In this document: positions 1 to 64,000 of the stretch, in pieces
Position numbering within the stretch: the first letter of the stretch is position 1
Layout: every line of letters begins with the position of its first letter
Assembly: GCF_024168825.1 (NCBI RefSeq)
Contig: NZ_JALJWH010000001.1
Coordinates: 4,278,001 to 4,342,000 of the forward strand
Direction of reading: 5' to 3'
DNA from: Paenarthrobacter sp. A20
Lineage (GTDB): Bacteria; Actinomycetota; Actinomycetes; Actinomycetales; Micrococcaceae
Length of the DNA: 64,000 nucleotides
The notes under the pieces: model-generated
Databases searched by the model: none
What the model was told of the DNA's origin: nothing
Seen by the model: the letters and a program-made list of their open reading frames with translations, nothing else
Program-made: the position numbers and the translations under genes

Positions 1-748
1 CTACAGGGAATTGGGTGGAAGCCCAGAACTGCTGCTTTCCGCCTTCCTGGACAGCCTTGCGCAACTCCGGCGGTATGACCCTCACCGTCAGTTGGTCGGA
101 CGCGCGTGACTCGACCCAGCGGTTTCGCGGCTTTGTTTGCTCCGGTTTCGCTTCAAAGACGTATCTGCGCTGGATCACTGAACCCCGGCCCTCCACGGCA
201 GTCAGTGTGTCGTAAACCAACGTGATGACACTGGACTGGTCGGTGACCTGCGCGCCGTCGAACGTGTCCTGGACCTGCTTGACGTTGTAGCGCGACTCGG
301 ACTCGGCCTGGGCCAGGCGTTCCTGGAAGAGGTTGTTCGCGATTTGGTTGGACAAGTACGCGCCGACAATCGCAAAGGACGTGACAGCGAGCAGCAACGT
401 GGTGAGGACTGTTCGAAATTCCAGCGATCGCCGCCAACGCCGAAGCAAGGACCGCCAGAGGTATCGAAGTCCCGGCCTGATCTGGCGCACGCCGAAGGAC
501 ACCAGCCGCGAAACCCGAAGAATCAGGATGAGTCCGCGTCGGGTCCAGATTCGTCCGCGCGACAGCAGCCACGACAGGTTCCGGGTCTTCGGTCCCGACC
601 CCTCCTGGGACTGTTCGGGGTCGGTTGATGGTGCCGGCGTCAAAGGCTGGACACCGGCCGCTTCCGGACCCCTTGGTTCAAGGTCCTCGTCTGTCGCGCC
701 GGCCTTGCCGACCGGAGACTCAGGAACCTGCTTTATATCCGACACCAC
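1..748 (-). CDS. mtrB: Sensor histidine kinase MtrB, N-terminal part (cut by window edge)
   Basis: This is the kinase partner of MtrA, which in actinobacteria senses envelope or division state and phosphorylates the response regulator. Only the first 249 residues are in the window. They show an unusually long basic, Pro-rich cytoplasmic stretch of about 112 residues, a membrane helix at about 113-132, and the start of the extracytoplasmic sensor region; the HAMP and kinase domains lie beyond base 1. The start is chosen as the GTG at 746-748, which lies inside the mtrA coding end and overlaps it by 29 bases, implying translational coupling. A second in-frame GTG follows directly, and no ATG is available before the membrane helix. 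The identity rests on the position directly after mtrA and on the transmembrane-sensor architecture. Confidence 0.85.
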   Translation of the reverse strand, partial: MVSDIKQVPESPVGKAGATDEDLEPRGPEAAGVQPLTPAPSTDPEQSQEGSGPKTRNLSWLLSRGRIWTRRGLILILRVSRLVSFGVRQIRPGLRYLWRSLLRRWRRSLEFRTVLTTLLLAVTSFAIVGAYLSNQIANNLFQERLAQAESESRYNVKQVQDTFDGAQVTDQSSVITLVYDTLTAVEGRGSVIQRRYVFEAKPEQTKPRNRWVESRASDQLTVRVIPPELRKAVQEGGKQQFWASTQFPV

Positions 749-1394
749 GCACCGTCAAAACGACCTCGGGCGCCTCCGGATCACGCTCAATCTTGGACCG
801 CAGGCGCTGGACGTGCACATTGACCAGGCGCGTATCCGCGGCATGGCGGTATCCCCAAACCTGTTCAAGGAGCAGCTCGCGGGTAAAGACCTGCCAAGGC
901 TTGCGTGCCAGCGCGACCAGAAGATCGAACTCCAGGGGGGTCAGCGAAATCCGCTCACCGCCGCGCGTGACCAAGTGGCCCGCGACGTCGATGGTCACGT
1001 CCGCGATACGCAGCGTTTCGGGGGCCTTCTGGTCGCCCGGACGGAGCCGCGCACGAACCCGCGCCACGAGTTCAGCCGGCTTGAAAGGCTTGGGCACGTA
1101 ATCGTCGGCACCCGATTCAAGACCCCGGACGACATCGGACGTATCAGACTTTGCAGTGAGCATGACAATGGGGACGTCCGACTCACCACGGATCTGCCGG
1201 CACACTTCAATGCCGTCAGAGCCCGGCAACATAAGATCCAACAGCACCAGGTCCGGCTTGGAAGAGCGGAAGACCTCCAATGCCTGGCCGCCATCTGCGC
1301 AGAACACCGGCTCGAAGCCATCATTGCGCAAGACGATGCCAATCATCTCTGCGAGCGCTTCGTCGTCGTCAACTACCAGAATGCGTGCCTTCAT
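720..1394 (-). CDS. mtrA: DNA-binding response regulator MtrA (OmpR family)
   Basis: This is the response regulator of the MtrAB system, an OmpR/PhoB-type transcription factor. The 224-residue protein has a receiver domain with the acidic cluster D9-D11, phosphoacceptor D53, T80 and K102. A winged-helix DNA-binding domain follows, ending in the usual RTVRGVGY-like motif (LTVRGVGYKAGS). The start is the ATG at 1392-1394 giving MKARILVVDDD; a GGGA sequence lies upstream. An upstream extension in frame adds 33 residues with no family resemblance and was rejected. It heads the mtrA-mtrB unit and is divergent from the membrane-protein/MoxR operon. Confidence 0.95.
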   Translation of the reverse strand: MKARILVVDDDEALAEMIGIVLRNDGFEPVFCADGGQALEVFRSSKPDLVLLDLMLPGSDGIEVCRQIRGESDVPIVMLTAKSDTSDVVRGLESGADDYVPKPFKPAELVARVRARLRPGDQKAPETLRIADVTIDVAGHLVTRGGERISLTPLEFDLLVALARKPWQVFTRELLLEQVWGYRHAADTRLVNVHVQRLRSKIERDPEAPEVVLTVRGVGYKAGS

Positions 1395-1617
1395 AGTTAT
1401 ATATTCCCTTATCACCAAGTCTTTGTCCCGTTGGGCACGGCGCACGGCATGGCGCCCCATGGGCAGTTCCACCGTACTGCACAACAGCGCCACTCCGCCT
1501 TTGCCGGCTGGCCGGGCGGCGGGCTATGAGGGACGACGACGGGACTATAGGCTGGGTGCCAAGGTCCGTATGGGGGACGTCGGATGTCGACGGGCCGGGT
1601 CTTATGGGGAGGATATC

Positions 1618-2889
1618 GTGTCACAGCCAGAGCACGGCCAAAATCCATCGCCGGGCAGTCAGCCCGCGCCGGGCAACCAGCCACAGTGGGGCGGCCAGCC
1701 ACAGTGGGGCGGTCAGCCACAGTGGGGTGGTCCCCCGGCCTGGGCGGCACCGCAAAGCGGTGGTCACCAAGCCCAACCCACCCCTGGATGGCCGCCGGGC
1801 CCATCTTATGGACAACCCTTCTATGTTGCTCCTCCCAAACCTGGCGTTATCCCCCTGCGTCCGCTCCAGTTCGGAGAGATTCTGGACGGGTCCTTCCAGA
1901 CGATTCGCCGCAACGCGGCATCGATGTTCGGTTCGGCCCTGATTGTGCAAGCCCTTGGGGCGGTGTTCGTCGGCATCGTCACGGTGGGGATGTTCCAACT
2001 GTCGATGTCTTTTGAATCCGTGACCTCCGAAGCGGAATTCAACGACGCCATGGGCCCCTTCCTCGCCATCATGGCAAGCACCCTGGGCGTCTCGGTGCTG
2101 ATCGGTTTTCTGGGCTCGGTCCTTCAGGGCGTCCTGGTAGTGCCGGTAGCCCGCTCGGTCCTCAACCGACGGACCGGCTTCAAACAGATGTGGAAGCTCG
2201 CCGGCCGACGGATCTGGCCGCTGCTGGGCGTTGCGGCCTTACTGACTTTCGGCGGGATACTCGCAGTCGCGGCCATTGTGGGCGTTTCGGTCCTGTTGTT
2301 CACGGCCATGGGACCCGGCGCCTTGCTCGTTGTCCTGCCGTTGGGCCTCGGTTCGATAGTGGCCTTTGTCTGGGTCGGACTGAAGCTGATGCTGGCCCCT
2401 GCCGCCATTGTGGTTGAGCGGACCGGCGTCTACGACGGACTCCTCAGGTCCTGGCAACTGACAAGGAACAACTGGTGGCGCATCTTCGGGATCACCCTTG
2501 TTGTCGCCATCATGGTGGGCATCATCGCCCAGATAGTGCAGATCCCTGCTTCCTTGGCGGCGGCAGCCATTGGTGGTGTGGTTGCCCCCCACCCCGATGC
2601 CGAAACCGTTGCTTCCACGCTGGTGGTCACCACAGTGATTTCCTCGGCAATCGGCGCGCTGGTCGGGTCCGTCACTTTCGCCTTCCAGGCCTCCGTCTTC
2701 GCCTTGATCTATATGGACCTCCGCATGCGTCGGGATGGTTTGGACGTTGAGCTGATGCGGCTGATGGAAACCGGCGACGATCCGGAGGGCATACCGGGCG
2801 GTGCTTCGAGTCGGCTCGCAAGCACATTCCAGCCACCGAACGGCGGGCAGTTTCCGTCCGCTCCTCCCGGGCCGCGTCCACCGGCATGA
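1618..2889 (+). CDS. Membrane protein with QPQWGG repeats (glycerophosphodiesterase-type membrane domain)
   Basis: A 423-residue integral membrane protein of unknown role. The first 75 or so residues are disordered and Gln/Pro/Gly/Trp-rich, including three tandem QPQWGG units. The rest holds about six hydrophobic helices interrupted by short loops, with the sequence LRPLQFGEILDGSF before the first helix. This is the pattern of the membrane domain found in GPDPase-like and DUF7847-type actinobacterial proteins. The start is GTG 1618-1620, preceded by GGGGAGG five bases upstream, a strong ribosome site. Its TGA overlaps the ATG of the DUF4129 gene, so it is the first gene of the MoxR operon. 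No catalytic phosphodiesterase domain is visible. Confidence 0.75.
   Translation: MSQPEHGQNPSPGSQPAPGNQPQWGGQPQWGGQPQWGGPPAWAAPQSGGHQAQPTPGWPPGPSYGQPFYVAPPKPGVIPLRPLQFGEILDGSFQTIRRNAASMFGSALIVQALGAVFVGIVTVGMFQLSMSFESVTSEAEFNDAMGPFLAIMASTLGVSVLIGFLGSVLQGVLVVPVARSVLNRRTGFKQMWKLAGRRIWPLLGVAALLTFGGILAVAAIVGVSVLLFTAMGPGALLVVLPLGLGSIVAFVWVGLKLMLAPAAIVVERTGVYDGLLRSWQLTRNNWWRIFGITLVVAIMVGIIAQIVQIPASLAAAAIGGVVAPHPDAETVASTLVVTTVISSAIGALVGSVTFAFQASVFALIYMDLRMRRDGLDVELMRLMETGDDPEGIPGGASSRLASTFQPPNGGQFPSAPPGPRPPA
1678..1731 (+). repeat. Three tandem 18-bp units inside the membrane-protein gene
   Basis: Three consecutive, nearly identical 18-base units (each cagccacagtggggcggc or a one- to two-base variant) encode three QPQWGG hexapeptides. 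The unit is in frame, so copy-number change would lengthen or shorten the cytoplasmic tail without a frameshift. Confidence 0.9.
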
Positions 2890-3578
2890 GGGTTCCGCCG
2901 TGGGATGCGCCCGTCGCCCTGGCAGCCATGGAACCACCTGTGACGCCCGACCGCGACGAGGCGCGTCGTTGGGCCGCCGAAGAACTGTCCAAACCCCAGT
3001 ACCCTGACGCCCAGCCCAGCTGGTTGGACCAACTGTGGCGTGATTTCCTGGACTGGCTGACGTCCTTGGAGGGGGACGGAGCGGGCTCCGGACCGGACTT
3101 TGCTGCTCCCTTGATAGTCGCGTTGGCCGTTGCGCTCATCATCGTTGCCGTCATTGTGGTCCGCCCCCGTCTGAACGCCCGGCGAAAGGCCGCCCACGCT
3201 GACATCTATGGGGACGACAACACCATGGATTCAGACGGCTACAGGAAACGCGCGGCAACCGCGGCCGACGACGGCGACTGGCCGGCCGCCGTCGTCGACC
3301 AATTCCGGGCGCTTGTCCGCTCAGCTGAAGAGCGTGACGTCATTGAAGTCCGAGCCGGAAGAACGGCCGATGAAGCGGCAAGGCAACTAGGGCAGGTCTT
3401 CGGTTTCGCACAGGCCCGGCTTGACGCGGCCGCCCGCCTCTTCGACGCTGTGCGCTACGGCGAACAGGGCGCCACTGCATCCGGCTACGAGGCCGTCCGC
3501 CAGCTGGATGGTGACCTTCTCGGGGTGAAGCCCGACTTCGCAGGGCAGGCGCACGCCGGATTTGCGGTGCCCCGATGA
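2886..3578 (+). CDS. DUF4129 domain membrane protein
   Basis: A 230-residue protein with one membrane helix at about 76-95 and a C-terminal DUF4129-type domain (roughly residues 115-210), which in many bacteria sits beside MoxR and DUF58 proteins or in transglutaminase-like membrane proteins. The ATG at 2886 overlaps the previous stop as ATGA, and no ribosome site is seen, so translation is probably coupled. An internal ATG at 2928 is a possible alternative start. Its own stop overlaps the next gene in the same ATGA manner. Confidence 0.8.
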   Translation: MRVPPWDAPVALAAMEPPVTPDRDEARRWAAEELSKPQYPDAQPSWLDQLWRDFLDWLTSLEGDGAGSGPDFAAPLIVALAVALIIVAVIVVRPRLNARRKAAHADIYGDDNTMDSDGYRKRAATAADDGDWPAAVVDQFRALVRSAEERDVIEVRAGRTADEAARQLGQVFGFAQARLDAAARLFDAVRYGEQGATASGYEAVRQLDGDLLGVKPDFAGQAHAGFAVPR

Positions 3579-4777
3579 CCACGCAGGTGAGGGATGAAGC
3601 CCGGCCGCGGGGCCATGCGGCCGACGTCGGACTTCCCCCGGGCCAGGGGTTCGCAACCTGGTTCCGGAAGCACTTGGCCTGGATTGGGATCGGCGGATTG
3701 TTGGCTGGCCTTGTTGCTTTTCTTGCCATCTCCAGCGTGTCCGCCTCGAAGGATCCACGGCCGCTGTCCGCACACAATCCAGCGCCCGATGGTGCCATGG
3801 CCGTGGCCGAAATACTGGGGCGCCAAGGCGTATCCGTCACGCCGACAAACACCTTTGAGGACACCATGGCGGCCTTGACCAACCAAAACGGCGCCACTGT
3901 CCTCGTCCATGATCCGCGGGGGTTCCTTGATCAAACCCAACTGGCAGACCTCATGGCCGGGGCTGATCGGGTAGTCCTGGTCAAGCCACGGCTCAAAACA
4001 ATAACGGCGGTAAATCAAGGCTTCCGTCCCGGTGGCGTGGTTCCTGAAGCAACAAAGGTCATCGATCCCGGATGTGATCAGGACGACGCCAGGGCGGCAG
4101 GCAGGATCTCGGCACAAGGCTCCATCTATTCGGGGCCGGTAGTCTGCTATGCCTTGCCGGGCAATCAGTCAGGCCTCTATGCCGCGTCGGCGGACAGCCG
4201 GGTAATAGTCCTTGGCAGCACGGATCTGGTTGACAATCAACACCTCGCATTGGAAGGCAACGCCGCCGTTGCGCTCCGTACCCTTGGCGCCAACGCCAAC
4301 CTCGTCTGGTACCTACCGGGAATCGAGGACCTCTCGGCGGCTGGCTCGGCCCCCACGCTGAACGAGTTGGCGCCGCGTTGGCTGGCTTTCGCCGGACCTT
4401 GGCTGGGACTCGTGGTGGTCCTGGCCATCGCTTGGCGTGGCCGACGCCTGGGCCCGCTGGTGTTCGAGCCACTTCCCGTGGTGGTCAAGGCCGCGGAAAC
4501 TGCAGAAGGCAGGGCACGCCTTTACCAGGACTCGCGGGCTGTGGGGCTTGCCGCGGGCAATCTACGGGCAGGGGCATTGACCCGCTTGGCCAAGCACTTC
4601 AGCCTCGGCGCAGACGCAACCAAGGACGCCATTGTGGACGCCTGTGCCCAACACCTGGAGCGGCCTGCAGCGGACATACGGTCCGTCCTGATCGACTTTT
4701 TACCGGAAAACGAAGGACAACTGGTGCAGTGGGCACAACAGATCGAACGAATCGAACAGGAGGCGACCGCCCGATGA
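3575..4777 (+). CDS. DUF4350 domain membrane protein
   Basis: A 400-residue protein with a membrane helix near residues 31-50, an extracytoplasmic or luminal domain of about 210 residues, and a second helix near 267-288 followed by a charged cytoplasmic tail. The first part (RPLSAHNPAPDGAMAVAEIL) matches the DUF4350 type, a GATase-like fold that accompanies MoxR-DUF58 operons. It starts with an ATGA overlap with the DUF4129 gene and ends four bases past the ATG of the MoxR gene. No enzymatic residues can be assigned from sequence alone. Confidence 0.8.
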   Translation: MTTQVRDEARPRGHAADVGLPPGQGFATWFRKHLAWIGIGGLLAGLVAFLAISSVSASKDPRPLSAHNPAPDGAMAVAEILGRQGVSVTPTNTFEDTMAALTNQNGATVLVHDPRGFLDQTQLADLMAGADRVVLVKPRLKTITAVNQGFRPGGVVPEATKVIDPGCDQDDARAAGRISAQGSIYSGPVVCYALPGNQSGLYAASADSRVIVLGSTDLVDNQHLALEGNAAVALRTLGANANLVWYLPGIEDLSAAGSAPTLNELAPRWLAFAGPWLGLVVVLAIAWRGRRLGPLVFEPLPVVVKAAETAEGRARLYQDSRAVGLAAGNLRAGALTRLAKHFSLGADATKDAIVDACAQHLERPAADIRSVLIDFLPENEGQLVQWAQQIERIEQEATAR

Positions 4778-5877
4778 GCAGCCAGCCGAACAGCTACACG
4801 GACAGCAACAGCCAATACACGGGCGGTGCCCCGCAGCAGCAGGGCCTCCCGCAGCAGAGCGTGGCGCCAGGCAATGACGCCCTGGGAAGTGGTCACCGCA
4901 CTGCAGCTGGGGAGCCGCGGACAACTGATGACCCTGCCCGCCAATCCCTGCTGAATGTCCGGGCCGAAGTGGCGAAGGCGGTTGTCGGGCAGGACCCTAC
5001 GGTCACTGGCATGCTTATTGCGCTGCTTTGTGGCGGCCACGTGCTCCTGGAGGGCGTCCCCGGCGTAGCAAAAACCCTGCTGGTGAGGGCCTTGTCCACC
5101 GCGTTGAGCCTGGACACCAAGCGTGTTCAGTTCACCCCGGACCTCATGCCCGGCGACGTTACGGGCTCCCTCGTCTACGACTCCCATTCTTCCGAATTCA
5201 CGTTCCGCGAAGGTCCCGTCTTCACCAACATCATGCTCGCGGACGAGATCAACCGTACGCCGCCGAAGACCCAGGCGTCCCTCTTGGAGGCCATGGAGGA
5301 GCGTCAAGTATCCGTGGATGGAGTTTCGCGCCGGCTTCCGAATCCGTTCATCGTGGCCGCCACCCAAAACCCGGTGGAGTACGAAGGTACTTATCCCTTG
5401 CCTGAAGCCCAGCTGGACCGGTTCCTCCTCAAGCTCACCATGCCGCTGCCTGGAAGGGCCGAGGAGATCGAGGTGATCCGGCGCCATGCCGCCGGTTTCG
5501 ATCCGCGAAACCTCGCCGCTGCAGGTGTGCGGGCGGTGGCGGGCGCCCTCGAGCTTTCCGCTGCCCAGGCAGCAGTAGCGCATGTAGTTGTCGCTCCCGA
5601 GATCCTCGGTTACATCGTTGACGTTGTACGCGCCACGAGGTCCGCGCCTTCCTTCCAGCTGGGAGTCTCGCCCCGTGGTGCGACGGCACTGCTCAATACC
5701 TCCAAAGCATGGGCGTGGCTGTCCGGGAGGTCCTTCGTCACTCCGGACGACGTCAAGGCGTTGTCGTTGCCGTGCCTTCGGCACCGGGTTGCCCTCCGTC
5801 CGGAAGCACAGATGGATGGAATCCAGGTGGACGATGTCCTGGGCAGCATCCTCGCTTCGGTTCCGGTGCCGAGGTGA
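4774..5877 (+). CDS. MoxR-family AAA+ ATPase
   Basis: A 367-residue AAA+ ATPase of the MoxR type, a chaperone-like class that acts with VWA or DUF58 partners in protein-complex maturation and stress tolerance. After a 50-residue Gln/Ser-rich N-terminal tail come Walker A GVPGVAKT (K100), Walker B LADEIN (D157, E158), sensor 1 in AATQNPVEYEGTYPLPEAQ, and an arginine-finger region near LDRF. The ATG at 4774 is chosen because it overlaps the DUF4350 stop and has AGGAGG about ten bases upstream; a longer in-frame extension runs inside the previous gene. It is translationally linked to its neighbours. Confidence 0.93.
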   Translation: MSSQPNSYTDSNSQYTGGAPQQQGLPQQSVAPGNDALGSGHRTAAGEPRTTDDPARQSLLNVRAEVAKAVVGQDPTVTGMLIALLCGGHVLLEGVPGVAKTLLVRALSTALSLDTKRVQFTPDLMPGDVTGSLVYDSHSSEFTFREGPVFTNIMLADEINRTPPKTQASLLEAMEERQVSVDGVSRRLPNPFIVAATQNPVEYEGTYPLPEAQLDRFLLKLTMPLPGRAEEIEVIRRHAAGFDPRNLAAAGVRAVAGALELSAAQAAVAHVVVAPEILGYIVDVVRATRSAPSFQLGVSPRGATALLNTSKAWAWLSGRSFVTPDDVKALSLPCLRHRVALRPEAQMDGIQVDDVLGSILASVPVPR

Positions 5878-5909
5878 GCTCCGGCCGGATCCTGCCCGGG
5901 GCGGCCTGA

Positions 5910-7202
5910 ATGGCCATCACGGGTCGTTTCGTGCTGCTTGCCCTGGCCGGATTAGTGCCGTTGGTGTTGTTTCCCGCAGGAAGCACGGTTCTGTTCACTG
6001 GCGTCGGGTTACTGATGATGCTGGTACTTGACGTGCTCCTGGCGGCGTCGCCTGCAAAGCTCGGACTGGACCGCCAACAGCCCGGAAACGTGACCCTGCA
6101 GGGCAGGGCGGACTCTGTTGTGACGCTCACCAACCCCACCCGTCGGAAATTGCGGGCCGAGGTAAGGGACGCGTGGCAGCCCTCTGCCGGTGCCGTGCAT
6201 CCTGTCCAACCGTTGGTGGTCCCCCCGGGCGAGCGGCGTCGCATGAGAGTGGAGCTGGTTCCCAGCCGCCGCGGTGACCTGGAAAGCCCCCACGTCACCA
6301 TTCGTTCCTTCGGACCACTCGGCATGGCGGCCAGGCAACGGACGCGCATCCTTCCCGGTCAGCTGAGGGTCCTGCCGCCTTTCCACTCGAAGCGCCATCT
6401 GCCCTCCAAGCTCCGCAAGCTCCGGGAGCTGGATGGCAGGGCAGCCGTGCAGATTCGCGGGGCCGGAACAGAATTCGATTCCCTCCGCGATTACGTCCGC
6501 GGTGATGACGTCCGGTCCATCGATTGGCGCGCCACAGCACGCCGGACATCAGTGGTTGTCCGGACGTGGCGCCCGGAACGCGACCGGCGGGTGGTCATTG
6601 TCCTGGATACCTCTCGTACAGCCGCCGCCAGGATCGTGGACGAGCCCCGCCTCGATACGGGAATCGAAGCGGCCTTACTGCTCTCGGTACTTGCCGAACG
6701 CGGTGGGGACCGGGTTGACTTCCTTGCTTACGACCGCCGGCTCCGGGCCCGGGTCGAATCGGCGTCCAAAGGCAACCTCCTGGGCCAACTTGTCCAGGCC
6801 ATGGCTCCTTTGGAAGCGGAACTGATCGAACTGGACTGGCAGCAAATCCCGGCGCAAGTGCGGGCGGTCTCGGCGCACCGCTCGCTGGTGGTGCTGTTGA
6901 CGGCGCTCGACGGCGGCGCCCCCGAAGAAGGGCTCCTCCCCACTGTGGCGCAATTGTCCCGCCAACACGTGGTGGTGGTTGCTTCGGTACGGGACCCCCT
7001 GCTGGCGGCCATGAAGGAAGAACGGACCACAGCAAGCCAAGTGTTTCGTGCCGCCGCCGCCGAACGGGCTTTGTTGGAAAGGGCAGCAGTGACAGCCCAG
7101 CTCCGGCAACTGGGGGCCGAGGTGGTCGATGCAGAGCCGCTGGAGGTTCCACCCCTGCTCGCCGACACGTATATCCGGCTCAAAGCCGCCGGAAGGCTCT
7201 AG
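5910..7202 (+). CDS. DUF58 domain protein (MoxR partner)
   Basis: A 430-residue protein with two N-terminal membrane helices (about 7-22 and 27-46) and a DUF58 domain whose hallmark is GTEFDSLRDYVRGDDVRSID followed by WRATAR (about 187-212). A VWA-like region follows (VIVLDTSRT). DUF58 proteins are the usual partners of MoxR ATPases. The start is fixed at 5910 because an in-frame TGA lies directly before the ATG. It lies 32 bases after the MoxR stop and 25 bases before the DUF4166 gene. Confidence 0.9.
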   Translation: MAITGRFVLLALAGLVPLVLFPAGSTVLFTGVGLLMMLVLDVLLAASPAKLGLDRQQPGNVTLQGRADSVVTLTNPTRRKLRAEVRDAWQPSAGAVHPVQPLVVPPGERRRMRVELVPSRRGDLESPHVTIRSFGPLGMAARQRTRILPGQLRVLPPFHSKRHLPSKLRKLRELDGRAAVQIRGAGTEFDSLRDYVRGDDVRSIDWRATARRTSVVVRTWRPERDRRVVIVLDTSRTAAARIVDEPRLDTGIEAALLLSVLAERGGDRVDFLAYDRRLRARVESASKGNLLGQLVQAMAPLEAELIELDWQQIPAQVRAVSAHRSLVVLLTALDGGAPEEGLLPTVAQLSRQHVVVVASVRDPLLAAMKEERTTASQVFRAAAAERALLERAAVTAQLRQLGAEVVDAEPLEVPPLLADTYIRLKAAGRL

Positions 7203-7227
7203 TTCCCATTGTCCGGAAAGGACTGCC

Positions 7228-7953
7228 ATGAACGCCCCGATCTACCAGCTCGCACTTGGCGATGACTTCACCAAGCTGACCCCGGAGCTCCAGGACTACT
7301 TCTCGCTGGCCGCCGGTTCCGGTTCCTACGGAATAGGGGAAGGCACCTTTGACGTGGTGGGTTGCCGGCAGAAGTGGCTGCGTCCCCTGCTCGCCCTCAC
7401 GGGGAGCGAGCAAGCATTCTTCCCGGAGTACGGCGAGGGCATCCGGTTCCGCATCGAGAACCACGCACACATTGATCCTTTTGGACGCCCTGCCCTGACT
7501 GCCCGGCGTGAGATCTATTTTCCCTCCGGGACAAGGCTGTTCCACGATACAACGAGCGCGGTCATGCCGGACCACGGCCGGCAGAGCGGACCGGAGCGGG
7601 CCCATCTGGTGGACCACGTGGGACGGTATCGGCGGCTGGTGACGGATCTGGATGTCAGTGTCACCACCGAGGGCAGGCTCCGTGGTGTTTCCAAGGCGAG
7701 CAGGCTGTTCCTGGGCCCCCTTCGACTTCCTTTGCCGGCAGCGCTGGACGCGCGCGCCTATGCGGAGCAGTGGTGGGACAGTGCCGAGGGCAAACACCGG
7801 ATCCAGGTCAAGGTGATCCAGCCACAGATCGGATTGGTCCTCGTGTATGCCGGACGCTTCGACTACCGGTTGGTGCCGTACCTGCCCGGAGCAGCACCGG
7901 GCACAGCCCTGCCGCGCTACGCAGAACCAGACCGTTGGGAAAAGAGGATCTAG
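7228..7953 (+). CDS. DUF4166 domain protein
   Basis: A 241-residue soluble protein with the DUF4166 pattern, recognised from segments such as GSGSYGIGEGTFDV near the start and RRLVTDLDVSVTTEGRLRGVSK in the middle. No catalytic residues are known to me for this family. The ATG at 7228 has GGAAAGGA upstream with good spacing; an earlier in-frame start would overlap the DUF58 gene by 74 bases and was rejected. It is probably the last gene of the MoxR operon, although family members elsewhere often accompany unrelated oxidoreductases. Confidence 0.75.
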   Translation: MNAPIYQLALGDDFTKLTPELQDYFSLAAGSGSYGIGEGTFDVVGCRQKWLRPLLALTGSEQAFFPEYGEGIRFRIENHAHIDPFGRPALTARREIYFPSGTRLFHDTTSAVMPDHGRQSGPERAHLVDHVGRYRRLVTDLDVSVTTEGRLRGVSKASRLFLGPLRLPLPAALDARAYAEQWWDSAEGKHRIQVKVIQPQIGLVLVYAGRFDYRLVPYLPGAAPGTALPRYAEPDRWEKRI

Positions 7954-7998
7954 CGCGGCCGCCTTCAGCCCTGCGTCACCGTCACCGCTGTGCCAACT

Positions 7999-9033
7999 TC
8001 ACCCTTGTGCCAACTGGTCCAGCCCGTCGGCTGTCTGGGTCAGTTTCTTCAGCACATCCATGGCCGCTGAAGGCTTGAAGCCCGCGAGGCCCGAGGAGGG
8101 TGTGACGCGGATTCCGGCCAGGCCCGAGGCCGGCAGGCCAAGCTGACGCCACGGCTTCCAGATACTCTCAACAACGTCTGAAGTCCGGGGCAGCCGCCCT
8201 TGCGGGTCGCTGATGTGCAGCGCCCCGGCCCACACGCGTTTGCCGCTCTCCACAGCGCCCGCGAGCTGTTCCCACTGGCGGGTGGTCAGTGCCCTCAGGG
8301 GAACGGCGACGCCGTCGGCTCCTGCAGCAAGAATCCGTTCGATCGGCGCCTCTACCTCCGGAACGGAGACCACAGTCTCGACGACGCCTGCAGCCTTGAG
8401 TGCCTCGATCACCAGACGCCATGCCGCCGTGACTTCTTCGCCGGCCACGGACCGGAGCGTGCGGTAGCCACTCGCCGTCGGGATCGTCCCAGCCATAACC
8501 GAGGCGATATCCGGTTCGTCCACCTGGACCACGATGCCGGCGCCTGGAACTGCCGCCGAGATCCGACGGACATGATCGGCGACGCCGGCGGCCAGGGACT
8601 CCGCGATGTCCCGGCGGGCTCCGTAGTCCAGTAGCGCCCGTTCGCCGTTGTGCAGGTGGAGGTTCGCCGCGAGGCTCATGGGACCCAACAACTGGATCTT
8701 GAGTTCCGCCGCAGAAACGTCTTCGGCGCCCGCGACGTCGGCAAGGATATTGATGTCCGTCGACAAAGCCGAGCGTGCGCGCCGGGCGTCCTTTCCTGGC
8801 CTGTCAACCAGGCGCCACCCGTGCGGTTGGACGTCAAGGGCCAGGTCAACAAGCAGGGAGCCGGTCCGCCCAACCGGATCCGAGCCCACTCCGCGGTCCG
8901 GCAGCTCGGGCACGAACGGAAGGTGGGGATCCCCCAATTCGCCCCGGATTATCCGGATTGCCTCCGCAGGATCGCTGCCTGGCCAAGGGCCCAGTGCAGT
9001 GGCGCTGGCGCGCTGGTCATTCTCTGACGACAT
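7999..9033 (-). CDS. MetE-like (cobalamin-independent methionine synthase C-terminal fold) protein without zinc ligands
   Basis: A 344-residue protein usually annotated as methionine synthase because it resembles the C-terminal TIM barrel of MetE. Visible relics are the segment LKIQLLGPMSLAANL and the VQVDEPDI strand, which corresponds to the conserved QVDEP of MetE. It contains no cysteine at all, and the HxC zinc motif position reads SVPEVEAP, so the zinc centre that activates homocysteine cannot form. The ATG at 9031-9033 is preferred; a TTG directly upstream is possible. It starts three bases after the chorismate mutase stop, so the two are an operon. The substrate is unknown. Confidence 0.75.
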   Translation of the reverse strand: MSSENDQRASATALGPWPGSDPAEAIRIIRGELGDPHLPFVPELPDRGVGSDPVGRTGSLLVDLALDVQPHGWRLVDRPGKDARRARSALSTDINILADVAGAEDVSAAELKIQLLGPMSLAANLHLHNGERALLDYGARRDIAESLAAGVADHVRRISAAVPGAGIVVQVDEPDIASVMAGTIPTASGYRTLRSVAGEEVTAAWRLVIEALKAAGVVETVVSVPEVEAPIERILAAGADGVAVPLRALTTRQWEQLAGAVESGKRVWAGALHISDPQGRLPRTSDVVESIWKPWRQLGLPASGLAGIRVTPSSGLAGFKPSAAMDVLKKLTQTADGLDQLAQG

Positions 9034-9036
9034 CAA

Positions 9037-9426
9037 CTATGCCTGCAGGCGTGAAATCTGGTGATCCTCTGCGATGGCTTCGTGGTGGCGGATCACTTCG
9101 CTGATGATGAAGTTCAGGAATTTCTCCGCGAAGGCGGGATCAAGGTGTGCATCCTCGGCAAGCCGGCGCAGGCGGGCAATCTGGGCAGACTCGCGGCCCG
9201 GGTCTCCGGCAGGAAGCTTATGCGTGGCCTTGAGCACCCCTACCTTTTGGGTTGCTTTGAAACGCTCCGCGAGCAGGAATACGAGTGTTGCGTCGATGTT
9301 GTCGATGCTTGACCGAATGGACAGCAGCTCATCCATGACGGCACGGTCCACCTGGCCGGCCAAGGAACTCGCTGCCGGGTTGAAGGAATCGGCGTCATCG
9401 GAAAGGGCGTTGTTGTGCTCGGTCAT
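9037..9426 (-). CDS. Chorismate mutase, AroQ type
   Basis: A 129-residue all-helical protein converting chorismate to prephenate in phenylalanine and tyrosine synthesis. The AroQ core runs from about residue 30 to 120 (MDELLSIRSSIDNIDATLVF, then LLAERFKATQKVGVLKA) and carries the conserved Arg, Asp, Lys and Arg pattern of helix 1 and the ERFK helix. The ATG at 9424-9426 is chosen; the longer in-frame extension upstream has no family resemblance. No periplasmic signal is present, so it is cytoplasmic. It is the first gene of a two-gene unit with the MetE-like protein and is divergent from the oxidoreductase at 9576. Confidence 0.9.
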   Translation of the reverse strand: MTEHNNALSDDADSFNPAASSLAGQVDRAVMDELLSIRSSIDNIDATLVFLLAERFKATQKVGVLKATHKLPAGDPGRESAQIARLRRLAEDAHLDPAFAEKFLNFIISEVIRHHEAIAEDHQISRLQA

Positions 9427-9575
9427 GCATCCCAGTCTATGGTGCCGGGCGGCACCGCCGCGGGTGTTACCTTCGCACGTCGGACCCAACAGGCCAATGC
9501 GGCAAAGTCGGTTTCCCCGCGGCCGGGATCGGAGCACAATGGCAGCATCACTGCTGGTTTGGCAAAGGAGCTTCC

Positions 9576-10232
9576 ATGAAAATCGCGGTTCTGGGCACGG
9601 GTATGGTGGGGCACGCCCTGGCGGGCAAGCTGGTGTCCTTGGGACATGAAGTAACCATGGGATCCCGGGAACCCGGCAATCCGAGGGGAGAGGAATGGGC
9701 CCGGCAGGCCGGCACACAGGCCCATGCCGGCTCCTTCGCCGATGCAGCAGGGCAATCCGAGCTGATTGTGAACGCCACGCCGGGCACTGTGAGCCTGGCA
9801 GCCCTCGCCGAGGCAGGCGAAGCCAACCTCAAGGGCAAGATCCTGCTGGACGTGTCCAATGCCCTGGACTCTTCGAGTGGCTTTCCCCCATCACTGGCCG
9901 TATGCAATACGGACAGCATCGCTGAGACCATCCAGCGGACATATCCGGACGTTCGGGTGGTCAAATCTCTGAATACGGTCAGCGCGCCGGTCATGGTGGA
10001 GCCGGCCAGGCTCCCCGGTCCCCATGACATTTTCATGGCTGGCAATGACCAAGGGGCCAAGTCCACTGTCTCCGGGTTGCTGCAGGAATTCGGCTGGGCA
10101 CCTGAGCACATCAGGGACCTTGGCGGCCTCGACGCTGCCCGCGGATTGGAGATGTGGCTGCCGCTATGGCTCCGGATCTTCATGCAGCAGCCGCAGGGAA
10201 AAATGTTCAACATCGGTATCGTTTCCGAATAG
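9576..10232 (+). CDS. NADPH-dependent F420 reductase-like dinucleotide-binding protein
   Basis: A 218-residue Rossmann-fold protein of the NADP-oxidoreductase, coenzyme F420-dependent family. The N-terminal MKIAVLGTGMVGHALAGKL gives the GxGxxG dinucleotide motif, and GSREP about 20 residues later supplies the Ser/Arg pair expected to bind the 2'-phosphate of NADPH. The C-terminal part contains the substrate-side segment VVKSLNTVSAPVM. The ATG at 9576 is preceded by AAAGGAGC. It is a single-gene unit ending at a strong bidirectional terminator. Many members work without F420, so the true substrate is open. Confidence 0.85.
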   Translation: MKIAVLGTGMVGHALAGKLVSLGHEVTMGSREPGNPRGEEWARQAGTQAHAGSFADAAGQSELIVNATPGTVSLAALAEAGEANLKGKILLDVSNALDSSSGFPPSLAVCNTDSIAETIQRTYPDVRVVKSLNTVSAPVMVEPARLPGPHDIFMAGNDQGAKSTVSGLLQEFGWAPEHIRDLGGLDAARGLEMWLPLWLRIFMQQPQGKMFNIGIVSE

Positions 10233-10253
10233 CCCGAGCACCTCCAGCACAGG

Positions 10254-10286
10254 AAAGGCACGCCCCTCGCCATGGGGCGTGCCTTT
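10254..10286. terminator. Bidirectional intrinsic terminator
   Basis: A perfect 13-bp stem (aaaggcacgcccc paired with ggggcgtgccttt) with a 7-base loop lies between the convergent oxidoreductase gene and the peptide-importer ATPase gene. The A- and T-rich ends fit use in both directions. Confidence 0.85.
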
Positions 10287-10304
10287 CATTTACCAGGGCC
10301 GGGT

Positions 10305-12011
10305 CTAGCCGCCCAGCAGCGCGCGGTGGGCTTCCCGCCGTCGTGCCTGTTCGTCAGGGTCCGGTACCGGCAGGGACGCAATGAGCCGCTTGGTGTAGTC
10401 GTGCTGAGGCGAGCCCATCACATGGTTCCCGATCCCCTGCTCCACCAGTTGGCCCTTGTAGAGAACCCCCACCCAGTGGGACAACATGTCCACCACAGCG
10501 AGGTCGTGGCTGATGAACAGCGCCGCAAAACCGAACTGCTCCTGGATGTCCTTGAACAGGTCCAGGACCTTCGCCTGAACGGAAACGTCCAAGGCGGAGG
10601 TGGGTTCGTCGGCGATCAGGAGGCGTGGGTTCAGCGCCAGCGACCTCGCCAAGGAGGCGCGCTGCCGCTGCCCGCCGGACAGCTCGTGCGGGTAGCGTTG
10701 CGCGTACGACGCCGGCAGCTGGACTGACTCGAGCAGCTCACCTACCTTTTTCCTCGCCTCAGCCGCGCTCGGCTTGGTGTGGATCATGAGCGGTTCAGCG
10801 ACGCACTCACCGATGGTGAGGTGCGGATTGAACGAGGCCGCCGGATCCTGGAAGACGAAGCCGATCTCCTTGCGGAGCGGACGGAAAGTACGCTCCTTGA
10901 AATCCAGCATTTCGTAGCCCAGCACCTTCAGGCTGCCGCCGGTTGTCCGGTTCAGCCCCGCAATGGCCCGTCCGATGGTCGACTTGCCCGAGCCGGACTC
11001 CCCCACCAGGCCAAAGACCTCGTTCTCCGAGACCGTGAAGCTGACGTTGTCCACGGCTTTGAACCCGTGCCTGCCGAACCTGCCCGGGTATTCGATGGTG
11101 AGGTTCTTCGCTTCCACCAGGATTTTGCCGTCCTGGTGGAGGCGCCCCCGGGCGCCTTCCGAAGCCGAATGGCGTCCCAGATGCGGCACGGCCGCCAGCA
11201 GCTTCTTGGTGTAGTCCTCTTGTGGATCAGCGAAGAGGACCCGGGAAGGAGCTTCCTCCACCACGTCGCCCTGGTACATGACCACTACCCTGTCCGCGAG
11301 ATCGGCAACCACACCCATGTTGTGGGTGATGAGCACAATCGAGGTCCCATAGTTGTCCCTCAAATCACGCAGGAGCTGCAGGATTTCCGCTTGAACCGTG
11401 ACATCCAACGCGGTGGTCGGCTCATCGGCCACGATCAGCCCCGGGTTCAGGGCCAGCGCCGCCGCGATGACCACGCGCTGTTTCTGGCCGCCGGAGAACT
11501 GGTGCGGGTAGTAGTTGACCCGGGTTTCAGGGTCGGGGATACCCACCTTGCGCAGTGCCTCGGTTGCCCGTTGCTTTGCCTCCTTGGCGGAGACGCGCTT
11601 GCCGTCGGTTGCGTGCGCCCGGATGCCTTCGGCAATTTGCCAGCCAACGGTAAAGACGGGATTCAAAGCCGTGGAAGGTTCCTGGAACACCATGGCCACA
11701 TCGCGTCCGCGGATCTTGCGGAGCGTGGATTTGCTGACGCTGATCACGTTGTTGCCGTTGATCACCACCGCGCCCGAACTAATGGCTGTTTCCGGGAGCA
11801 GGCCAAGGATGGTCTTGGCGGTCACGGTCTTGCCGGATCCCGACTCGCCCACGATCGCAACGACTTCACCAGCCTTCACGTCAAGGCTTACGTCCTTGAC
11901 GGCGTGCACATCGCCGCCATCGGTGGCGAAGGTGACCTGGAGACGGTCGATGGTGAGAACCGGCTGGCCACTGCCCGCCCGGTCCGACACATTTCCAAGG
12001 TTGGTGGTCAT
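10305..12011 (-). CDS. Di/oligopeptide ABC transporter, fused double ATP-binding protein
   Basis: A 568-residue protein with two complete nucleotide-binding domains, equivalent to a DppD-DppF fusion, that powers peptide uptake. Domain 1 (about 20-265) has Walker A GESGSGKT and signature FSGGQKQR; domain 2 (about 300-545) has GESGSGKS and LSGGQRQR. Each domain ends with the oligopeptide-transporter C-terminal extension (for example HDYTKRLIASLPVPDPDE). The ATG at 12011 overlaps the stop of the upstream permease as ATGA. It is the last gene of the cluster and is followed by the terminator at 10254-10286. Confidence 0.95.
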   Translation of the reverse strand: MTTNLGNVSDRAGSGQPVLTIDRLQVTFATDGGDVHAVKDVSLDVKAGEVVAIVGESGSGKTVTAKTILGLLPETAISSGAVVINGNNVISVSKSTLRKIRGRDVAMVFQEPSTALNPVFTVGWQIAEGIRAHATDGKRVSAKEAKQRATEALRKVGIPDPETRVNYYPHQFSGGQKQRVVIAAALALNPGLIVADEPTTALDVTVQAEILQLLRDLRDNYGTSIVLITHNMGVVADLADRVVVMYQGDVVEEAPSRVLFADPQEDYTKKLLAAVPHLGRHSASEGARGRLHQDGKILVEAKNLTIEYPGRFGRHGFKAVDNVSFTVSENEVFGLVGESGSGKSTIGRAIAGLNRTTGGSLKVLGYEMLDFKERTFRPLRKEIGFVFQDPAASFNPHLTIGECVAEPLMIHTKPSAAEARKKVGELLESVQLPASYAQRYPHELSGGQRQRASLARSLALNPRLLIADEPTSALDVSVQAKVLDLFKDIQEQFGFAALFISHDLAVVDMLSHWVGVLYKGQLVEQGIGNHVMGSPQHDYTKRLIASLPVPDPDEQARRREAHRALLGG

Positions 12012-13021
12012 GGCTTACCTGCCTCTGCCGGGGTTGACGGCGTTGTTGGTGCTGCCGGAGTCCCTGGCGCGGGTGTTCTGCCCGCGCGCTTGCGTCCACG
12101 GATCCGGGGGTCGTTGAGGTCATTGATGCTTTCGCCCACCAATGTCAGGCCCAGGACTGTGAGCACGATCGCAATACCAGGGAAGACTCCCGTCCACCAG
12201 ATACCGGATGAGGTGTCAGCCAAGGCCTTGTTGAGGTCGAACCCCCATTCAGCAGCGGAAGTGGGCTCGATGCCGAAGCCAAGGAAGCCCAGGCCGGCGA
12301 GCGTCAGGATTGCTTCCGAGGCGTTAAGGGTGAACATCAGCGGCAGGGTCCGGGTGGCATTCTTGAAAATGTGGCGTCCGATGATGCGCATGCTGGACGC
12401 GCCCAGGACCTTGGCCGACTCGACGAACGGCTCAGCCTTCAGCCGGATGGTCTCGGCGCGGATAACCCGGAAGTACTGCGGGACGAAGACCACGGTTATG
12501 GAGAACGCACAGGAGAAGATGCCGCCCCAGAAGCTGGACTGGCCACGGCTGATCACGATGGAGATGACAATGGCCAGGAGGAGGGTGGGGAACGCGTAGA
12601 TGGCATCCGCGACAACCACCAGGATCCTGTCCAGCCAGCCGCCGAAATAGCCACTCAGCAGGCCGAGGGCCACACCGAGGAACAGGGACATCGCCACTGA
12701 CACGATGATCACCGTCACGGCGGTCTGCGAGCCCCAAATGACACGCGACAAAACGTCGTAGCCTCCCACTGTTGTTCCCAGCAGGTGTTCACCGCTGGGG
12801 GCTTGTTGGGTGGGGAACGAACCCGACTCATCGCTGAGCTGGGAGTAACCGTACGGTGCCAGGAGTGGTGCGAAGATGCTGGTCAGGATGAAAAGCCCGC
12901 TGAGGACGACGCCGACGATGAGCATGCCGCGCTGGAGGCCTACGCTCTTCTTAAGGTGCGAAATCACGGGAAGCCGGGAGAACAACGGCTGCTTGGGTGC
13001 GGTCAATGCAGGAGTACTCAT
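12008..13021 (-). CDS. Di/oligopeptide ABC transporter permease (DppC type)
   Basis: A 337-residue inner-membrane permease. It has a cytoplasmic N-terminus, a first helix near 31-50, an extracytoplasmic segment with the OppC-like LLGTTVGGYDVLSRVIWGSQ, and five further helices. The EAA coupling loop (VESAKVLGASSMRIIGRHIF) contacts the ATPase. The ATG at 13019-13021 lies two bases after the DppB stop and gives the expected length; an extension upstream lies inside DppB and was rejected. The C-terminal tail is Pro/Ala-rich. Confidence 0.93.
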   Translation of the reverse strand: MSTPALTAPKQPLFSRLPVISHLKKSVGLQRGMLIVGVVLSGLFILTSIFAPLLAPYGYSQLSDESGSFPTQQAPSGEHLLGTTVGGYDVLSRVIWGSQTAVTVIIVSVAMSLFLGVALGLLSGYFGGWLDRILVVVADAIYAFPTLLLAIVISIVISRGQSSFWGGIFSCAFSITVVFVPQYFRVIRAETIRLKAEPFVESAKVLGASSMRIIGRHIFKNATRTLPLMFTLNASEAILTLAGLGFLGFGIEPTSAAEWGFDLNKALADTSSGIWWTGVFPGIAIVLTVLGLTLVGESINDLNDPRIRGRKRAGRTPAPGTPAAPTTPSTPAEAGKP

Positions 13022-13023
13022 GG

Positions 13024-14115
13024 TCAGTACCTCACTCGGGGGTCGATGAGCGCGGCGATGATATCCACGATGAAGTTGGTGACTGCAACGATGATGGCCA
13101 GGAGCACCACGATTCCCTGGACGGCGACAAAGTCGCGGGCATTCAGGTATTGCACCAACTGGTAGCCCAGTCCCTTCCATTCAAAGGTGGTTTCGGTCAG
13201 GATGGCACCGCCGAGCATGAGGGCAATCTGCAACCCCATGACGGTGATGATGGGAATGAGAGCCGGCTTGTAAGCGTGTTTGGTCACCAGCCGGAACTCA
13301 CTGACGCCCCTGGAGCGACCGGCCTCGATGTAGTCCTTTCCCAACGTGCCGATGACGTTGGTACGCACCAGCCGCAGGAAAACGCCAGCAGTCAGCAGGC
13401 CGAGTGCTATGGCGGGAAGGACGGCATGGGAAGCGATGTCCCCCAATGCCGTGAAGTTTCCGCTCCGTAGTGCGTCCAGCCAGTAGATACCGGATGGCGC
13501 CGCCAGGCCGCTCATGGTCAGTTCAGTCCGGGTGGAGGCGCGCCCCGCCACCGGGAACCATCCAAGCCACACGGAAAAGGTCAGCTTGAGCAGCAGGCCG
13601 GAGAAGAAGACCGGAGTGGCGTAGCAGAGGATTGCGAAGAACCTCAGCAGAGCATCCGGAGTCTTGTCGCGGTGCTGGGCTGCGATGAGCCCGAACGGGA
13701 TGCCGACTGCCAGCGCCACGATCAGTGCGTTGATGGAAAGCTCAAGCGTGGCTGCACCAAAGGTGGTCAGCACCTCCACCACTGGTCGCCGATCGGTGAT
13801 GGTGGTTCCGAAATTGCCGGTGATGAGCTGGCCAAGGTACTCGAAGTACTGGACCAGGACCGGCCGGTCGTACCCGGCGTCGTGGATGCGCTGGGCCAGG
13901 ACATCCGGGGGGAGGCGTCCGCCTTGGGATGCGGTGATGGGGTCTCCGATGACCCGCATCAGGAAGAAGACCAGCGTTACGAGGATGAAGACGGTGGGAA
14001 TGATCAGGAAGAACCTGATCACGATATATCTGCCCAGCCCTCCCCCGCCTTTGGACTTGCTCTTGGGAGCTACGATGCCGGGCTCAGCCTCGGGTACATC
14101 TATAAGTGTTGTCAT
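13024..14115 (-). CDS. Di/oligopeptide ABC transporter permease (DppB type)
   Basis: A 363-residue permease with a short cytoplasmic N-terminus, a first helix at about 29-50 (VIRFFLIIPTVFILVTLVFF), the DppB-type GDP motif (RVIGDPITASQGG), and the EAA loop GKDYIEAGRSRGVSEFRLVT. It forms the membrane pore with the DppC-type protein encoded immediately downstream. The ATG at 14113-14115 follows a 129-base gap that contains a strong hairpin after the binding-protein gene. Confidence 0.93.
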   Translation of the reverse strand: MTTLIDVPEAEPGIVAPKSKSKGGGGLGRYIVIRFFLIIPTVFILVTLVFFLMRVIGDPITASQGGRLPPDVLAQRIHDAGYDRPVLVQYFEYLGQLITGNFGTTITDRRPVVEVLTTFGAATLELSINALIVALAVGIPFGLIAAQHRDKTPDALLRFFAILCYATPVFFSGLLLKLTFSVWLGWFPVAGRASTRTELTMSGLAAPSGIYWLDALRSGNFTALGDIASHAVLPAIALGLLTAGVFLRLVRTNVIGTLGKDYIEAGRSRGVSEFRLVTKHAYKPALIPIITVMGLQIALMLGGAILTETTFEWKGLGYQLVQYLNARDFVAVQGIVVLLAIIVAVTNFIVDIIAALIDPRVRY

Positions 14116-14190
14116 TTGCTACCTGCATTTCCTGCCCGTGGATTACGCGGGGTTGTCTCATGCGTGCCGGCCATGTTGGTGGTCAGCAAA

Positions 14191-14223
14191 GGAGGCGGGA
14201 CACCGGATCAGTGTCCCGCCTCC
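14191..14223 (-). terminator. Hairpin between binding-protein and permease genes
   Basis: A perfect 13-bp stem (ggaggcgggacac with gtgtcccgcctcc) and a 7-base loop sits just downstream of the substrate-binding-protein stop. In ABC operons such a hairpin typically attenuates read-through or protects the mRNA end, so that the binding protein is made in excess over the permeases. Either role fits here. Confidence 0.75.
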
Positions 14224-14244
14224 CTTCTCATCACAAAGGTGCGG

Positions 14245-15873
14245 CTACTTGGAAATTACTCCGAGACGGAACTTGAAGGACGGATCCAGGGTCTTGTCGA
14301 CGCCGTTCACGCCACTTCCGACCACCGCCACCTGAGCACCCTGGAGCAGGGGCAGGGTGGAGATGTCCTTGGCCAGCGCGTTCTGGACTTCCTTGATGTC
14401 CGCTTCGCGCTTGGTCTTGTCTGCTTCGGTGAGCTGCTTGCCGATGAGCTCGTTCACCGTGGCGTTGTTGTAGTGGTTCTTCAGGAAGCCGCCCTCGGGG
14501 AAGAACGGAGTGAGGTAGTTATCGGCATCGCTGAAGTCGGGGAACCAACCAAACTGGAACAACGGGTACTCGTCGGCACGGCTGGCCTTGCTGTACGTGA
14601 CCCATTCGGTGGACTGCAGGTTCACCGTGAAGAGGCCGGACTTCTCCAACTGCTCCTTGACCATGGCGTATTCGTCTCCGGAGGATCCGCCGTAGTGGTC
14701 CGGGTTGTACTGCAGGTTCAGTGCGACGGGTTCCGTAATGCCGGCGTCGGCCAGGACCTTCTTGGCCTTGTCCAGGCTTGGCTTTCCCGCATCGCCGTAA
14801 GCATCCTTGAAGGACTCGTTGGCGCCGAGGAAGCCGCTCGGAACGTTGGAGTACAGGGGCAGGTAGGTGCCCTTGTAGACCTGATCGGCAATGGCCTGGC
14901 GGTCAACGAGGTTGGCCACGGCCTGGCGAACGGCGAGTGCCTTGGCCGGGTCTGCGCCTGCAGCCTTCGTTCCGTACGGCATGGTGTCGAAGTTGAACGT
15001 GATGTAGCGGATTTCGCCACCCGGTCCGGTAAGGACCTTGACCTTCGAGTCCTTGCGGAGGTCGTCGATGTCCGTGGCGCTCAGGCTGCGGAAGGCAACG
15101 TCAATTGCTCCTTGCTGGATTTCCAGCTTCAGGTTGGTGGGGCTGGCGTAGTACTTGATGGTGGCTGCCTCGTTCGCAGGCTTGCCAAGAACGCCTTGAT
15201 AGTCGGCGAAGGCCTTGAAGCTGACAAGTTCGTTCTTCTTGTAGCTGTCAATGGTGTACTGGCCGTAGAACGCGTTCGCCTTGATGATCTCGTCGTCCGA
15301 GAGGACCTTGTCGGCCGGGAAGACTTCATCGTCCACGATTGGCGCGGCGGGGCTGCTGAGGATCTGGCTGAACGTTTGGTCGTTTGCGTTCTTCAACTTG
15401 AAGACCACAGTGGTGGCGTCGGGGGTGCTCACGCTCTCGATGTTGGTCAGCAACGATGCCGGACCAGCGGGGTCGTTAATGGCCACTTGCCGATCAAACG
15501 AGAACTTGACGTCCTTGGAATCCAACGTGTGGCCGTTGGCCCATTTCAGCCCGGACTTGAGCTTGACAGTGTATTCCGAGGGTGCTGTGAACGACGACGA
15601 TTCCGCGAGGTCTGGTACTGGCTCCGCACCGCCGGGCTTGGAGTTCAAGAGGAAGGAGTAGATCTGGTTCATCACCATGAATGAACCGTTGTCGTAAGAT
15701 CCGGCCGGGTCCAGGGACGTGACCTTGTCTGTGGTGCCGTAGGCGATGGGGCCCGCGGCAGCCGGGGCAGATGATGAGCCGCCGCCGGAGGGTCCCGTGC
15801 ATGCCGTCAAAGCGAGCGCGGAGATGCCCGCCAGCGCGATAACGCCGTGCAGGGCCTTCTTGTTCAGTGCCAT
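14245..15873 (-). CDS. Di/oligopeptide ABC transporter substrate-binding lipoprotein (SBP family 5)
   Basis: A 542-residue lipoprotein that captures peptides outside the membrane and delivers them to the DppBC permease. The signal peptide ends in the lipobox LTAC (Cys near residue 25), followed by a Ser/Gly-rich linker. The family 5 fold is seen in segments such as TTDKVTSLDPAGSYDNGSF and the LKSGLKWANGHTLDSKDVKF motif. The ATG at 15871-15873 is chosen because it directly begins a typical lipoprotein signal. It is the first gene of the importer operon and is divergent from the caspase gene. Confidence 0.93.
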   Translation of the reverse strand: MALNKKALHGVIALAGISALALTACTGPSGGGSSSAPAAAGPIAYGTTDKVTSLDPAGSYDNGSFMVMNQIYSFLLNSKPGGAEPVPDLAESSSFTAPSEYTVKLKSGLKWANGHTLDSKDVKFSFDRQVAINDPAGPASLLTNIESVSTPDATTVVFKLKNANDQTFSQILSSPAAPIVDDEVFPADKVLSDDEIIKANAFYGQYTIDSYKKNELVSFKAFADYQGVLGKPANEAATIKYYASPTNLKLEIQQGAIDVAFRSLSATDIDDLRKDSKVKVLTGPGGEIRYITFNFDTMPYGTKAAGADPAKALAVRQAVANLVDRQAIADQVYKGTYLPLYSNVPSGFLGANESFKDAYGDAGKPSLDKAKKVLADAGITEPVALNLQYNPDHYGGSSGDEYAMVKEQLEKSGLFTVNLQSTEWVTYSKASRADEYPLFQFGWFPDFSDADNYLTPFFPEGGFLKNHYNNATVNELIGKQLTEADKTKREADIKEVQNALAKDISTLPLLQGAQVAVVGSGVNGVDKTLDPSFKFRLGVISK

Positions 15874-16043
15874 CTGGTGAACCTTCTGTTCGATGGATTC
15901 GGCGCGCCGCCGTGGGATATTTGTGACGGCGCACACTCTTAGTGCCTCGATTCAACCAGACTTCGAAGGATACGAACCCTTGAAATAGTGATTTGAGACA
16001 CAAAATTTACTTTCCAGTAGCTTCATTCGCCTGTCCAGGGCCA

Positions 16044-16072
16044 TTGTCCCGGTAGGGGTGCGGGAATATCGT
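16044..16072 (+). promoter_or_regulatory. Candidate promoter of the caspase gene
   Basis: TTGTCC (16044-16049) and TATCGT (16067-16072) are separated by 17 bases and match the -35 and -10 consensus at four of six positions each. Transcription would begin near 16079, leaving a leader of about 40 bases before the ATG at 16120. Confidence 0.45.
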
Positions 16073-16119
16073 TGTCGAAGGGTCTCCACTCACTGAACGA
16101 CAGCCCAAAGGACAGGCAC

Positions 16120-16947
16120 ATGAGCAAGGCAGCACTCTGTGTAGGGATCAACAAGTTCAAGTTCCTACCGCAATCGAGTTGGCTCAACGGCTGCGTCAAC
16201 GATGCCGAAGACCTCGCCGAAATGTTGGAGAAACACTACGGCTTTGAAAGTTCCGCCATCACGGTTCTGCGCGATGCCAAGGCAGTGAAGAAAACGGTGA
16301 TGGCCGAACTCAACAAGTTGGTGGACACGGCGGTGGCGGGCACAGCCAACCACATCGTCTTCACTTTCTCCAGCCATGGAACGCAAGTGCCGGACACCAA
16401 CGGAGACGAGGGCGACCGCCTGGATGAGGCCTTCGCATGCTACGACATCAACAATTCCGGTGATGCCTGGGATCCGGACACCGTGATCTCGGACGACGAG
16501 CTGGCAGTGCTGTTCGCCCGGCTCCCCAAAGGTGTGCTCATGGACGTTGTGCTGGACACCTGCCACAGTGGGACCGGGCTCAAGTCTTTGGACCTGATTC
16601 CCGGTCGCCGCCCCCGCTTCCTGCCGGCTCCTACGCCCCGCGCAGTCATCGCCAACGAATCCAAGGACACCCGCAGCCTGAGGGACATGGTCAGGACCGC
16701 GAAACTCTCGACGCCGGTCTTGATGGCCGCTTGCCGTTCTGACCAGACAGCCGCAGATGCCTTGATCGATGGGCGGTATAACGGTGCGTTCACCTACAAC
16801 TTCGTGAAGTCCCTGCTGGGCGACAGCACGGTGGGACGGGCTGAGATCCTGAAGCAGGTCAGCAAAGGACTCAAGTCCGGCGGCTTCGACCAAGTCGCCC
16901 AATTGGAAGCTTCGACGGCGGCAGGCAAGGCTGCTTGGGGCGCCTGA
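16120..16947 (+). CDS. Caspase-family (metacaspase-like, C14) cysteine peptidase
   Basis: A 275-residue protein made almost entirely of a caspase-haemoglobinase fold domain. The catalytic pair is visible: His86 in FTFSSHGTQVPD and Cys148 in VVLDTCHSGTGL, with the acidic specificity-pocket type sequence GDRLDEAFACYD between them. The p10-like part ends with MAACRSDQTAADA and RYNGAFTYNF. It has no signal peptide or membrane helix, so it should act in the cytoplasm, and it lacks the extra sensor or adhesion domains often fused to bacterial caspases. The ATG at 16120 has AAAGGA seven bases upstream. It runs toward a thermolysin-like HEXXH gene, with only 30 bases between the stops. Its substrate is unknown. 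Confidence 0.9.
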   Translation: MSKAALCVGINKFKFLPQSSWLNGCVNDAEDLAEMLEKHYGFESSAITVLRDAKAVKKTVMAELNKLVDTAVAGTANHIVFTFSSHGTQVPDTNGDEGDRLDEAFACYDINNSGDAWDPDTVISDDELAVLFARLPKGVLMDVVLDTCHSGTGLKSLDLIPGRRPRFLPAPTPRAVIANESKDTRSLRDMVRTAKLSTPVLMAACRSDQTAADALIDGRYNGAFTYNFVKSLLGDSTVGRAEILKQVSKGLKSGGFDQVAQLEASTAAGKAAWGA

Positions 16948-16977
16948 CCCGCGCTGCCCGCTTCATCCCCTCATCAG

Positions 16978-18615
16978 CTAGTCGCCCGTGCCATGGAACT
17001 TGTCCCGGACTCCGGATGAGGCAGCTTCTTCGGCATCATGACGTTGGTCGGAGCCAAATAACTGTCCTTGGCGCTCCCTGTCCATGACTGGTTTCAGGGC
17101 GGCATACACAAGGCGGCCGCCGGCGTCGAAGCGCAGCAGCCCTCCCCCACGGATGTCCACGAAGTCCCTCCGCGTCCTCAGTCCAAGGCGGACGTACGCC
17201 TCCCGTCGGCTCATGCGGACCGTCTGGATGAACGAGGCCCCTATCTCGGAAATGATGAAACCGTCCGGGGAGACACGCTCAGAGGTGCGTACACGCGTGG
17301 AACTCAGGGGCGTCCGCCGTTCAAGCCGCGCCGCCTCCAGGAGCCGGGGATTCTCCCAGACGAAACGTTGCACCTCCTGGGGGTCGGAGCCGAGGGCAGA
17401 AAGCCTGATGGGATAACGGAGTCCCTGGTAATTGTCCACGCCGCTGATGTTGTTCATTGACACTCGACGGATACCGATCGCGGAGAACTCAGTTTGGAGT
17501 GCCTCGCGATACCCGTAGTTGTCTTCGGGAACCATGTCCACGTCAGCGGCAATGATGCCGCGCAGGAGATCCCGCCACGAGACGTCAACCGGAGGCATAT
17601 ACGAGAGTCCGCGAATCACCATCCGCAAGACCCTGATAGCCACGATCGAACCCGATTCGGCCTTCTGTTGGAGGCTTTGGCTGTCCCCGAAGCGGGCGTT
17701 CCGTTCCGACCACAGTCGTTGGACGGACCGTAGCACCGCACCCACCACGACGGCGCCGCGCGCATGGGGCTCCGGCATTGCCTGCCAGTCTTCCGGCACG
17801 GCGCCGACGAAAGGTTCACGCAAGGGACCGCGGGCAAAAAGGTCGCGTGCGAAGTCGAAGAGGGAACGCATCAGGACGGCATCATCCACAACCTGCCCGG
17901 CCTCAAAACCACCGCCTGCCGCTTCGAGTTGCCGGTAGACCACTTCACGGGATGAGAAGACGGAAAGAATGGCTACGATATCGGCCAAGGCTTCGTGCAT
18001 GGCCAGTTGCTCCATGGTGGCCATCTGGTCGGCCCAGGCCGGCCGGAAACCATCCAGAATCGCGTGCGTCACTTCGTGGGCAACGATGTCGCGATAGAGG
18101 GCAGTCGGCACTTTGTAGCCCATTCGGTCCACGGACCCGAAGCGAATGACGTTGGTTCCGCGCTCATAGCCTGTGTCAGTGGCGGTGATCAAGTCCCGCG
18201 CCTTGAGAACCACCCGGCCCTCAGGATTCCATGGCATGCGCCTGCCGAGCGTGCTTTCAAAAATGTCCAAGGTGCTCATCGCCACGCCATAGACGTGCTG
18301 GGCCAGGAAACGGGTGTCATCCAAAAGTTCACGTAAGCCCGTTGGCGGAGGTTCCGAGACCAGCTGCCAAGGATCTCCCTGTTGGGTCAGGGTCACCGGG
18401 GACACCGTAGTGCCGCGCCACTTCCGGATGTGGATGGCGTAGCGGTGACCCGTGGGACCACGCCTTAGGCGTTCCACCGGAATGCGAACCTGGGCTGTCA
18501 GCGGGGGCGCCCCCGAGGCGCCAATCGGCCCCTCGGCCAGAACGGTCACGGAGACCATCTGCCCGGCTTTGATGTCTCCCGGACTCTTCTTTGGAAATGC
18601 CACAGTCATCGCCAT
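16978..18615 (-). CDS. Cytoplasmic thermolysin-like (gluzincin) HEXXH protein of unknown function
   Basis: A 545-residue protein with a zinc-protease core. His180, Glu181 and His184 form HEVTH in DIVAHEVTHAILDGF, and 24 residues later MHEALADIVAIL supplies Glu208 and Asp212, matching the M4/gluzincin third ligand pattern (NEAxSD in thermolysin). A roughly 100-residue beta-rich N-terminal region and a C-terminal region of about 300 residues have no family I recognise. There is no signal peptide, unlike secreted thermolysins. The start could be the ATG at 18613-18615, the ATG at 18607-18609, or a TTG at 18631-18633. A good promoter and a small hairpin lie directly upstream. It converges on the caspase gene. 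Confidence 0.75.
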   Translation of the reverse strand: MAMTVAFPKKSPGDIKAGQMVSVTVLAEGPIGASGAPPLTAQVRIPVERLRRGPTGHRYAIHIRKWRGTTVSPVTLTQQGDPWQLVSEPPPTGLRELLDDTRFLAQHVYGVAMSTLDIFESTLGRRMPWNPEGRVVLKARDLITATDTGYERGTNVIRFGSVDRMGYKVPTALYRDIVAHEVTHAILDGFRPAWADQMATMEQLAMHEALADIVAILSVFSSREVVYRQLEAAGGGFEAGQVVDDAVLMRSLFDFARDLFARGPLREPFVGAVPEDWQAMPEPHARGAVVVGAVLRSVQRLWSERNARFGDSQSLQQKAESGSIVAIRVLRMVIRGLSYMPPVDVSWRDLLRGIIAADVDMVPEDNYGYREALQTEFSAIGIRRVSMNNISGVDNYQGLRYPIRLSALGSDPQEVQRFVWENPRLLEAARLERRTPLSSTRVRTSERVSPDGFIISEIGASFIQTVRMSRREAYVRLGLRTRRDFVDIRGGGLLRFDAGGRLVYAALKPVMDRERQGQLFGSDQRHDAEEAASSGVRDKFHGTGD

Positions 18616-18638
18616 CCCGAATGCGGACCCCAAACACC

Positions 18639-18654
18639 GCAGCGGAAGCGCTGC
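18639..18654. promoter_or_regulatory. Short perfect hairpin in the leader of the HEXXH gene
   Basis: GCAGCG and CGCTGC arms with a 4-base loop lie 8 bases downstream of the predicted -10 box and 24 bases before the ATG. The position suits an operator or a translation-controlling leader hairpin. Confidence 0.4.
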
Positions 18655-18661
18655 TTAGCCC

Positions 18662-18690
18662 AGTATGGAGTCGGTGGAATCCGGTGGCAA
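18662..18690 (-). promoter_or_regulatory. Candidate promoter of the HEXXH gene
   Basis: On the minus strand, TTGCCA (18690-18685) and CATACT (18667-18662) are spaced by 17 bases, matching the -35 consensus at five and the -10 consensus at four of six positions. The predicted start lies within or just before the leader hairpin. Confidence 0.5.
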
Positions 18691-18711
18691 TAACTACTAG
18701 GGCGCTGGAAC

Positions 18712-19851
18712 CTAAAGCGCTACGCGCTGAAGAGAGCGGGCGGCGTCGATGGTCGCCTGGCCCAAGACCCGGCTGCCCTGGTAAAGGACCACGGTCTGGC
18801 CCGGAGCCACACCGCGGAGCGGATCGGTCAGTGTGACAACGAGCTCGGCCCGCTGAACACCCGATTCGTCGTCGACCAATTCAACGTGTGCCACCGCTGG
18901 AACGGGGTCACCGTGGGCCCGCACTTGGGCATGGCAGTCAAAGTCGGCGCCAGTAGCAACCTCGGAGATGGGCAACCCTGCCCACGAAACCTTGATGCCC
19001 CTGATTTCGTCGATGGCCAGCAATGCTTCCGGTCCCACAACTACCTTGTTTTCCTTGGGACGGATCTCAAGGACGAAGCGTGGTTTGCCGTCAGCCGCGG
19101 GGGTTCCCAGCTTGAGGCCGCGACGCTGTCCCACCGTGAAGGCGTTGGCGCCGGGGTGTTCTCCCACCTTGGCCCCGGTCTCGTCAACGATGTCGCCGGT
19201 GGTCATGTCGATCTTTTCGGCGAGCCACCCACGGGTGTCGCCGTCGGAAATGAAGCAGATATCGTGGCTGTCGGGCTTATTGGCCACGGACAGGCCCCGA
19301 CGTTCCGCTTCGGCGCGCACTTCTGCCTTGGACGGGGTCTCCGCCAGCGGGAACATGGAGTGCTTGAGCTGCTCATGGGTCAGGACGCCGAGGACGTAGC
19401 TCTGGTCCTTGGCCCAATCTGCAGCCCGGTGGAGTTCTCGGTTGCCGTCGGCATCTTCGATCACCTTGGCATAGTGCCCGGTGCATACGGCGTCGAAGCC
19501 CAGGGCTATGGCTTTCTCCAAGAGGGCAGCGAATTTGATGCGCTCGTTGCACCGCATGCAGGGGTTGGGGGTGCGGCCAGCGGCGTATTCGTCAATGAAG
19601 TCCTGGACGACGTCTTCCTTGAAGCGTTCCGAGAAGTCCCACACGTAGTAGGGGATGCCCAGGACGTCGCAAGCACGCCAAGCGTCACGGGAGTCCTCGA
19701 TGGTGCAGCAGCCCCGGCTTCCGGTGCGCAGGGTGCCGGGCATCCGCGACAACGCGAGGTGGACTCCGACGACGTCGTGTCCGGCCTCTACGGCGCGGGC
19801 GGCGGCCACGGCGGAGTCCACTCCGCCGCTCATTGCTGCAAGTACTCGCAT
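18712..19851 (-). CDS. mnmA: tRNA-specific 2-thiouridylase MnmA
   Basis: A 379-residue enzyme that installs 2-thiouridine at the wobble position 34 of Lys, Glu and Gln tRNAs, using ATP and sulfur relayed from a cysteine desulfurase. The N-terminal PP-loop [11 protein letters not shown] binds ATP. Catalytic cysteines are visible in [12 protein letters not shown] and in [11 protein letters not shown]. The C-terminal beta-barrel is complete. The ATG at 19851 is the natural start. A cysteine desulfurase gene lies 1.4 kb upstream on the same strand, separated by an opposing oxidoreductase gene. Confidence 0.95.
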
Positions 19852-19951
19852 GCTGGCTTTCTGTATTTGGGGCTATGGCATCTATTCCGGCTCAGGATAG
19901 CCGGGCTGCCCATCTATTCTAGCTTGCCGTGCAAGGGCTGCGCTAAATCCC

Positions 19952-19980
19952 TTGACCGGTCCGGCATGCGCTTCTAAAGT
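19952..19980 (+). promoter_or_regulatory. Promoter of the FAD oxidoreductase gene
   Basis: TTGACC (19952-19957) and TAAAGT (19975-19980) are separated by exactly 17 bases. The predicted transcription start, near 19987, lies about 24 bases before the ATG. Confidence 0.55.
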
Positions 19981-20000
19981 CAAAACTACTGGTTTTAGAA
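19972..20000. promoter_or_regulatory. Dyad overlapping the -10 box (possible operator)
   Basis: TTCTAAA (19972-19978) and TTTAGAA (19994-20000) form a perfect 7-bp inverted repeat with a 15-base centre. It covers the -10 box and predicted start of the oxidoreductase promoter, as a repressor site would. Confidence 0.45.
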
Positions 20001-20010
20001 TCGAGCTGAC

Positions 20011-21258
20011 ATGGCACACGAACGAATCGTCATCGCCGGCGGTGGGCTTGCCGGCGCCACCGCAGCCCGGACATTGCGGTCCGAAGGCTATTCGGGTCCC
20101 ATCACACTGATTGGCGCCGAGAACCGGATTCCCTACATCCGTCCGCCGTTGTCCAAGGAATTCCTCGTGGAAAAGGTGGGAGACGATGCCGTAGAGGTGA
20201 TGCCGGCCGGTTGGTACCAGGACAATGACGTCGAGGTCCTCCTCGCCAGCCCCGTGAGCGGGATCAACCCGGGAGACCATGAGGTCGCCCTGTCCAATGG
20301 CCGGGGCCTGGGATACACCAAGCTGCTTCTGGCAACCGGCGCACAACCGCGGACAGTCCCGATCCCCGGCGCAGACCTGGACGGCGTGATGACGTTCCGG
20401 ACCTTTGACGACAGTCTGCGGCTCAGATCCCTCCTCAGGGAAGGGGGCCGAAGCGTCGTCATGATCGGGTCAGGCTGGATCGGAATGGAACTGTCAGCGG
20501 CTGCGCGCACCTACGGCAACGAGGTCACCCTGCTAGGTCTCGAAGACATTCCCCTGAGCGCGGCAATCGGGCCCAGGCTTGGCAGGTATTTCCAACAAAT
20601 CCATACCGAACATGGCGTCCACTTCCGGCTTCCCGCCAGCGCCGCAGGGATTGAAGGGAAGCACGGCAAGCCCACAGCGGTCCGGACGAATACCGGGGAA
20701 ACGCTGGCAGCCGACGTCGTCATCATTGCAGTTGGCGTTGTGCCGAATACAGCACTTGCCGAAGCAGCCGGGCTCGCACTCCGCAACGGAATCCTGGTGG
20801 ACGCGGGACTCCACACCAGCGCGCCCGACGTCTTCGCAGCTGGAGACGTGGCAAATGCCTTCCACCCCTTCACCGGGGAACATCACCGCAGCGAACACTG
20901 GGCCAATGCGCTCAACGGCGGGAAGGTGGCCGCAAAGTCCATGCTTGGCCAGGAAGCCGTTTTGGATGTAGTGCCCTACTTCTATACGGACCAGTTCGAT
21001 CTCAGCATGGAGTACTCGGGGTTTCCGTCCCTGGCGTCCGGCGTTGAGCCTGTCATCCGCGGCTCACTGGATGACGGCAGCTTCATTGCCTTCTGGTTGC
21101 GGGAACAGCAGGTAGTTGCCGGCATGAGCGTCAACCAGCGCCGCGTGCAAAAACCCATCAAAGCGTTGATTTCGAGTCGCGTCCGCGCGGACGTCGCTCT
21201 GCTTACGGATCCCGGGGTGCCGCTGGAGGAACTCTTGCCCGGCGGGCATCGAAGTTAG
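20011..21258 (+). CDS. FAD/NAD(P)-dependent oxidoreductase (ferredoxin reductase type)
   Basis: A 415-residue two-dinucleotide-binding flavoprotein like the reductase component of Rieske or cytochrome P450 systems. FAD binds at VIAGGGLAGATAARTLR (residues 5-21) and NAD(P)H at VVMIGSGWIGMELSAAA (about 149-165). The second FAD motif is TSAPDVFAAGDVA. The C-terminal reductase domain includes the SMEYSGF segment. No ferredoxin or oxygenase gene is adjacent. The last four bases overlap the stop of the convergent cysteine desulfurase gene. The upstream dyad suggests regulated expression. Confidence 0.88.
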   Translation: MAHERIVIAGGGLAGATAARTLRSEGYSGPITLIGAENRIPYIRPPLSKEFLVEKVGDDAVEVMPAGWYQDNDVEVLLASPVSGINPGDHEVALSNGRGLGYTKLLLATGAQPRTVPIPGADLDGVMTFRTFDDSLRLRSLLREGGRSVVMIGSGWIGMELSAAARTYGNEVTLLGLEDIPLSAAIGPRLGRYFQQIHTEHGVHFRLPASAAGIEGKHGKPTAVRTNTGETLAADVVIIAVGVVPNTALAEAAGLALRNGILVDAGLHTSAPDVFAAGDVANAFHPFTGEHHRSEHWANALNGGKVAAKSMLGQEAVLDVVPYFYTDQFDLSMEYSGFPSLASGVEPVIRGSLDDGSFIAFWLREQQVVAGMSVNQRRVQKPIKALISSRVRADVALLTDPGVPLEELLPGGHRS

Positions 21259-22487
21259 TTCGGTTCGGCCGCACCCTGCCGGGCTACCGTGGCAGCCGTT
21301 TGGATGCTGGATTCGTGACCTGCCATACCGGCCTGCCGCGCCCGGGAGCAAGCCTCGGGGAGTGCCTTGAGGAGCGCGTCCACATCCGCTTCCGTGGAGC
21401 TGTGGCCCAACGTGAAGCGCTGGGCTCCGCGTGCGGTGTCCTCATCAAGGCCCATGGCCAACAAGACGTGCGAGGGCCGCGGGACTCCGGCCGTGCATGC
21501 AGAACCGGTGGATGATTCAACACCCGCGAGGTCCAGGAGGAACAGCAGCGAATCTCCTTCACACCCCGGAAAAGTGAAGTGGGCATTTCCTGGCAGGCGG
21601 CCTGCACCAGCGGCACCACGCAGCACTGCATCCGGAACAGAAGCGCGAACGCCATCGATGAGATGGTCGCGCAGTGCGCTGAGTCGCTCCCCCTCTTGCG
21701 CCAGATTCACAGTGACTGCCTCAGCAGCGGCGGCAAAAGCGGCAATCGCCGGCGTGTCCAGTGTTCCCGAGCGAACGTCGCGTTCCTGCCCACCGCCGTG
21801 CTGCACAGGCGTCAACTTCACGGACCGTCCCAGGAAGAGCGCACCAACACCTACAGGGCCACCAAGCTTGTGGCCCGACACAGACATGGCAGCGAGGCCG
21901 GAGCCGCGGAAATCCAGGGGAACAGAGCCGAAAGCCTGGACGGCATCCGAATGGACCGGGATTCCGTGGGGCTTTGCAAGCTCCACGATGTCCGCCACCG
22001 GCTGGATGGTCCCGACCTCGTTGTTGGCCCACATAACTGTCACCAGGGCCACGGATTCGGGGTCCCGCTCAATTTCCCGCTTGACGTCCCCAAGCTGCAC
22101 CGTGCCGGTCCCATCGACAGGAAGCCACACAACATCCGCGCCCTCGTGCCGCTCCAGCCACTCCACGGTGTCCAGGACCGCATGATGCTCGACGGCGGAG
22201 CACAGGATCCGCTTCCGGCGGGAATCCTCGCCGTGGCGGGCCCAGAACAGGCCCTTGACTGCCAGGTTGTCTGCCTCCGTCCCACCCGAGGTGAAGATAA
22301 CCTCCGAGGGGTGCGCCCCGGCAGCTGCGGCCAATGTTTCGCGGGCGTCCTCAACCGCGCGCCGGGCGCGGCGACCCGCACCATGCAGCGAGGACGGGTT
22401 GCCCGTTCGCCCCAACTCACGAGTCATGACGGCGAGCGCCTCGGCCGACAGGGGCGTGGTGGCAGCGTGGTCAAGGTATACAGGCAC
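21255..22487 (-). CDS. Cysteine desulfurase (NifS/IscS family)
   Basis: A 410-residue PLP enzyme that removes sulfur from cysteine to form a persulfide for Fe-S cluster assembly and tRNA thiolation. The PLP lysine sits in MSVSGHKLGGPVG, the cofactor region in FTSGGTEADNLA, and the catalytic cysteine in ESSTGSACTAGVPRPSHVL. Length and motifs are normal for the group. The ATG at 22487 lies 22 bases after the stop of a cysteine-bearing winged-helix regulator on the same strand, suggesting one operon. Sulfur delivery to MnmA, encoded nearby, is likely. Confidence 0.93.
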   Translation of the reverse strand: MPVYLDHAATTPLSAEALAVMTRELGRTGNPSSLHGAGRRARRAVEDARETLAAAAGAHPSEVIFTSGGTEADNLAVKGLFWARHGEDSRRKRILCSAVEHHAVLDTVEWLERHEGADVVWLPVDGTGTVQLGDVKREIERDPESVALVTVMWANNEVGTIQPVADIVELAKPHGIPVHSDAVQAFGSVPLDFRGSGLAAMSVSGHKLGGPVGVGALFLGRSVKLTPVQHGGGQERDVRSGTLDTPAIAAFAAAAEAVTVNLAQEGERLSALRDHLIDGVRASVPDAVLRGAAGAGRLPGNAHFTFPGCEGDSLLFLLDLAGVESSTGSACTAGVPRPSHVLLAMGLDEDTARGAQRFTLGHSSTEADVDALLKALPEACSRARQAGMAGHESSIQTAATVARQGAAEPN

Positions 22488-22509
22488 CTTGCCATTCTAC
22501 CGACGGGGC

Positions 22510-23187
22510 TTAGGACACGTTCGTTTCGGCCGCGATGCGGGCGCAACAGTGGCCTGCACCGGAGTCCTGCACCACTGCGCCGGTATCGCGGCCGGAGGCC
22601 ACTGCGACTCCGGCGAGAAATGATCCGTTCATTGAGCAAACCACCGCATGGTGATCCTGCGACAACCGGTGAAAAGGACAGTTAAGCAGGCGGTATCCGC
22701 CTGTGGCATCTTGTGCCGGCTCGTATCCAAGGTCGGCCAAGACTCCAAGGAAGTCACCCGGACGTCCTGCTTTGCGTCCCTTCGCGTCCGCCACGGCCAT
22801 CAGCACCTCCGCAGCCGGCGTACCTTGATCCGATGAGCCCTCGATGGCCGCGGCCATGAGATCGGCAGCGAGGTCGTACTGGCGTGCCGGGACTGATGCG
22901 CCCACCTCGTCCAGCACTGGAGTGTAGAGCTTGGCAGGGCGCCCGGAACCTGGCCCGGCTTTGTCCGGTGTCTTCCTGAACTCCGGCCGCAACAAACCGT
23001 CCCGCACCAGCCTGTCCAAATGGAACGACGCCGTGCTGCGCGGAAGTGCCATGGCCCGAGCAGCTTCGTCGCGCCCCACGGCGTGGCCCGCGTTCCTGAC
23101 ATAGGCGTACAACGCCCTTCGGCAGGCATCGTTCAGTGACGCGATAGCCGAAAGCCGTTGGAGCCACGTGAGGCCTGACACGCTCAT
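22510..23187 (-). CDS. Winged-helix regulator with C-terminal cysteine cluster (SufR-like)
   Basis: A 225-residue transcription regulator. The N-terminal winged helix (about 15-75) has the recognition helix RSTASFHLDRLVRDGLL. The C-terminal domain carries four cysteines: C170 in NCPFHRL, C184 in VVCSMN, and the pair C214-C215 in GHCCARI. This resembles the cysteine arrangement of Fe-S-sensing SufR-type regulators, although the spacing differs from the cyanobacterial form. It lies immediately upstream of the cysteine desulfurase gene, which supports an Fe-S or sulfur-related role. The metal-binding claim is inference. Confidence 0.8.
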   Translation of the reverse strand: MSVSGLTWLQRLSAIASLNDACRRALYAYVRNAGHAVGRDEAARAMALPRSTASFHLDRLVRDGLLRPEFRKTPDKAGPGSGRPAKLYTPVLDEVGASVPARQYDLAADLMAAAIEGSSDQGTPAAEVLMAVADAKGRKAGRPGDFLGVLADLGYEPAQDATGGYRLLNCPFHRLSQDHHAVVCSMNGSFLAGVAVASGRDTGAVVQDSGAGHCCARIAAETNVS

Positions 23188-23225
23188 GGAGCAACAGTAG
23201 CTCTAAAAACAAGACACGTTGCTTT

Positions 23226-23265
23226 ATAGCCCTGACCACACATTGCGGATCAGAGCCAGGGCTAT
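23226..23265 (-). terminator. Hairpin at the end of the lipoprotein gene
   Basis: A 9-bp stem (atagccctg with cagggctat) with a 22-base loop overlaps the stop codon of the lipoprotein gene. No strong T-run follows, so it is a weak terminator candidate. Confidence 0.4.
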
Positions 23266-23939
23266 CCCGGCGGCACCACTACGAGCCGGGCCGCCGCTTC
23301 TGCGCGTGCCGTGGACAAGGCACCATCATCCGGGCAAGCCAACGACACATACACAGAGGACGCCGGGACGCTGAACAAACGGGCCATCACAACAGCGGCC
23401 TTGCCGCCCGACGCCGCAGACGATTCCAACGCGAGGAATTCGACATTGTGAGGCGGTTTGTCCGAATCCTCTCCCCACCGCAGTGTCACCGGCTTCAGGT
23501 TGTCCACCGCGATGCCGGGGTCAAGATAGTGGAAGAGCTCCTTCGTTGACGCCGCATCGTCTCCTTGGGCGACCAACGGCCCCTGATTGACACTGACGCG
23601 GACAGCCAGCGTGCAGCCGTCATTCTTCCGGTACCGGACTTCGCCCTGGAGTCCGGAATGAACAACAGCCCATCCCGGAACCTCTTCCAACCGGGTGGAG
23701 ACCGTCACCGGATCTCCCGGGGCCAACGTGTTCCCCGCAGTCAAGGGCAAATCCTTCGCCGCCACGGCGGCAGCATCGTGCCCGGGCGTGATGGTGGGCG
23801 TCGCCAGGACCGACTCCGAGGGCGACGGCTTTGGTGCCGCTGGATCCGGAATGTTCACGGTGCAGGCTGCCAGCGCGACACCAACGGTTCCCAAGGCAGC
23901 AATCCCAGCCACCCGTCGTCGAACGTTACGCGCCACCAT
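23262..23939 (-). CDS. Putative lipoprotein of unknown function
   Basis: A 225-residue exported protein. The signal peptide has a basic start (MVARNVRRR), a hydrophobic core and the lipobox LAAC near residue 25, followed by a Pro/Ser-rich spacer. The mature part has two cysteines (in DGCTLAV and LACPDDG) that could form a disulfide. I recognise no family. It lies 74 bases upstream of the regulator gene on the same strand. Confidence 0.75.
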   Translation of the reverse strand: MVARNVRRRVAGIAALGTVGVALAACTVNIPDPAAPKPSPSESVLATPTITPGHDAAAVAAKDLPLTAGNTLAPGDPVTVSTRLEEVPGWAVVHSGLQGEVRYRKNDGCTLAVRVSVNQGPLVAQGDDAASTKELFHYLDPGIAVDNLKPVTLRWGEDSDKPPHNVEFLALESSAASGGKAAVVMARLFSVPASSVYVSLACPDDGALSTARAEAAARLVVVPPG

Positions 23940-23998
23940 CGCTCCTTAGTCACCATGCCAAGCCATCTGCCGCGATCGAGTCTAGCCGCCGGGCTTGC

Positions 23999-24928
23999 CT
24001 AGGCGAGCACGCACAGACCCCCCGGAACAATGTCGACATCCACAGGCAGGGGGGCGACGCGCTCGCCGTCCGCATATGCCACCACGGCTTCTGCCTCCAG
24101 CCGTACCTTCCGCACACGCTTGATCTCCACGGCAGGGTGTCCGGTGTGCTTGCCGGCGAAGACCTTCGGGAAGACCGCAAGGAAGCGGAGCCGGGACAGG
24201 GGTCGGACCACAAACAGATCCAGCATGCCGTCCTCGGGCGAAGCATCAGGGGTAATCCGCATGCCGCCGCCAATGAACTGCCCGTTTGCCACCGAAATGA
24301 GAAGCGCAGGCTGGTTCCAGGTCACGTCGTCGGCAGTGACCTTGTATTCGATCCGCCGGAAGGAGCCCAGTTCCCTGAGCATGGCAAGGTTGTAGCGGCT
24401 TTTTCCGCGTGGCCAGCGCCAGGAATTGGCCCTCTCATTGACCGCAGCATCAAACCCGGCCGAGAGAACGCCGGCAAAGTAGGTTGCCCGCCCCTTCGCT
24501 GTGACGCGTCCGACGTCGATCTTCCGGCCGCCTGATGGCATCGCGGCCAGGATCCTCCGGCAGGCGGCCGAGGTGTCATGAAGGGGCAAATCCAACAGTC
24601 GGGCAACATCGTTTCCCGTTCCGCTCGGGACGATGCCAAGGGCAATGTCCGTTCCGGCGAGCGCGTTGACCCCCAGATGGACCATGCCGTCACCGCCCAC
24701 CACCACCAAGGCGTCCACTCTGGTGCCGGCCAATGTCTGGTCAACAAGCCGCCTCAGGGCGTCGTAACTGTCAGCCGTGAGTACGACGACGTCCCCGCCG
24801 GCGGCACGGAACCTGGCTGCGGCCAGGTCCCCGGCGTTGCGGGTCCGGCCAAAAGAGGCCGCAGGGTTTATTGCCAGTGCGATCGTCCCCGGCACACTGG
24901 ACGGGATTTCAGTTGCCGGTGGAGTCAC
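23999..24928 (-). CDS. Diacylglycerol/lipid kinase (DagK/YegS family)
   Basis: A lipid kinase of about 309 residues that phosphorylates diacylglycerol or a related lipid. The nucleotide-binding motif VVVGGDGMVHLGVN and the SGTGNDVARLL segment are the hallmarks, followed by the C-terminal beta-sandwich domain with SPEDGMLDLFVVRPL. The reading frame can be extended to an ATG at 25028-25030. That would leave only 18 bases to the divergent J-domain gene and add 34 Trp-rich residues without family resemblance. I therefore prefer the GTG at 24926-24928, but the ribosome site is weak and the start is uncertain. Confidence 0.82.
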   Translation of the reverse strand: MTPPATEIPSSVPGTIALAINPAASFGRTRNAGDLAAARFRAAGGDVVVLTADSYDALRRLVDQTLAGTRVDALVVVGGDGMVHLGVNALAGTDIALGIVPSGTGNDVARLLDLPLHDTSAACRRILAAMPSGGRKIDVGRVTAKGRATYFAGVLSAGFDAAVNERANSWRWPRGKSRYNLAMLRELGSFRRIEYKVTADDVTWNQPALLISVANGQFIGGGMRITPDASPEDGMLDLFVVRPLSRLRFLAVFPKVFAGKHTGHPAVEIKRVRKVRLEAEAVVAYADGERVAPLPVDVDIVPGGLCVLA

Positions 24929-25048
24929 AGGCTGAATTATGCCAGCCGGGAACCACCAGCCCCGATGCCGACGTTCACATAGTGGCTGGATAAACTGCCA
25001 GTACCGCGTCTCATCGGAGCGCACCGACATTTAGAGAAGGGCCCGTGC

Positions 25049-25993
25049 TTGGCCGAGGGCAGCAATTCGCACTATCAGGTTCTCCGTGTTTCCGTCACAG
25101 CCACGGACAAGGAGATCAAAGTGGCCTACCGGAAGGCTGCCCGGAAGGCACACCCCGATCACGGTGGAGAAGCGGAGACTTTCAGGCGCGTGACGCTCGC
25201 CTACGAAACCCTGATCGATCCGCAGCGCAGGGCTGAGTACGACCGGAGGTACGCCAGCGGCGCCTCAGGCCCCAGCCAGCCAAGGCCCGGCGACTACACG
25301 GGCACCGCTGCTCCGGGCCCCTTTGCCACAAGCAACGTCAGGCGGCCCCAGGCCCAGCGCAACACTGCCGGTGATCCCGCGGTCTATGTTCCCCCTTTCG
25401 ACGATCCCAACGAAGTTCCGCTCATTTCTGCGGCGGAAGCAGCCCAACAAGTCCACGGACTCCCCCGCAAACGTGGAATCTTTGGCGCCGAAGCGCGTAT
25501 CCAGAGGGAGATGCGCACGGTCCAGCTCATCAGCCGCCAGGTACTGCCTGCCATTCCCGCCGCGAGGCTCATCAACGGCCTGCGCTCACCGTCGGACAAT
25601 AACCACATCGACCACGCTGTCCTCTCCGGCTACCGGCTGGCGTTGGTCGGATCCATGCTGCTGCCCAAAGGCGCCTATGCCTGGGACGGCAATTCCCTGC
25701 GCCACGGCGGCCGTTCCGTGGCTCCCCCGCAACTTGCCCACATTGTCCGCCATATGCAGGACATCTTCCCCGAACTCAACGTCACGGGCTGGGTGGTCCT
25801 TCACAGTCCCGACGGCAACCTCCATGAACCGGTCATCGACCAGTACGGCAAGGGCCAATCCAGCCACAATGCCGTGGAGGTAGTCAATGGCGCCGGGCTC
25901 GTCAGGGGGCTCAAGCAGTTCCTCAGCTCGGGGCCGGCTCCGAATACTGTGGTGGTGCCGGTCCTGGCCCGGCTGCTTCGCGGGATGCACTAG
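25049..25993 (+). CDS. J-domain protein fused to a degenerate NERD-like domain
   Basis: A 314-residue protein. Residues 7-68 are a J domain with the HPD motif at 35-37 (RKAHPDHGG), which should stimulate DnaK. A Pro/Gly-rich linker follows. From about 165 to 290 the segment NHIDHAVLSGYRLALVGSML then KGAYAWDG resembles the NERD nuclease-like domain of actinobacteria, but the expected DSK triplet reads GSM (201-203), so a nuclease site is unlikely to be intact. The start is TTG at 25049, with AGAAGG eight bases upstream. The NERD comparison is from memory and moderate. Confidence 0.75.
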   Translation: MAEGSNSHYQVLRVSVTATDKEIKVAYRKAARKAHPDHGGEAETFRRVTLAYETLIDPQRRAEYDRRYASGASGPSQPRPGDYTGTAAPGPFATSNVRRPQAQRNTAGDPAVYVPPFDDPNEVPLISAAEAAQQVHGLPRKRGIFGAEARIQREMRTVQLISRQVLPAIPAARLINGLRSPSDNNHIDHAVLSGYRLALVGSMLLPKGAYAWDGNSLRHGGRSVAPPQLAHIVRHMQDIFPELNVTGWVVLHSPDGNLHEPVIDQYGKGQSSHNAVEVVNGAGLVRGLKQFLSSGPAPNTVVVPVLARLLRGMH

Positions 25994-26055
25994 GCCACCG
26001 GAACCTCCGAACACCGGGATGCGGCTGCTCCGGACAGCCTGACTAAGATGGGACG

Positions 26056-26523
26056 GTGTTCCGCATCCTCTTCCACACCCCAGAAATCCCGGGCAATACG
26101 GGCAACGCCATCCGCTTGGCCGCCATCACGGGAGCTGAGCTCCACTTGGTGGAGCCCCTTGGCTTCGACTTTTCCGATGCCAAGCTGCGACGTGCCGGCC
26201 TTGACTACCACGATCTTGCAGTAGTCACAGTTCATAAGGATATCGACGCCGCCTGGGCAGCACTGAAGCCCGAGCGCGTCTTCGCCTACACTTCCGACGG
26301 CGAGACGTCCTATACCGATATCAGCTATCGCGAAGGCGACGTCCTGATGTTTGGGCCGGAGTCGGTTGGCCTGCCGGACTGGCTGAAGCAGGACCCCCAC
26401 GTCACCGCACGCGTTCGCCTTCCCATGAAGCCGTCGCTCCGCTCACTCAATCTGGCCAATGCTGCCTCTATCGCCGTGTTCGAAGCCTGGCGGCAGAACG
26501 GATTTGCCGGCGCCAAGGTCTAG
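26056..26523 (+). CDS. trmL: tRNA (cytidine/uridine-34-2'-O)-methyltransferase TrmL
   Basis: A 155-residue SPOUT methyltransferase that 2'-O-methylates the wobble nucleotide of certain leucine tRNAs using S-adenosylmethionine. The trefoil-knot motifs are complete: HTPEIPGNTGNAIRLAA at the start, LMFGPESVGLPDWL in the middle, and the MKPSLRSLNLANAASIAVFE end. The length is that of a minimal TrmL. The start is GTG 26056-26058. It stands alone between the J-domain gene and the sigma factor gene. Confidence 0.93.
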   Translation: MFRILFHTPEIPGNTGNAIRLAAITGAELHLVEPLGFDFSDAKLRRAGLDYHDLAVVTVHKDIDAAWAALKPERVFAYTSDGETSYTDISYREGDVLMFGPESVGLPDWLKQDPHVTARVRLPMKPSLRSLNLANAASIAVFEAWRQNGFAGAKV

Positions 26524-26711
26524 CCCATCCAACGGCGCCACAGCACCGAATACCTTATGCAGGGACAAGTCCTGCCTTGGACATTCGTTGAGGAGCCTAC
26601 GTGAGCGCGCTGCAGACCAGGGTGATGACGGTAAAGCACCGCACTGCCGCGTCCGCAACACAACATGGACGTGCTGCCACATTCAAACGGGACGACATAT
26701 GCTGGACGGTG

Positions 26712-27317
26712 ATGGACATCCCCAACAACCCCGGCCCCCCGGTCTTTGAGGCTACTGGCACTGCAGCAGATTTGAATGCGCAGTTGACTGGTTTGCTCGA
26801 GCTCGTGGCCACCGGCGACCAGCAGGCTTTTGCCGAGTTCTACCGCCTGACCTCCAGACGGGTCTTCGGTATGGCCAGGCGCGTCCTGATAGACCCTGAC
26901 TTGAGCGAGGACGCCACCCAGGAGGTTTTCATCCAGGTGTGGCAAGGAGCGGCGAAGTTTGATCGCGCGGCCGGAACCCCACTGGCCTGGCTCATGACCA
27001 TTGCGCATCGACGGGCCATCGACCGTGTTCGCACGGTCCAGGCCGCAACGGACCGTGAAGCCAAATACGGTGCAGCGAGCCTGGACCCGGACCGCGACCT
27101 GGTCGTCGAAGAGGCTGACACGAACCTGGAAGCCGAAGCCGTCAGCCGATGCCTCGGAACGCTCACGGACACCCAGCGCGAGTCCGTCCGCCTCGCATAC
27201 TACGGCGGTTTGACGTATCGGGAGGTCGCCGAGCAACTCGGCGCTGCCGTCCCGACCATCAAGTCCCGCATCCGGGATGGACTGCTGCGCCTGAAGACCT
27301 GCCTGGGGGTGGGTTGA
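26712..27317 (+). CDS. sigK: ECF sigma factor SigK
   Basis: A 201-residue ECF sigma factor. Region 2 (about 42-105) includes RVFGMARRVLIDPDLSEDAT and QEVFIQVWQGAAKFDR; region 4 (about 145-195) includes LTYREVAEQLGAAVPTIKSR. Its own control is implied by the downstream anti-sigma gene. The ATG at 26712 (MDIPNNPGPP) is preferred; longer frames reach 26601 but add Arg/Thr-rich residues not seen in the family. The stop lies one base before the RskA-type gene, so the two are co-translated. Confidence 0.9.
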   Translation: MDIPNNPGPPVFEATGTAADLNAQLTGLLELVATGDQQAFAEFYRLTSRRVFGMARRVLIDPDLSEDATQEVFIQVWQGAAKFDRAAGTPLAWLMTIAHRRAIDRVRTVQAATDREAKYGAASLDPDRDLVVEEADTNLEAEAVSRCLGTLTDTQRESVRLAYYGGLTYREVAEQLGAAVPTIKSRIRDGLLRLKTCLGVG

Positions 27318-27318
27318 T

Positions 27319-28152
27319 ATGAGTGAGAACACCAGTGGAGGCTTTATCCGCAGAATGTTTGCCAACGACATCGCTACCGACCTCGCCGAGGGCCGCGTCC
27401 TTGAACTGGCTGAAATCTATGCTTTGAACGCTGTCAGTGACGAAGAACGGGCCCTGATAGACGACTACATCAAGGATGCTCCAGATGGTCCGGAGTTCCA
27501 CGAACGGGTTCGTGAAGCCCGGGAGACTCTGGCGGTCAGCTTCGCGCCGGAGGAAGCGCCCCCTGCAGGCCTGTTCGACAACATCATGGAGCGTATTGCC
27601 AACGATCCCTCCGTGAAGCCCGCCGCAGAGCCGGTAAGTCCCGGACCTGAAATCCCTGCCGTCGATGAACTTGCCGCAGCGAGAATGAAGCGCGAGGAGC
27701 GCAGCCGGACTGGTGGCGCGCGCCGATGGATCGTTGGGGCAGCCGCTGCAGCCGTCATCGCTCTCGGCGGCATCGGAGTCGGCACCTACGTCTCGGCGCA
27801 GAATGACCCAGTCAACCAGGTGCTGCAAGCACAGGATGTCCAGAAGAAGTCCGCGCCGGTTCCCGGCGGCGGTACAGCCACTATCTCCGCGTCATCAGCC
27901 AAAGACTCGTTCGTGGTCCTGATGGATGGAGTTGCCCCGGCGCCGGAAGGCAAGGTCTACCAATTGTGGACCCTTCCCAAGGACGGGTCGGCCCCCGTAC
28001 CCCAGGGCACCATGGACGCCCAGACGCTCTCCAAGCCCGCCGTTGTGAAGGGCCTGGCATCGGCATCGTCCGTAGCCATCACGGTGGAACCCACAGGCGG
28101 ATCGAGCGCCCCCACCACTGAGCCGGTCCTGGTGGTCGCGCTCAGCGCCTGA
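27319..28152 (+). CDS. rskA: Anti-sigma-K factor RskA
   Basis: A 277-residue single-pass membrane anti-sigma factor that sequesters SigK until cleaved by membrane proteolysis. The N-terminal anti-sigma domain occupies about residues 20-95. The membrane helix is at 137-158, and an extracytoplasmic RskA domain follows with FVVLMDGVAPAPEGKVYQLW near residue 200. The ATG is one base after the sigK stop. A strong terminator follows the stop. Confidence 0.93.
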   Translation: MSENTSGGFIRRMFANDIATDLAEGRVLELAEIYALNAVSDEERALIDDYIKDAPDGPEFHERVREARETLAVSFAPEEAPPAGLFDNIMERIANDPSVKPAAEPVSPGPEIPAVDELAAARMKREERSRTGGARRWIVGAAAAAVIALGGIGVGTYVSAQNDPVNQVLQAQDVQKKSAPVPGGGTATISASSAKDSFVVLMDGVAPAPEGKVYQLWTLPKDGSAPVPQGTMDAQTLSKPAVVKGLASASSVAITVEPTGGSSAPTTEPVLVVALSA

Positions 28153-28168
28153 CGCTCGGGAAGTTAAT

Positions 28169-28212
28169 GCACGACGGCGGCCGTCCCACTTTGGGGACGG
28201 CCGCCGTCGTGC
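28169..28212. terminator. Bidirectional terminator between rskA and gntP
   Basis: A perfect 19-bp GC-rich stem (28169-28187 with 28194-28212) and a 6-base loop lie between two convergent genes. Confidence 0.88.
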
Positions 28213-28231
28213 GTGTCGGTACTTTCAGTAG

Positions 28232-29635
28232 CTATAAGACGAGCGATAGAAGCATCACGAACCCGAAACCCACCACGGAGATCAGGGTTTCCATGACCGA
28301 CCAGGTCTTGAATGTCTGTCCAACGGTGAGCCCGAAGAGTTCTTTGACCAACCAGAATCCGGCGTCGTTGACGTGGGACAGGAACAGCGAGCCTGCGCCA
28401 ATTGCCAAGGCCAGCAAGGCAGCATGCGTCGGGCTCAGGCTGCTCGCCAGTGGCGCCACAATTCCCGCGGCCGTTACCGTGGCAACCGTGGCTGAGCCAG
28501 TGGCAAGGCGGAGAGCCACAGCCACGATGAAGCCGAGCACCAGGACCGACATGTTGGCACCTTCGGCCCATTTCTTGACGGCATCCCCTACCCCGGCGCC
28601 GATCAGCGTCTGCTTGAAACCGCCGCCCGCTCCCACAATGAGGAGGATCGCGGCGATCGGCCCAAGGCTTTCACCCACCTTCGAGGTGATCTTGCTGCCG
28701 GTGAAGCCCACGGCGTAACCGAAGGTCACGATTGCAAGGAGCACAGCCAGCGTCATGGCCACCAAAGGCTGGCCCACGAAGTCGAAGAAGATCCGGATGG
28801 CTGGTGCCGTTTCGGGGTTTGGCCAGATGATGCCGCCCAGCGCCTTGAGCAGCATCAGGACCAAGGGGAAGATGATGGTCAACAGAGTAACCAGGAACGA
28901 GGGCTGGCGCTTGACTTCGCTCATGTCTGCCGCGTGCTGGGTGTCGATACCTCCGGCCACGGCGGGCGCGTCAACAGGGACCCACCGGGCCGCCAACCGC
29001 GAAAAGAGCGGACCACAGATGATGACCGTGGGAACCGCCACGAGGATGCCCAAACCGAGGGTTGTTCCCAGTTCGGCTTTGACTGCGCTGATCGCAATGA
29101 GTGGTCCCGGATGCGGCGGCACGAGCCCGTGAAGCACAGATAGGCCAGCCAACGCCGGAATGGCGATGCGCATCAGCTTCATCTTGGACCGCTGCGTCAC
29201 CAGGACAATCACCGGAAGCAGCAGGACGAGCCCGATTTCGAAGAACATGGGCAGCCCGATGATGACCGCCACGAGCGTGATCATCCAGACCAACTTGTTG
29301 CCGCTGGCTTTTGCCAGCAAAGTGTCCACTACCCGGTTGGCGCCACCGGAATCGGCCAGCAACTTCCCGAGCATGGCTCCCAGGGCAATGAGCAGCCCGA
29401 CTTCCTTGAGGACACCACCAACCCCGTCTTCGAAGTTGGTGATGACCTTGCCCAGTTCCACGCCGGAGGCCAGGCCAACGAAGGCCGAGCCCAGCACCAG
29501 CGCAAGGAACGGATGAAGCTTGAGCTTGGCAATCAACACGACAATCAGGGCAATGCCCAGCGCGGCCACCACAAGAAGTTGGGTGTCGTGCCCGGTCCAT
29601 TCCTGTACTTGCGTCGCGGTTTCCAGGACCCTCAC
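28232..29635 (-). CDS. Gluconate permease, GntP family
   Basis: A 467-residue membrane protein with about twelve hydrophobic helices that imports gluconate or a related sugar acid with protons. Family signatures include PMFFEIGLVLLLPVIVLVTQ, HGLVPPHPGPL and NDAGFWLVKELFGLTVGQT. The start is GTG 29633-29635, overlapping the gluconokinase stop as GTGA. Co-transcription with gntK fixes the substrate as gluconate with good likelihood. No regulator is encoded beside it. Confidence 0.93.
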   Translation of the reverse strand: MRVLETATQVQEWTGHDTQLLVVAALGIALIVVLIAKLKLHPFLALVLGSAFVGLASGVELGKVITNFEDGVGGVLKEVGLLIALGAMLGKLLADSGGANRVVDTLLAKASGNKLVWMITLVAVIIGLPMFFEIGLVLLLPVIVLVTQRSKMKLMRIAIPALAGLSVLHGLVPPHPGPLIAISAVKAELGTTLGLGILVAVPTVIICGPLFSRLAARWVPVDAPAVAGGIDTQHAADMSEVKRQPSFLVTLLTIIFPLVLMLLKALGGIIWPNPETAPAIRIFFDFVGQPLVAMTLAVLLAIVTFGYAVGFTGSKITSKVGESLGPIAAILLIVGAGGGFKQTLIGAGVGDAVKKWAEGANMSVLVLGFIVAVALRLATGSATVATVTAAGIVAPLASSLSPTHAALLALAIGAGSLFLSHVNDAGFWLVKELFGLTVGQTFKTWSVMETLISVVGFGFVMLLSLVL

Positions 29636-30177
29636 GAGGCTGTCGCTTCGGGGCCGGCGCCTGCGGGCCGGAGACCGAGCCGTTCAATGACTTCGTCGGC
29701 TTCTTCTGCCGGCGAAGCCGAAACGCACAGCGAGATGTGGTTCTCGTCTTCCGTGGGCTCCTCCAAGGCGTCGAACTGCGATTCCAGGAGTGATGGCGGC
29801 ATGAAGTGGCCGTGCCTGGATGCCAGACGATCGGAGATCTTGTCCTTGCTCCCCTGCAGGAAGACGAACACCACTCCCTCGCCGCGAAGCACGTCGCGGT
29901 ACTTCTTTTTCAGAGCCGAGCACGTAATGATCGCCGGGGTTCCTGCATCCGCCCGCTCGCGGATCCAGTCCGAAATAATGCCCAGCCAGGGCCAGCGGTC
30001 CTCATCGCTGAGGGCCAGCCCCGACTGCATCTTGGCTACATTCGCCTCCGGGTGCAGGTCGTCGCCTTCGGCGAGATCCCACCCCAGCTTGCCGGCAAGA
30101 ACACCGGCTACAGTCGATTTGCCGGAACCGGAGACTCCCATAATCACCAGTACGGGTTGTTGCGCAGTCTTCGCCAT
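29632..30177 (-). CDS. gntK: Gluconokinase
   Basis: A 181-residue small P-loop kinase that phosphorylates gluconate to 6-phosphogluconate for the pentose phosphate pathway. Walker A is MGVSGSGKSTVAG, the substrate loop is EGDDLHPEANVAKM, and TCSALKKKYRDVLR holds the conserved Ser/Arg region. The ATG at 30175-30177 has GAGGAAGG nine bases upstream; a TTG directly before it is possible. It is the first gene of the gntK-gntP operon. Confidence 0.95.
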   Translation of the reverse strand: MAKTAQQPVLVIMGVSGSGKSTVAGVLAGKLGWDLAEGDDLHPEANVAKMQSGLALSDEDRWPWLGIISDWIRERADAGTPAIITCSALKKKYRDVLRGEGVVFVFLQGSKDKISDRLASRHGHFMPPSLLESQFDALEEPTEDENHISLCVSASPAEEADEVIERLGLRPAGAGPEATAS

Positions 30178-30251
30178 CAAAGTCTGCCTTCCTCGAATAA
30201 ATATGATTTAACCGAGATCAAGCATATGACACGGGTTACACCACGGCAACG

Positions 30252-31031
30252 TCAGAAACCTGCGATGGTGCTTGAACCGTTGACGGACACCACGTGGAAG
30301 GCCTCAGCACTGGTACCCGCAGTCAGGCCGGCCCGCTCGCCGTTCGCCAACAGCATGCTCCTGACAACGCGCTCCATGCCTTCAATATCGGGATGCTGGC
30401 TTGCATGGACACGGATGGCCTCGAGCTTGGCCTCGACGTGTCCTGAGACATCCACAAAGTGGTTCTCCCTGGCTTCGGGGCTGGAGATAAACCACAACCA
30501 CGGCAGCTTGTAGGCACCCAGACCGGCCTCGGCCAGTTCTGGATAGGCAAAGGGATTCTCCACCGCCGGATAAACCGCCCGGGTTACGGCTTCCCCGGCC
30601 GCCAGGTGGTCCGGGTGGCTCTTTTGAAGTCGGTCCCAGTTCCGTTCCGGGTGCATGGTCAGCACGATGTCCGGCCGGATTTCGCGGATCAGCTTCACAA
30701 CCTGCTTGATGACGCCATGTGTCGGTTCAAGGTAGCCATCTAGCTCGTGGAGGTAATGGATGTCGGTGACACCTACCAGGGCGGCCGCCCGCCTTTGCTC
30801 CTCTGCGCGGAGTTCAGTGATCCGATCCCTGTCGGCCGGATCGAAACCGCCGGCGTCCCCGTCGGTCATGATGCAGTAGCTGACCTCGACGCCGGCCGCA
30901 GTCCACGCTGCAATGGTGCCAGCAGCGCCGAAGTCGATGTCGTCAGGGTGGGCAGTAAAACAAAGCACCCGCTCGACGCGCTCCGTGGAGGCGTCGAACG
31001 GGCTCTTTGCTGACATAGCGCCAGTAGGCAA
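30252..31031 (-). CDS. PIG-L (LmbE/MshB-like) zinc deacetylase
   Basis: A 259-residue metal-dependent N-deacetylase. The zinc motif AHPDDIDFGAAGTIA lies near residue 27 and the third ligand motif is SHPDHLAAG near 136. Actinobacterial members act in mycothiol synthesis or detoxification, but this one is not close enough by eye to assign to MshB or Mca. The TTG at 31029-31031 has AAAGG at a suitable distance; the ATG at 31014-31016 is the alternative. It begins just after etfA, probably in the same operon. Confidence 0.85.
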   Translation of the reverse strand: MPTGAMSAKSPFDASTERVERVLCFTAHPDDIDFGAAGTIAAWTAAGVEVSYCIMTDGDAGGFDPADRDRITELRAEEQRRAAALVGVTDIHYLHELDGYLEPTHGVIKQVVKLIREIRPDIVLTMHPERNWDRLQKSHPDHLAAGEAVTRAVYPAVENPFAYPELAEAGLGAYKLPWLWFISSPEARENHFVDVSGHVEAKLEAIRVHASQHPDIEGMERVVRSMLLANGERAGLTAGTSAEAFHVVSVNGSSTIAGF

Positions 31032-31036
31032 AGGGA

Positions 31037-31990
31037 TCAGCCTTTCCGCTTCTTGATCTCGGCCGTGGCCTGTGGGAGAACCTTGAACAGGTCACCGATG
31101 ATGCCGTAGTCGGCAATCTCGAACACCGGCGATTCTGCATCCTTGTTGATGGCCACAATGACTTTGGAGGTCTGCATTCCGGCCTTCTGCTGGATTGCGC
31201 CTGAGATGCCGGCCGAGATGTACAACTGGGGCGAAACCGTGACACCGGTTTGGCCCACCTGGGCGTCGTGACCGATCCAGCCTGCGTCGGTGGCGGCACG
31301 GGAGGCGCCCACCGCAGCGCCCAAGGCATCTGCGAGCTCTTCAACCGGAGCGAAGTCGCCGTCAACGCCGCGGCCGCCGGCTACGACGATCCTCGCTTCG
31401 CTGAGGTCCGGGCGGCCGCTGACCGGCTTCTCGGTCCGGGCAGCGATGCGGGCAGAGTTGGCGATCGCGCCCGCCGGTACTTCAATCGTTGCAGTGGCCG
31501 GGGCAGCCGCGGCACCAACCGGCGAAGGCTCTACGTTGTTCGCCTTGACCGAAAGAACTGTGACCGGAGTAGTTGCCTTCGCCGTGGTGTTGTACGAGCC
31601 GGCAAGAACAGACTTGTGCGCGGTGCCATCGGCTTCAACGCCCACGACGTCAGTGATCACGCCGGCGTTGAGCTTGATACCGAGCCTGCCCGCGATTTCC
31701 TTGCCCTCCGGAGAGTTGTCCAGGAGGACTGCCGTGGCTCCCGAGGAGGCCACTGCAGCGGCGAGGTAGGCAGCCTTCGGGCCAACCAGGTAGTTGTCGA
31801 GGTCCTCCTCCGACGGCAGGTAGACCGTAGTGGCGCCGTAGGCACCCAAGGTGGCTGCGACGTCGTCGTTCAGCTCACCGGTGAACGCGACGGCGGTCTC
31901 CCCCAGCGAGCGGGCGATGGTCAGGAGTTCCAGGCTGCTCTTCTTGAGAGCCGCTCCGGGGTTGTCAATGAAAACAAGTGCATTTGCCAT
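31037..31990 (-). CDS. etfA: Electron transfer flavoprotein subunit alpha
   Basis: A 317-residue FAD-binding subunit that accepts electrons from acyl-CoA and related dehydrogenases. The C-terminal FAD domain is complete, with the [20 protein letters not shown] motif, the [20 protein letters not shown] loop, and the [20 protein letters not shown] segment. The ATG at 31988-31990 has AAAGGGGA nine bases upstream. It follows etfB by 14 bases, as is usual. Confidence 0.95.
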
Positions 31991-32004
31991 GGTTGGAATC
32001 CCCT

Positions 32005-32808
32005 TTAGAGCAGCTTCTGTGCGGCGAGGAAGTCGACCAGCTTGATGCCGGCGTCGCCGTCGTCGGTGATGATGGTGCCTGCTGTCCGCGGCGGACGCGC
32101 CTCTGCGGATTCCACCACTGTCCAAGAACCGGCGAGACCCACCTGCGAGGCATCCACGCCAATGTCCGAGAGCGACAGGGACGCGATCTTCTTCTTCTTG
32201 GCGGCCAGGATGCCCTTGAAATTGGGGTAGCGCGGCTCGTTGATCTGGTCGGTGACCGAAACCACGGCAGGGAGCTGCGCTTCCACCGTTTCAGAGAAGG
32301 CGCCGGCGTCACGGCGGGCGGTGACCTGATTGCCCGCAACCTCAAGGCTGGACGCGAACGTCACCTGCGGATAGGACAAGCGTTCGGCCAACTGGGCCGG
32401 GATCAGCGACGTCTCACCGTCGGTGGACGCCATGCCTGTGAGGACCAGGTCCACCGGGCGGCCATCAGCCGAGATGTGGCGGATAGCGGCGGCGAGGGCC
32501 AGCGAGGTGGCAGCTGCATCAGAACCGGCCAAAGCGTCATCGCTGAGGTGAACGCCCGAATAAGCGCCGATCTGCAATGACTTCTTCACCGCGTTGACGG
32601 CACCGGAGGGACCCATGCTCAAGGCAATGACCTCGTTGCCGGCCTTCGGGCCGCCGTGTTCCTCGGCCAGCTGCAGCGCTGCCTCAAGGGCGTACTCGTC
32701 CAGCTCGGACAAGATGCTCTCATCACGGTCGGTGGTGTTTCCGGATCCGGTAATGTGCCGGTCGAACTGCGCGTCCGGGACGTGCTTGACCAGAACGACA
32801 ATCTTCAA
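32005..32808 (-). CDS. etfB: Electron transfer flavoprotein subunit beta
   Basis: A 267-residue AMP-binding subunit of the electron transfer flavoprotein. It begins MKIVVLVKHVPDAQFDRHIT, contains the adenine-binding region DEYALEAALQLAE, and ends with the AQKLL-type tail. The start is taken as TTG at 32806-32808 because it gives the usual family N-terminus and has GGAAGA just upstream; GTG at 32818-32820 adds four residues. A 250-base gap upstream contains the htrA terminator and presumably the etf promoter. Confidence 0.92.
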   Translation of the reverse strand: MKIVVLVKHVPDAQFDRHITGSGNTTDRDESILSELDEYALEAALQLAEEHGGPKAGNEVIALSMGPSGAVNAVKKSLQIGAYSGVHLSDDALAGSDAAATSLALAAAIRHISADGRPVDLVLTGMASTDGETSLIPAQLAERLSYPQVTFASSLEVAGNQVTARRDAGAFSETVEAQLPAVVSVTDQINEPRYPNFKGILAAKKKKIASLSLSDIGVDASQVGLAGSWTVVESAEARPPRTAGTIITDDGDAGIKLVDFLAAQKLL

Positions 32809-33004
32809 TGTCTCTTCCACTGTCTTCGAAGCAGCCTTCCATGCTTGTGGACGGCCAACCGCAGCAGCGTGGCCGTGAATTGCCCAGCGCGTGGGCTCGT
32901 CCTAGCTAAGCATATTGCCCGCAGAAAGCCACTCCCAGCGTTAACCCCTGTTTCAGCTGCCCGCGTGACTTTCGTTGGGCTGATGCTGTGCCGGGTACGG
33001 CAAA

Positions 33005-33039
33005 ACGGCGGGCGACACCCAAAGGTGTCGGCCCGCCGT
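33005..33039 (-). terminator. Terminator of the HtrA-type gene
   Basis: A 15-bp stem with one bulged base (acggcgggcgacacc against ggtgtcggcccgccgt) and a 4-base loop lies 20 bases after the protease stop. Confidence 0.75.
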
Positions 33040-33058
33040 CGTGCGCTGTTCCCGCTGC

Positions 33059-34777
33059 CTACTGCTGGGCGGCGTCGAGGGTTACCTCAACCTCCTGGGC
33101 CTGGCCGCCGCGTTCAATGGTGACCTTGACCTTGGCACCGGCCGGCTGTTCCCGTACCGCAGCCGTCAGCTGGTTCGGGTCGCTCACCGTGTAGTCGCCG
33201 AACTTGGTGACAACGTCGCCTACCTTGAGTCCTGCTTTGGCTGCCGCCGAACCGGTGGTCACTGAGGCAACTTCGGCGCCGACAGAGAAGCCGGAATCAC
33301 TCCCTGTGGACGACTTCGAACGGACCGACACACCGAACTGGCCGTGGCTGGCTTTGCCGGTGTCGATGATTTCCTGTGCCACGCGCTTGGCATGGTTGAT
33401 CGGGACACTGAAGCCAACACCGATGTTGCCACTGGACGACTCGGACGTTCCGCTGCCGGCAGACGCGATGGCGACGTTGACGCCGATGACCTCACCCTTG
33501 CTGTTCACCAACGCACCACCGGAGTTACCGGGGTTGATGGCGGCGTCTGTCTGGATGACGTTGATGGCAATGGAGCCTTCGTTGGCTGTTGACTGGCTCT
33601 GGCCACCGTTTGGAGGCGCGAACTGGAAGCCTTCGTCGCCGCCCTGGCTCTCGTCGGGTGTGCCTTCCGGCACGGCAGACGAGGCAACGCTGATGGTGCG
33701 GTTGAGCGTGGAGACGATACCGTCCGTCACCGTACCCGTCAGGCCCAGAGGCGAACCGATGGCGACGGCGGTGTCCCCCACATTGATCTTGGAGGAGTCA
33801 CCGAGCGTTGCCGGAACCAACCCGGACGCGTCGCTGACTTTGATCACCGCGAGGTCCGAGAGTGGGTCCGTGCCTACAACTGTGGCCTTGAGGACCTTGC
33901 CGTCGCTTGTACGTACCTCGATGGCGGCATTGGCCGTGGCACCGTCCAGGGTCACGACATGCGTGTTGGTGAGAATATGGCCCTGGTCATCGAGGATGAT
34001 GCCTGAACCGGTTCCGCCCTCGTTGCCGCTGGTTGCCTTGATCGTTACAACACTCGGCGATGCCTTGGCAGCTGCCGCAGTGATCACGTTGACGTCATCC
34101 TTGTTGTTGACGATGACCGTGCTGGACTGTCCGCTCGTCGACGCTGCCGGAGCCGGCTGGTCCCAGAGCACGTTGCTTCCGGCCACTACACCGCCACCGA
34201 TGAGGCCCGCCGCGAGCATGCTGGCTACGAGGGTTCCGACGCCGAACGCGGGCTTGCGCTTGGTGGCGACCGTTGAGTTACCGGGTGCGTGCTGCATTCC
34301 AGGGCCGTGCTGTCCCTGGGGGTTTGCGCCCGTGCCGTAGAACGGCTGGTGCTGGGGGTAGTTCGGGCGGTTCGCCGGATCCTGGTGCTGCGGAGCGCCG
34401 TAGTACTGCGGCTGCTGCTGGGTGGCATTGGGCTGGCCGGACGGTTGGGCGGGTGCTGCGTGGTGCCCTGGGTGCTGTGCTGTGTATTGCTGGGGTGCCT
34501 GCTGGGCAGGGGCTGCGTGCTGACTGGCATGCTGTGTCGGCGCGTTCTCCTGATCCCGCCGGCCAGCCGGGCTTGCAGGCGGCTGGAACGCTGGCAGTGG
34601 CGTGGTGGGCTGTGCACCGTTTCCGGCACCTGCCTCCTGCCCTGAAGGCTCGTGCCCTGAAGTCCAGGCAGGCTGCTGCTGGGTGGCGGTGGCATCGGTG
34701 TTGTCGCTGGTGGTGTCCCGCGGCTCGGATGGCTCGCGGTCCTCCGGTGCGGTGCCCTGCGCTGGGTTCTCCGTCAT
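33059..34777 (-). CDS. HtrA/DegP-type membrane-anchored serine protease with PDZ domain
   Basis: A 572-residue envelope quality-control protease. A disordered Gln/Pro/His-rich cytoplasmic region fills about residues 1-175, followed by a membrane helix at 179-201. The trypsin-like domain has the triad His273 (TNTHVV), Asp308 (LSDLAVIKV) and Ser419 (INPGNSGGALV). A C-terminal PDZ domain covers about 480-570. The ATG at 34777 has AAAGGAAG six bases upstream. It is divergent from the TPM-PspA pair across a 321-base gap and ends in its own terminator. The long Gln-rich cytoplasmic tail is typical of actinobacterial PepD-like proteins. Confidence 0.93.
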   Translation of the reverse strand: MTENPAQGTAPEDREPSEPRDTTSDNTDATATQQQPAWTSGHEPSGQEAGAGNGAQPTTPLPAFQPPASPAGRRDQENAPTQHASQHAAPAQQAPQQYTAQHPGHHAAPAQPSGQPNATQQQPQYYGAPQHQDPANRPNYPQHQPFYGTGANPQGQHGPGMQHAPGNSTVATKRKPAFGVGTLVASMLAAGLIGGGVVAGSNVLWDQPAPAASTSGQSSTVIVNNKDDVNVITAAAAKASPSVVTIKATSGNEGGTGSGIILDDQGHILTNTHVVTLDGATANAAIEVRTSDGKVLKATVVGTDPLSDLAVIKVSDASGLVPATLGDSSKINVGDTAVAIGSPLGLTGTVTDGIVSTLNRTISVASSAVPEGTPDESQGGDEGFQFAPPNGGQSQSTANEGSIAINVIQTDAAINPGNSGGALVNSKGEVIGVNVAIASAGSGTSESSSGNIGVGFSVPINHAKRVAQEIIDTGKASHGQFGVSVRSKSSTGSDSGFSVGAEVASVTTGSAAAKAGLKVGDVVTKFGDYTVSDPNQLTAAVREQPAGAKVKVTIERGGQAQEVEVTLDAAQQ

Positions 34778-35098
34778 GGGTCTTCCTTTCGTCCTCGTCT
34801 TCAACAACTATGGACCCAATAACTGGAACAAAAGCGGACGTTCGCTGGGAGCTTCCTGAAAGGCTCAGTAAGACCCTTTCAGCCCCTCCGCAATTGCCCT
34901 TAACGCCTGGACAATCCTGCTCTCTCCTATATTTCGCTGGTGGCATATTCACCCCTGTGGACGGGTTAGGGGGTGCACCATAGAATCAAGAGGAATTGCC
35001 ACAGCGACCTGCGGCTTTACACCATGCGTGGGGGCGCTGAGCATTCTGTGACGATTGGTACGCCTTGTTCCAGTCGCAGACGTGCTGAAGGGTTGCAC
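34778..35098. promoter_or_regulatory. Divergent intergenic region, HtrA and TPM genes
   Basis: This 321-base gap holds the divergent promoters of the HtrA-type gene and the TPM gene. CTGAAAGG (34856-34863) and CCTTTCAG (34875-34882) form a perfect inverted repeat with an 11-base centre, a possible shared operator. TATATT at 34928-34933 is a -10-like sequence for the plus strand but has no convincing -35 partner. I see no RNA gene or further ORF here. Confidence 0.45.
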
Positions 35099-37159
35099 AT
35101 GCGGTCAATATTTAAACGCGTACTCGCCGGAATTGGCGTGGCTGGACTGTTGGCCTTCCCGGCCACAGCGGCTTGGGCTGTCGATCCGGTGACCATTCCG
35201 TCCGGGCAGAACATCGTGGACGACGCCAACGTCCTGGGCAGCCGAAAAGGCGAGGTCCAGGAAGCCATCCAAAAGACTCTCAAGGACCACAAGTACAACC
35301 TGTACGTTGTCACCGTGGATTCCTTCACCAACCCCTCGGACCCCAAGGAGTGGACCAAGGCCGTTGCCGATAAGAAGCTCATGGGCAAGCCGGACGCCAT
35401 TCTGGCAATTTCCACGGCTGGCCAGTACAACTTTGCCCTGAACTCGGGCAGCTCCATCTACTCCAAGCAGTCGGCAATCGCTCAGAACGCCGTTGTTGCC
35501 AATCTGGCAGGCGGCAAGAAGGACTACGCCCAAGCAGCCATAGATACGGCTGCTGCCATCGGCGATGCCGCAGGCGGTGGAAGCGGGACAGTGCCCAGCG
35601 GCAACGCCGGTGTTGGCGTCCTCGTTGGAGTCGGTGTAGTAGCCGCCGGTGGCGCAGGGACGTACCTGTACTTGCGCAATCGCCGCAAGAAGGGCAGCAG
35701 CCAGGCCACCAGCGCTAGCTATGGACCGCAAGGTGAGCAGCTGGACCCTCTCGCTGGGCTGAGCATCCCGGAGCTACGTCAGAAGAGCGGCTCACTGCTG
35801 ATCGAGGCCGACGACGCCATCAAGTCCAGCGAACAGGAACTCGGCTTCGCACAGGCCCAGTATGGTGATTCCGCGATCGGCAACTTCACCAAAGCCCTTG
35901 AAGAAGCAAAGGGCCACATGACGGAGTCCTTCAAGTTGCAGCAGCAGCTTGATGACCACATCCCGGACACCGAAGAACAACAGCGGAGCTGGCTCGGCGA
36001 AATCATCCGCAGGTCAGAGGCAGCACTTGCTTCGCTGCGAGACCAGAAGGCCGACTTTGACTCGTTGCGTGAGCTTGAAAAGAACGCCCCGCAGGCCTTG
36101 GCGGCAGTGTCCGCCGGAGCCAGGGACGCGGATTCCAAGATCGCCAACTCAGAACAGTCGCTGGATGGCTTGCGCGCCAAGTACGCCGACTCTGCCTTGA
36201 CGCAGGTCTCCGATAACATCCTGCAGGCAAAAGAGCGCCTCGCATTCGTGCAGAACGCCGTCACCGCAGCCCAGGAGAAGTTGGCGGCCGGCGAGAACAG
36301 CCTGGCCGCAGTGGCCGTTCGTGCCGCCGAGGAAAGCCTGCACCAAACCAACGTATTGATCGATGCCATCTCCAAGACGGCCGGCAGCCTGGATGAGGCA
36401 CGTGCCTCCCTGGAAGGCGCAGTTGCGGAGACCAGCCAGGACCTCGCCCAGGCCAGGGCCATGATCCAATCGGGTGAGCACCCCGAACTTGCTGGCCCCG
36501 TAGCCGGTGTGGAAGCCGCCTTGGCACAGGTGAAAACCGAGATCCAGGGCGGAAAGATTGATCCCATCGCTACGCTCAGCCGGGTGGAATCAGCCCATCA
36601 AGCCCTGGACCAGTCACTGTCCGGTATTCGCGACCAGCAGGAGCAGGCCCGCCGGGCGCAAGCATCACTGCAGCAGACCATCATGGCTGCCCAGGCCCAG
36701 ATCAGCGCCACCTCGGACTACATCACTGCCCGACGCGGCGGCGTAGGTACGGAAGCCCGGACCAGGTTGGCCGAGGCTCAGCGCAATCTGGATTACGCGC
36801 TGTCCATCTCACGCAATGATCCTGTGACGGCACTGACCTACGCCCAGCAGGCGCACTCACTTGCTGCCCAGGCGGCCCAACTTGCACAGTCCGACGTCGA
36901 CCAGTTCGGCTACGCAGACCAGGGCCAAGGCTACGGACGCGGTGGCATGTTCGGCGGTGGCGGCGGAGGCGGCGGCCTTGGCGGCGCCATCCTCGGCGGT
37001 ATCCTCATCAATTCCATCCTGAACGGCGGCGGAGGCGGCTGGGGCGGCAACAACGACGGCGGAGGCGGCGGTGGCTTCTTCGGTGGCGATTCCGGTGGCG
37101 GCGGAGACTGGGGCGGCGGCGGAGGCGACTTCGGCGGCGGAGACTCCGGCAGTTTCTAG
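35099..37159 (+). CDS. TPM-domain exported membrane protein with coiled coil and Gly-rich tail
   Basis: A 686-residue protein. A signal peptide (residues 1-27, cleavage after AWA) precedes a TPM domain at about 28-150 that begins VTIPSGQNIVDDANVLGS. TPM domains occur in phosphatase-like and photosystem-assembly proteins. A membrane helix follows near 172-192, then a long helical, probably coiled-coil region (about 220-600), and a tail of more than 50 mostly Gly, Asp and Trp residues. The ATG at 35099 has GAAGGG upstream. It lies 98 bases before pspA on the same strand, and both look like envelope-stress proteins. Confidence 0.85.
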   Translation: MRSIFKRVLAGIGVAGLLAFPATAAWAVDPVTIPSGQNIVDDANVLGSRKGEVQEAIQKTLKDHKYNLYVVTVDSFTNPSDPKEWTKAVADKKLMGKPDAILAISTAGQYNFALNSGSSIYSKQSAIAQNAVVANLAGGKKDYAQAAIDTAAAIGDAAGGGSGTVPSGNAGVGVLVGVGVVAAGGAGTYLYLRNRRKKGSSQATSASYGPQGEQLDPLAGLSIPELRQKSGSLLIEADDAIKSSEQELGFAQAQYGDSAIGNFTKALEEAKGHMTESFKLQQQLDDHIPDTEEQQRSWLGEIIRRSEAALASLRDQKADFDSLRELEKNAPQALAAVSAGARDADSKIANSEQSLDGLRAKYADSALTQVSDNILQAKERLAFVQNAVTAAQEKLAAGENSLAAVAVRAAEESLHQTNVLIDAISKTAGSLDEARASLEGAVAETSQDLAQARAMIQSGEHPELAGPVAGVEAALAQVKTEIQGGKIDPIATLSRVESAHQALDQSLSGIRDQQEQARRAQASLQQTIMAAQAQISATSDYITARRGGVGTEARTRLAEAQRNLDYALSISRNDPVTALTYAQQAHSLAAQAAQLAQSDVDQFGYADQGQGYGRGGMFGGGGGGGGLGGAILGGILINSILNGGGGGWGGNNDGGGGGGFFGGDSGGGGDWGGGGGDFGGGDSGSF

Positions 37160-37257
37160 CCCGACAGACTAGGTGGGGTCCATGCCCCGCATAGAAGCGG
37201 TACAACAACTGATCACTGACTTCAGTGGCACCACTGAGCAGGACGAAAGGCAACACC

Positions 37258-38046
37258 ATGGTTAAGCAGTCCATTTTCGGTCGGATCTCGCAGCTCGCCA
37301 AGGCAAACATCAATGCCTTGCTGGACCAGGCTGAGGACCCGCAGAAGATGCTGGACCAGATGGTCCGCGACTACACGAACAACATTGCCGAGGCCGAGTC
37401 AGCCGTGGCCCAGACCATCGGCAATCTTCGGATGTTGCAGGCGGACTACAACGAGGACATCAAGAACGCCCAGGACTGGGGCAACAAGGCCCTCGCCGCA
37501 TCCCGCAAGGCCGACGAGTACCGCTCCGCCGGCGATTCCGTCGATGCCCAGAAGTTCGACAACCTTGCCAAGGTGGCCATCCAGCGCCAGATGACTGCGG
37601 AGTCAGAGGCAAAGTCGGCTGAGCCGAGCATTGCGTCCCAGACAGAGGTCGTCGACAAGCTCAAGACCGGGCTTGACCAGATGAAGAACAAGCTCAACCA
37701 GCTGACCGCCAAGCGCAACGAGCTCGTTGCCCGCTCCAAGACCGCAGCGGCCCAGTCCCAGGTACACGACGCCCTCAAGAGCATCGACATCATGGATCCC
37801 ACCAGCGAGGTTGGCCGCTTCGAAGAGAAGATCCGCCGCGAAGAAGCCAAGGTCCTGGGCCAGCAGGAGCTTGCCAGCTCCAGCCTCGACGCCCAGTTCA
37901 ACCAGCTCGAGGACCTCGGTGAGCAGACGGAGATTGAAGCCCGCCTTGCAGCCCTGAAGTCCGGTGGTTCCAAGCCGGCCATCGGCGCCGGAGCTCCTGC
38001 TTCAACCGGCGCTACCGTCGACGAAGCCGACTTCGACAAGCTCTAG
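37258..38046 (+). CDS. PspA/IM30 family membrane-stress protein
   Basis: A 262-residue peripheral membrane protein that protects the cytoplasmic membrane under stress. It is almost entirely alpha-helical: the N-terminal amphipathic helix MVKQSIFGRISQLAKANINA is followed by the PspA hallmark LLDQAEDPQKMLDQMVRDY and a long coiled coil to about residue 220. The ATG at 37258 gives the standard N-terminus, with AAAGG upstream. It follows the TPM gene and ends at a bidirectional terminator. Confidence 0.95.
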   Translation: MVKQSIFGRISQLAKANINALLDQAEDPQKMLDQMVRDYTNNIAEAESAVAQTIGNLRMLQADYNEDIKNAQDWGNKALAASRKADEYRSAGDSVDAQKFDNLAKVAIQRQMTAESEAKSAEPSIASQTEVVDKLKTGLDQMKNKLNQLTAKRNELVARSKTAAAQSQVHDALKSIDIMDPTSEVGRFEEKIRREEAKVLGQQELASSSLDAQFNQLEDLGEQTEIEARLAALKSGGSKPAIGAGAPASTGATVDEADFDKL

Positions 38047-38090
38047 TAACCATCAGGCGGAGCGCCTGTGACGTACAACTGAACCAAGGC

Positions 38091-38123
38091 AATGGGCCGG
38101 ATCCTGCAAGGATCCGGCCCATT
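38091..38123. terminator. Bidirectional terminator after pspA
   Basis: A perfect 15-bp stem (aatgggccggatcct with aggatccggcccatt) and a 3-base loop lie between convergent pspA and the GntR-type regulator. Confidence 0.88.
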
Positions 38124-38139
38124 GTTGTCTGATGTCTAT

Positions 38140-38940
38140 TTACCCCGCAGGTGATTGCACAACTGAATCCTGCCCGGGACTGACATCCGTTGCCACTTCA
38201 GCGCGGATCTCGAAACCCCTGGGATGGAAGTACGTCACCGTACATTCCAGGACCTCCCCGTGAGGGCCCAGCGTCGTCCGCTCCAGTCGCGGCACCATGG
38301 CAAAGCCACGGACGTTGAGAGCGTCTGCAAGGTGTTCCGGGGGCTCATGCATCGTGACGGTGATTTCCGCCCGCTGGAGCGGCTTCAGCGTCCTGTCCTG
38401 GATGACCTGGTAAATGGAGTTCCGCTCGGCATCCGCCAGGCTGATATGGCGTCCGATCTGCGACGGGATGAAGATCTCTGCAATGGCATAAGGCCAGCCG
38501 GCGCTTGAGTACGAACGGCGGATCACCAGGACGAGGTTGTCATCAGAGACCAGCTTGGCCGGTACTGACTTGTCTTTTTCCATCCATTTGTATTCGATGA
38601 GGCCCTTGACGGTCTTCATGCCTGCCGCCGTGAACGTCTCCATGAATGGCGCCAGACGGTTCAGCATCTTGACGGGACGCTGGGCCATCACGAATGTCCC
38701 CTTGCCCTGCCTGCGGACCAGCAAACCCTTCACCACGAGCGTTTCGATGGCTTTGCGGACGGTAGTACGACTAATGCCGTACTCGTCCATCAAGGACTCT
38801 TCGGTCGGTATCCGTGACCCGGGCTCCAAACGGCTGACCTGGTCCGTGAGAACTTCAGCCACCTGCTGATAGACCGCGACAGGGCTGTCCCTCTGAAGGA
38901 CTTCACGATTGAGGCCGGGGTTGAAGTCTTCGTTGACCAT
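38140..38940 (-). CDS. GntR-family regulator with UTRA ligand domain (HutC subfamily)
   Basis: A 266-residue transcription regulator. The winged-helix domain covers about residues 17-85 (VYQQVAEVLTDQVSRLEPGS then RTTVRKAIETLVVKGLLVRR), and a UTRA effector domain follows to the end. The ATG at 38938-38940 gives the usual short N-terminal arm; frames from 39000 or 39039 add up to 33 residues and cannot be excluded. Its target is unknown. Nothing metabolic is directly adjacent, and the nearest genes are pspA and the initiator tRNAs. Confidence 0.85.
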   Translation of the reverse strand: MVNEDFNPGLNREVLQRDSPVAVYQQVAEVLTDQVSRLEPGSRIPTEESLMDEYGISRTTVRKAIETLVVKGLLVRRQGKGTFVMAQRPVKMLNRLAPFMETFTAAGMKTVKGLIEYKWMEKDKSVPAKLVSDDNLVLVIRRSYSSAGWPYAIAEIFIPSQIGRHISLADAERNSIYQVIQDRTLKPLQRAEITVTMHEPPEHLADALNVRGFAMVPRLERTTLGPHGEVLECTVTYFHPRGFEIRAEVATDVSPGQDSVVQSPAG

Positions 38941-39057
38941 AGCGCCATCCCATCCGTTGTCTAGCCTCAGCAAATCCGGATCCGATGCTAGCACCGGCAT
39001 TCCGGCTCCCTGCTCAACAGCCAACTGCCTGCTCACCAAAGGAGGACGGCGTTAAAC

Positions 39058-39095
39058 AAGAGATCCGGATCAGTATTTACTGATCCGGACCTCTT
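39058..39095 (-). terminator. Terminator of the first initiator tRNA unit
   Basis: An 18-bp stem with one mismatch (aagagatccggatcagta against tactgatccggacctctt) and a 2-base loop follows the tRNA on the minus strand and is continued by a T-rich run. Confidence 0.85.
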
Positions 39096-39101
39096 CTCCA
39101 G

Positions 39102-39175
39102 TTGCGGGGACAGGATTTGAACCTGTGACCTCTGGGTTATGAGCCCAGCGAGCTACCGAACTGCTCCACCCCGCG
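39102..39175 (-). tRNA. Initiator tRNA-fMet (CAU), copy 1
   Basis: A 74-base cloverleaf with CAT anticodon. Initiator hallmarks are present: the first base C faces A at position 72 (unpaired C-A at the acceptor end), and the anticodon stem has three consecutive GGG-CCC pairs around ctcataa. The T arm GGTTCAAATCC is intact and CCA is not encoded. It is identical in the mature region to copy 2 at 39370-39443. Its -10 candidate, TAGAGT (39192-39187), lacks a good -35. Confidence 0.95.
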
Positions 39176-39325
39176 TCGCAAGAACAACTCTACCGCACCC
39201 CTCAGGGTACTTCTGACCATATGAGGGCAATGGTGCCGCAGATCACTTCCAGCATGCGCGGCTTCCACTGGATCCTCACGGGAAAGGTGATCAGGTTCGT
39301 GGCTCCGGGCAATTTCGGGCAAAAC

Positions 39326-39363
39326 AAAAGGTCCGGATCAGTAATTACTGATCCGGACCTTTT
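39326..39363 (-). terminator. Terminator of the second initiator tRNA unit (perfect 38-base palindrome)
   Basis: All 38 bases form a perfect inverted repeat (arms 39326-39344 and 39345-39363). It lies six bases downstream of the tRNA and shares its core with the terminator of copy 1, so the whole tRNA plus terminator unit is duplicated. Confidence 0.88.
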
Positions 39364-39369
39364 CTCCAG

Positions 39370-39443
39370 TTGCGGGGACAGGATTTGAACCTGTGACCTC
39401 TGGGTTATGAGCCCAGCGAGCTACCGAACTGCTCCACCCCGCG
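39370..39443 (-). tRNA. Initiator tRNA-fMet (CAU), copy 2
   Basis: The mature 74-base sequence is the same as copy 1, with the C1-A72 mismatch and three G-C pairs in the anticodon stem. The first 13 bases of upstream leader are also identical to copy 1. This copy has the better promoter of the two and its own terminator, so each unit is separately expressed. Confidence 0.95.
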
Positions 39444-39454
39444 TCGCAAGAACA

Positions 39455-39483
39455 ACATTACCGCCCGGTGAATGGGAGACCAA
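39455..39483 (-). promoter_or_regulatory. Promoter of initiator tRNA copy 2
   Basis: On the minus strand TTGGTC (39483-39478) and TAATGT (39460-39455) are separated by 17 bases, and transcription would start about five bases before the mature tRNA. Confidence 0.55.
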
Positions 39484-39520
39484 ATCCTGGCTACGTGATG
39501 TACATCTCCCCCATCGCGAA

Positions 39521-39561
39521 AGGGCCCGTGCCCGCTCCCGAAGGAAGCGGGCACAGGCCCT
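39521..39561 (-). terminator. Terminator of the UPF0182 gene
   Basis: A stem of about 17 bp with one mismatch (agggcccgtgcccgct against agcgggcacaggccct) lies 20 bases after the UPF0182 stop and before the tRNA promoter. Confidence 0.75.
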
Positions 39562-39580
39562 CTGCAGTCACTGTCGCCGC

Positions 39581-42577
39581 TTAGCTGCTCGGCGAAGCCG
39601 ACGGTGTGGCGCTGGGAGTAGCCTCCGGCGTCGCCGTCGGAGTCGTCGTGGCGCCCAGACGTGTTTCCGCGTCCAGAGCCTTCTTCAAGGCGTCTGAAAG
39701 CTTGGTCTGCTGGGCCCCGTAGGCGGCAAAGTCACCCTTGGCCAGGGCAGCCTGGCCATCCTGGATCGCCTTGTTGGCCTCGTCCAATGCTGCCTTGAGG
39801 TCAGCCTTGGCATCGGTCGGGCCAGTGGGCGGCGTGGTGGTGCCAGGAGGTGCAGTGGGCGTCTGGCCGTTGTTGTCCGCGTCGCCGGCCGTAGCACCGG
39901 AGTTGCCACCGAACAGTTGATCGAGTGCCTCGTCCAGGGTCGGGGCAAAGCCGATCTTGTCACCGAAGGCCACCAGCACGCGCTGCAACGTCGGGTAGGA
40001 CGTCTCACCGGTGGACTTCAAGTAGACGGGCTGCACGTAGAGAAGGCCGCCACCTACAGGAAGGGTCAACAGGTTGCCGTTCAAGACGTCCGACGCTCCC
40101 TGTCGCAGGAGGTTCAATGCCTGGGACACGGTTGGATCAGAGTTGAACTTGTTCTGCGCTTGTCCAGGACCTGGAACCTGCGTATCGGTGGGAAGCTCCA
40201 GGAGCCGCAGCTTTCCGTAGCTCTCCCCCTTGACGCCCTTCACGTTGCCGGCATCAGAGTCAGCAGCGAGGAAGCCGTAGAGGATATTCCTCGCGCTGCC
40301 GTTTACCGTCTGCGGGATGAAGGACGACGTCAGCTGGAAGGCCGGCTTTTCCTGGTCAGGCATTTGCAGGGACATGTAGAACGGCGGCTGCTTCACGGCC
40401 TCCGATACGGTGGGATCGTTCGGAACGCTCCAAGCATCGTTGTTCTGGTAGAAGCTGTCCGGGTCCGTCACATGGTAGCGGCCGAGCAGTTCACGCTGGA
40501 CCTTGAAGAGGTCCTCCGGGTACCGGACGTGGCTCATGAGATCCCCGGACATCTCCGAGTAAGGCTTGATGACGGTCGGGAAGACCTTCTGCCAAGCCTT
40601 CAGGATGGGGTCCTGATCGTCCCAGGCGTAGAGGTTCACGGAGCCGTCGTAGGCATCCACTGTGGCCTTGACGGAGTTCCGGATGTAGTTGACTGAGCTG
40701 TTCGGAAGGGCAACAGTCCGGCCGGCACTTGTCTGCGAGTCAGCAGTCGCGTTCTGCAACTGCTGCGGCTGCGAGTACGGGAAATACTGGCTGGTGGTGT
40801 AGCCGTCAACGATCCACTTCACGCGGCCGTCAACGACAGCCGGATAGGCGTTACCGTCAACAGTCAGGTACGGAGCCAGCTTCTCGACGCGTTCGCGGGG
40901 GTTGCGTTCATACAGAATCTGGGACTCAGCATTGACGCCATCGGACAGCAAAAGGTCCGAAGACTGGAACTTAATGGAGTACAAAATCCGGTTGAGCCAG
41001 TTTCCAACGTTGGGTCCACCGTTGCCACTGAATGTGTACTGGGTCTCTCCACCGCCTTCCCTGCCTGCTGGCCGGTCCTGCTCACGGTTCGGAGCCCCGT
41101 CCGGTGCACCCACGATGGAGTACTCGGGCGAGTTCTCACCGAAGTAGATGCGGGGCTCATACGTGGTGTCGTTGCCGAGGACACCATTGGACGGGATGCC
41201 CGACTGCAGGAACTCCGGCTTGCCGTCGGCCGTAAACTTGTTGCCCTTGGCTGCGACCACACCATAACCGTGGGTGTACACAATGTGGCGGTTAACCCAT
41301 GTCTGCTGGTTGGCGCTCAGGCCATCCGGGTTGAGCTCGCGGACAGCAATCACCGTGTCCTGGACCTTGCCATCAACCATGTAACGGTCAACATTCAGGG
41401 TCTGCGGGAACTGGTAATACGGGCGGTATTGCTCCAACTGGGCGAACGCGGAAGAAATCAGGTTCGGGTCCAGAAGGCGAATGTTTGCAGTGGTCTGGGC
41501 ATCTGCAGCGAGTGCACCGGTTGTGGCAGTGGTGGTGGCATTGTAGGCCGATACATCAATCTGGTCCAGGCCATAGGCGGCCCGTGTCATCTTGATGTTG
41601 CGGTCTATAAACTCCTTTTCCAAGGTGTTTTCCGAGGGGCGTACCTGGAATTGCTGGATAACCCACGGATAGACGCCACCGGCCAGGATGGCCGTGATGA
41701 CAAGCATTGCAGTACCGATGACCGGCAGGCGCCAGCGCCCGATGATCGCGGCAATGATGAACAGGATGGCAACGAGGCCGGCAGCAACGGCGAGGATTGC
41801 CTTGGTGGGCACCACGGCATTGACGTCTGTGTACAGGGCACCGGCCCAGCGGCCGGAGTTGCTCTGCACCGTGGTGTACCTGTCGAGCCAGAAATTAATA
41901 CCGAGCAGGATCAGGAAAAGCGCACCTGTCACTGCGATATGGATCTGGGCAGCACGGCTGGTGAAGATGCCGCGTTCCATCAGGCGGATGCTGCCGTAAA
42001 GGTAGTGGGTCAGGATGCCCGCGATACCGGCCACAACGGCGATGCTGATGAGGAACCCGGTGACGAAGCCGAGGAACGGCAGCGACATCAGGTAGAAGCT
42101 GATGTCGAGGTTGAACAGCGGGTCCGTCTGACCGAAGGGCTCCTGGTTGAAGAACAACAAGGCTTTCTGCCACTGGCTGGCTGCGGCACTGCCGGCAAAT
42201 AGACCGAACAGGATGGGCAGGCCGATCATGACGACCCTGCGAACAGGCTCAAGCTGGGCCTGGTAGCGATTCAGGTTGTCCCGTGACTCGGCATCCGGAG
42301 CATAGACGGGGCGGGAACGGTACGCGATCCTGATGGCAAAGAAAACAGCAGCGAACATCATGGCGAAACCGATCAGGAACGTGATGATCCTGGCCAGGTT
42401 TTCGCGTATATAGACTTCGAAGAAACCAAGCTGCTGGTACCAGAGGACGTCAGTCCACACATTGGCGAAGAAAATGAACCCGACGACGGCCACAGCCACG
42501 ACAATTAGCGTCGGAGTAAGGGCACCTCGTCTCAGCGGTGATCTTCCGGGCGGGTTGGAGCTGGCGGGACGGGACAA
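39581..42577 (-). CDS. UPF0182 family large membrane protein
   Basis: A 998-residue protein with about seven membrane helices in the first 300 residues and a very large extracytoplasmic region of about 550 residues. The C-terminal tail is rich in Ala, Thr, Pro and Ser. The family is widespread in actinobacteria and has no known activity. The first helix is near 23-43. The start is TTG 42575-42577, with GAGGT nine bases upstream. It is next to the PDZ-Lon protease and DUF2342 genes, as in mycobacteria. Confidence 0.92.
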
Positions 42578-42674
42578 ACTCTGTACCTCATTGGTGTCAG
42601 TGAACAGTCGGTATGCGAGTGGTTGACTTTCTCTGCCGCTGGGATATGGCGGAGGCCGTCATATATGCCACGAG

Positions 42675-42701
42675 TGGCGGTGAAGCTAAGTTCCACCGCC
42701 A
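42675..42701 (-). terminator. Hairpin after the PDZ-Lon protease gene
   Basis: A perfect 8-bp stem (tggcggtg with caccgcca) and an 11-base loop start three bases after the stop codon on the minus strand. Confidence 0.55.
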
Positions 42702-42703
42702 GT

Positions 42704-43840
42704 CTAGTTGTTTGTGCAGGTGGGAAGGCCCGTCGTGTCTTCTCCGGACCCGAGTCGCTCCACGGCGGAGGTAGCGTCTGCCAGCGTTTCCACTTTGACT
42801 ACCTGCAGTCCGTCCGGCACATGGCCCACCACGTCGGCGCAATTGGCGGCCGGCGCGAGGAACATAGTGGCCCCCTGCTGCCGGGCTCCGATCATCTTCT
42901 GGGCAATGCCACCGATGGGTCCCACGGCGCCATCGGCAGTGATGGTGCCCGTACCTGCCACGTGTTTGCCGCCCGTCAGGTCCCCCGGTGTGAGGTTATC
43001 GATAATGCCCAGGGCGAACATCATTCCGGCGCTGGGCCCTCCCACGTTCTCCAAGGAAATACTGACGTCGAATGGAAAGATGAAATCACTGGCCAGGAGC
43101 ACACCCAGAACATAGCGGTCAGCCGCATTCCTGGTGGGAGTGATTGTTGCCGTCACTGGAGTACCGTTCCTTTCCACGACGACGGCGACCGGCGCGCCGG
43201 CTCCCGCGGCCAGCTCAGCCTGGATCACGCTCATGGAGGTAATGGCCTTGCCGTTAATGGACTTCAGGAGATCGCCTTGCTGAATTTTCCCAGCCGAAGG
43301 TGATGCTTCCGAGAGACCAGCGACGTTCAGCTTTTGCTCGAACGGGATGTCCAGCTCGCGCAATGCGGCAGCAAAGGCGTTCTCCTGGGACGTCTCCATG
43401 GCAATCTCGCCCTCTTGCACAGTCTGCTCAGCAGTAGTGCCTTTGGGGTAGATGAGCTCCTCCGGATAAATGGCCTTTGAGCTGTCCAGCCAGGCCCGGA
43501 AGACATCGAAAATGGTCGCCGGGCTCTTCGGGCCGCCGGTCATGACGACGGTGGTCAGATCCAGGTTGCCATTGGCAGGGAAGGACTCACGGCCCGAAAT
43601 GCTGATGACCGGTTTATCGCCGTCCTTGCCCAAGGTATTGAAGGTGGGCCCGGCCGACTCGATAACGTATGGAACCGGCAACGCTGCAGCACCAATGCCG
43701 AGGCCCAGGGCCAGCAAGCCTGAGATCACCATGATCATGTACCTGGTGTCGCGGGGAGGTGCCGGAGGCACTGAGGAGGAATCGGCGTCGGGTGTTTGAC
43801 GCGGGTCCAATGAGCCCTCGGGGCTGGGCGAAGTAAGCAT
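42704..43840 (-). CDS. Membrane-anchored PDZ and Lon-type protease (YlbL-like)
   Basis: A 378-residue serine protease. After a short cytoplasmic tail and one membrane helix (about 35-55) come a PDZ domain (about 165-235) and a Lon proteolytic domain with the catalytic dyad Ser270 in ENVGGPSAGMMFA and Lys315 in GPIGGIAQKMIGA. There is no ATPase domain, so it differs from true Lon. The catalytic site faces outward. The ATG at 43838-43840 has AGAGAGG upstream. It is divergent from the DUF2342 gene. Confidence 0.93.
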   Translation of the reverse strand: MLTSPSPEGSLDPRQTPDADSSSVPPAPPRDTRYMIMVISGLLALGLGIGAAALPVPYVIESAGPTFNTLGKDGDKPVISISGRESFPANGNLDLTTVVMTGGPKSPATIFDVFRAWLDSSKAIYPEELIYPKGTTAEQTVQEGEIAMETSQENAFAAALRELDIPFEQKLNVAGLSEASPSAGKIQQGDLLKSINGKAITSMSVIQAELAAGAGAPVAVVVERNGTPVTATITPTRNAADRYVLGVLLASDFIFPFDVSISLENVGGPSAGMMFALGIIDNLTPGDLTGGKHVAGTGTITADGAVGPIGGIAQKMIGARQQGATMFLAPAANCADVVGHVPDGLQVVKVETLADATSAVERLGSGEDTTGLPTCTNN

Positions 43841-44050
43841 TGAGGCCTCTCTATGCCGGCACTGCTTGACCGGTTCCATGGCTTCTGCCACCGAAGACAA
43901 CGGCGGCACATACCAAGCATCAACACTACGCGGTCCAACGTTGCGGCACTGCTTTGCCTACAGCGAACGGCGCCGTATCCGGGCAGACAGCATACCGGCT
44001 GCGGGGTACGGTGAAAGAGATCACCAGCCAGTTCGACGATCGGCGGCACC

Positions 44051-45517
44051 ATGACATCCAACCCCAACAACCCGTCCAACGAAGACGACGACACCCCCAA
44101 GGATCCCCTGGCAGAAATGCTGCAGAACCTGATGGGTGGCCAGGGCATGGGCAGCATCGATCCCGCCGAGCTGGCCAAGGCCGCAGGCCTGCCCAACGAT
44201 CCCCAGCTGCTCCAGCAAATGTTCGCGCAGGTCCAGGCCATGATGAGCTCGACCTCCGAAGGCCCTGTGAACTGGCAGCTCGCCCACGAAAATGCGCGGC
44301 GCGTTGCAGCGACCGGCAGCGATCCCTCCGTCAACGCCATGCAGGCCAAAGAGATCGACGAAGCTCTCAGGCTCGCCGAACTTTGGCTTGACCCCGTGAC
44401 TGATCTCTCGGCAACAGGCCTCATCGGCCGCGCATGGTCCCGGGCCGAGTGGGTTGAAGCGACACTTGGCACCTGGAAGCGACTCACCGAACCCGTGGCG
44501 AACAGCGTCGCCAATGCCTTGTCCAACGCGCTCACCCAGCAGCTGCCCGAGGAAATGAAGTCCATGATGGGCGGCGCCTCGTCCATGCTGCAAAACATGG
44601 GCGGCGCCATCTTTGGTATGCAACTGGGTCAGGCAATCGGCGCGCTCTCGGCAGAGGTTGTCAGCTCCACCGACATCGGCGTCCCGTTGGCAGATCTTGA
44701 AATGGCACTGCTGCCGGCCAATGTGGCCAAGTTCGGCGAAGGCCTCAGCCTCCCCGAGAACGACGTCCGGCTCTTCCTCGCCGTTCGTGAAGCAGCCCAT
44801 GCCCGCCTGTTCGTCCAAGTACCGTGGTTGCGCGGACACCTGCTGGGTGCCATTGAGGCATACGCCCGCGGCATCCACATCGACATGTCCCGCATAGAAG
44901 ACCTGGCCAGGGATCTTGATCCCAGCAACCCCGAGGGAATCCAGGAAGCACTCTCGCAGGGCGTCTTCACCCCGGAACGCACCCCGGTTCAGACAGCTGC
45001 ACTGGAGAAGCTCGAAACAGCACTGGCGCTTGTTGAAGGCTGGGTGGACGAACTCACAGCTGAGGCTACCGACAAGGTCCTGCCCTCTGCGACCGCCCTC
45101 CGCGAAACCGTACGGCGTCGTCGGGCCACTGGCGGACCTGCCGAGCACGCTTTCTCGTCCCTTGTCGGTCTGGAACTGCGTCCGCGCAGGCTCCGGGAGG
45201 CTGCCACACTGTGGGCAACCCTGAAGGAAGAACGCGGCATCGCCGGTCGCGATGCGATCTGGCACCACCCGGACCTGCTGCCAACCGGTGAAGACCTTGA
45301 CGATCCCAAGGGGTTCTCCGAACGCCGGAGGCTTGCCGAGGCCAGTGACAGCGAAGTTGATGATGCCCTGCAGAAGCTGTTGAGCGGCGGTTACGATGCT
45401 GAAGAAGCCCAGGACAGCACTTCAGAAAAGTCCGATACACAAGGCGATCCCGCCGGGAACGGCCCCGGCAACGAAACTGAAACGGACGACACCGATCCGG
45501 AATCCCCAGCCAAATAA
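44051..45517 (+). CDS. DUF2342 family protein (annotated zinc-dependent metalloprotease)
   Basis: A 488-residue actinobacterial protein of the DUF2342/F420-associated putative hydrolase type. The segment LAVREAAHARLFVQVPWLRG carries the conserved ExxH, but not a full HEXXH, so zinc-protease activity is uncertain. The N-terminus is Asn/Asp-rich and the last 60 residues are acidic and disordered. No signal or membrane helix is seen. It begins at the ATG at 44051, divergent from the PDZ-Lon gene, and ends at a strong bidirectional terminator. The partnership with the neighbouring protease is conserved in mycobacteria as I recall. Confidence 0.85.
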   Translation: MTSNPNNPSNEDDDTPKDPLAEMLQNLMGGQGMGSIDPAELAKAAGLPNDPQLLQQMFAQVQAMMSSTSEGPVNWQLAHENARRVAATGSDPSVNAMQAKEIDEALRLAELWLDPVTDLSATGLIGRAWSRAEWVEATLGTWKRLTEPVANSVANALSNALTQQLPEEMKSMMGGASSMLQNMGGAIFGMQLGQAIGALSAEVVSSTDIGVPLADLEMALLPANVAKFGEGLSLPENDVRLFLAVREAAHARLFVQVPWLRGHLLGAIEAYARGIHIDMSRIEDLARDLDPSNPEGIQEALSQGVFTPERTPVQTAALEKLETALALVEGWVDELTAEATDKVLPSATALRETVRRRRATGGPAEHAFSSLVGLELRPRRLREAATLWATLKEERGIAGRDAIWHHPDLLPTGEDLDDPKGFSERRRLAEASDSEVDDALQKLLSGGYDAEEAQDSTSEKSDTQGDPAGNGPGNETETDDTDPESPAK

Positions 45518-45527
45518 GTCCTCGTAA

Positions 45528-45559
45528 GCAACGGCCGCCATTCCATTGGCGGCCGTTGC
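45528..45559. terminator. Bidirectional terminator
   Basis: A perfect 13-bp stem (gcaacggccgcca with tggcggccgttgc) and a 6-base loop sit between the convergent DUF2342 and YgjP-type genes. Confidence 0.88.
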
Positions 45560-45573
45560 TTCGTTAAGCTGCG

Positions 45574-46170
45574 TTAAGTCGTCGAGTCCGAATCTGCCGG
45601 GAGGCCCCTGGCCGTAGCAAAGGCAACGCCCTCCAGGAAGGCCTTCGCACGCTGGGTCTCTGGGTAGGCCTCAACGAGCCGCCAGAAGTCGGCGTTGTGC
45701 CCAGCCACCAGTAAGTGCGCGAGCTCGTGCACCAGGACGTAGTCGATGACCCACTGGGGCATGGCCTGAAGCTTGTTCGAGAGCCTGATCGTGCCATCCG
45801 CCGGAGTAGCCGAACCCCAGCGCGAGTTCTGGTTGCTGACCCAACGTACCGACGTCGGAACTGCCCGGCCGCCCAAGTACGTCCGGGAGAGGTGGGCGGC
45901 GTGCTCAGCCAGTACTTCATCGGTGGCCGGACGGCGCTTGCCCCGGCCGGATCTTTGCTCGCCCTGTTTCTTCAACTTGGCCAGCATCCGGTGGACCCAT
46001 TCCCGTTCCTGGGATGTGGTGAAGGTGGCCGGGATGGCCACAACGGCCTTGCCGTCTTCCCAAAAGGCTGCAACAGTCCTGCGCCGTCTGACCGAACGAC
46101 GCACCACTACCGGAGCACCGTCGTCGGTGACCAGTGGAATCTCTGCCGACCCGGCCGGTGGGCGGGGCAT
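45574..46170 (-). CDS. YgjP-type (M48-related) metallopeptidase
   Basis: A 198-residue soluble protein with the zinc motif VLVHELAHLLVAGHNADFW, giving HEXXH plus a further His eight residues on. The SRWGSATPADGTIRLSN segment is typical of the YgjP/DUF45 family. The substrate is not known. Its ATG shares one base with the stop of uvrD2 (TGATG), so the two are translationally coupled. The DNA-repair-linked context resembles that of SprT-like proteases, but that is only an analogy. Confidence 0.85.
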   Translation of the reverse strand: MPRPPAGSAEIPLVTDDGAPVVVRRSVRRRRTVAAFWEDGKAVVAIPATFTTSQEREWVHRMLAKLKKQGEQRSGRGKRRPATDEVLAEHAAHLSRTYLGGRAVPTSVRWVSNQNSRWGSATPADGTIRLSNKLQAMPQWVIDYVLVHELAHLLVAGHNADFWRLVEAYPETQRAKAFLEGVAFATARGLPADSDSTT

Positions 46171-48302
46171 CAGAGTTCGCTGCTCTCAGTCAGGACGGCC
46201 AGGACTGCTTCGCCATAGCGTTCAAGCTTGGACGGTCCAATTCCGGCAAGGCCGGCCAGTTCTTCAAGGGAGGACGGTTTGGCCTCTGCGATCGCCGTGA
46301 GGGTGGCGTCCGTGAAGACGACGTACGCCGGGACATCGGCGGACTTCGCTTCATCCTTGCGCCACTGCCTCAACGCATCGAAAGTTTGTTCCTCGTATGA
46401 AGGCGGGCACTGGTTACAGCGCCCGACCTTGCGTTCGGCTCCGCTGGCGAGCATACTCCCGCACACCCTGCATGACGCCGGAACAGCCGCCTTACGGCGC
46501 GTGGGACCTGTCTTGCTGCGGGCGCTGGCCGACGCCACCGAATTAGGGCGAAGTCCGTCAAGGAACCGTGAGGGTTTGCGGTTGGCGCGGCCACCCGGCG
46601 TCCGGGCCGTGGACCAAGACAAAGTGAGGTGCTCCCGTGCCCGGGTAATCCCGACGTAGAGCAACCGGCGTTCCTCATCCACGTCCTCAGGAGTGTCCGC
46701 AAAGGAAATGGGCATAAGGCCTTCGCTGAGGCCCACGAGGAACACCGCATCCCATTCCAGGCCCTTGGCAGCGTGGAGGGACGCCAAGGTCACGCCCTGG
46801 ACCGTGGGTGCATGCTGCGCCACCGAGCGTTCCTGGAGTTCATTGACGAATTCGGCCAACGTGAAGGACTCGCCGCGGCTGATGGCTAGTTCGTCCGCCA
46901 ACGCGACCAAGGCAGCCAATGATTCCCAACGCTCCCGGAGGGCTCCCCCGCTGTGCGGTGCGGCATCCGTGTAGCCAAGCGACGCAACGATGTCACGAAC
47001 AATCTGTCCCAGTGCTTCCTGGGGCCCCTCGGCCACTGCCCGCGTTGCGGCCCTCAGTTGGAGGATGGCGTCGCGGACTTCCTTGCGGGCGAAGAACCGC
47101 TCGCCTCCCCGCAACTGGTAGCCGATGCCCGCTGAAGCAAGGGCTTGCTCGTAGGCCTCCGACTGGCCATTCGTGCGGAAAAGGATTGCGATCTCACTGG
47201 CTTTGACTCCGGTGTTGAGCAGTTCCTGGATCCGGCCTGCCACCACGGCGGCCTCGGCTTCGTCATCCGGGCATTCCATGAACCGCGGTTCCGGACCGGC
47301 TGGCCGCTGCGCGACGAGCTTGAGCGGCGGCGCCCATGCGGCATCCGCCACCGGTCCACCGCTTCGACGGGAACCGAGGAGGTCATTGGCCAACTTCACC
47401 ACTTGCGGTGTGGACCGGTAGTCGCGAATGAGCTTGACGACGGTTGCCCCAGGGAATTGTGCCTTGAAGCCGAGCAGGTGCTTGGGTGAGGCGCCGGTGA
47501 AGGAGTAGATCGTTTGGCTGGCATCGCCCACCACACACAGCTCGTCCCTGCCGCCGAGCCATAAATCCAGGAGCCGCTGTTGCAGCGGCGATACGTCTTG
47601 GTACTCGTCCACCACAAAGTGACGGTACTGTTCACGGACGGTTGCGGCGACTTTCGGATCCTCCTGGAGAATACCCACCGTGATCAGGAGGACGTCTTCG
47701 AAGTCGATGACGTTGCGATCTGTCTTGATGTCCTCATATGCCTGGAAGACCCTGGACACAGCCGTCAGGTCAAAGCCACCAGGCGTTCCCCGGTCCTGGG
47801 CGTTCTCGAGGTAGTTGGCCGGCGTGAGCATGGACACCTTGGCCCATTCAATTTCGGCAGCCAGGTCCCTGATGGTCGCCCGATCAGTACTGAGCCGGAG
47901 CCTGCGGGATGCTTCTGCGATCATGTTGGCTTTATGGTCCAACAGATTCGGCAAGGTACCGCCGATGGCCTGCGGCCAGAAGAACTGCAGCTGCCTCAGG
48001 GCAGCGGCATGGAAGGTACGGGCCTGCACGTTGGCCACCCCGAGGTCGCGAAGCCGACTGCGCATCTCGGCCGCCGCCCGCGCCGTAAATGTCACCGCCA
48101 GCAGGCGCTGCGGGCTGTAAACGCCGGAATGGACTCCGTAGGCAATGCGGTGGGTAATGGCACGCGTCTTTCCAGTGCCGGCCCCGGCGAGTACGCACAT
48201 CGGCCCCGTCAGGGTACTGGCTACTTCCCGCTGTTCTTCATCCAAGCCGCCGAGGATGCGTTCCTCAAGTGAACCGCCGGCGTCGAAAATGTCTTCGGTC
48301 AC
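46170..48302 (-). CDS. uvrD2: UvrD2-type DNA helicase with tetracysteine motif and HRDC domain
   Basis: A 710-residue superfamily 1 3'-to-5' helicase for DNA repair. Walker A is AGAGTGKTRA, Walker B is VDEYQDVSPLQ, and motif III and VI sequences are present (GDASQTIYSFTGA, VGITRAREHL). After the motor come four cysteines as CRVCGSML and CNQCPP, then a C-terminal HRDC domain (about 630-705). This tail is diagnostic of the mycobacterial UvrD2 group. The start is GTG 48300-48302, overlapping the nudC stop. It lies in a nudC-uvrD2-YgjP operon. Confidence 0.94.
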   Translation of the reverse strand: MTEDIFDAGGSLEERILGGLDEEQREVASTLTGPMCVLAGAGTGKTRAITHRIAYGVHSGVYSPQRLLAVTFTARAAAEMRSRLRDLGVANVQARTFHAAALRQLQFFWPQAIGGTLPNLLDHKANMIAEASRRLRLSTDRATIRDLAAEIEWAKVSMLTPANYLENAQDRGTPGGFDLTAVSRVFQAYEDIKTDRNVIDFEDVLLITVGILQEDPKVAATVREQYRHFVVDEYQDVSPLQQRLLDLWLGGRDELCVVGDASQTIYSFTGASPKHLLGFKAQFPGATVVKLIRDYRSTPQVVKLANDLLGSRRSGGPVADAAWAPPLKLVAQRPAGPEPRFMECPDDEAEAAVVAGRIQELLNTGVKASEIAILFRTNGQSEAYEQALASAGIGYQLRGGERFFARKEVRDAILQLRAATRAVAEGPQEALGQIVRDIVASLGYTDAAPHSGGALRERWESLAALVALADELAISRGESFTLAEFVNELQERSVAQHAPTVQGVTLASLHAAKGLEWDAVFLVGLSEGLMPISFADTPEDVDEERRLLYVGITRAREHLTLSWSTARTPGGRANRKPSRFLDGLRPNSVASASARSKTGPTRRKAAVPASCRVCGSMLASGAERKVGRCNQCPPSYEEQTFDALRQWRKDEAKSADVPAYVVFTDATLTAIAEAKPSSLEELAGLAGIGPSKLERYGEAVLAVLTESSEL

Positions 48303-49288
48303 GGCTGTAGGTCTTCGATGACGCCGCCGTACCAATGTTCAATCAGTGAACGAGCAATGGACAGGCGAGTCGAGATGGTGATCTCGCCGTTGGAGACGGC
48401 GTCCTGGAGCTCTTCGCGGCTGAACCAGCGCGCCCTGGTGACTTCAACGCCATCCGGCCTGGCAACAGTGTCTTCCGTGACGGCGGTGAAGCCCAACATC
48501 AGTGAGGCAGGGAACGGCCAGGATTGCGAACCGAGATACTGGCAAGCCGTTACACGGACGCCTACTTCTTCCCCGATTTCACGCACAACGGCCTGCTCCA
48601 GCGATTCACCGGGCTCAACAAAGCCGGCGAGCGTGGAATAGTTCCTGGCGTCTGTAGGACCACCGCCACCAAGAAGGATGCGGCCGTCAGGTCCAACAAC
48701 CGTGACGATAATTGCAGGGTCGGTTCGCGGATAGTGCTCCGAATTGTCCCGGGGACAACGGCGCACCCAGCCCCCGGCCTCGACGTCGGTGGGATTTCCG
48801 CACTGAGGGCAGTGAGTGTGCGTGGCGTGCCAGTTGGAGATTGCGCTGGCCTCGATGAACAAGGCGGTGTCATTGGCGTCCAAACGCGCAGCGACGTCCC
48901 GGAAGCCGGCCCATTGGGCGTCCGCAGGTACCGTGGCAGTGCCCGGCGCGGGAGGTTCAGCAACCGTGAAAAGCAGAACGGACGTGCCTTCCGCCAAGGA
49001 GGAAGGTCCCAGAGTGGTGCCCAGATAAATGGCCGCGGCAGCACCGCCGTCGGCTCCGTTGAGGACGTTCCACAGCGGTGTGGCATCCCCGAACCAGAGC
49101 CCATCGGCAGTCACCAGCGCCTTGCGCTGGGAGATCACCATGGCCTTTGCCGTGCCGGACGCGATGAGATCTTCAACCATGCCGGGCTTCATCCGCACCC
49201 CGGAGCCGCGATCCACCATGGCAGGGCGCACTGGAAGAACAGTGTCCATCAGGTGGTTGGCCAGCGCCCGCGACTCCGTATAACTCAT
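48299..49288 (-). CDS. nudC: NAD(+) diphosphatase NudC
   Basis: A 329-residue Nudix hydrolase that cleaves NADH to NMNH and AMP and can remove NAD caps from RNA. The Nudix box is complete: GFVEPGESLEQAVVREIGEE. The NudC-specific motif appears as SQSWPFPASLMLGF (consensus SQPWPFPxS). The zinc ribbon has HCPQC, but the second half reads RRCPRDNSEHYP, so only three of the four usual cysteines are present. The ATG at 49286-49288 gives the normal start. It is the first gene of its operon and is divergent from the phosphotransferase-like gene. Confidence 0.9.
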   Translation of the reverse strand: MSYTESRALANHLMDTVLPVRPAMVDRGSGVRMKPGMVEDLIASGTAKAMVISQRKALVTADGLWFGDATPLWNVLNGADGGAAAAIYLGTTLGPSSLAEGTSVLLFTVAEPPAPGTATVPADAQWAGFRDVAARLDANDTALFIEASAISNWHATHTHCPQCGNPTDVEAGGWVRRCPRDNSEHYPRTDPAIIVTVVGPDGRILLGGGGPTDARNYSTLAGFVEPGESLEQAVVREIGEEVGVRVTACQYLGSQSWPFPASLMLGFTAVTEDTVARPDGVEVTRARWFSREELQDAVSNGEITISTRLSIARSLIEHWYGGVIEDLQP

Positions 49289-49459
49289 GTATCTACCGTA
49301 CTGATTCGTACCGACAAAAAACATTTGGAAGGTCCCCGCCCTGTGGATGCGTCCATACCGGACTGCCGGGGAGGCACAATTGCCCTGTTTTGCTGCGGAT
49401 CTGAAGACTCGCCGCACTGCATCATGGCCACAGGCCACACTCAATCTACCGTGGAGAAC

Positions 49460-50737
49460 GTGAGAAGAACACCGCTCGAACTGGCCGCCATAGCAACCGC
49501 GGCGGTGCCTGGCCTGGCGCCGACGGCTACAGCCTTTTCCCCCGACGACGACGCCGATTTCGACTCGGCGCTGCTGCTCGACTCGGAAGGCAAACGCTGG
49601 CGCGTCCGTTGCCCACGCCATCCGGAAGCCAGCACGCGGCTGGAGACCGAGTTCATGGTGCTGCGTGCTTTTGCGCCGGCCATCCGTGCCGAGCTGCCCT
49701 TCCACGTGCCAACCATCGCCGGCACCGTGCGTCAAGGCGTCCTCACCACGTTCGTATACGCCCACCTGCAGGGCTCGACGCTGTCCATAGATGAACTTTC
49801 CGCAGGCAGCCTCGCCCTGGCCCAGGAGATCGGGGCAGCCCTGGCAGCCATTCACGACCTCCCGTTGACCCTCGTGACCAACGCGGACCTGCCGAGTTAC
49901 TCTGCCAATGAGTTCCGGCAGCGCAAGCTCAATGAACTGGACCAAGCGGCAACCACCGGGAAGATTCCGGCCACTCTCCTTCGCCGTTGGGAACACGCCC
50001 TCGAAGACGTTGCCCTCTGGCGGTTCAATACATCAGTGGTCCACGGAGACCTCCATGAAGACAACCTCATGGTGCAGGACGACTCCGTAACTGCCTTGAC
50101 GGGGTGGACCGACCTCAGGATTGGTGACCCTGCCGACGACTTCGCGTGGCTGGTTGCGTCCAATGAAGCCACGTTCGTTGATGCCGTCCTGACCCATTAC
50201 ACCCAGGCACGCCGGGAGACCCCGGATGGCCACCTGCTCCGTCGTGCAGCGCTGCTGGCAGAATTCGCCCTCGCCCAGTACCTGGTCAAGGCCATGGCGG
50301 CCGGACACCAGAGCATGACCGCCGAAGCTGAGTCCATGCTCCAAACACTGGCCGATGACATCGAGGAGCAGGCCCGACGCGAAGAAGAAGCAGCGCAAGC
50401 GGCTGAGGAAGAGGCCGCTGTGTTGCAGGCACCTGAAACTCCGGCCGGCCAGCAGCTTCCCGTCAGCGTCGCGGCAATTCCCGACGCCGGTCCAACCGTT
50501 ACGGTAGCGGCCATACCGGCCGCTTCGGCGACTGTTGCAGGGCCTCCCGGGCAGTCTCATCCGCCCGTCCCAGAGGGAAGCGGTGAACCGGTATCAGCCG
50601 TAGACACCGGGGAGGCTGAAAGGTCTGTGCCCTCGGAGGACAGCGATTCCGCTGACTCGGCAGACCCGGATGACACGTCAACGGCTGCGATCAGCGTGGT
50701 CAATGTGACACCGCTCCACCCGGCCGAGAGGTCCTAG
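49460..50737 (+). CDS. Phosphotransferase-like (APH/Mph fold) protein with altered metal site
   Basis: A 425-residue protein with an aminoglycoside/macrolide phosphotransferase fold in its first 300 residues. The catalytic loop HGDLHEDNLMV is intact, but the following metal-binding motif reads ALTGWTDLRIGDPADDFAW, where family members have Asp instead of the Gly before Trp. The last 110 residues are disordered and acidic. The start is taken as GTG 49460 (MRRTPLELAA) with GGAG seven bases upstream; the ATG at 49424 has no ribosome site. It is divergent from nudC and converges on adnB. It may be a pseudokinase or use a shifted Asp. Confidence 0.75.
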   Translation: MRRTPLELAAIATAAVPGLAPTATAFSPDDDADFDSALLLDSEGKRWRVRCPRHPEASTRLETEFMVLRAFAPAIRAELPFHVPTIAGTVRQGVLTTFVYAHLQGSTLSIDELSAGSLALAQEIGAALAAIHDLPLTLVTNADLPSYSANEFRQRKLNELDQAATTGKIPATLLRRWEHALEDVALWRFNTSVVHGDLHEDNLMVQDDSVTALTGWTDLRIGDPADDFAWLVASNEATFVDAVLTHYTQARRETPDGHLLRRAALLAEFALAQYLVKAMAAGHQSMTAEAESMLQTLADDIEEQARREEEAAQAAEEEAAVLQAPETPAGQQLPVSVAAIPDAGPTVTVAAIPAASATVAGPPGQSHPPVPEGSGEPVSAVDTGEAERSVPSEDSDSADSADPDDTSTAAISVVNVTPLHPAERS

Positions 50738-50757
50738 CACTACCAGCGGTCCAGCCC

Positions 50758-53700
50758 CTAGCCGGCGCTTTCCAAAGCCCTCGCCACGATCTGCTCCAGT
50801 TCCTCGGCACTGCCCAGATCGTGCGGCCGCACCACTGAGTCCTCCGCCACGTAGTAAAACGCAGCGCTGACGTCTTCAAGGGGCACGCCCTTGAGCCGGG
50901 CCCAAGCGAGCCGGTAAACAGCCAGCTGCACCGCCCGTGTCGCCAACTGCTGACCCGCGGGGCGTCGTCCGGTCTTCCAGTCGATGAGCTGCCAACGTCC
51001 ATCGGCGTCACGGAACACTGCATCTATGCGTCCACGGACTACGACATCCCCGATCCGGGTTTCCACGGGCACTTCGACAAATGCGGGCGCGCGCTGTGCC
51101 CACTCGGACTGCTTGAAGGCCGCCACCATGTCATCCAAGCCGTATGCCTCGTCGATGTGGGAGTCCGAGCCTGGCGCCTCATCGAGGTCGAGCATGCCGG
51201 TGGTCCCGAAGTACTCCTCAACCCACGCATGGAAGGCCGTACCTTTGCGGGCTGAAATGCCAGGTTCGCGGGGAACAGGCCTGCGGAGTTGGGTGAGGAC
51301 GGCAGCCGGGTCAGCACCGAGGTCCACGAAAAGCGAGGCCGAAATATGGCTCGGCAGGTGAACATCCTGCACTGACTTACGTTGCTGTTGGCGGTCCAGC
51401 AGTAGTTCTGCCTCCTGGGACCATTTACGGGCAGGGCCACCGGGCTCCGGGGAGGGTGCCTGGCCGACGGCATCATCGATGTATGCACGGACCCTTGCCG
51501 CCGCCTGGTCCATGGCCAGCCTGCGCCCGGGGACCAACCTGAGGCGGGCGCCGCTCCGGGGATCGGAAGGGCCTTCGAGGGGATCATACGGGAAGCCGGC
51601 GACCTCAAGCACTGCGGTCAGCGGGCTCTCTTCCGGGAGTGCATCCTCGGCTACGGATTCCGGGTGGACCACTGCGCAGCCGGGCGTGAGGGGGCGGCTT
51701 GAACCGGCTTCGGGGTCGACTCCGGCAAGCGGGGCCAACTCGGAGAGGAAGGCAGAGATACCGGCCATCCCCGAGCGGGAGCCGTTCCAGGCGGCGCTGG
51801 AGGCCCACAAGACGAATTTCGCCCGAGTGTAGGCGACATAGGCGAGCCTCCGTTCCTCGGCCTCGCCATGATGCTGGACTTCGGACTTGAAATCCTTCTC
51901 CGCGTCCAGCCACCCCTTTTGGTCAGGCTGGTCGAGGTCCCACTGGGGGAGGTCTGCGCGGTCACCCCGCAAAGGCCAAGGCAACGCAGCAGCTCCGCTG
52001 CTCCATCGCGAATCCCTGCTGCTGGGGAACGAACCTTCGTTGAGGCCGGGGACGAAGACAACATCCCATTCCAAGCCCTTGGAGGCATGCACCGTGAGCA
52101 ACTGCACGGCCTCCCGATTGGTTTCGACGGGGGCAACGTCCAGGCCGCCCTCCTCGGAGGCCGCAGCCTCAAGCCATGACAAGAATGCCAAGAGATCGAT
52201 GCGCTGGGACGTCTGAAGGAATCCGGCCGCGGCATCTTGGAAGGCGTCAAGGTTCCGGCGCGCCTGGTGAATGCTGATTCCAGGCTTGGCCGCTACTTCA
52301 ATGTCCAGGAGCATGGCACGTTCGACCTCCCCGAGGAGCGTCGTGAGGTCGTCTCCGATGTAGCTCCTCAGGGAACGAAGTTCCGACGCAAGTCTGCTCA
52401 GCCGCTCCATGGCGGCGGCACTCAGGCTCCTCCCGTGCCCGGACGTCCAGCCCGGACGAGGGAGGAAGTCCAAGGCTTCCACGAGGCTGGCGGTATCCGT
52501 GATGTCGCTCTCGACCACTACCGCGGCCGGTTGCTCGTTGTCATCTGTGGTTTCGGAGTAGCCGTCCGGAGCTGAACGCCGACGGGCAAGGAAGCGGGAC
52601 CAGTCGCTGAACGCCATCAAGTCTGCCGGGCCAATCCGCCAACGGGCTCCGGCCAGCAGCCTCATCAAGGCATCGGACCGCCCGGGATCGGCGAGGACAC
52701 GCAGGGTGGCCACCAGGTCCACAATCTCCGGCGTGTCCAGCAAACCACCAAGTCCCACGATCTCATAGGCAATTCCCTGCAGCTCAAACTCCCGGCGAAG
52801 ACACTCCATCTGCGCGCGCCTGCGGCACAGGACCGCCATGGTTGGCTTGACCGGCGTCCCGTCCTTCTCTTGCTCGAAGACGGTGCGCTGATAGCGGCGG
52901 ACATCGCGGGCTACGACAGCGGCCTCATTCTCATCCGTACCAAAACGGCCGATCACGACGCTTCCGTCGACCGCCGCCGGGCTCGGAACCAACGGAGGCA
53001 CAGAAACGCTGCCGGCTGTCCCCCTCTCCCCCGCAGGGCCATCCGATGCTGCGGCTTTGTTCAAGGGCGCTGCGATGGTGTTGGCAGCTTCAAGAATGTG
53101 CCGACCGTTCCGCCAGGCTGTAGTCAGGTACGACGTTGGAGCCACGGAATAGGCCTCATCATCCCCTGTCGCGTCCATGTTCCTGACGGGGAACTCCTGG
53201 ACAAAATGGAAGAGCTGTCCGGCCGAAGCACCGCGGAACCCATAAATCGACTGGTTGGGATCTCCCACCGCGGTGACGGCGTGTCCTCGGCCGAAGAGCC
53301 GCGAAAAGAGAACCAGCTGGGCATGGGATGTGTCCTGGAATTCGTCCAGGAGCACCACTTTGTAGCGGGCCCTCTCCGTTGACGCCGCGAGGGGAATGTC
53401 ACTGGCAATCCGGGCAGCGAGAGCCACGAGGTCGCCGAAATCGAGGACTCCGCGTTGCCGCTTTGCCTCTTGGTAGCGAACCACCATGTCTGCCACGCTG
53501 GCGCGGGTTCGGAGCATGGCTGCCAGATCTGCAGCAGCCTGGGTCGGGTTCTTCTTTGCACCGGCCACGTAGGGAAGCTGGCCAAAGGTCTCGACGCGTT
53601 CAAGGACCCAGTCCCGCACGGAAGCAGGATCCTGCAGGTGTTCGGCGCACTCCCCGGCAAGTTGAATGACGGCATTGACGAGGGTGGACTTGGCCGCGGT

Positions 53701-54270
53701 GAAGTGCTCATAGTCGCCGTCGTACGCCTCGACTACTTCGCTGGCCAGCTGCCAGGATTGTGCCCCACCCAACAGGACGACGTCGCGCTCGATGCCCAAC
53801 CGCAGACCATAATCAGACACTATGCCGCTGGCGTAGGAGTGGTAGGTGGAGACCTTGGGTTCAAGGTCGTCAGCACCCACGAGTCCGTCGGGGAACCCGA
53901 TGCTGCCGTCATCCTGCGCTGCAATTCGCTGGAGAGTGGCCAGCTTGTTCCGGATCCGGCTGGCCAGTTCTCCTGCAGCCTTGCGCGTGAAGGTCACACC
54001 AAGTACTTCCTCCGGACGTACCCAGCCATTGGCTACGAGCCACACCACCCGGTCTGCCATGGTGGCGGTCTTCCCCGAACCGGCACCGGCAATCACCAAA
54101 CGCGGTGACAGCGAGGAAGCGATAATGTCCGACTGTTCGGGGGTGGGATGGTTCTTTTCGCCAAGGATGTCAGCAAGGTCGGAGGGTGAAAAGCGGGGCT
54201 CCGGAACATCTGCCTCGCCCTGAGTGCCGGATGGAGCGGCGGCAAGGCCGTCCAGGAGCTCAGTTGTCAT
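50758..54270 (-). CDS. adnB: Helicase-nuclease AdnB subunit
   Basis: A 1170-residue UvrD-like motor fused to a RecB-type nuclease, the ATP-driven subunit of the actinobacterial double-strand-break resection machine AdnAB. Walker A is AGAGSGKTATMADR (about residue 60-75) and Walker B is LLDEFQDTSHAQ. The C-terminal nuclease has the active-site series VVRGRIDAVF and LIDWKTGRRPAG, with Gln downstream in RAVQLAVYRLAWARL. The ATG at 54268-54270 overlaps the adnA stop as ATGA. It follows adnA, as in mycobacteria. Confidence 0.95.
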   Translation of the reverse strand: MTTELLDGLAAAPSGTQGEADVPEPRFSPSDLADILGEKNHPTPEQSDIIASSLSPRLVIAGAGSGKTATMADRVVWLVANGWVRPEEVLGVTFTRKAAGELASRIRNKLATLQRIAAQDDGSIGFPDGLVGADDLEPKVSTYHSYASGIVSDYGLRLGIERDVVLLGGAQSWQLASEVVEAYDGDYEHFTAAKSTLVNAVIQLAGECAEHLQDPASVRDWVLERVETFGQLPYVAGAKKNPTQAAADLAAMLRTRASVADMVVRYQEAKRQRGVLDFGDLVALAARIASDIPLAASTERARYKVVLLDEFQDTSHAQLVLFSRLFGRGHAVTAVGDPNQSIYGFRGASAGQLFHFVQEFPVRNMDATGDDEAYSVAPTSYLTTAWRNGRHILEAANTIAAPLNKAAASDGPAGERGTAGSVSVPPLVPSPAAVDGSVVIGRFGTDENEAAVVARDVRRYQRTVFEQEKDGTPVKPTMAVLCRRRAQMECLRREFELQGIAYEIVGLGGLLDTPEIVDLVATLRVLADPGRSDALMRLLAGARWRIGPADLMAFSDWSRFLARRRSAPDGYSETTDDNEQPAAVVVESDITDTASLVEALDFLPRPGWTSGHGRSLSAAAMERLSRLASELRSLRSYIGDDLTTLLGEVERAMLLDIEVAAKPGISIHQARRNLDAFQDAAAGFLQTSQRIDLLAFLSWLEAAASEEGGLDVAPVETNREAVQLLTVHASKGLEWDVVFVPGLNEGSFPSSRDSRWSSGAAALPWPLRGDRADLPQWDLDQPDQKGWLDAEKDFKSEVQHHGEAEERRLAYVAYTRAKFVLWASSAAWNGSRSGMAGISAFLSELAPLAGVDPEAGSSRPLTPGCAVVHPESVAEDALPEESPLTAVLEVAGFPYDPLEGPSDPRSGARLRLVPGRRLAMDQAAARVRAYIDDAVGQAPSPEPGGPARKWSQEAELLLDRQQQRKSVQDVHLPSHISASLFVDLGADPAAVLTQLRRPVPREPGISARKGTAFHAWVEEYFGTTGMLDLDEAPGSDSHIDEAYGLDDMVAAFKQSEWAQRAPAFVEVPVETRIGDVVVRGRIDAVFRDADGRWQLIDWKTGRRPAGQQLATRAVQLAVYRLAWARLKGVPLEDVSAAFYYVAEDSVVRPHDLGSAEELEQIVARALESAG

Positions 54271-57200
54271 TCGGTGACCTGCTTTCCTCTGGCGCACAGT
54301 GGACAAATATCCGGGAGACGGCAGCCATGGCCGCCATGCCCCCCTTTGCTGGGATCATGCCGGGCTTCGAACGTTGCTCCGGCCATCAGCGCAGCAGCCT
54401 CGTTGACCAGGTTCTCCGCCCAATTGTCGGAAGGGTCCAACGGATCCTGCTGCTGCACTCCCGGACTCTTGGTCTTGGTCCCTAGCTGGGCCAGTACGGC
54501 ACCCCCGGGGACAACGCCGTTCGGGGTCCCGGCGAGGGGACCGGCGTCGGCCGTTGGTTTATCGGTTCCCGCATCCTGGAAGCCGCCCTTGAGCACGGCC
54601 GCCTGATAGGCGCCCAGTTGCGGGTGCTTGGCAACCTCGGCCTTCCCCGGTTGGCGCTTGCCGGTCTTGAGGTCCACGATGACGAGCCTGCCCTCGGGAT
54701 CGATCTCAAGGCGGTCCACCTGGCCACGGAGGACCGCGCGCCGGGTGGACTCCCCGTCACTTCCATCCGGGGTGGCCGCCTCCACACGGACATCAGGAAG
54801 CTGGACTTCAAAGTCGTGCTCTACCGCCAGCAGGCTTCTTCCGTCACCGCGCATGATGAGAACGTACTGGGCCAACTTGCGGACCATCTGCTCCGCGCGT
54901 TGGAAGTCAAGCCTCCCTTCCCAGTTGTCCTTCATACCCAATGTGGGCCATCGGCGGACAAGTTCCGCGACGTACTCCGACCCCGAAGCGTCGGGAAATT
55001 CCTGGGCAATACTGTGGACCAGCGTTCCCAGGCTCCGTGCAAAATCTGTGGCAGCCTCACCTCCAGCGGCCTGGACAAACCAGTCCAGCGGCGACTTATG
55101 GACGGCTTCAACCTTGGAAGGTGAGACCGGGACCGTTCCGCCAGGAGGAACAACTGGCTCCACGGAACTCAAGGGCGCCAAGCCCCACCAAGTGTCCGGG
55201 TGGGCGCCGGGAACAGGCGGTTCCGTACTTGCGAGCCGGGCCAGCAACCGCGCCGCCTCGTGCCCGGCGCCCGTGCCGGAGTCTTCGGACTGGGCATGTT
55301 GCCTCAGTTCCGCGACAAGTGCCCGAAGGGTCATAGGGCGGTCCACGGGCGTGTACTCGCGCCTGTACTCGCCGGAATCCAGTGGTGCCACATAATCCAG
55401 GAAGGCGGAGGGTTGCTCATCGTCGGACGAAACGGCCGTACAAATCAGGACCTCACGGGCACGCGACACGGCGGTCGAAAAACTCCTGAGTTCGTCATAC
55501 CGGATATCCCGGAGCCTGCTCAGAGGTCCACGACGAACGGCATAATCCACTCCATGCTCCACGGCGTCGGCATACAGCGTGCTCCCCAAAAGCTCACCAC
55601 GTAGACGGGTGTTGGGCCACACACCCTCTTGGAGGCCGGCAACGATCACCACCGGCCATTCCCGGCCCGCTGCACTGGCCGGAGTCATGATCTCCACGCA
55701 GGCCTCGAGCTGGGCCCGTGCGGCGAGGGTGTCCATGGGGAGTTCCTGGTTCAACAGATACTCCAGGAACTGTTCAGGACCGGATCCGGGCAACTGGTCG
55801 ACGAAGCGTTCGGCTGTATGGAACAGGGCCATCATGGCGTCGAGGTCACGATCCGCCCTTGCGCCGGCGTTGCCTCCCTCAAGTGCCATTTCAGCCCACC
55901 GGGACGACAATCCGGTGGCTTGCCATAAGGCCCACAGAACAGACTCGGCATTTGCCCCGGGCTCAGCCGCAGCCCCGGATCCAGCCGCTATCATGCGGGC
56001 CAGCCGGCGGGCCGAGCTCCCCTCTATTCCCAGCGACGCCAGGGCTCCGGGTTGAAGCAGGGCCTCCACCAGGAGGGCGTCGCTGGATCGGCCACCTCCG
56101 CCCAGAAGTTCCTCGCGGCGGAGCGATTGCCTGAGCCTGCGCAATTCGATGGCAGTAGCCCCGCCGACACGCGATGTAAGGAGGGAAACTGCCGTTTCGG
56201 GAGTCAACTTAGCTGGGTCCAGGACTATCGCAAAGGTCTCCAACAGGGGACGTACGGCTACTTCGTCGCGGACGGCTGAGTCTGCCACCGGAACGCGTAC
56301 CGGGATTCCCTGGCCGCTCAGGTACCGCTGCAGCTGCGAGATCTGTCCGCCGTTGCGAACTATCACCGCGATATCGCTGAAGTCCCGGTGTTCCCGTAAC
56401 TGCGCTTCCAGAATCCTCTGGGCAACGTACCGCATCTCGTGGACGGCGGACGGAAGCACATGCCCCTCCACGCGGCCTTCGCCGGCCGACGCGGGCTCCG
56501 CCATTGGTGGTTGCTCCAGCCTCCGGGCCAATTGACCACCGGAACGCTGCGAAATTCGAGCTGCGACACGCGTCCATGCTTCGGCTACCTCGGGCAGGTG
56601 ACGGTGCGTAACCCACAGCGGACATTCTTGAACTGCCTGCTGCAGGCCTCCCAACAGGGCAGGCAGCTCAGCAACAAGGTCCGGACGTGCACCACGGAAA
56701 CCCTGCACGACAGTATCCGGGGAGTACGTCACCACAACGTCCTTGGCCTCCGATATGTCGGCGAGCAGCTCAAACACGGCAGGATTGGACTCCTGGGCAT
56801 CGTCCACCAAAATGAGCTGGAGGCGTTCGCGTTCGGCGGCCAGGAAGGCCGGCGAATCCTGGAAGATCTGCCGCGCCGTGGTGATGATTCCCGCGGGGTC
56901 GAAGGCCTCTGGCATGCGCAGGTCCAACACATCCCTGTATTCGCTGTAAAGCTCGGCCGCGGCGATCCAATCGGGACGTCCGCATTCATGGGCAAGACCG
57001 AGCAGATCCTCCGCCGTACGGCCCGATTCAATGATGCGGTCGAACAGCTGACGGATCTCGTGGCGGAAGCCGCGGGTGGGAAGTGCCGCCGCGAGGTCCT
57101 CCGGCCAAGGCAACTGGAAACCGGGCCGCGAGTGCCCCTCGAGCAACTCCTTGATGATCAGGTCCTGCTCCGGTCCGGACAGAAGCTTCGGGGGCCTGGC

Positions 57201-57593
57201 AAGGGGCAGGACGCCTTCGGCTTTCGCCCGCCGGATGACATCGAAAGCGTACGACGCCCAGGTGCGTGCCGGCGTCGTACTAAGGCTGCGGTCAAGCCGC
57301 CCCGTAAAAGTATCCCGCAAGGCTGCGGCAGCATGCCGTCCGGGCGCGAGGATCAGTATCCGTTCGGCGTCCAGTCCATCCTCACGAACGCGTCGGACCG
57401 CGGATTCGACGAGCACTGTGGACTTACCGGTTCCCGGGCCCCCGGGCACCAGGACCGGACCGCTCCCCTGTCGGAGGGAAACGACTGCTTCTTGGTCCGG
57501 GGACAAACCGGGCGACGCGTAGTGGGTTTCGCGCGGAGGCAGCAGACGAAGAGCTGCCGGTACTTGGCGGGTTTTGGTTGGAGTCGCGGTCAC
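54267..57593 (-). CDS. adnA: Helicase-nuclease AdnA subunit
   Basis: A 1108-residue partner of AdnB with motor and nuclease domains. Walker A GGPGTGKSTVLV is intact, but Walker B reads LILVDDAQESN, with Asp in place of the usual Glu of DExQ. The nuclease site is GQVDRLEIDPEGRLVIVDLK followed by TGKRQPG. The last 25 residues contain three cysteines spaced C-x5-C-x2-C (GCRLPDICPLC), likely for metal or an Fe-S cluster. The start is GTG 57591-57593, which overlaps the end of the upstream alkyltransferase-like gene. Confidence 0.93.
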   Translation of the reverse strand: MTATPTKTRQVPAALRLLPPRETHYASPGLSPDQEAVVSLRQGSGPVLVPGGPGTGKSTVLVESAVRRVREDGLDAERILILAPGRHAAAALRDTFTGRLDRSLSTTPARTWASYAFDVIRRAKAEGVLPLARPPKLLSGPEQDLIIKELLEGHSRPGFQLPWPEDLAAALPTRGFRHEIRQLFDRIIESGRTAEDLLGLAHECGRPDWIAAAELYSEYRDVLDLRMPEAFDPAGIITTARQIFQDSPAFLAAERERLQLILVDDAQESNPAVFELLADISEAKDVVVTYSPDTVVQGFRGARPDLVAELPALLGGLQQAVQECPLWVTHRHLPEVAEAWTRVAARISQRSGGQLARRLEQPPMAEPASAGEGRVEGHVLPSAVHEMRYVAQRILEAQLREHRDFSDIAVIVRNGGQISQLQRYLSGQGIPVRVPVADSAVRDEVAVRPLLETFAIVLDPAKLTPETAVSLLTSRVGGATAIELRRLRQSLRREELLGGGGRSSDALLVEALLQPGALASLGIEGSSARRLARMIAAGSGAAAEPGANAESVLWALWQATGLSSRWAEMALEGGNAGARADRDLDAMMALFHTAERFVDQLPGSGPEQFLEYLLNQELPMDTLAARAQLEACVEIMTPASAAGREWPVVIVAGLQEGVWPNTRLRGELLGSTLYADAVEHGVDYAVRRGPLSRLRDIRYDELRSFSTAVSRAREVLICTAVSSDDEQPSAFLDYVAPLDSGEYRREYTPVDRPMTLRALVAELRQHAQSEDSGTGAGHEAARLLARLASTEPPVPGAHPDTWWGLAPLSSVEPVVPPGGTVPVSPSKVEAVHKSPLDWFVQAAGGEAATDFARSLGTLVHSIAQEFPDASGSEYVAELVRRWPTLGMKDNWEGRLDFQRAEQMVRKLAQYVLIMRGDGRSLLAVEHDFEVQLPDVRVEAATPDGSDGESTRRAVLRGQVDRLEIDPEGRLVIVDLKTGKRQPGKAEVAKHPQLGAYQAAVLKGGFQDAGTDKPTADAGPLAGTPNGVVPGGAVLAQLGTKTKSPGVQQQDPLDPSDNWAENLVNEAAALMAGATFEARHDPSKGGHGGHGCRLPDICPLCARGKQVTE

Positions 57594-58006
57594 ACAGTCA
57601 TTTCATCATCGGGCACCGACAATTTATGGAGTTGACGCTCCAACTGGTCGGAGATCACATCCAGTTGATCAAAGTCGGCGTCCGTAGGCGCCCAACGCGC
57701 CGCTGTCAGGTCCACCCGCCAGCGACCTTCGCCCGTTCTCTGGAATGCTTCGTAAGCACCGTGGAGGGGTGTCGATTCATCCAGGTAGTGCCGAAGGGCG
57801 TCAGCTTCGTGGCCCGGGGGCGCCTCCCCGCTTGCCCGAAGCACCCTCCACCAAGCCACCGAACTGCCATAGTGGCTCATGACCGCGCCAACTTGCCTGG
57901 GTCCACCGGCTCCCAGGAGCTCCGCGACGTCACCATAGGAGACCGCAGAACCCGACGGAACGAGGTCCACAACGGCCAGGACCGCCGTTACATACTCCAT
58001 CCGCAT
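57590..58006 (-). CDS. Alkyltransferase-like protein (MGMT family without reactive Cys)
   Basis: A 138-residue protein with the DNA-binding domain of O6-alkylguanine transferases (SYGDVAELLGAGGPRQVGAV). The reactive PCHR motif is replaced by VAWWRV (Trp52, Trp53), so it cannot remove alkyl groups but can still flip and flag damaged bases for nucleotide excision repair, as known alkyltransferase-like proteins do. The ATG at 58004-58006 is preferred, with a second ATG two codons on. Its stop overlaps the adnA start, placing it in the adnAB operon. It is divergent from the DEDDh exonuclease gene. Confidence 0.88.
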   Translation of the reverse strand: MRMEYVTAVLAVVDLVPSGSAVSYGDVAELLGAGGPRQVGAVMSHYGSSVAWWRVLRASGEAPPGHEADALRHYLDESTPLHGAYEAFQRTGEGRWRVDLTAARWAPTDADFDQLDVISDQLERQLHKLSVPDDEMTV

Positions 58007-58071
58007 GTGTTCAGCGTAACGGCAGGAGTGTCGTGCCCAATAGTGTCGGAGCCAGCCGGTAACTTGAAAAC

Positions 58072-58782
58072 ATGAGCTCCTGGAACACCCTCTCCCGTGC
58101 CGCATTCGACCTCGAGACCACCGGGAAGAACTCGCGGTCGGCGCGGATCGTCACCGCCTCCATCACTGTCGTGGACGCCCGCGGGGAACTGGTGGCGGAG
58201 CATGAATGGCTGGCCGATCCCGGCGTCGAAATCCCCCTCGAAGCCAGTGAAGTGCATGGTGTCACCACGGAAAAAGCCCGTGCTGAAGGCCGCCCGGCGG
58301 CGGAGGTCACGCGGGAAGTCGCCGCGGCTCTCCAGGAACTTTTCGACGCCGGCACTCCAGTCATCGCTTTCAACGCCAGTTACGACTTCACAGTCCTGGC
58401 CGCCGAGTCCGCCCGCTACGGCGTCCCGCAATTGAGCCGTTTCCCGGTTCTGGACCCGTACGTCATGAACAAGCAGGTCGACCGCTACCGCAAAGGCAAG
58501 CGCACCCTGACCGCCCTGTGCGAGGAATACGGAGTGGACCTGACCAACGCCCATACGTCTGCTGCGGATGCGCTTGCCACTCTCCGCGTGTTGGATGCCA
58601 TGGCCGGCAAATTCCCCAAGCTGCAGATGCCTGCATCCACGCTCCATCAACTGCAAGTAGACTGGGCTGCATCCCAGGCCGCCGATTTTCAGCAGTACTT
58701 GCGGCGCAGCAAACCCACGGCAGTCATCGAAGGTGAATGGCCGGTACTTCCGCCCGAGGACGCAAGCCGGGGCGGCTTCTAG
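58072..58782 (+). CDS. DEDDh 3'-5' exonuclease (DNA polymerase III epsilon-like)
   Basis: A 236-residue ribonuclease-H-fold exonuclease. ExoI is RAAFDLETTGKNS with Asp and Glu, ExoII includes FNASYDFTVLAAE, and ExoIII has HTSAADALATLRVL with the His and Asp. A roughly 60-residue C-terminal extension (from about 180) has no assigned fold. It is either a proofreading or a repair exonuclease; no polymerase gene is adjacent. It sits opposite the alkyltransferase-like gene, in the DNA-repair block. Confidence 0.9.
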   Translation: MSSWNTLSRAAFDLETTGKNSRSARIVTASITVVDARGELVAEHEWLADPGVEIPLEASEVHGVTTEKARAEGRPAAEVTREVAAALQELFDAGTPVIAFNASYDFTVLAAESARYGVPQLSRFPVLDPYVMNKQVDRYRKGKRTLTALCEEYGVDLTNAHTSAADALATLRVLDAMAGKFPKLQMPASTLHQLQVDWAASQAADFQQYLRRSKPTAVIEGEWPVLPPEDASRGGF

Positions 58783-59107
58783 GCCGGGAACATTCCCGCG
58801 TACGTTACTTTCTGCGACGCAAGTCACAGCAAATTCGGGAACCCCCAACCCGGGCTTGGTCATGCGTGGATTCCATGCGGAGAGCTACTCCCGAAATAGT
58901 CCGGAGTCCCGCCGCCGTTCCAAGGGAATTCTGTTCGGCGTAATCGAGTGCTGGCAACCGTTTGTTCGATTCACTATGCGTTGGCGGGCTGGTGACATAA
59001 TTAAGTTTGGCGGGTTGAAGTCTGCTAGGGCAGCCAACCTTCTTTCGGTTGCCACATTCCCCGCCCACCGCGAAACGTCTCCGTGACCCGATGAAAGTGA
59101 TTTCTTT
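58783..59107. other. 325-base intergenic region before the amino-acid importer
   Basis: The region holds no ORF or RNA gene that I can support. An extended -10-like TGACATAAT at 58993-59001 lies on the plus strand, but no good -35 sits 15-19 bases upstream, so a promoter is only suggested. The binding-protein ATG at 59108 is preceded by GAAAGTGA. Several short GC-rich dyads are present without a clear terminator structure. Confidence 0.35.
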
Positions 59108-60058
59108 ATGAAATTCAAAGCCCCTAAGTGGCTGTCTGTTGCCCCCGTGGCCGCAGCCCTGGTGATTTCCCTGGCAGCATGCGGTGGAGGCTCCTCCGAG
59201 CCCAGCGGCTCCCCCACCGACGCCCTCGCCGGCAGTGACCAGCAAACGCTGGACAAGTACACCACCGCCGATGTCACTCCCTTGGACAAGATCGATAAGT
59301 CCAAGCTCGGCCTCGCGACCGAAGGCACCCTGCGCGTCGGCACGCTCTCGGATGCCCCTCCGAACATCTTCATTGATCCTTCCGGCAAGTTCACCGGCTA
59401 CGACAATGAGCTGCTCCGCGCCATTGGCGACAAGCTTGGCCTCAAGGTCGAATTCGCATCCACCGATTTCTCGGCGCTGCTCTCCCAGGTCGCCAACAAG
59501 CAGTTCGACGTCGGATCGTCCTCGATCTCCACCACGGACGCCCGCCGCAACACCGTAGCGTTCACCAACGGCTACGACTTCGGCTACATGGCTGTCGTGA
59601 CCAAGAACGACTCGAAGATCAAGGGCTTCGCCGACCTCAAGGAAGGCCTCCGCGTCGGAGTCGTCCAGGGCACCGTCCAGGATGACTACATGACGAACAC
59701 CCTCAAGATCGAGCCGGTCCGTTTCCCCGACTACAACACGGTCTACGGCAACGTGAAGAACGGCCAGATCGACGCTTGGGTGGCTCCCTCCCAGCAGGCT
59801 GAGGGCCAGGTCAAGGAAGGCGATAACACCACCATCGCCGAAAAGGTCGTCAACACCCAGAACTTCACCGCTTACGCCGTGAACAAGGACAACCAGCCGC
59901 TGATCGACGCCCTGAACTCCGGTTTGGACGCTGTCATTGCTGACGGCACCTGGACCAAGCTCACTGCCGAGTGGTACAAAGACCGTCCCACTGCCGCAGA
60001 GCAGACTCCCCAGGGCTGGACGCCGGGCAGCAAGGCCGTCCAAGTTCCCGCCAAGTAA
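59108..60058 (+). CDS. Polar amino-acid ABC transporter substrate-binding lipoprotein (SBP family 3)
   Basis: A 316-residue extracytoplasmic solute receptor. The signal peptide ends in the lipobox SLAAC (Cys near residue 25), then a Gly/Ser linker. The family 3 core starts LRVGTLSDAPPNIFIDPSGK and includes FTGYDNELLRAIGDKLGLKV and FDVGSSSISTTDARR. The ATG at 59108 is unambiguous. It leads a three-gene importer operon with the permease 12 bases downstream. The exact amino acid cannot be read from the sequence. Confidence 0.93.
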   Translation: MKFKAPKWLSVAPVAAALVISLAACGGGSSEPSGSPTDALAGSDQQTLDKYTTADVTPLDKIDKSKLGLATEGTLRVGTLSDAPPNIFIDPSGKFTGYDNELLRAIGDKLGLKVEFASTDFSALLSQVANKQFDVGSSSISTTDARRNTVAFTNGYDFGYMAVVTKNDSKIKGFADLKEGLRVGVVQGTVQDDYMTNTLKIEPVRFPDYNTVYGNVKNGQIDAWVAPSQQAEGQVKEGDNTTIAEKVVNTQNFTAYAVNKDNQPLIDALNSGLDAVIADGTWTKLTAEWYKDRPTAAEQTPQGWTPGSKAVQVPAK

Positions 60059-60070
60059 CCCGGACGTTCC

Positions 60071-60835
60071 ATGGATATCCTCAATCAATTAGCTGACGCC
60101 TTCCTGGACTGGGAGGCGATGGGCGAAGTCATCCCCAAGATGTTCGCCGTCGGTCTTCCCAATACGCTGATCCTGGCTGTTACGTCGGGCATCATCGGGA
60201 CAGCCATCGGTATGCTGCTGGCACTGATGGGGATCTCCCGGAACGCCGCAGCCCGGTGGATTGCCCGCATTTACACGGACATCCTCCGCGGCCTGCCGCC
60301 AGTGCTGACCATCCTGGTCATCGGATTCGGGTTTGGCCCGATCGTTCGTGAGCTCACGGGTTCCAGCAACCCGTATCCCATGGCCATCACGGCTTTGTCC
60401 ATGATGTCCGGCGCGTACATCGGTGAAATCTTCCGCTCGGGTATCCAGAGCGTGGACAAGGGCCAACTCGAAGCAACCCGTGCGTTGGGGTTCAGCTACG
60501 GCTCTTCGATGCGCCTCGTGGTGGTACCCCAGGGAATCCGCAGGGTCCTTCCGGCCCTGGTCAACCAGTTCATTGCGTTGATCAAGGAATCATCGCTTGT
60601 GTTCATGCTCGGCCTGCTGGCCACGGAACGTGAGATCTTCCAGATCGGCAAGGACGCCGCTGCCAACAGCGGAAACCTGTCCCCGTATGTGGCTGCAGCC
60701 ATCTTCTACCTCGCGCTTACCATCCCGCTCACACACTTTGTGAACTGGATCGATGCCCGGATGCGCTCCGGCCGCCCGGAAAAGAAGGAACCTGACGAGG
60801 CGGCAGCCGTCGTTGGAAAGGGAGCCCAAGCATGA
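60071..60835 (+). CDS. Polar amino-acid ABC transporter permease
   Basis: A 254-residue HisM/GlnP-type permease with about five membrane helices. The EAA loop is [20 protein letters not shown] then [15 protein letters not shown], and the motif [19 protein letters not shown] follows. It shares a four-base overlap with the ATPase gene. A single permease gene suggests that a homodimer forms the pore. Confidence 0.94.
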
Positions 60836-61569
60836 GCGAATTCGCTTCAGGCACATTGACGGCGAAGAACATCCATTTGTCCTTCGGCAGCAACCACGTG
60901 TTGCGGGGCATTGACCTGCACGTAGAGAAGGGCACCACGGCTTCCGTGATCGGTCCTTCCGGCTCAGGCAAGTCGACGCTCCTGCGCGTGATGAACCGGC
61001 TCATTGAGCCTGACCAGGGCGACATCCTGCTGGATGGGCGTTCAGTGCTCAAAGACAATCCGGACGAACTGCGCCGCCGCATCGGCATGGTCTTTCAGCA
61101 GTTCAACCTCTTTCCGCACAAGACGGTGGCCGAGAACATTTCGTTGGCACTCCGCAAGCTCCGTGGCATGTCCAAGGAGCAGGCCCGGGAGGAGGCTTTG
61201 GCCCAACTGGACCTGGTGGGCTTGAAGCACAAGGCTGACTCGCGTCCGGCCAACCTTTCAGGTGGCCAACAGCAGCGTGTAGCCATTGCCCGCGCCCTGG
61301 CCATGAAGCCCGAGGTGATGTTCTTCGACGAAGCCACCTCGGCTCTGGACCCGGAACTCGTCAAGGGTGTCCTTGCCCTTATGACAGACCTGGCCCAAGG
61401 CGGCATGACCATGGTGGTAGTGACCCACGAAATGGGTTTCTCCCGCAACGTCTCAGACGTGGTGACCTTCATGGACGCCGGTGTTGTGGTGGAATCCGGA
61501 CCTCCGGAGCAACTGTTCACCAATCCCCAAACGGAACGCCTTCAAGGATTCCTTTCGGACGTCCTCTAG
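60832..61569 (+). CDS. Polar amino-acid ABC transporter ATP-binding protein
   Basis: A 245-residue nucleotide-binding protein of the GlnQ/HisP class. Walker A is [12 protein letters not shown], the Q-loop is [12 protein letters not shown], the signature is [14 protein letters not shown], and Walker B is [14 protein letters not shown]. The ATG at 60832 overlaps the permease stop. A strong terminator follows. Confidence 0.95.
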
Positions 61570-61591
61570 CCAGGGCCAGCAGCAACTGCTC

Positions 61592-61624
61592 AGAACCCCG
61601 CCTTCGCTGCGAAGGCGGGGTTCT
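61592..61624. terminator. Bidirectional terminator
   Basis: A perfect 15-bp stem (agaaccccgccttcg with cgaaggcggggttct) with a 3-base loop separates the amino-acid importer from the convergent glycoside hydrolase gene. Confidence 0.9.
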
Positions 61625-61633
61625 TTGCTGTTC

Positions 61634-62911
61634 TCATTGCCCGGCCTTGACCCGAAGAACCGTCAAAGCCGCGGCATCCACTTTTGCCCGGAACGCGGGA
61701 TCGCTTTGCGCCTTCTTCACCACGGCCTGATGCATTGCTGGAATACTCGCGGGATCAGCGCACACCAGCATGGTTCCGCCTGCGCCAAAGAAGTTCAGGG
61801 CTCGATCCGCATCGGACCAGGCTTCCAGCTGCGCGGCACTGCAAAGGTCATCCGAGAGAACGATGCCTTTGAAGCCCGCATCCGCACGCAGCATGGTGTC
61901 CATGACCGTCGGTGAGAACGGTGCAATGTTGGCAGGATCGATCCGGTCATAGAACGCATTCGATACCATGACCCATTGCGTGCCCGACTTGATGGCTGCG
62001 TGGAACGGCTCCAAGGCAGGATCATCCCGCGTGGTGACGGTGTCCCGGACATCGCTGGTGACGTCCGTGTTGGGAACAACCCTGCCCAAACCGGGAAAGT
62101 GCTTCACTACAGGCGCCACTCCGGCGTCCTTCATGCCATCCGCAAAGGCGTCGCCCAGGACGGAAACGGTGCCGGGTTCGTAGCCGTACTCACGTTGAAA
62201 GTGGCCGATGGGGGCGTTGGACGGCGCGAACTCCGGGCTCGTGACCGTGTCCAGGACCGGCGCGAGATTGACGTTGACGCCAGCGCTGCGCAGCTCCCTG
62301 CCCCATGTTGCAGCATCAGTGCGGAGCTTGGCAGGACCGGAGGATGCCTGCACCAAGGCCGTGGGAATCGTGGAGAATCCAGGGCCCGAAAGAACCTGGA
62401 CGTACCCGCCCTCCTGGTCGGTGGCCACGTAGAGGGGTATGCCGCCGGTGGTGGCGGCCGAGACCGTTCCCGTCAACGCAGACACAACGCCGGCAGTAGC
62501 GGCAGAGCCTGCTTTGCTGCGCCCACTTAGGTAGACGTTGCCCGCGTGATACTGCTTCAACGCTTGCATGGTTCCTGGCTCGGCGCCGGTGGCCTTGGCC
62601 GCCACCATAAACAACTGGCCCACGCGCTGCTCAAGGCTTAACGCAGCCAGCTGTTGCTCGGCCACAGTGGGAGAGGTGGTGGCCGGCGCGGCAGAGGGCG
62701 AAGGAACCGTTGTCGGCTTCGTTGGCACCGCTGACGCGGTGCTGGGCTTCGGGGTGCCTGACGGCGTGGAAGGAGAGGCCGACGGCGTCCCTTCCGTTGT
62801 GGTTTGGGCGGTGCTTCCGCTGCCGGTTGAGCAACCCGACGCCATGGCGAGGATAGCTCCAGCCGCCGCGATGCTCACACCGAGGGATGCAATTGTCTGG
62901 ATCTTGCGCAT
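61634..62911 (-). CDS. Glycoside hydrolase family 3 lipoprotein (beta-N-acetylhexosaminidase-like)
   Basis: A 425-residue lipoprotein. The signal peptide ends in SGC (Cys near residue 27), followed by a Thr/Ser/Pro-rich linker to about residue 85. The GH3 barrel contains the KHFPGLGRVVPNTDVTSD region and the likely nucleophile Asp in KGIVLSDDLCSAAQ, consistent with NagZ-like enzymes that cleave beta-linked N-acetylglucosamine in cell-wall recycling. The ATG at 62911 is natural. A signal peptide is unusual compared with the cytoplasmic NagZ of Gram-negatives but common in Gram-positives. Confidence 0.9.
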   Translation of the reverse strand: MRKIQTIASLGVSIAAAGAILAMASGCSTGSGSTAQTTTEGTPSASPSTPSGTPKPSTASAVPTKPTTVPSPSAAPATTSPTVAEQQLAALSLEQRVGQLFMVAAKATGAEPGTMQALKQYHAGNVYLSGRSKAGSAATAGVVSALTGTVSAATTGGIPLYVATDQEGGYVQVLSGPGFSTIPTALVQASSGPAKLRTDAATWGRELRSAGVNVNLAPVLDTVTSPEFAPSNAPIGHFQREYGYEPGTVSVLGDAFADGMKDAGVAPVVKHFPGLGRVVPNTDVTSDVRDTVTTRDDPALEPFHAAIKSGTQWVMVSNAFYDRIDPANIAPFSPTVMDTMLRADAGFKGIVLSDDLCSAAQLEAWSDADRALNFFGAGGTMLVCADPASIPAMHQAVVKKAQSDPAFRAKVDAAALTVLRVKAGQ

Positions 62912-62975
62912 GGTAAACCGTTAGTTCGTTGGGGTTGGGTTTCCATCTACGAGCCTACCCCGTAGGGACACCACC

Positions 62976-63014
62976 ATGCCCCGGGCAGCTGCTGCGCGCA
63001 GTCGCCCGGGGCAT
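62976..63014 (-). terminator. Terminator of hemL
   Basis: An 11-bp perfect stem (atgccccgggc with gcccggggcat) with an inner GC-rich loop lies nine bases after the hemL stop. Confidence 0.7.
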
Positions 63015-63022
63015 CAGCATGA

Positions 63023-64000
63023 TCAGGCGGACGCGGCAGCCGCAGCTTTTGCAGCCGCCGGCAAGGCATCCACAATGCGGTTCATCGCGGCGTCGTCGTG
63101 GGCCGCTGACAGGAACCAGGCCTCGAAGACGGACGGCGGAAGGTAGACCCCGGAGTCCAACATGGAGTGGAAGAACGGCGCATAGCGGAACGTCTCCTGG
63201 CCCTGCGCATCGGCGTAGTTGTGGACGCCGTGGGCCGAAGTGCCGAACGCAACGGAGAACAGGTTTCCGGCCCTCTGGATGGAGTGGTCCACTCCTGCAG
63301 CGTCCAGGGCTGACGACAGCGCCGCCGAGAGTTCCAGGGAACGGGCATCCACAAACGCATAGACCTCGGGGGTGGCGTTTGTCAGCGTTGCTACTCCGGC
63401 GGCCATGGCAACAGGATTCCCGGACAGTGTGCCTGCCTGGTAGACCGGGCCTACGGGAGCGAGGTAATCCATGACGTCGGCACGGCCGCCAAGTGCCGCC
63501 GTCGGCATTCCGCCGCCGATGACCTTGCCGAAGGTCAGCAGATCCGGCGCCCAGCCTTCCTGGCGGCCCGTCAGCCCCCAGTAGCCGGCGTAGCCTGTGC
63601 GGAATCCCGTGAGGACTTCGTCAAGGATGAGAAGCGCACCGTGTTCCTTGGTGATGCGGGACAGCCCTGCGTTGAAGCCCTCCCCCGGGGTGACAACGCC
63701 CATGTTGGCCGGAGCCGCCTCGGTAATCACAGCGGCGATGTTGCTCCCGTGCGTCGCGAAGGCGGCCTCGACGGCGTCGAGGTCGTTGTAGGGCAGCACC
63801 AAAGTTTCAGCTGCCGTAGCTTCCGTGACGCCGGCCGAGCCCGGCAATGCCAGCGTGGCGACGCCGGAGCCTGCGGCGGCAAGCAGCCCATCCAGGTGGC
63901 CGTGGTAGCAGCCAGCGAACTTGATGATCAGGTTGCGTCCGGTAAAGCCGCGCGCAAGGCGGACCGCAGTCATGGTCGCTTCTGTGCCAGTGGACACCAT
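63023..64000 (-). CDS. hemL: Glutamate-1-semialdehyde 2,1-aminomutase, C-terminal part (cut by window edge)
   Basis: The 325 residues present are the C-terminal three quarters of this PLP enzyme, which makes 5-aminolevulinate in the C5 haem pathway. The PLP lysine lies in [12 protein letters not shown], and the upstream aspartate region is [35 protein letters not shown] near the edge matches the expected substrate-binding stretch. The first 100 or so residues lie beyond base 64000, so no start codon is in view. Confidence 0.93.

Follow-up and report, generated by a model that had tools for sequence, protein, structure and literature searches.

A convergent caspase and metallopeptidase gene pair

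The window analyzed here, a stretch of 64,000 nucleotides from Paenarthrobacter sp. A20, contains two peptidase genes that converge tail to tail. The first (16120..16947, + strand) encodes a 275-residue caspase-fold peptidase of the metacaspase-like C14 type, and the second (16978..18615, - strand) encodes a 545-residue M36/M4-like gluzincin, which we call M; 30 bases (16948..16977) separate the two stop codons. A first-pass annotation of this DNA had described the convergence, the His86 and Cys148 of the caspase, and the HEVTH and EALAD motifs of its 545-residue neighbor, and all of these were confirmed. It had also credited each gene with a recognizable promoter, a claim that a consensus promoter scan did not confirm: the scan returned a single sigma-70-like site, upstream of M (18690-18662, - strand), where chance alone would give 0.8 sites across the stretch, and no site upstream of the caspase gene, for which other promoter types are possible.

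The gene immediately before M, in the same orientation, is mnmA (18712..19851, - strand; Pfam PF03054), and a solute-binding protein gene lies on the other flank of the caspase gene. The locus is a fixed chromosomal site amid housekeeping genes, and we saw no sensor gene there. PADLOC gave the window pair no name other than the generic "caspase", and few of its families were matched among 70 neighbors in seven loci; the neighbor families are mostly housekeeping. We regard mnmA as a marker of one genomic context of the pair, outside the module. Based on 13 sequence comparisons, both genes look to be under constraint. In the nine comparisons with Paenarthrobacter or Arthrobacter relatives (M identity of at least 78%), dN/dS is 0.07-0.17 for the caspase and 0.03-0.10 for M. 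In the four more distant comparisons, for which dS is near-saturated, the values are 0.23-0.35 and 0.33-0.36, respectively (one M value was not computable).

Predicted activities of the two proteins

The caspase matches the Pfam C14 model (E = 6.8e-22; 78.7 bits against a cut-off of 21.4), and by sequence its nearest solved structures are metacaspases, the best being 4f6o (Metacaspase-1; 7.8e-20). The catalytic residues H86 (16375-16377, + strand) and C148 (16561-16563, + strand) are present in all 46 linked homologs. D28 and D146 are kept in the same 46 proteins; we take them to be the metacaspase-like S1 acids, from which Arg/Lys specificity is predicted. By eye, neither the caspase nor M has a hydrophobic N-terminal leader. 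In sister lineages the caspase is fused to an alpha/beta hydrolase that is probably lipase-like, given a Foldseek match of the hydrolase domain to 2zyr (3.0e-3, probability 1.00) that falls outside the E <= 0.001 set. We rejected the idea that the window genome encodes a hydrolase partner at another site, as the hydrolase-caspase query matched this genome (G000) in the caspase region only; across the 206 genomes of the genus, the hydrolase part of the query matched only G015 and G152. In the sample of genomes from the order, 3 of 11 genomes with a close caspase were without M, and the caspase there follows a DUF7379-CHAT (hydrolase-CHAT) protein. One second caspase copy (G530; 42%) was left out of the neighborhood reading.

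The predicted catalytic domain of M covers residues 19-390 (17446..18561, - strand; fold match over model residues 21-385) and includes the HEVTH zinc site at residues 180-184 (18078-18064, - strand) and the EALAD motif, with E208, at residues 208-212 (17994-17980, - strand). H180, E181, H184, and E208 are present in 48 of 48 homologs, and H284 is also conserved. In the structural model, the catalytic fold with its HEXXH motif and distal Glu corresponds to an M36/M4-fold gluzincin and is closer to M36 fungalysin than to thermolysin, which corrects the "thermolysin-like HEXXH protein" of the first-pass annotation. The match of M to Pfam M4 (PF01447) is sub-threshold (12.9 bits against a gathering cut-off of 22.4), and we find no match in NCBIfam or PADLOC at E <= 1 or among PDB sequences at E <= 10. 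M has no pro-domain, with the catalytic fold beginning at about residue 19 of 545, and many orthologs are recorded at 541-543 residues, that is, with a slightly later start. The family is large, with at least 2768 proteins at E <= 1e-3 in one search and at least 433 in another, and its tested members match no Pfam model. No relative of M turned up among viral contigs, in a scan that detects only close relatives.

The C-terminal domain of M (residues 400-534; 17014..17418, - strand) has no Pfam match, which bears out, for Pfam, the earlier remark that this region belongs to no known family. The catalytic domain dominated the matches in our fold search, and no fold was obtained for the C-terminal domain. 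Beyond it lies a conserved Phe-His tail (F540-H541; 16993..16998, - strand), with H541 present in 47 of 48 close homologs and F540 in 43 (Tyr in three). Most distant M proteins have similar F..H tails.

M and the caspase are linked across genera and contexts

We find M (at least 49% identity) in 42 of the 206 genomes of the genus and the caspase (at least 63%) in the same 42. The two genes are adjacent in 39 genomes and present but unlinked in three (G022, G186, and G211). The state of the pair changes about five times across an MnmA tree built from 78 genomes, and hence the 42 genomes are not independent.

A scan of named genomes gave 49 close M loci, and an intact caspase is nearby in 46 of them. 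The caspase is tail to tail with M in 38 (stop-to-stop frame gaps of -68 to 132 bases) and 1957 bases away in one, and in seven a hydrolase-caspase gene lies directly upstream on M's strand. The caspase is elsewhere in the genome in two loci, and both genes are decayed in one (Cryobacterium sp. Y11). In terms of context, M has mnmA as a neighbor in 27 loci and a divergent hydrolase-caspase gene in 14; a hydrolase-caspase gene is upstream of M in seven, and one locus has neither. Close pairs occupy at least three genomic contexts and two arrangements, in five named genera (Arthrobacter, Paenarthrobacter, Sinomonas, Cryobacterium, and Paeniglutamicibacter) and in Micrococcaceae bacterium RIT 802. 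This neighborhood survey, which the first-pass annotation had suggested as a check, places the link well beyond chance; the outcome that the annotation had named as refuting, homologs of M only rarely near a caspase gene, did not hold for the close M family. Within a single genus, linkage and co-inheritance could suffice to account for joint loss, but a chance neighborhood with no functional link is highly improbable when the pair is seen in several contexts, two arrangements, and this range of taxa, and when M and the caspase are co-present even where unlinked; we discarded it on the recurrence across contexts.

The arrangements also bear on mutual restraint of a toxin/antidote kind, in which M would degrade the caspase or the reverse. 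Separate convergent genes permit independent control and the two genes are present or absent together in the genus, both of which suit such a scheme. However, in seven loci the caspase gene immediately precedes M in the same orientation, and the partner swapping seen among distant relatives is a better fit to effector activation, such that we judge restraint quite unlikely.

Distant relatives of M adjoin MBL-fold, phospholipase, and defense genes

Among distant M loci, an MBL gene cluster is found in 15 of 24, a DUF2235/Tle1-like cluster in 11, and a patatin in three. The 25 distant M loci from the named-genome scan all lack a caspase of the window family. On plasmids, where 70 records had a match, all nine M loci that we read have an MBL-type gene downstream of M. 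Individual plasmid loci have a CBASS cyclase near M (L297), DUF1837 and DEAD/DEAH helicase genes adjoining M (L305), or multiubiquitin/ThiF genes near M (L304), and two M-MBL plasmids carry CBASS or Hachiman-type genes. In the wider family, most links are to MBL-fold and lipase genes rather than to a caspase of the window type.

For two of the MBL proteins, the best PADLOC match is LmuA (8.4e-18 and 2.7e-19), with Avs1a and RTasMBL also matched. The Pfam MBL assignment is borderline (17.6-23.3 bits against 22.7 in the four tested), and the MBL protein of locus L199 scores 35.7 bits of 420 against the NCBIfam Avs1a model. On these scores, we class the MBL neighbors of distant M as relatives, not members. 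The gene row of L199 reads Tle1-like, M, MBL, small ORF, and EACC1-type caspase, and this is the only locus in which an EACC1-type caspase was found near M. A caspase near M on an Isosphaeraceae plasmid (L299) was rejected as a pair: its start is hydrophobic and leader-like, an HTH gene intervenes, and phmmer gave no match between it and the window caspase.

Since genes of M's wider family often neighbor putative antiviral nucleases and lipases, the pair probably forms a protease relay in immunity or cell death. The conflict or cell-death setting raised in the first-pass annotation is supported only through M's relatives, with their MBL, CBASS, and Hachiman-type neighbors. We also weighed a resident proteolysis pair serving stress responses or protein quality, with no role in conflict. 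The fixed position, next to mnmA in 27 of 49 close loci, and the mostly housekeeping neighbors would suit such a pair, but its patchy presence (42 of 206 genomes), the relatives that adjoin CBASS, Hachiman-type, and MBL genes, and the hydrolase and CHAT neighbors or fusions argue against it, and we consider it unlikely.

A proposed metalloprotease-caspase relay

Based on the observed genes and catalytic residues, the linkage kept in several arrangements, and the swapping of partners, we propose, as a plausible though far from assured reading, that the pair is a two-protease conflict or cell-death module in which M cuts a latent caspase. M would be a cytoplasmic zinc endopeptidase of the M36/M4 fold, without the usual pro-domain, that serves as the constant activating protease for a partner slot holding an enzyme latent until cut. 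In distant relatives this slot would be filled by an LmuA/Avs1a-like MBL-fold protein, frequently accompanied by a phospholipase of Tle1-like or patatin type, and in the window pair by the metacaspase-like caspase that is hydrolase-fused in sister lineages. Upon a trigger, M would cut and activate the caspase, which would then execute. In this scheme we infer the zymogen state of the caspase, the direction from M to caspase, the trigger, and the outcome. More tentatively, M may represent an additional type of modular activating protease that serves bacterial immunity alongside the trypsin-like and caspase-like ones: a cytoplasmic zinc enzyme, latent via its own Phe-His tail, that would switch on an MBL pro-nuclease and a phospholipase in many lineages and a caspase in Arthrobacter, Cryobacterium, and kin, the latter being a metalloprotease-caspase cascade.

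A serious rival to this order, which we find possible but doubtful, is the reverse relay: the caspase acts first, cleaving M after a conserved Arg so that the catalytic domain is released from the C-terminal domain or His tail, and M executes. The Arg/Lys specificity predicted from D28 and D146, whose S1 role we assume, speaks for it, as does the conservation of Arg residues in M. In an alignment of 41 close and 16 distant M proteins, in which the distant alignment is uncertain in these regions, R49 and R58 occur in a fraction of 1.0 of close versus 0.06 of distant proteins and R404 in 0.95 versus 0.0. All three lie outside predicted helices and strands, with R404 at the junction of the catalytic and C-terminal domains. 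R441, R443, and R495 are also near-invariant in close M and rare in distant M, but they fall within predicted strands. That some loop Arg residues, R404 included, are conserved where M is linked to a caspase but not where it is linked to MBL genes favors the reverse relay. However, conservation does not prove that an Arg is cut, the Phe-His tail also occurs in M proteins without a caspase of the window family, and M beside MBL genes implies that M can work without a window-type caspase. By conservation, R49, R58, and R404 are candidate caspase cut sites, of which we claim none. We prefer the order in which M activates the caspase.

Activation by proteolysis is coming to be seen as a principle common to bacterial immune systems. 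Two unrelated proteases encoded as a conserved gene pair would carry this principle further, to a genuine cascade like that of animal apoptosis, and a testable role would be gained for a large family of metallopeptidases with no Pfam match in its tested members. Whether M cuts the proteins encoded beside it in its own loci (caspase, MBL protein, and lipases) becomes a testable question.

Comparison with known systems

PMC12799240 reports MBL pro-nucleases that are switched on by partner trypsins and, in Canu, by a caspase, and it also mentions "other diverse families". The likenesses are that genes for a protease and a hydrolase are paired, that distant M has MBL partners resembling the published type, and that a caspase is among the published activators. 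The differences are that the window pair has no MBL gene alongside, that M is an M36/M4-type zinc enzyme, and that the partner of M in the window pair is itself a protease; the Canu arrangement of a caspase gene and a downstream MBL pro-nuclease is absent here, the caspase gene being followed by M and then mnmA. The EACC1-caspase conflict systems, as described in PMC7159879, are likewise two-gene modules with a caspase, and the L199 row holds a caspase of this type. In contrast, the window caspase reaches 26.7 bits against the EACC1-associated caspase model NF047832, under its curated 140-bit cut-off, and is flanked by M and the solute-binding protein gene. A search of the literature by title or abstract start found no metallopeptidase-caspase gene pair.

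Unlike M36 fungalysin and M4 thermolysin, M has no Pfam M4 match above the cut-off, no pro-domain, and no visible leader, and it carries an extra C-terminal domain and the Phe-His tail. The window caspase resembles bacterial metacaspases and orthocaspases in being a C14 peptidase with a His/Cys dyad and, presumably, metacaspase-like S1 residues. It differs from them in its setting: in the loci read, the close-family caspase neighbors M or a CHAT protein, or else shares a genome with M.

A convergent caspase and metalloprotease gene pair

The caspase gene (16120-16947, + strand; 275 amino acids, H86/C148) and the gene for M, the M36/M4-like zinc protease (16978-18615, - strand; 545 amino acids, HEVTH 180-184, EALAD 208-212), are convergent with 30 bases between their stops, confirming the layout and motifs described in the first-pass annotation. 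A promoter for each gene, as it proposed, is not supported: upstream of M lies a single sigma-70-like site, where chance alone would give 0.8 in the stretch, and none lies upstream of the caspase. The caspase has a clear C14 domain (Pfam, 6.8e-22) and its nearest solved structures, by sequence, are metacaspases. M has no family match above cut-off, and its closest named homologues come from Paenarthrobacter and Arthrobacter. Elsewhere in the window (39101-39443, - strand) are two tRNA-Met genes with the same Rfam scores and starts about 270 bases apart.

Co-occurrence of M and the caspase

Among 206 genomes of the genus, M is present in 49 (42 at 49% identity or more over most of the protein) and the caspase in 51 (42 at 63% or more), and the two sets of 42 are identical. 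By the listed coordinates, M and the caspase are convergent neighbors in 39 of these 42 genomes; the remaining three (G022, G186, G211) have a caspase of 63-64% identity elsewhere in the genome, away from M, which in G022 is still at its ancestral place. Parsimony on an MnmA tree of the 78 genomes with the best MnmA matches, 41 of which have the pair, gives about five changes of pair state, so the 42 paired genomes are not independent. The evidence for linkage from outside the genus is stronger than these within-genus counts.

A scan of named genomes yielded 74 M loci, 49 with close homologues of the M described here (L111-L159) and 25 with distant relatives (L160-L184). M is tail-to-tail with a caspase in 38 of the 49 close loci, with stop-to-stop open-frame gaps of -68 to 132 bases; in L156 the gap is 1957 bases. 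Two loci (L117 and L118, taken as G186 and G211) have no local caspase, and in Cryobacterium sp. Y11 both genes are decayed. M adjoins mnmA in 27 close loci (Arthrobacter, Paenarthrobacter, Sinomonas) and a divergent gene for an alpha/beta hydrolase fused to a caspase in 14 (some Arthrobacter, Cryobacterium). In seven (Paeniglutamicibacter, two Arthrobacter and RIT 802) such a hydrolase-caspase gene immediately precedes M and shares its strand, and L156 has neither neighbor. Hydrolase-caspase frames in L135, L138, L139, L159, L043 and L048 finish, beyond a linker that varies, in similar tails of the FLRAxADFI type, which recall the Phe-His tail of M.

With the caspase as bait, 25 of 396 genomes of the order had some match and 11 a match of at least 51% identity; eight of these 11 also have M, and some of the genomes coincide with the named M loci. 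In the three without M (G411, G530, G591), the caspase gene is downstream of a gene for a protein of about 1120 amino acids, which in the two scanned loci, L300 and L302, carries the domains DUF7362, DUF7379 (whose motif points to an alpha/beta-hydrolase-like stretch), DUF7363 and CHAT; the L301 protein is homologous to these two. In all three the caspase adjoins a protease-type (CHAT) domain protein or its homologue. The 25 distant M loci (L160-L184) all lack a caspase of this family. Close M therefore goes with this caspase, but each family also occurs without the other. A single open frame in L043 (2-4507) combines DUF7363-CHAT, hydrolase and caspase domains.

The neighbors scanned were 70 ORFs from seven close loci. 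PADLOC (E at most 1e-10) matched 31 families; the 25 listed, each from one member, include JetA, JetB, JetC, MkoA, MkoC and a subtilase. The 25 listed of 72 Pfam families are mostly housekeeping, with one phage integrase. The surroundings of the close pair in these loci thus do not have the overall character of a defence island. By size and gene order, the Wadjet-type JetA/B/C genes probably lie in L157 (15-5646; Micrococcaceae bacterium RIT 802).

Neighbors of distant M relatives

Of 24 distant M loci (L160-L183; almost all with actinobacterial titles, and with crude gene calls), 15 have an MBL-type gene cluster, 11 a DUF2235/Tle1-like phospholipase cluster and 3 a patatin cluster; tested cluster members match PF09994 (2.5e-71) and PF01734 (6.5e-21). 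One locus, L171, has a subtilase gene upstream. The MBL proteins are borderline in Pfam, scoring 23.3 (L163), 22.0 (L174), 23.1 (L299) and 17.6 bits (L297) against a cut-off of 22.7. The two submitted to PADLOC have LmuA as their best match (8.4e-18 and 2.7e-19), followed by Avs1a and RTasMBL, and that of L199 scores 35.7 bits against the NCBIfam Avs1a cut-off of 420. In the order sample, M occurs with MBL in G550, and no MBL, Tle1-like or patatin match was found near M in G257 or G507. Locus L199 of G504 (4706-10968) is a single-strand row of genes for a Tle1-like phospholipase, M and an MBL protein, then a small ORF with no family match and an EACC1-type caspase (170.2 bits, cut-off 140). 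This row links M to EACC1-caspase systems.

M-like proteins also occur in 70 plasmid records, of which we analyzed nine (hits 1, 4, 6-9, 11-13; hits 1 and 4 almost duplicate each other, and the L306 and L308 records carried no gene annotation). Every one of the nine has an MBL-type gene downstream of M, immediately after it in eight and about 1.3 kb further on in L308. Six have Tle1-like or patatin genes, identified by phmmer in L296, L297, L304, L305 and L308 and from the annotation in L307. The L297 locus has a CBASS cyclase nearby, and L304 has multiubiquitin/ThiF genes. Hachiman consists of DUF1837 and a DEAD/DEAH helicase. Both genes are found in L305 (Agrobacterium tumefaciens plasmid pAtH25_79a, 3740-11125), directly downstream of patatin, M-like protease and MBL genes; this looks like a Hachiman-type locus in which a metalloprotease replaces the trypsin of the published pairs. 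In L306 (3084-6800, a Paraburkholderia replicon) the open frame with M has 1238 codons, long enough that M may be greatly extended or fused at its N-terminus.

Proposed mechanism

PMC12799240 describes MBL nucleases of Hachiman, AVAST and Canu that are latent until cut by a partner trypsin or caspase, and nuclease relatives that co-occur with proteases of other families. Beside MBL genes of a kind similar to the published ones, M occupies a protease position. If the positions are equivalent, M would be an activating protease, whose partner in Arthrobacter and its kin would have become a caspase. Protease-gated conflict modules are a kind already known; none of the papers listed by full-text searches of openly licensed literature, bioRxiv preprints excluded, deals with a bacterial gene pair of metallopeptidase and caspase, and the protease class of M and the combination of two proteases appear new.

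The simplest relay would run from a trigger to M, from M to the caspase and on to its targets, a direction we propose from sequence. The same caspase has either M or a CHAT protein beside it, a pattern consistent with interchangeable activators acting upstream. The main rival is the reverse order, in which the caspase would act on M. The caspase keeps D28 and D146, which we take to be the metacaspase S1 acids that would favor cutting after Arg or Lys, in 46 of 46 sequences, and several arginines are kept in caspase-linked M and not in MBL-linked M. Of these, R49 and R58 are in loops and R404 is at the boundary with the C-terminal domain; R441, R443 and R495, conserved in the same way, lie in strands.
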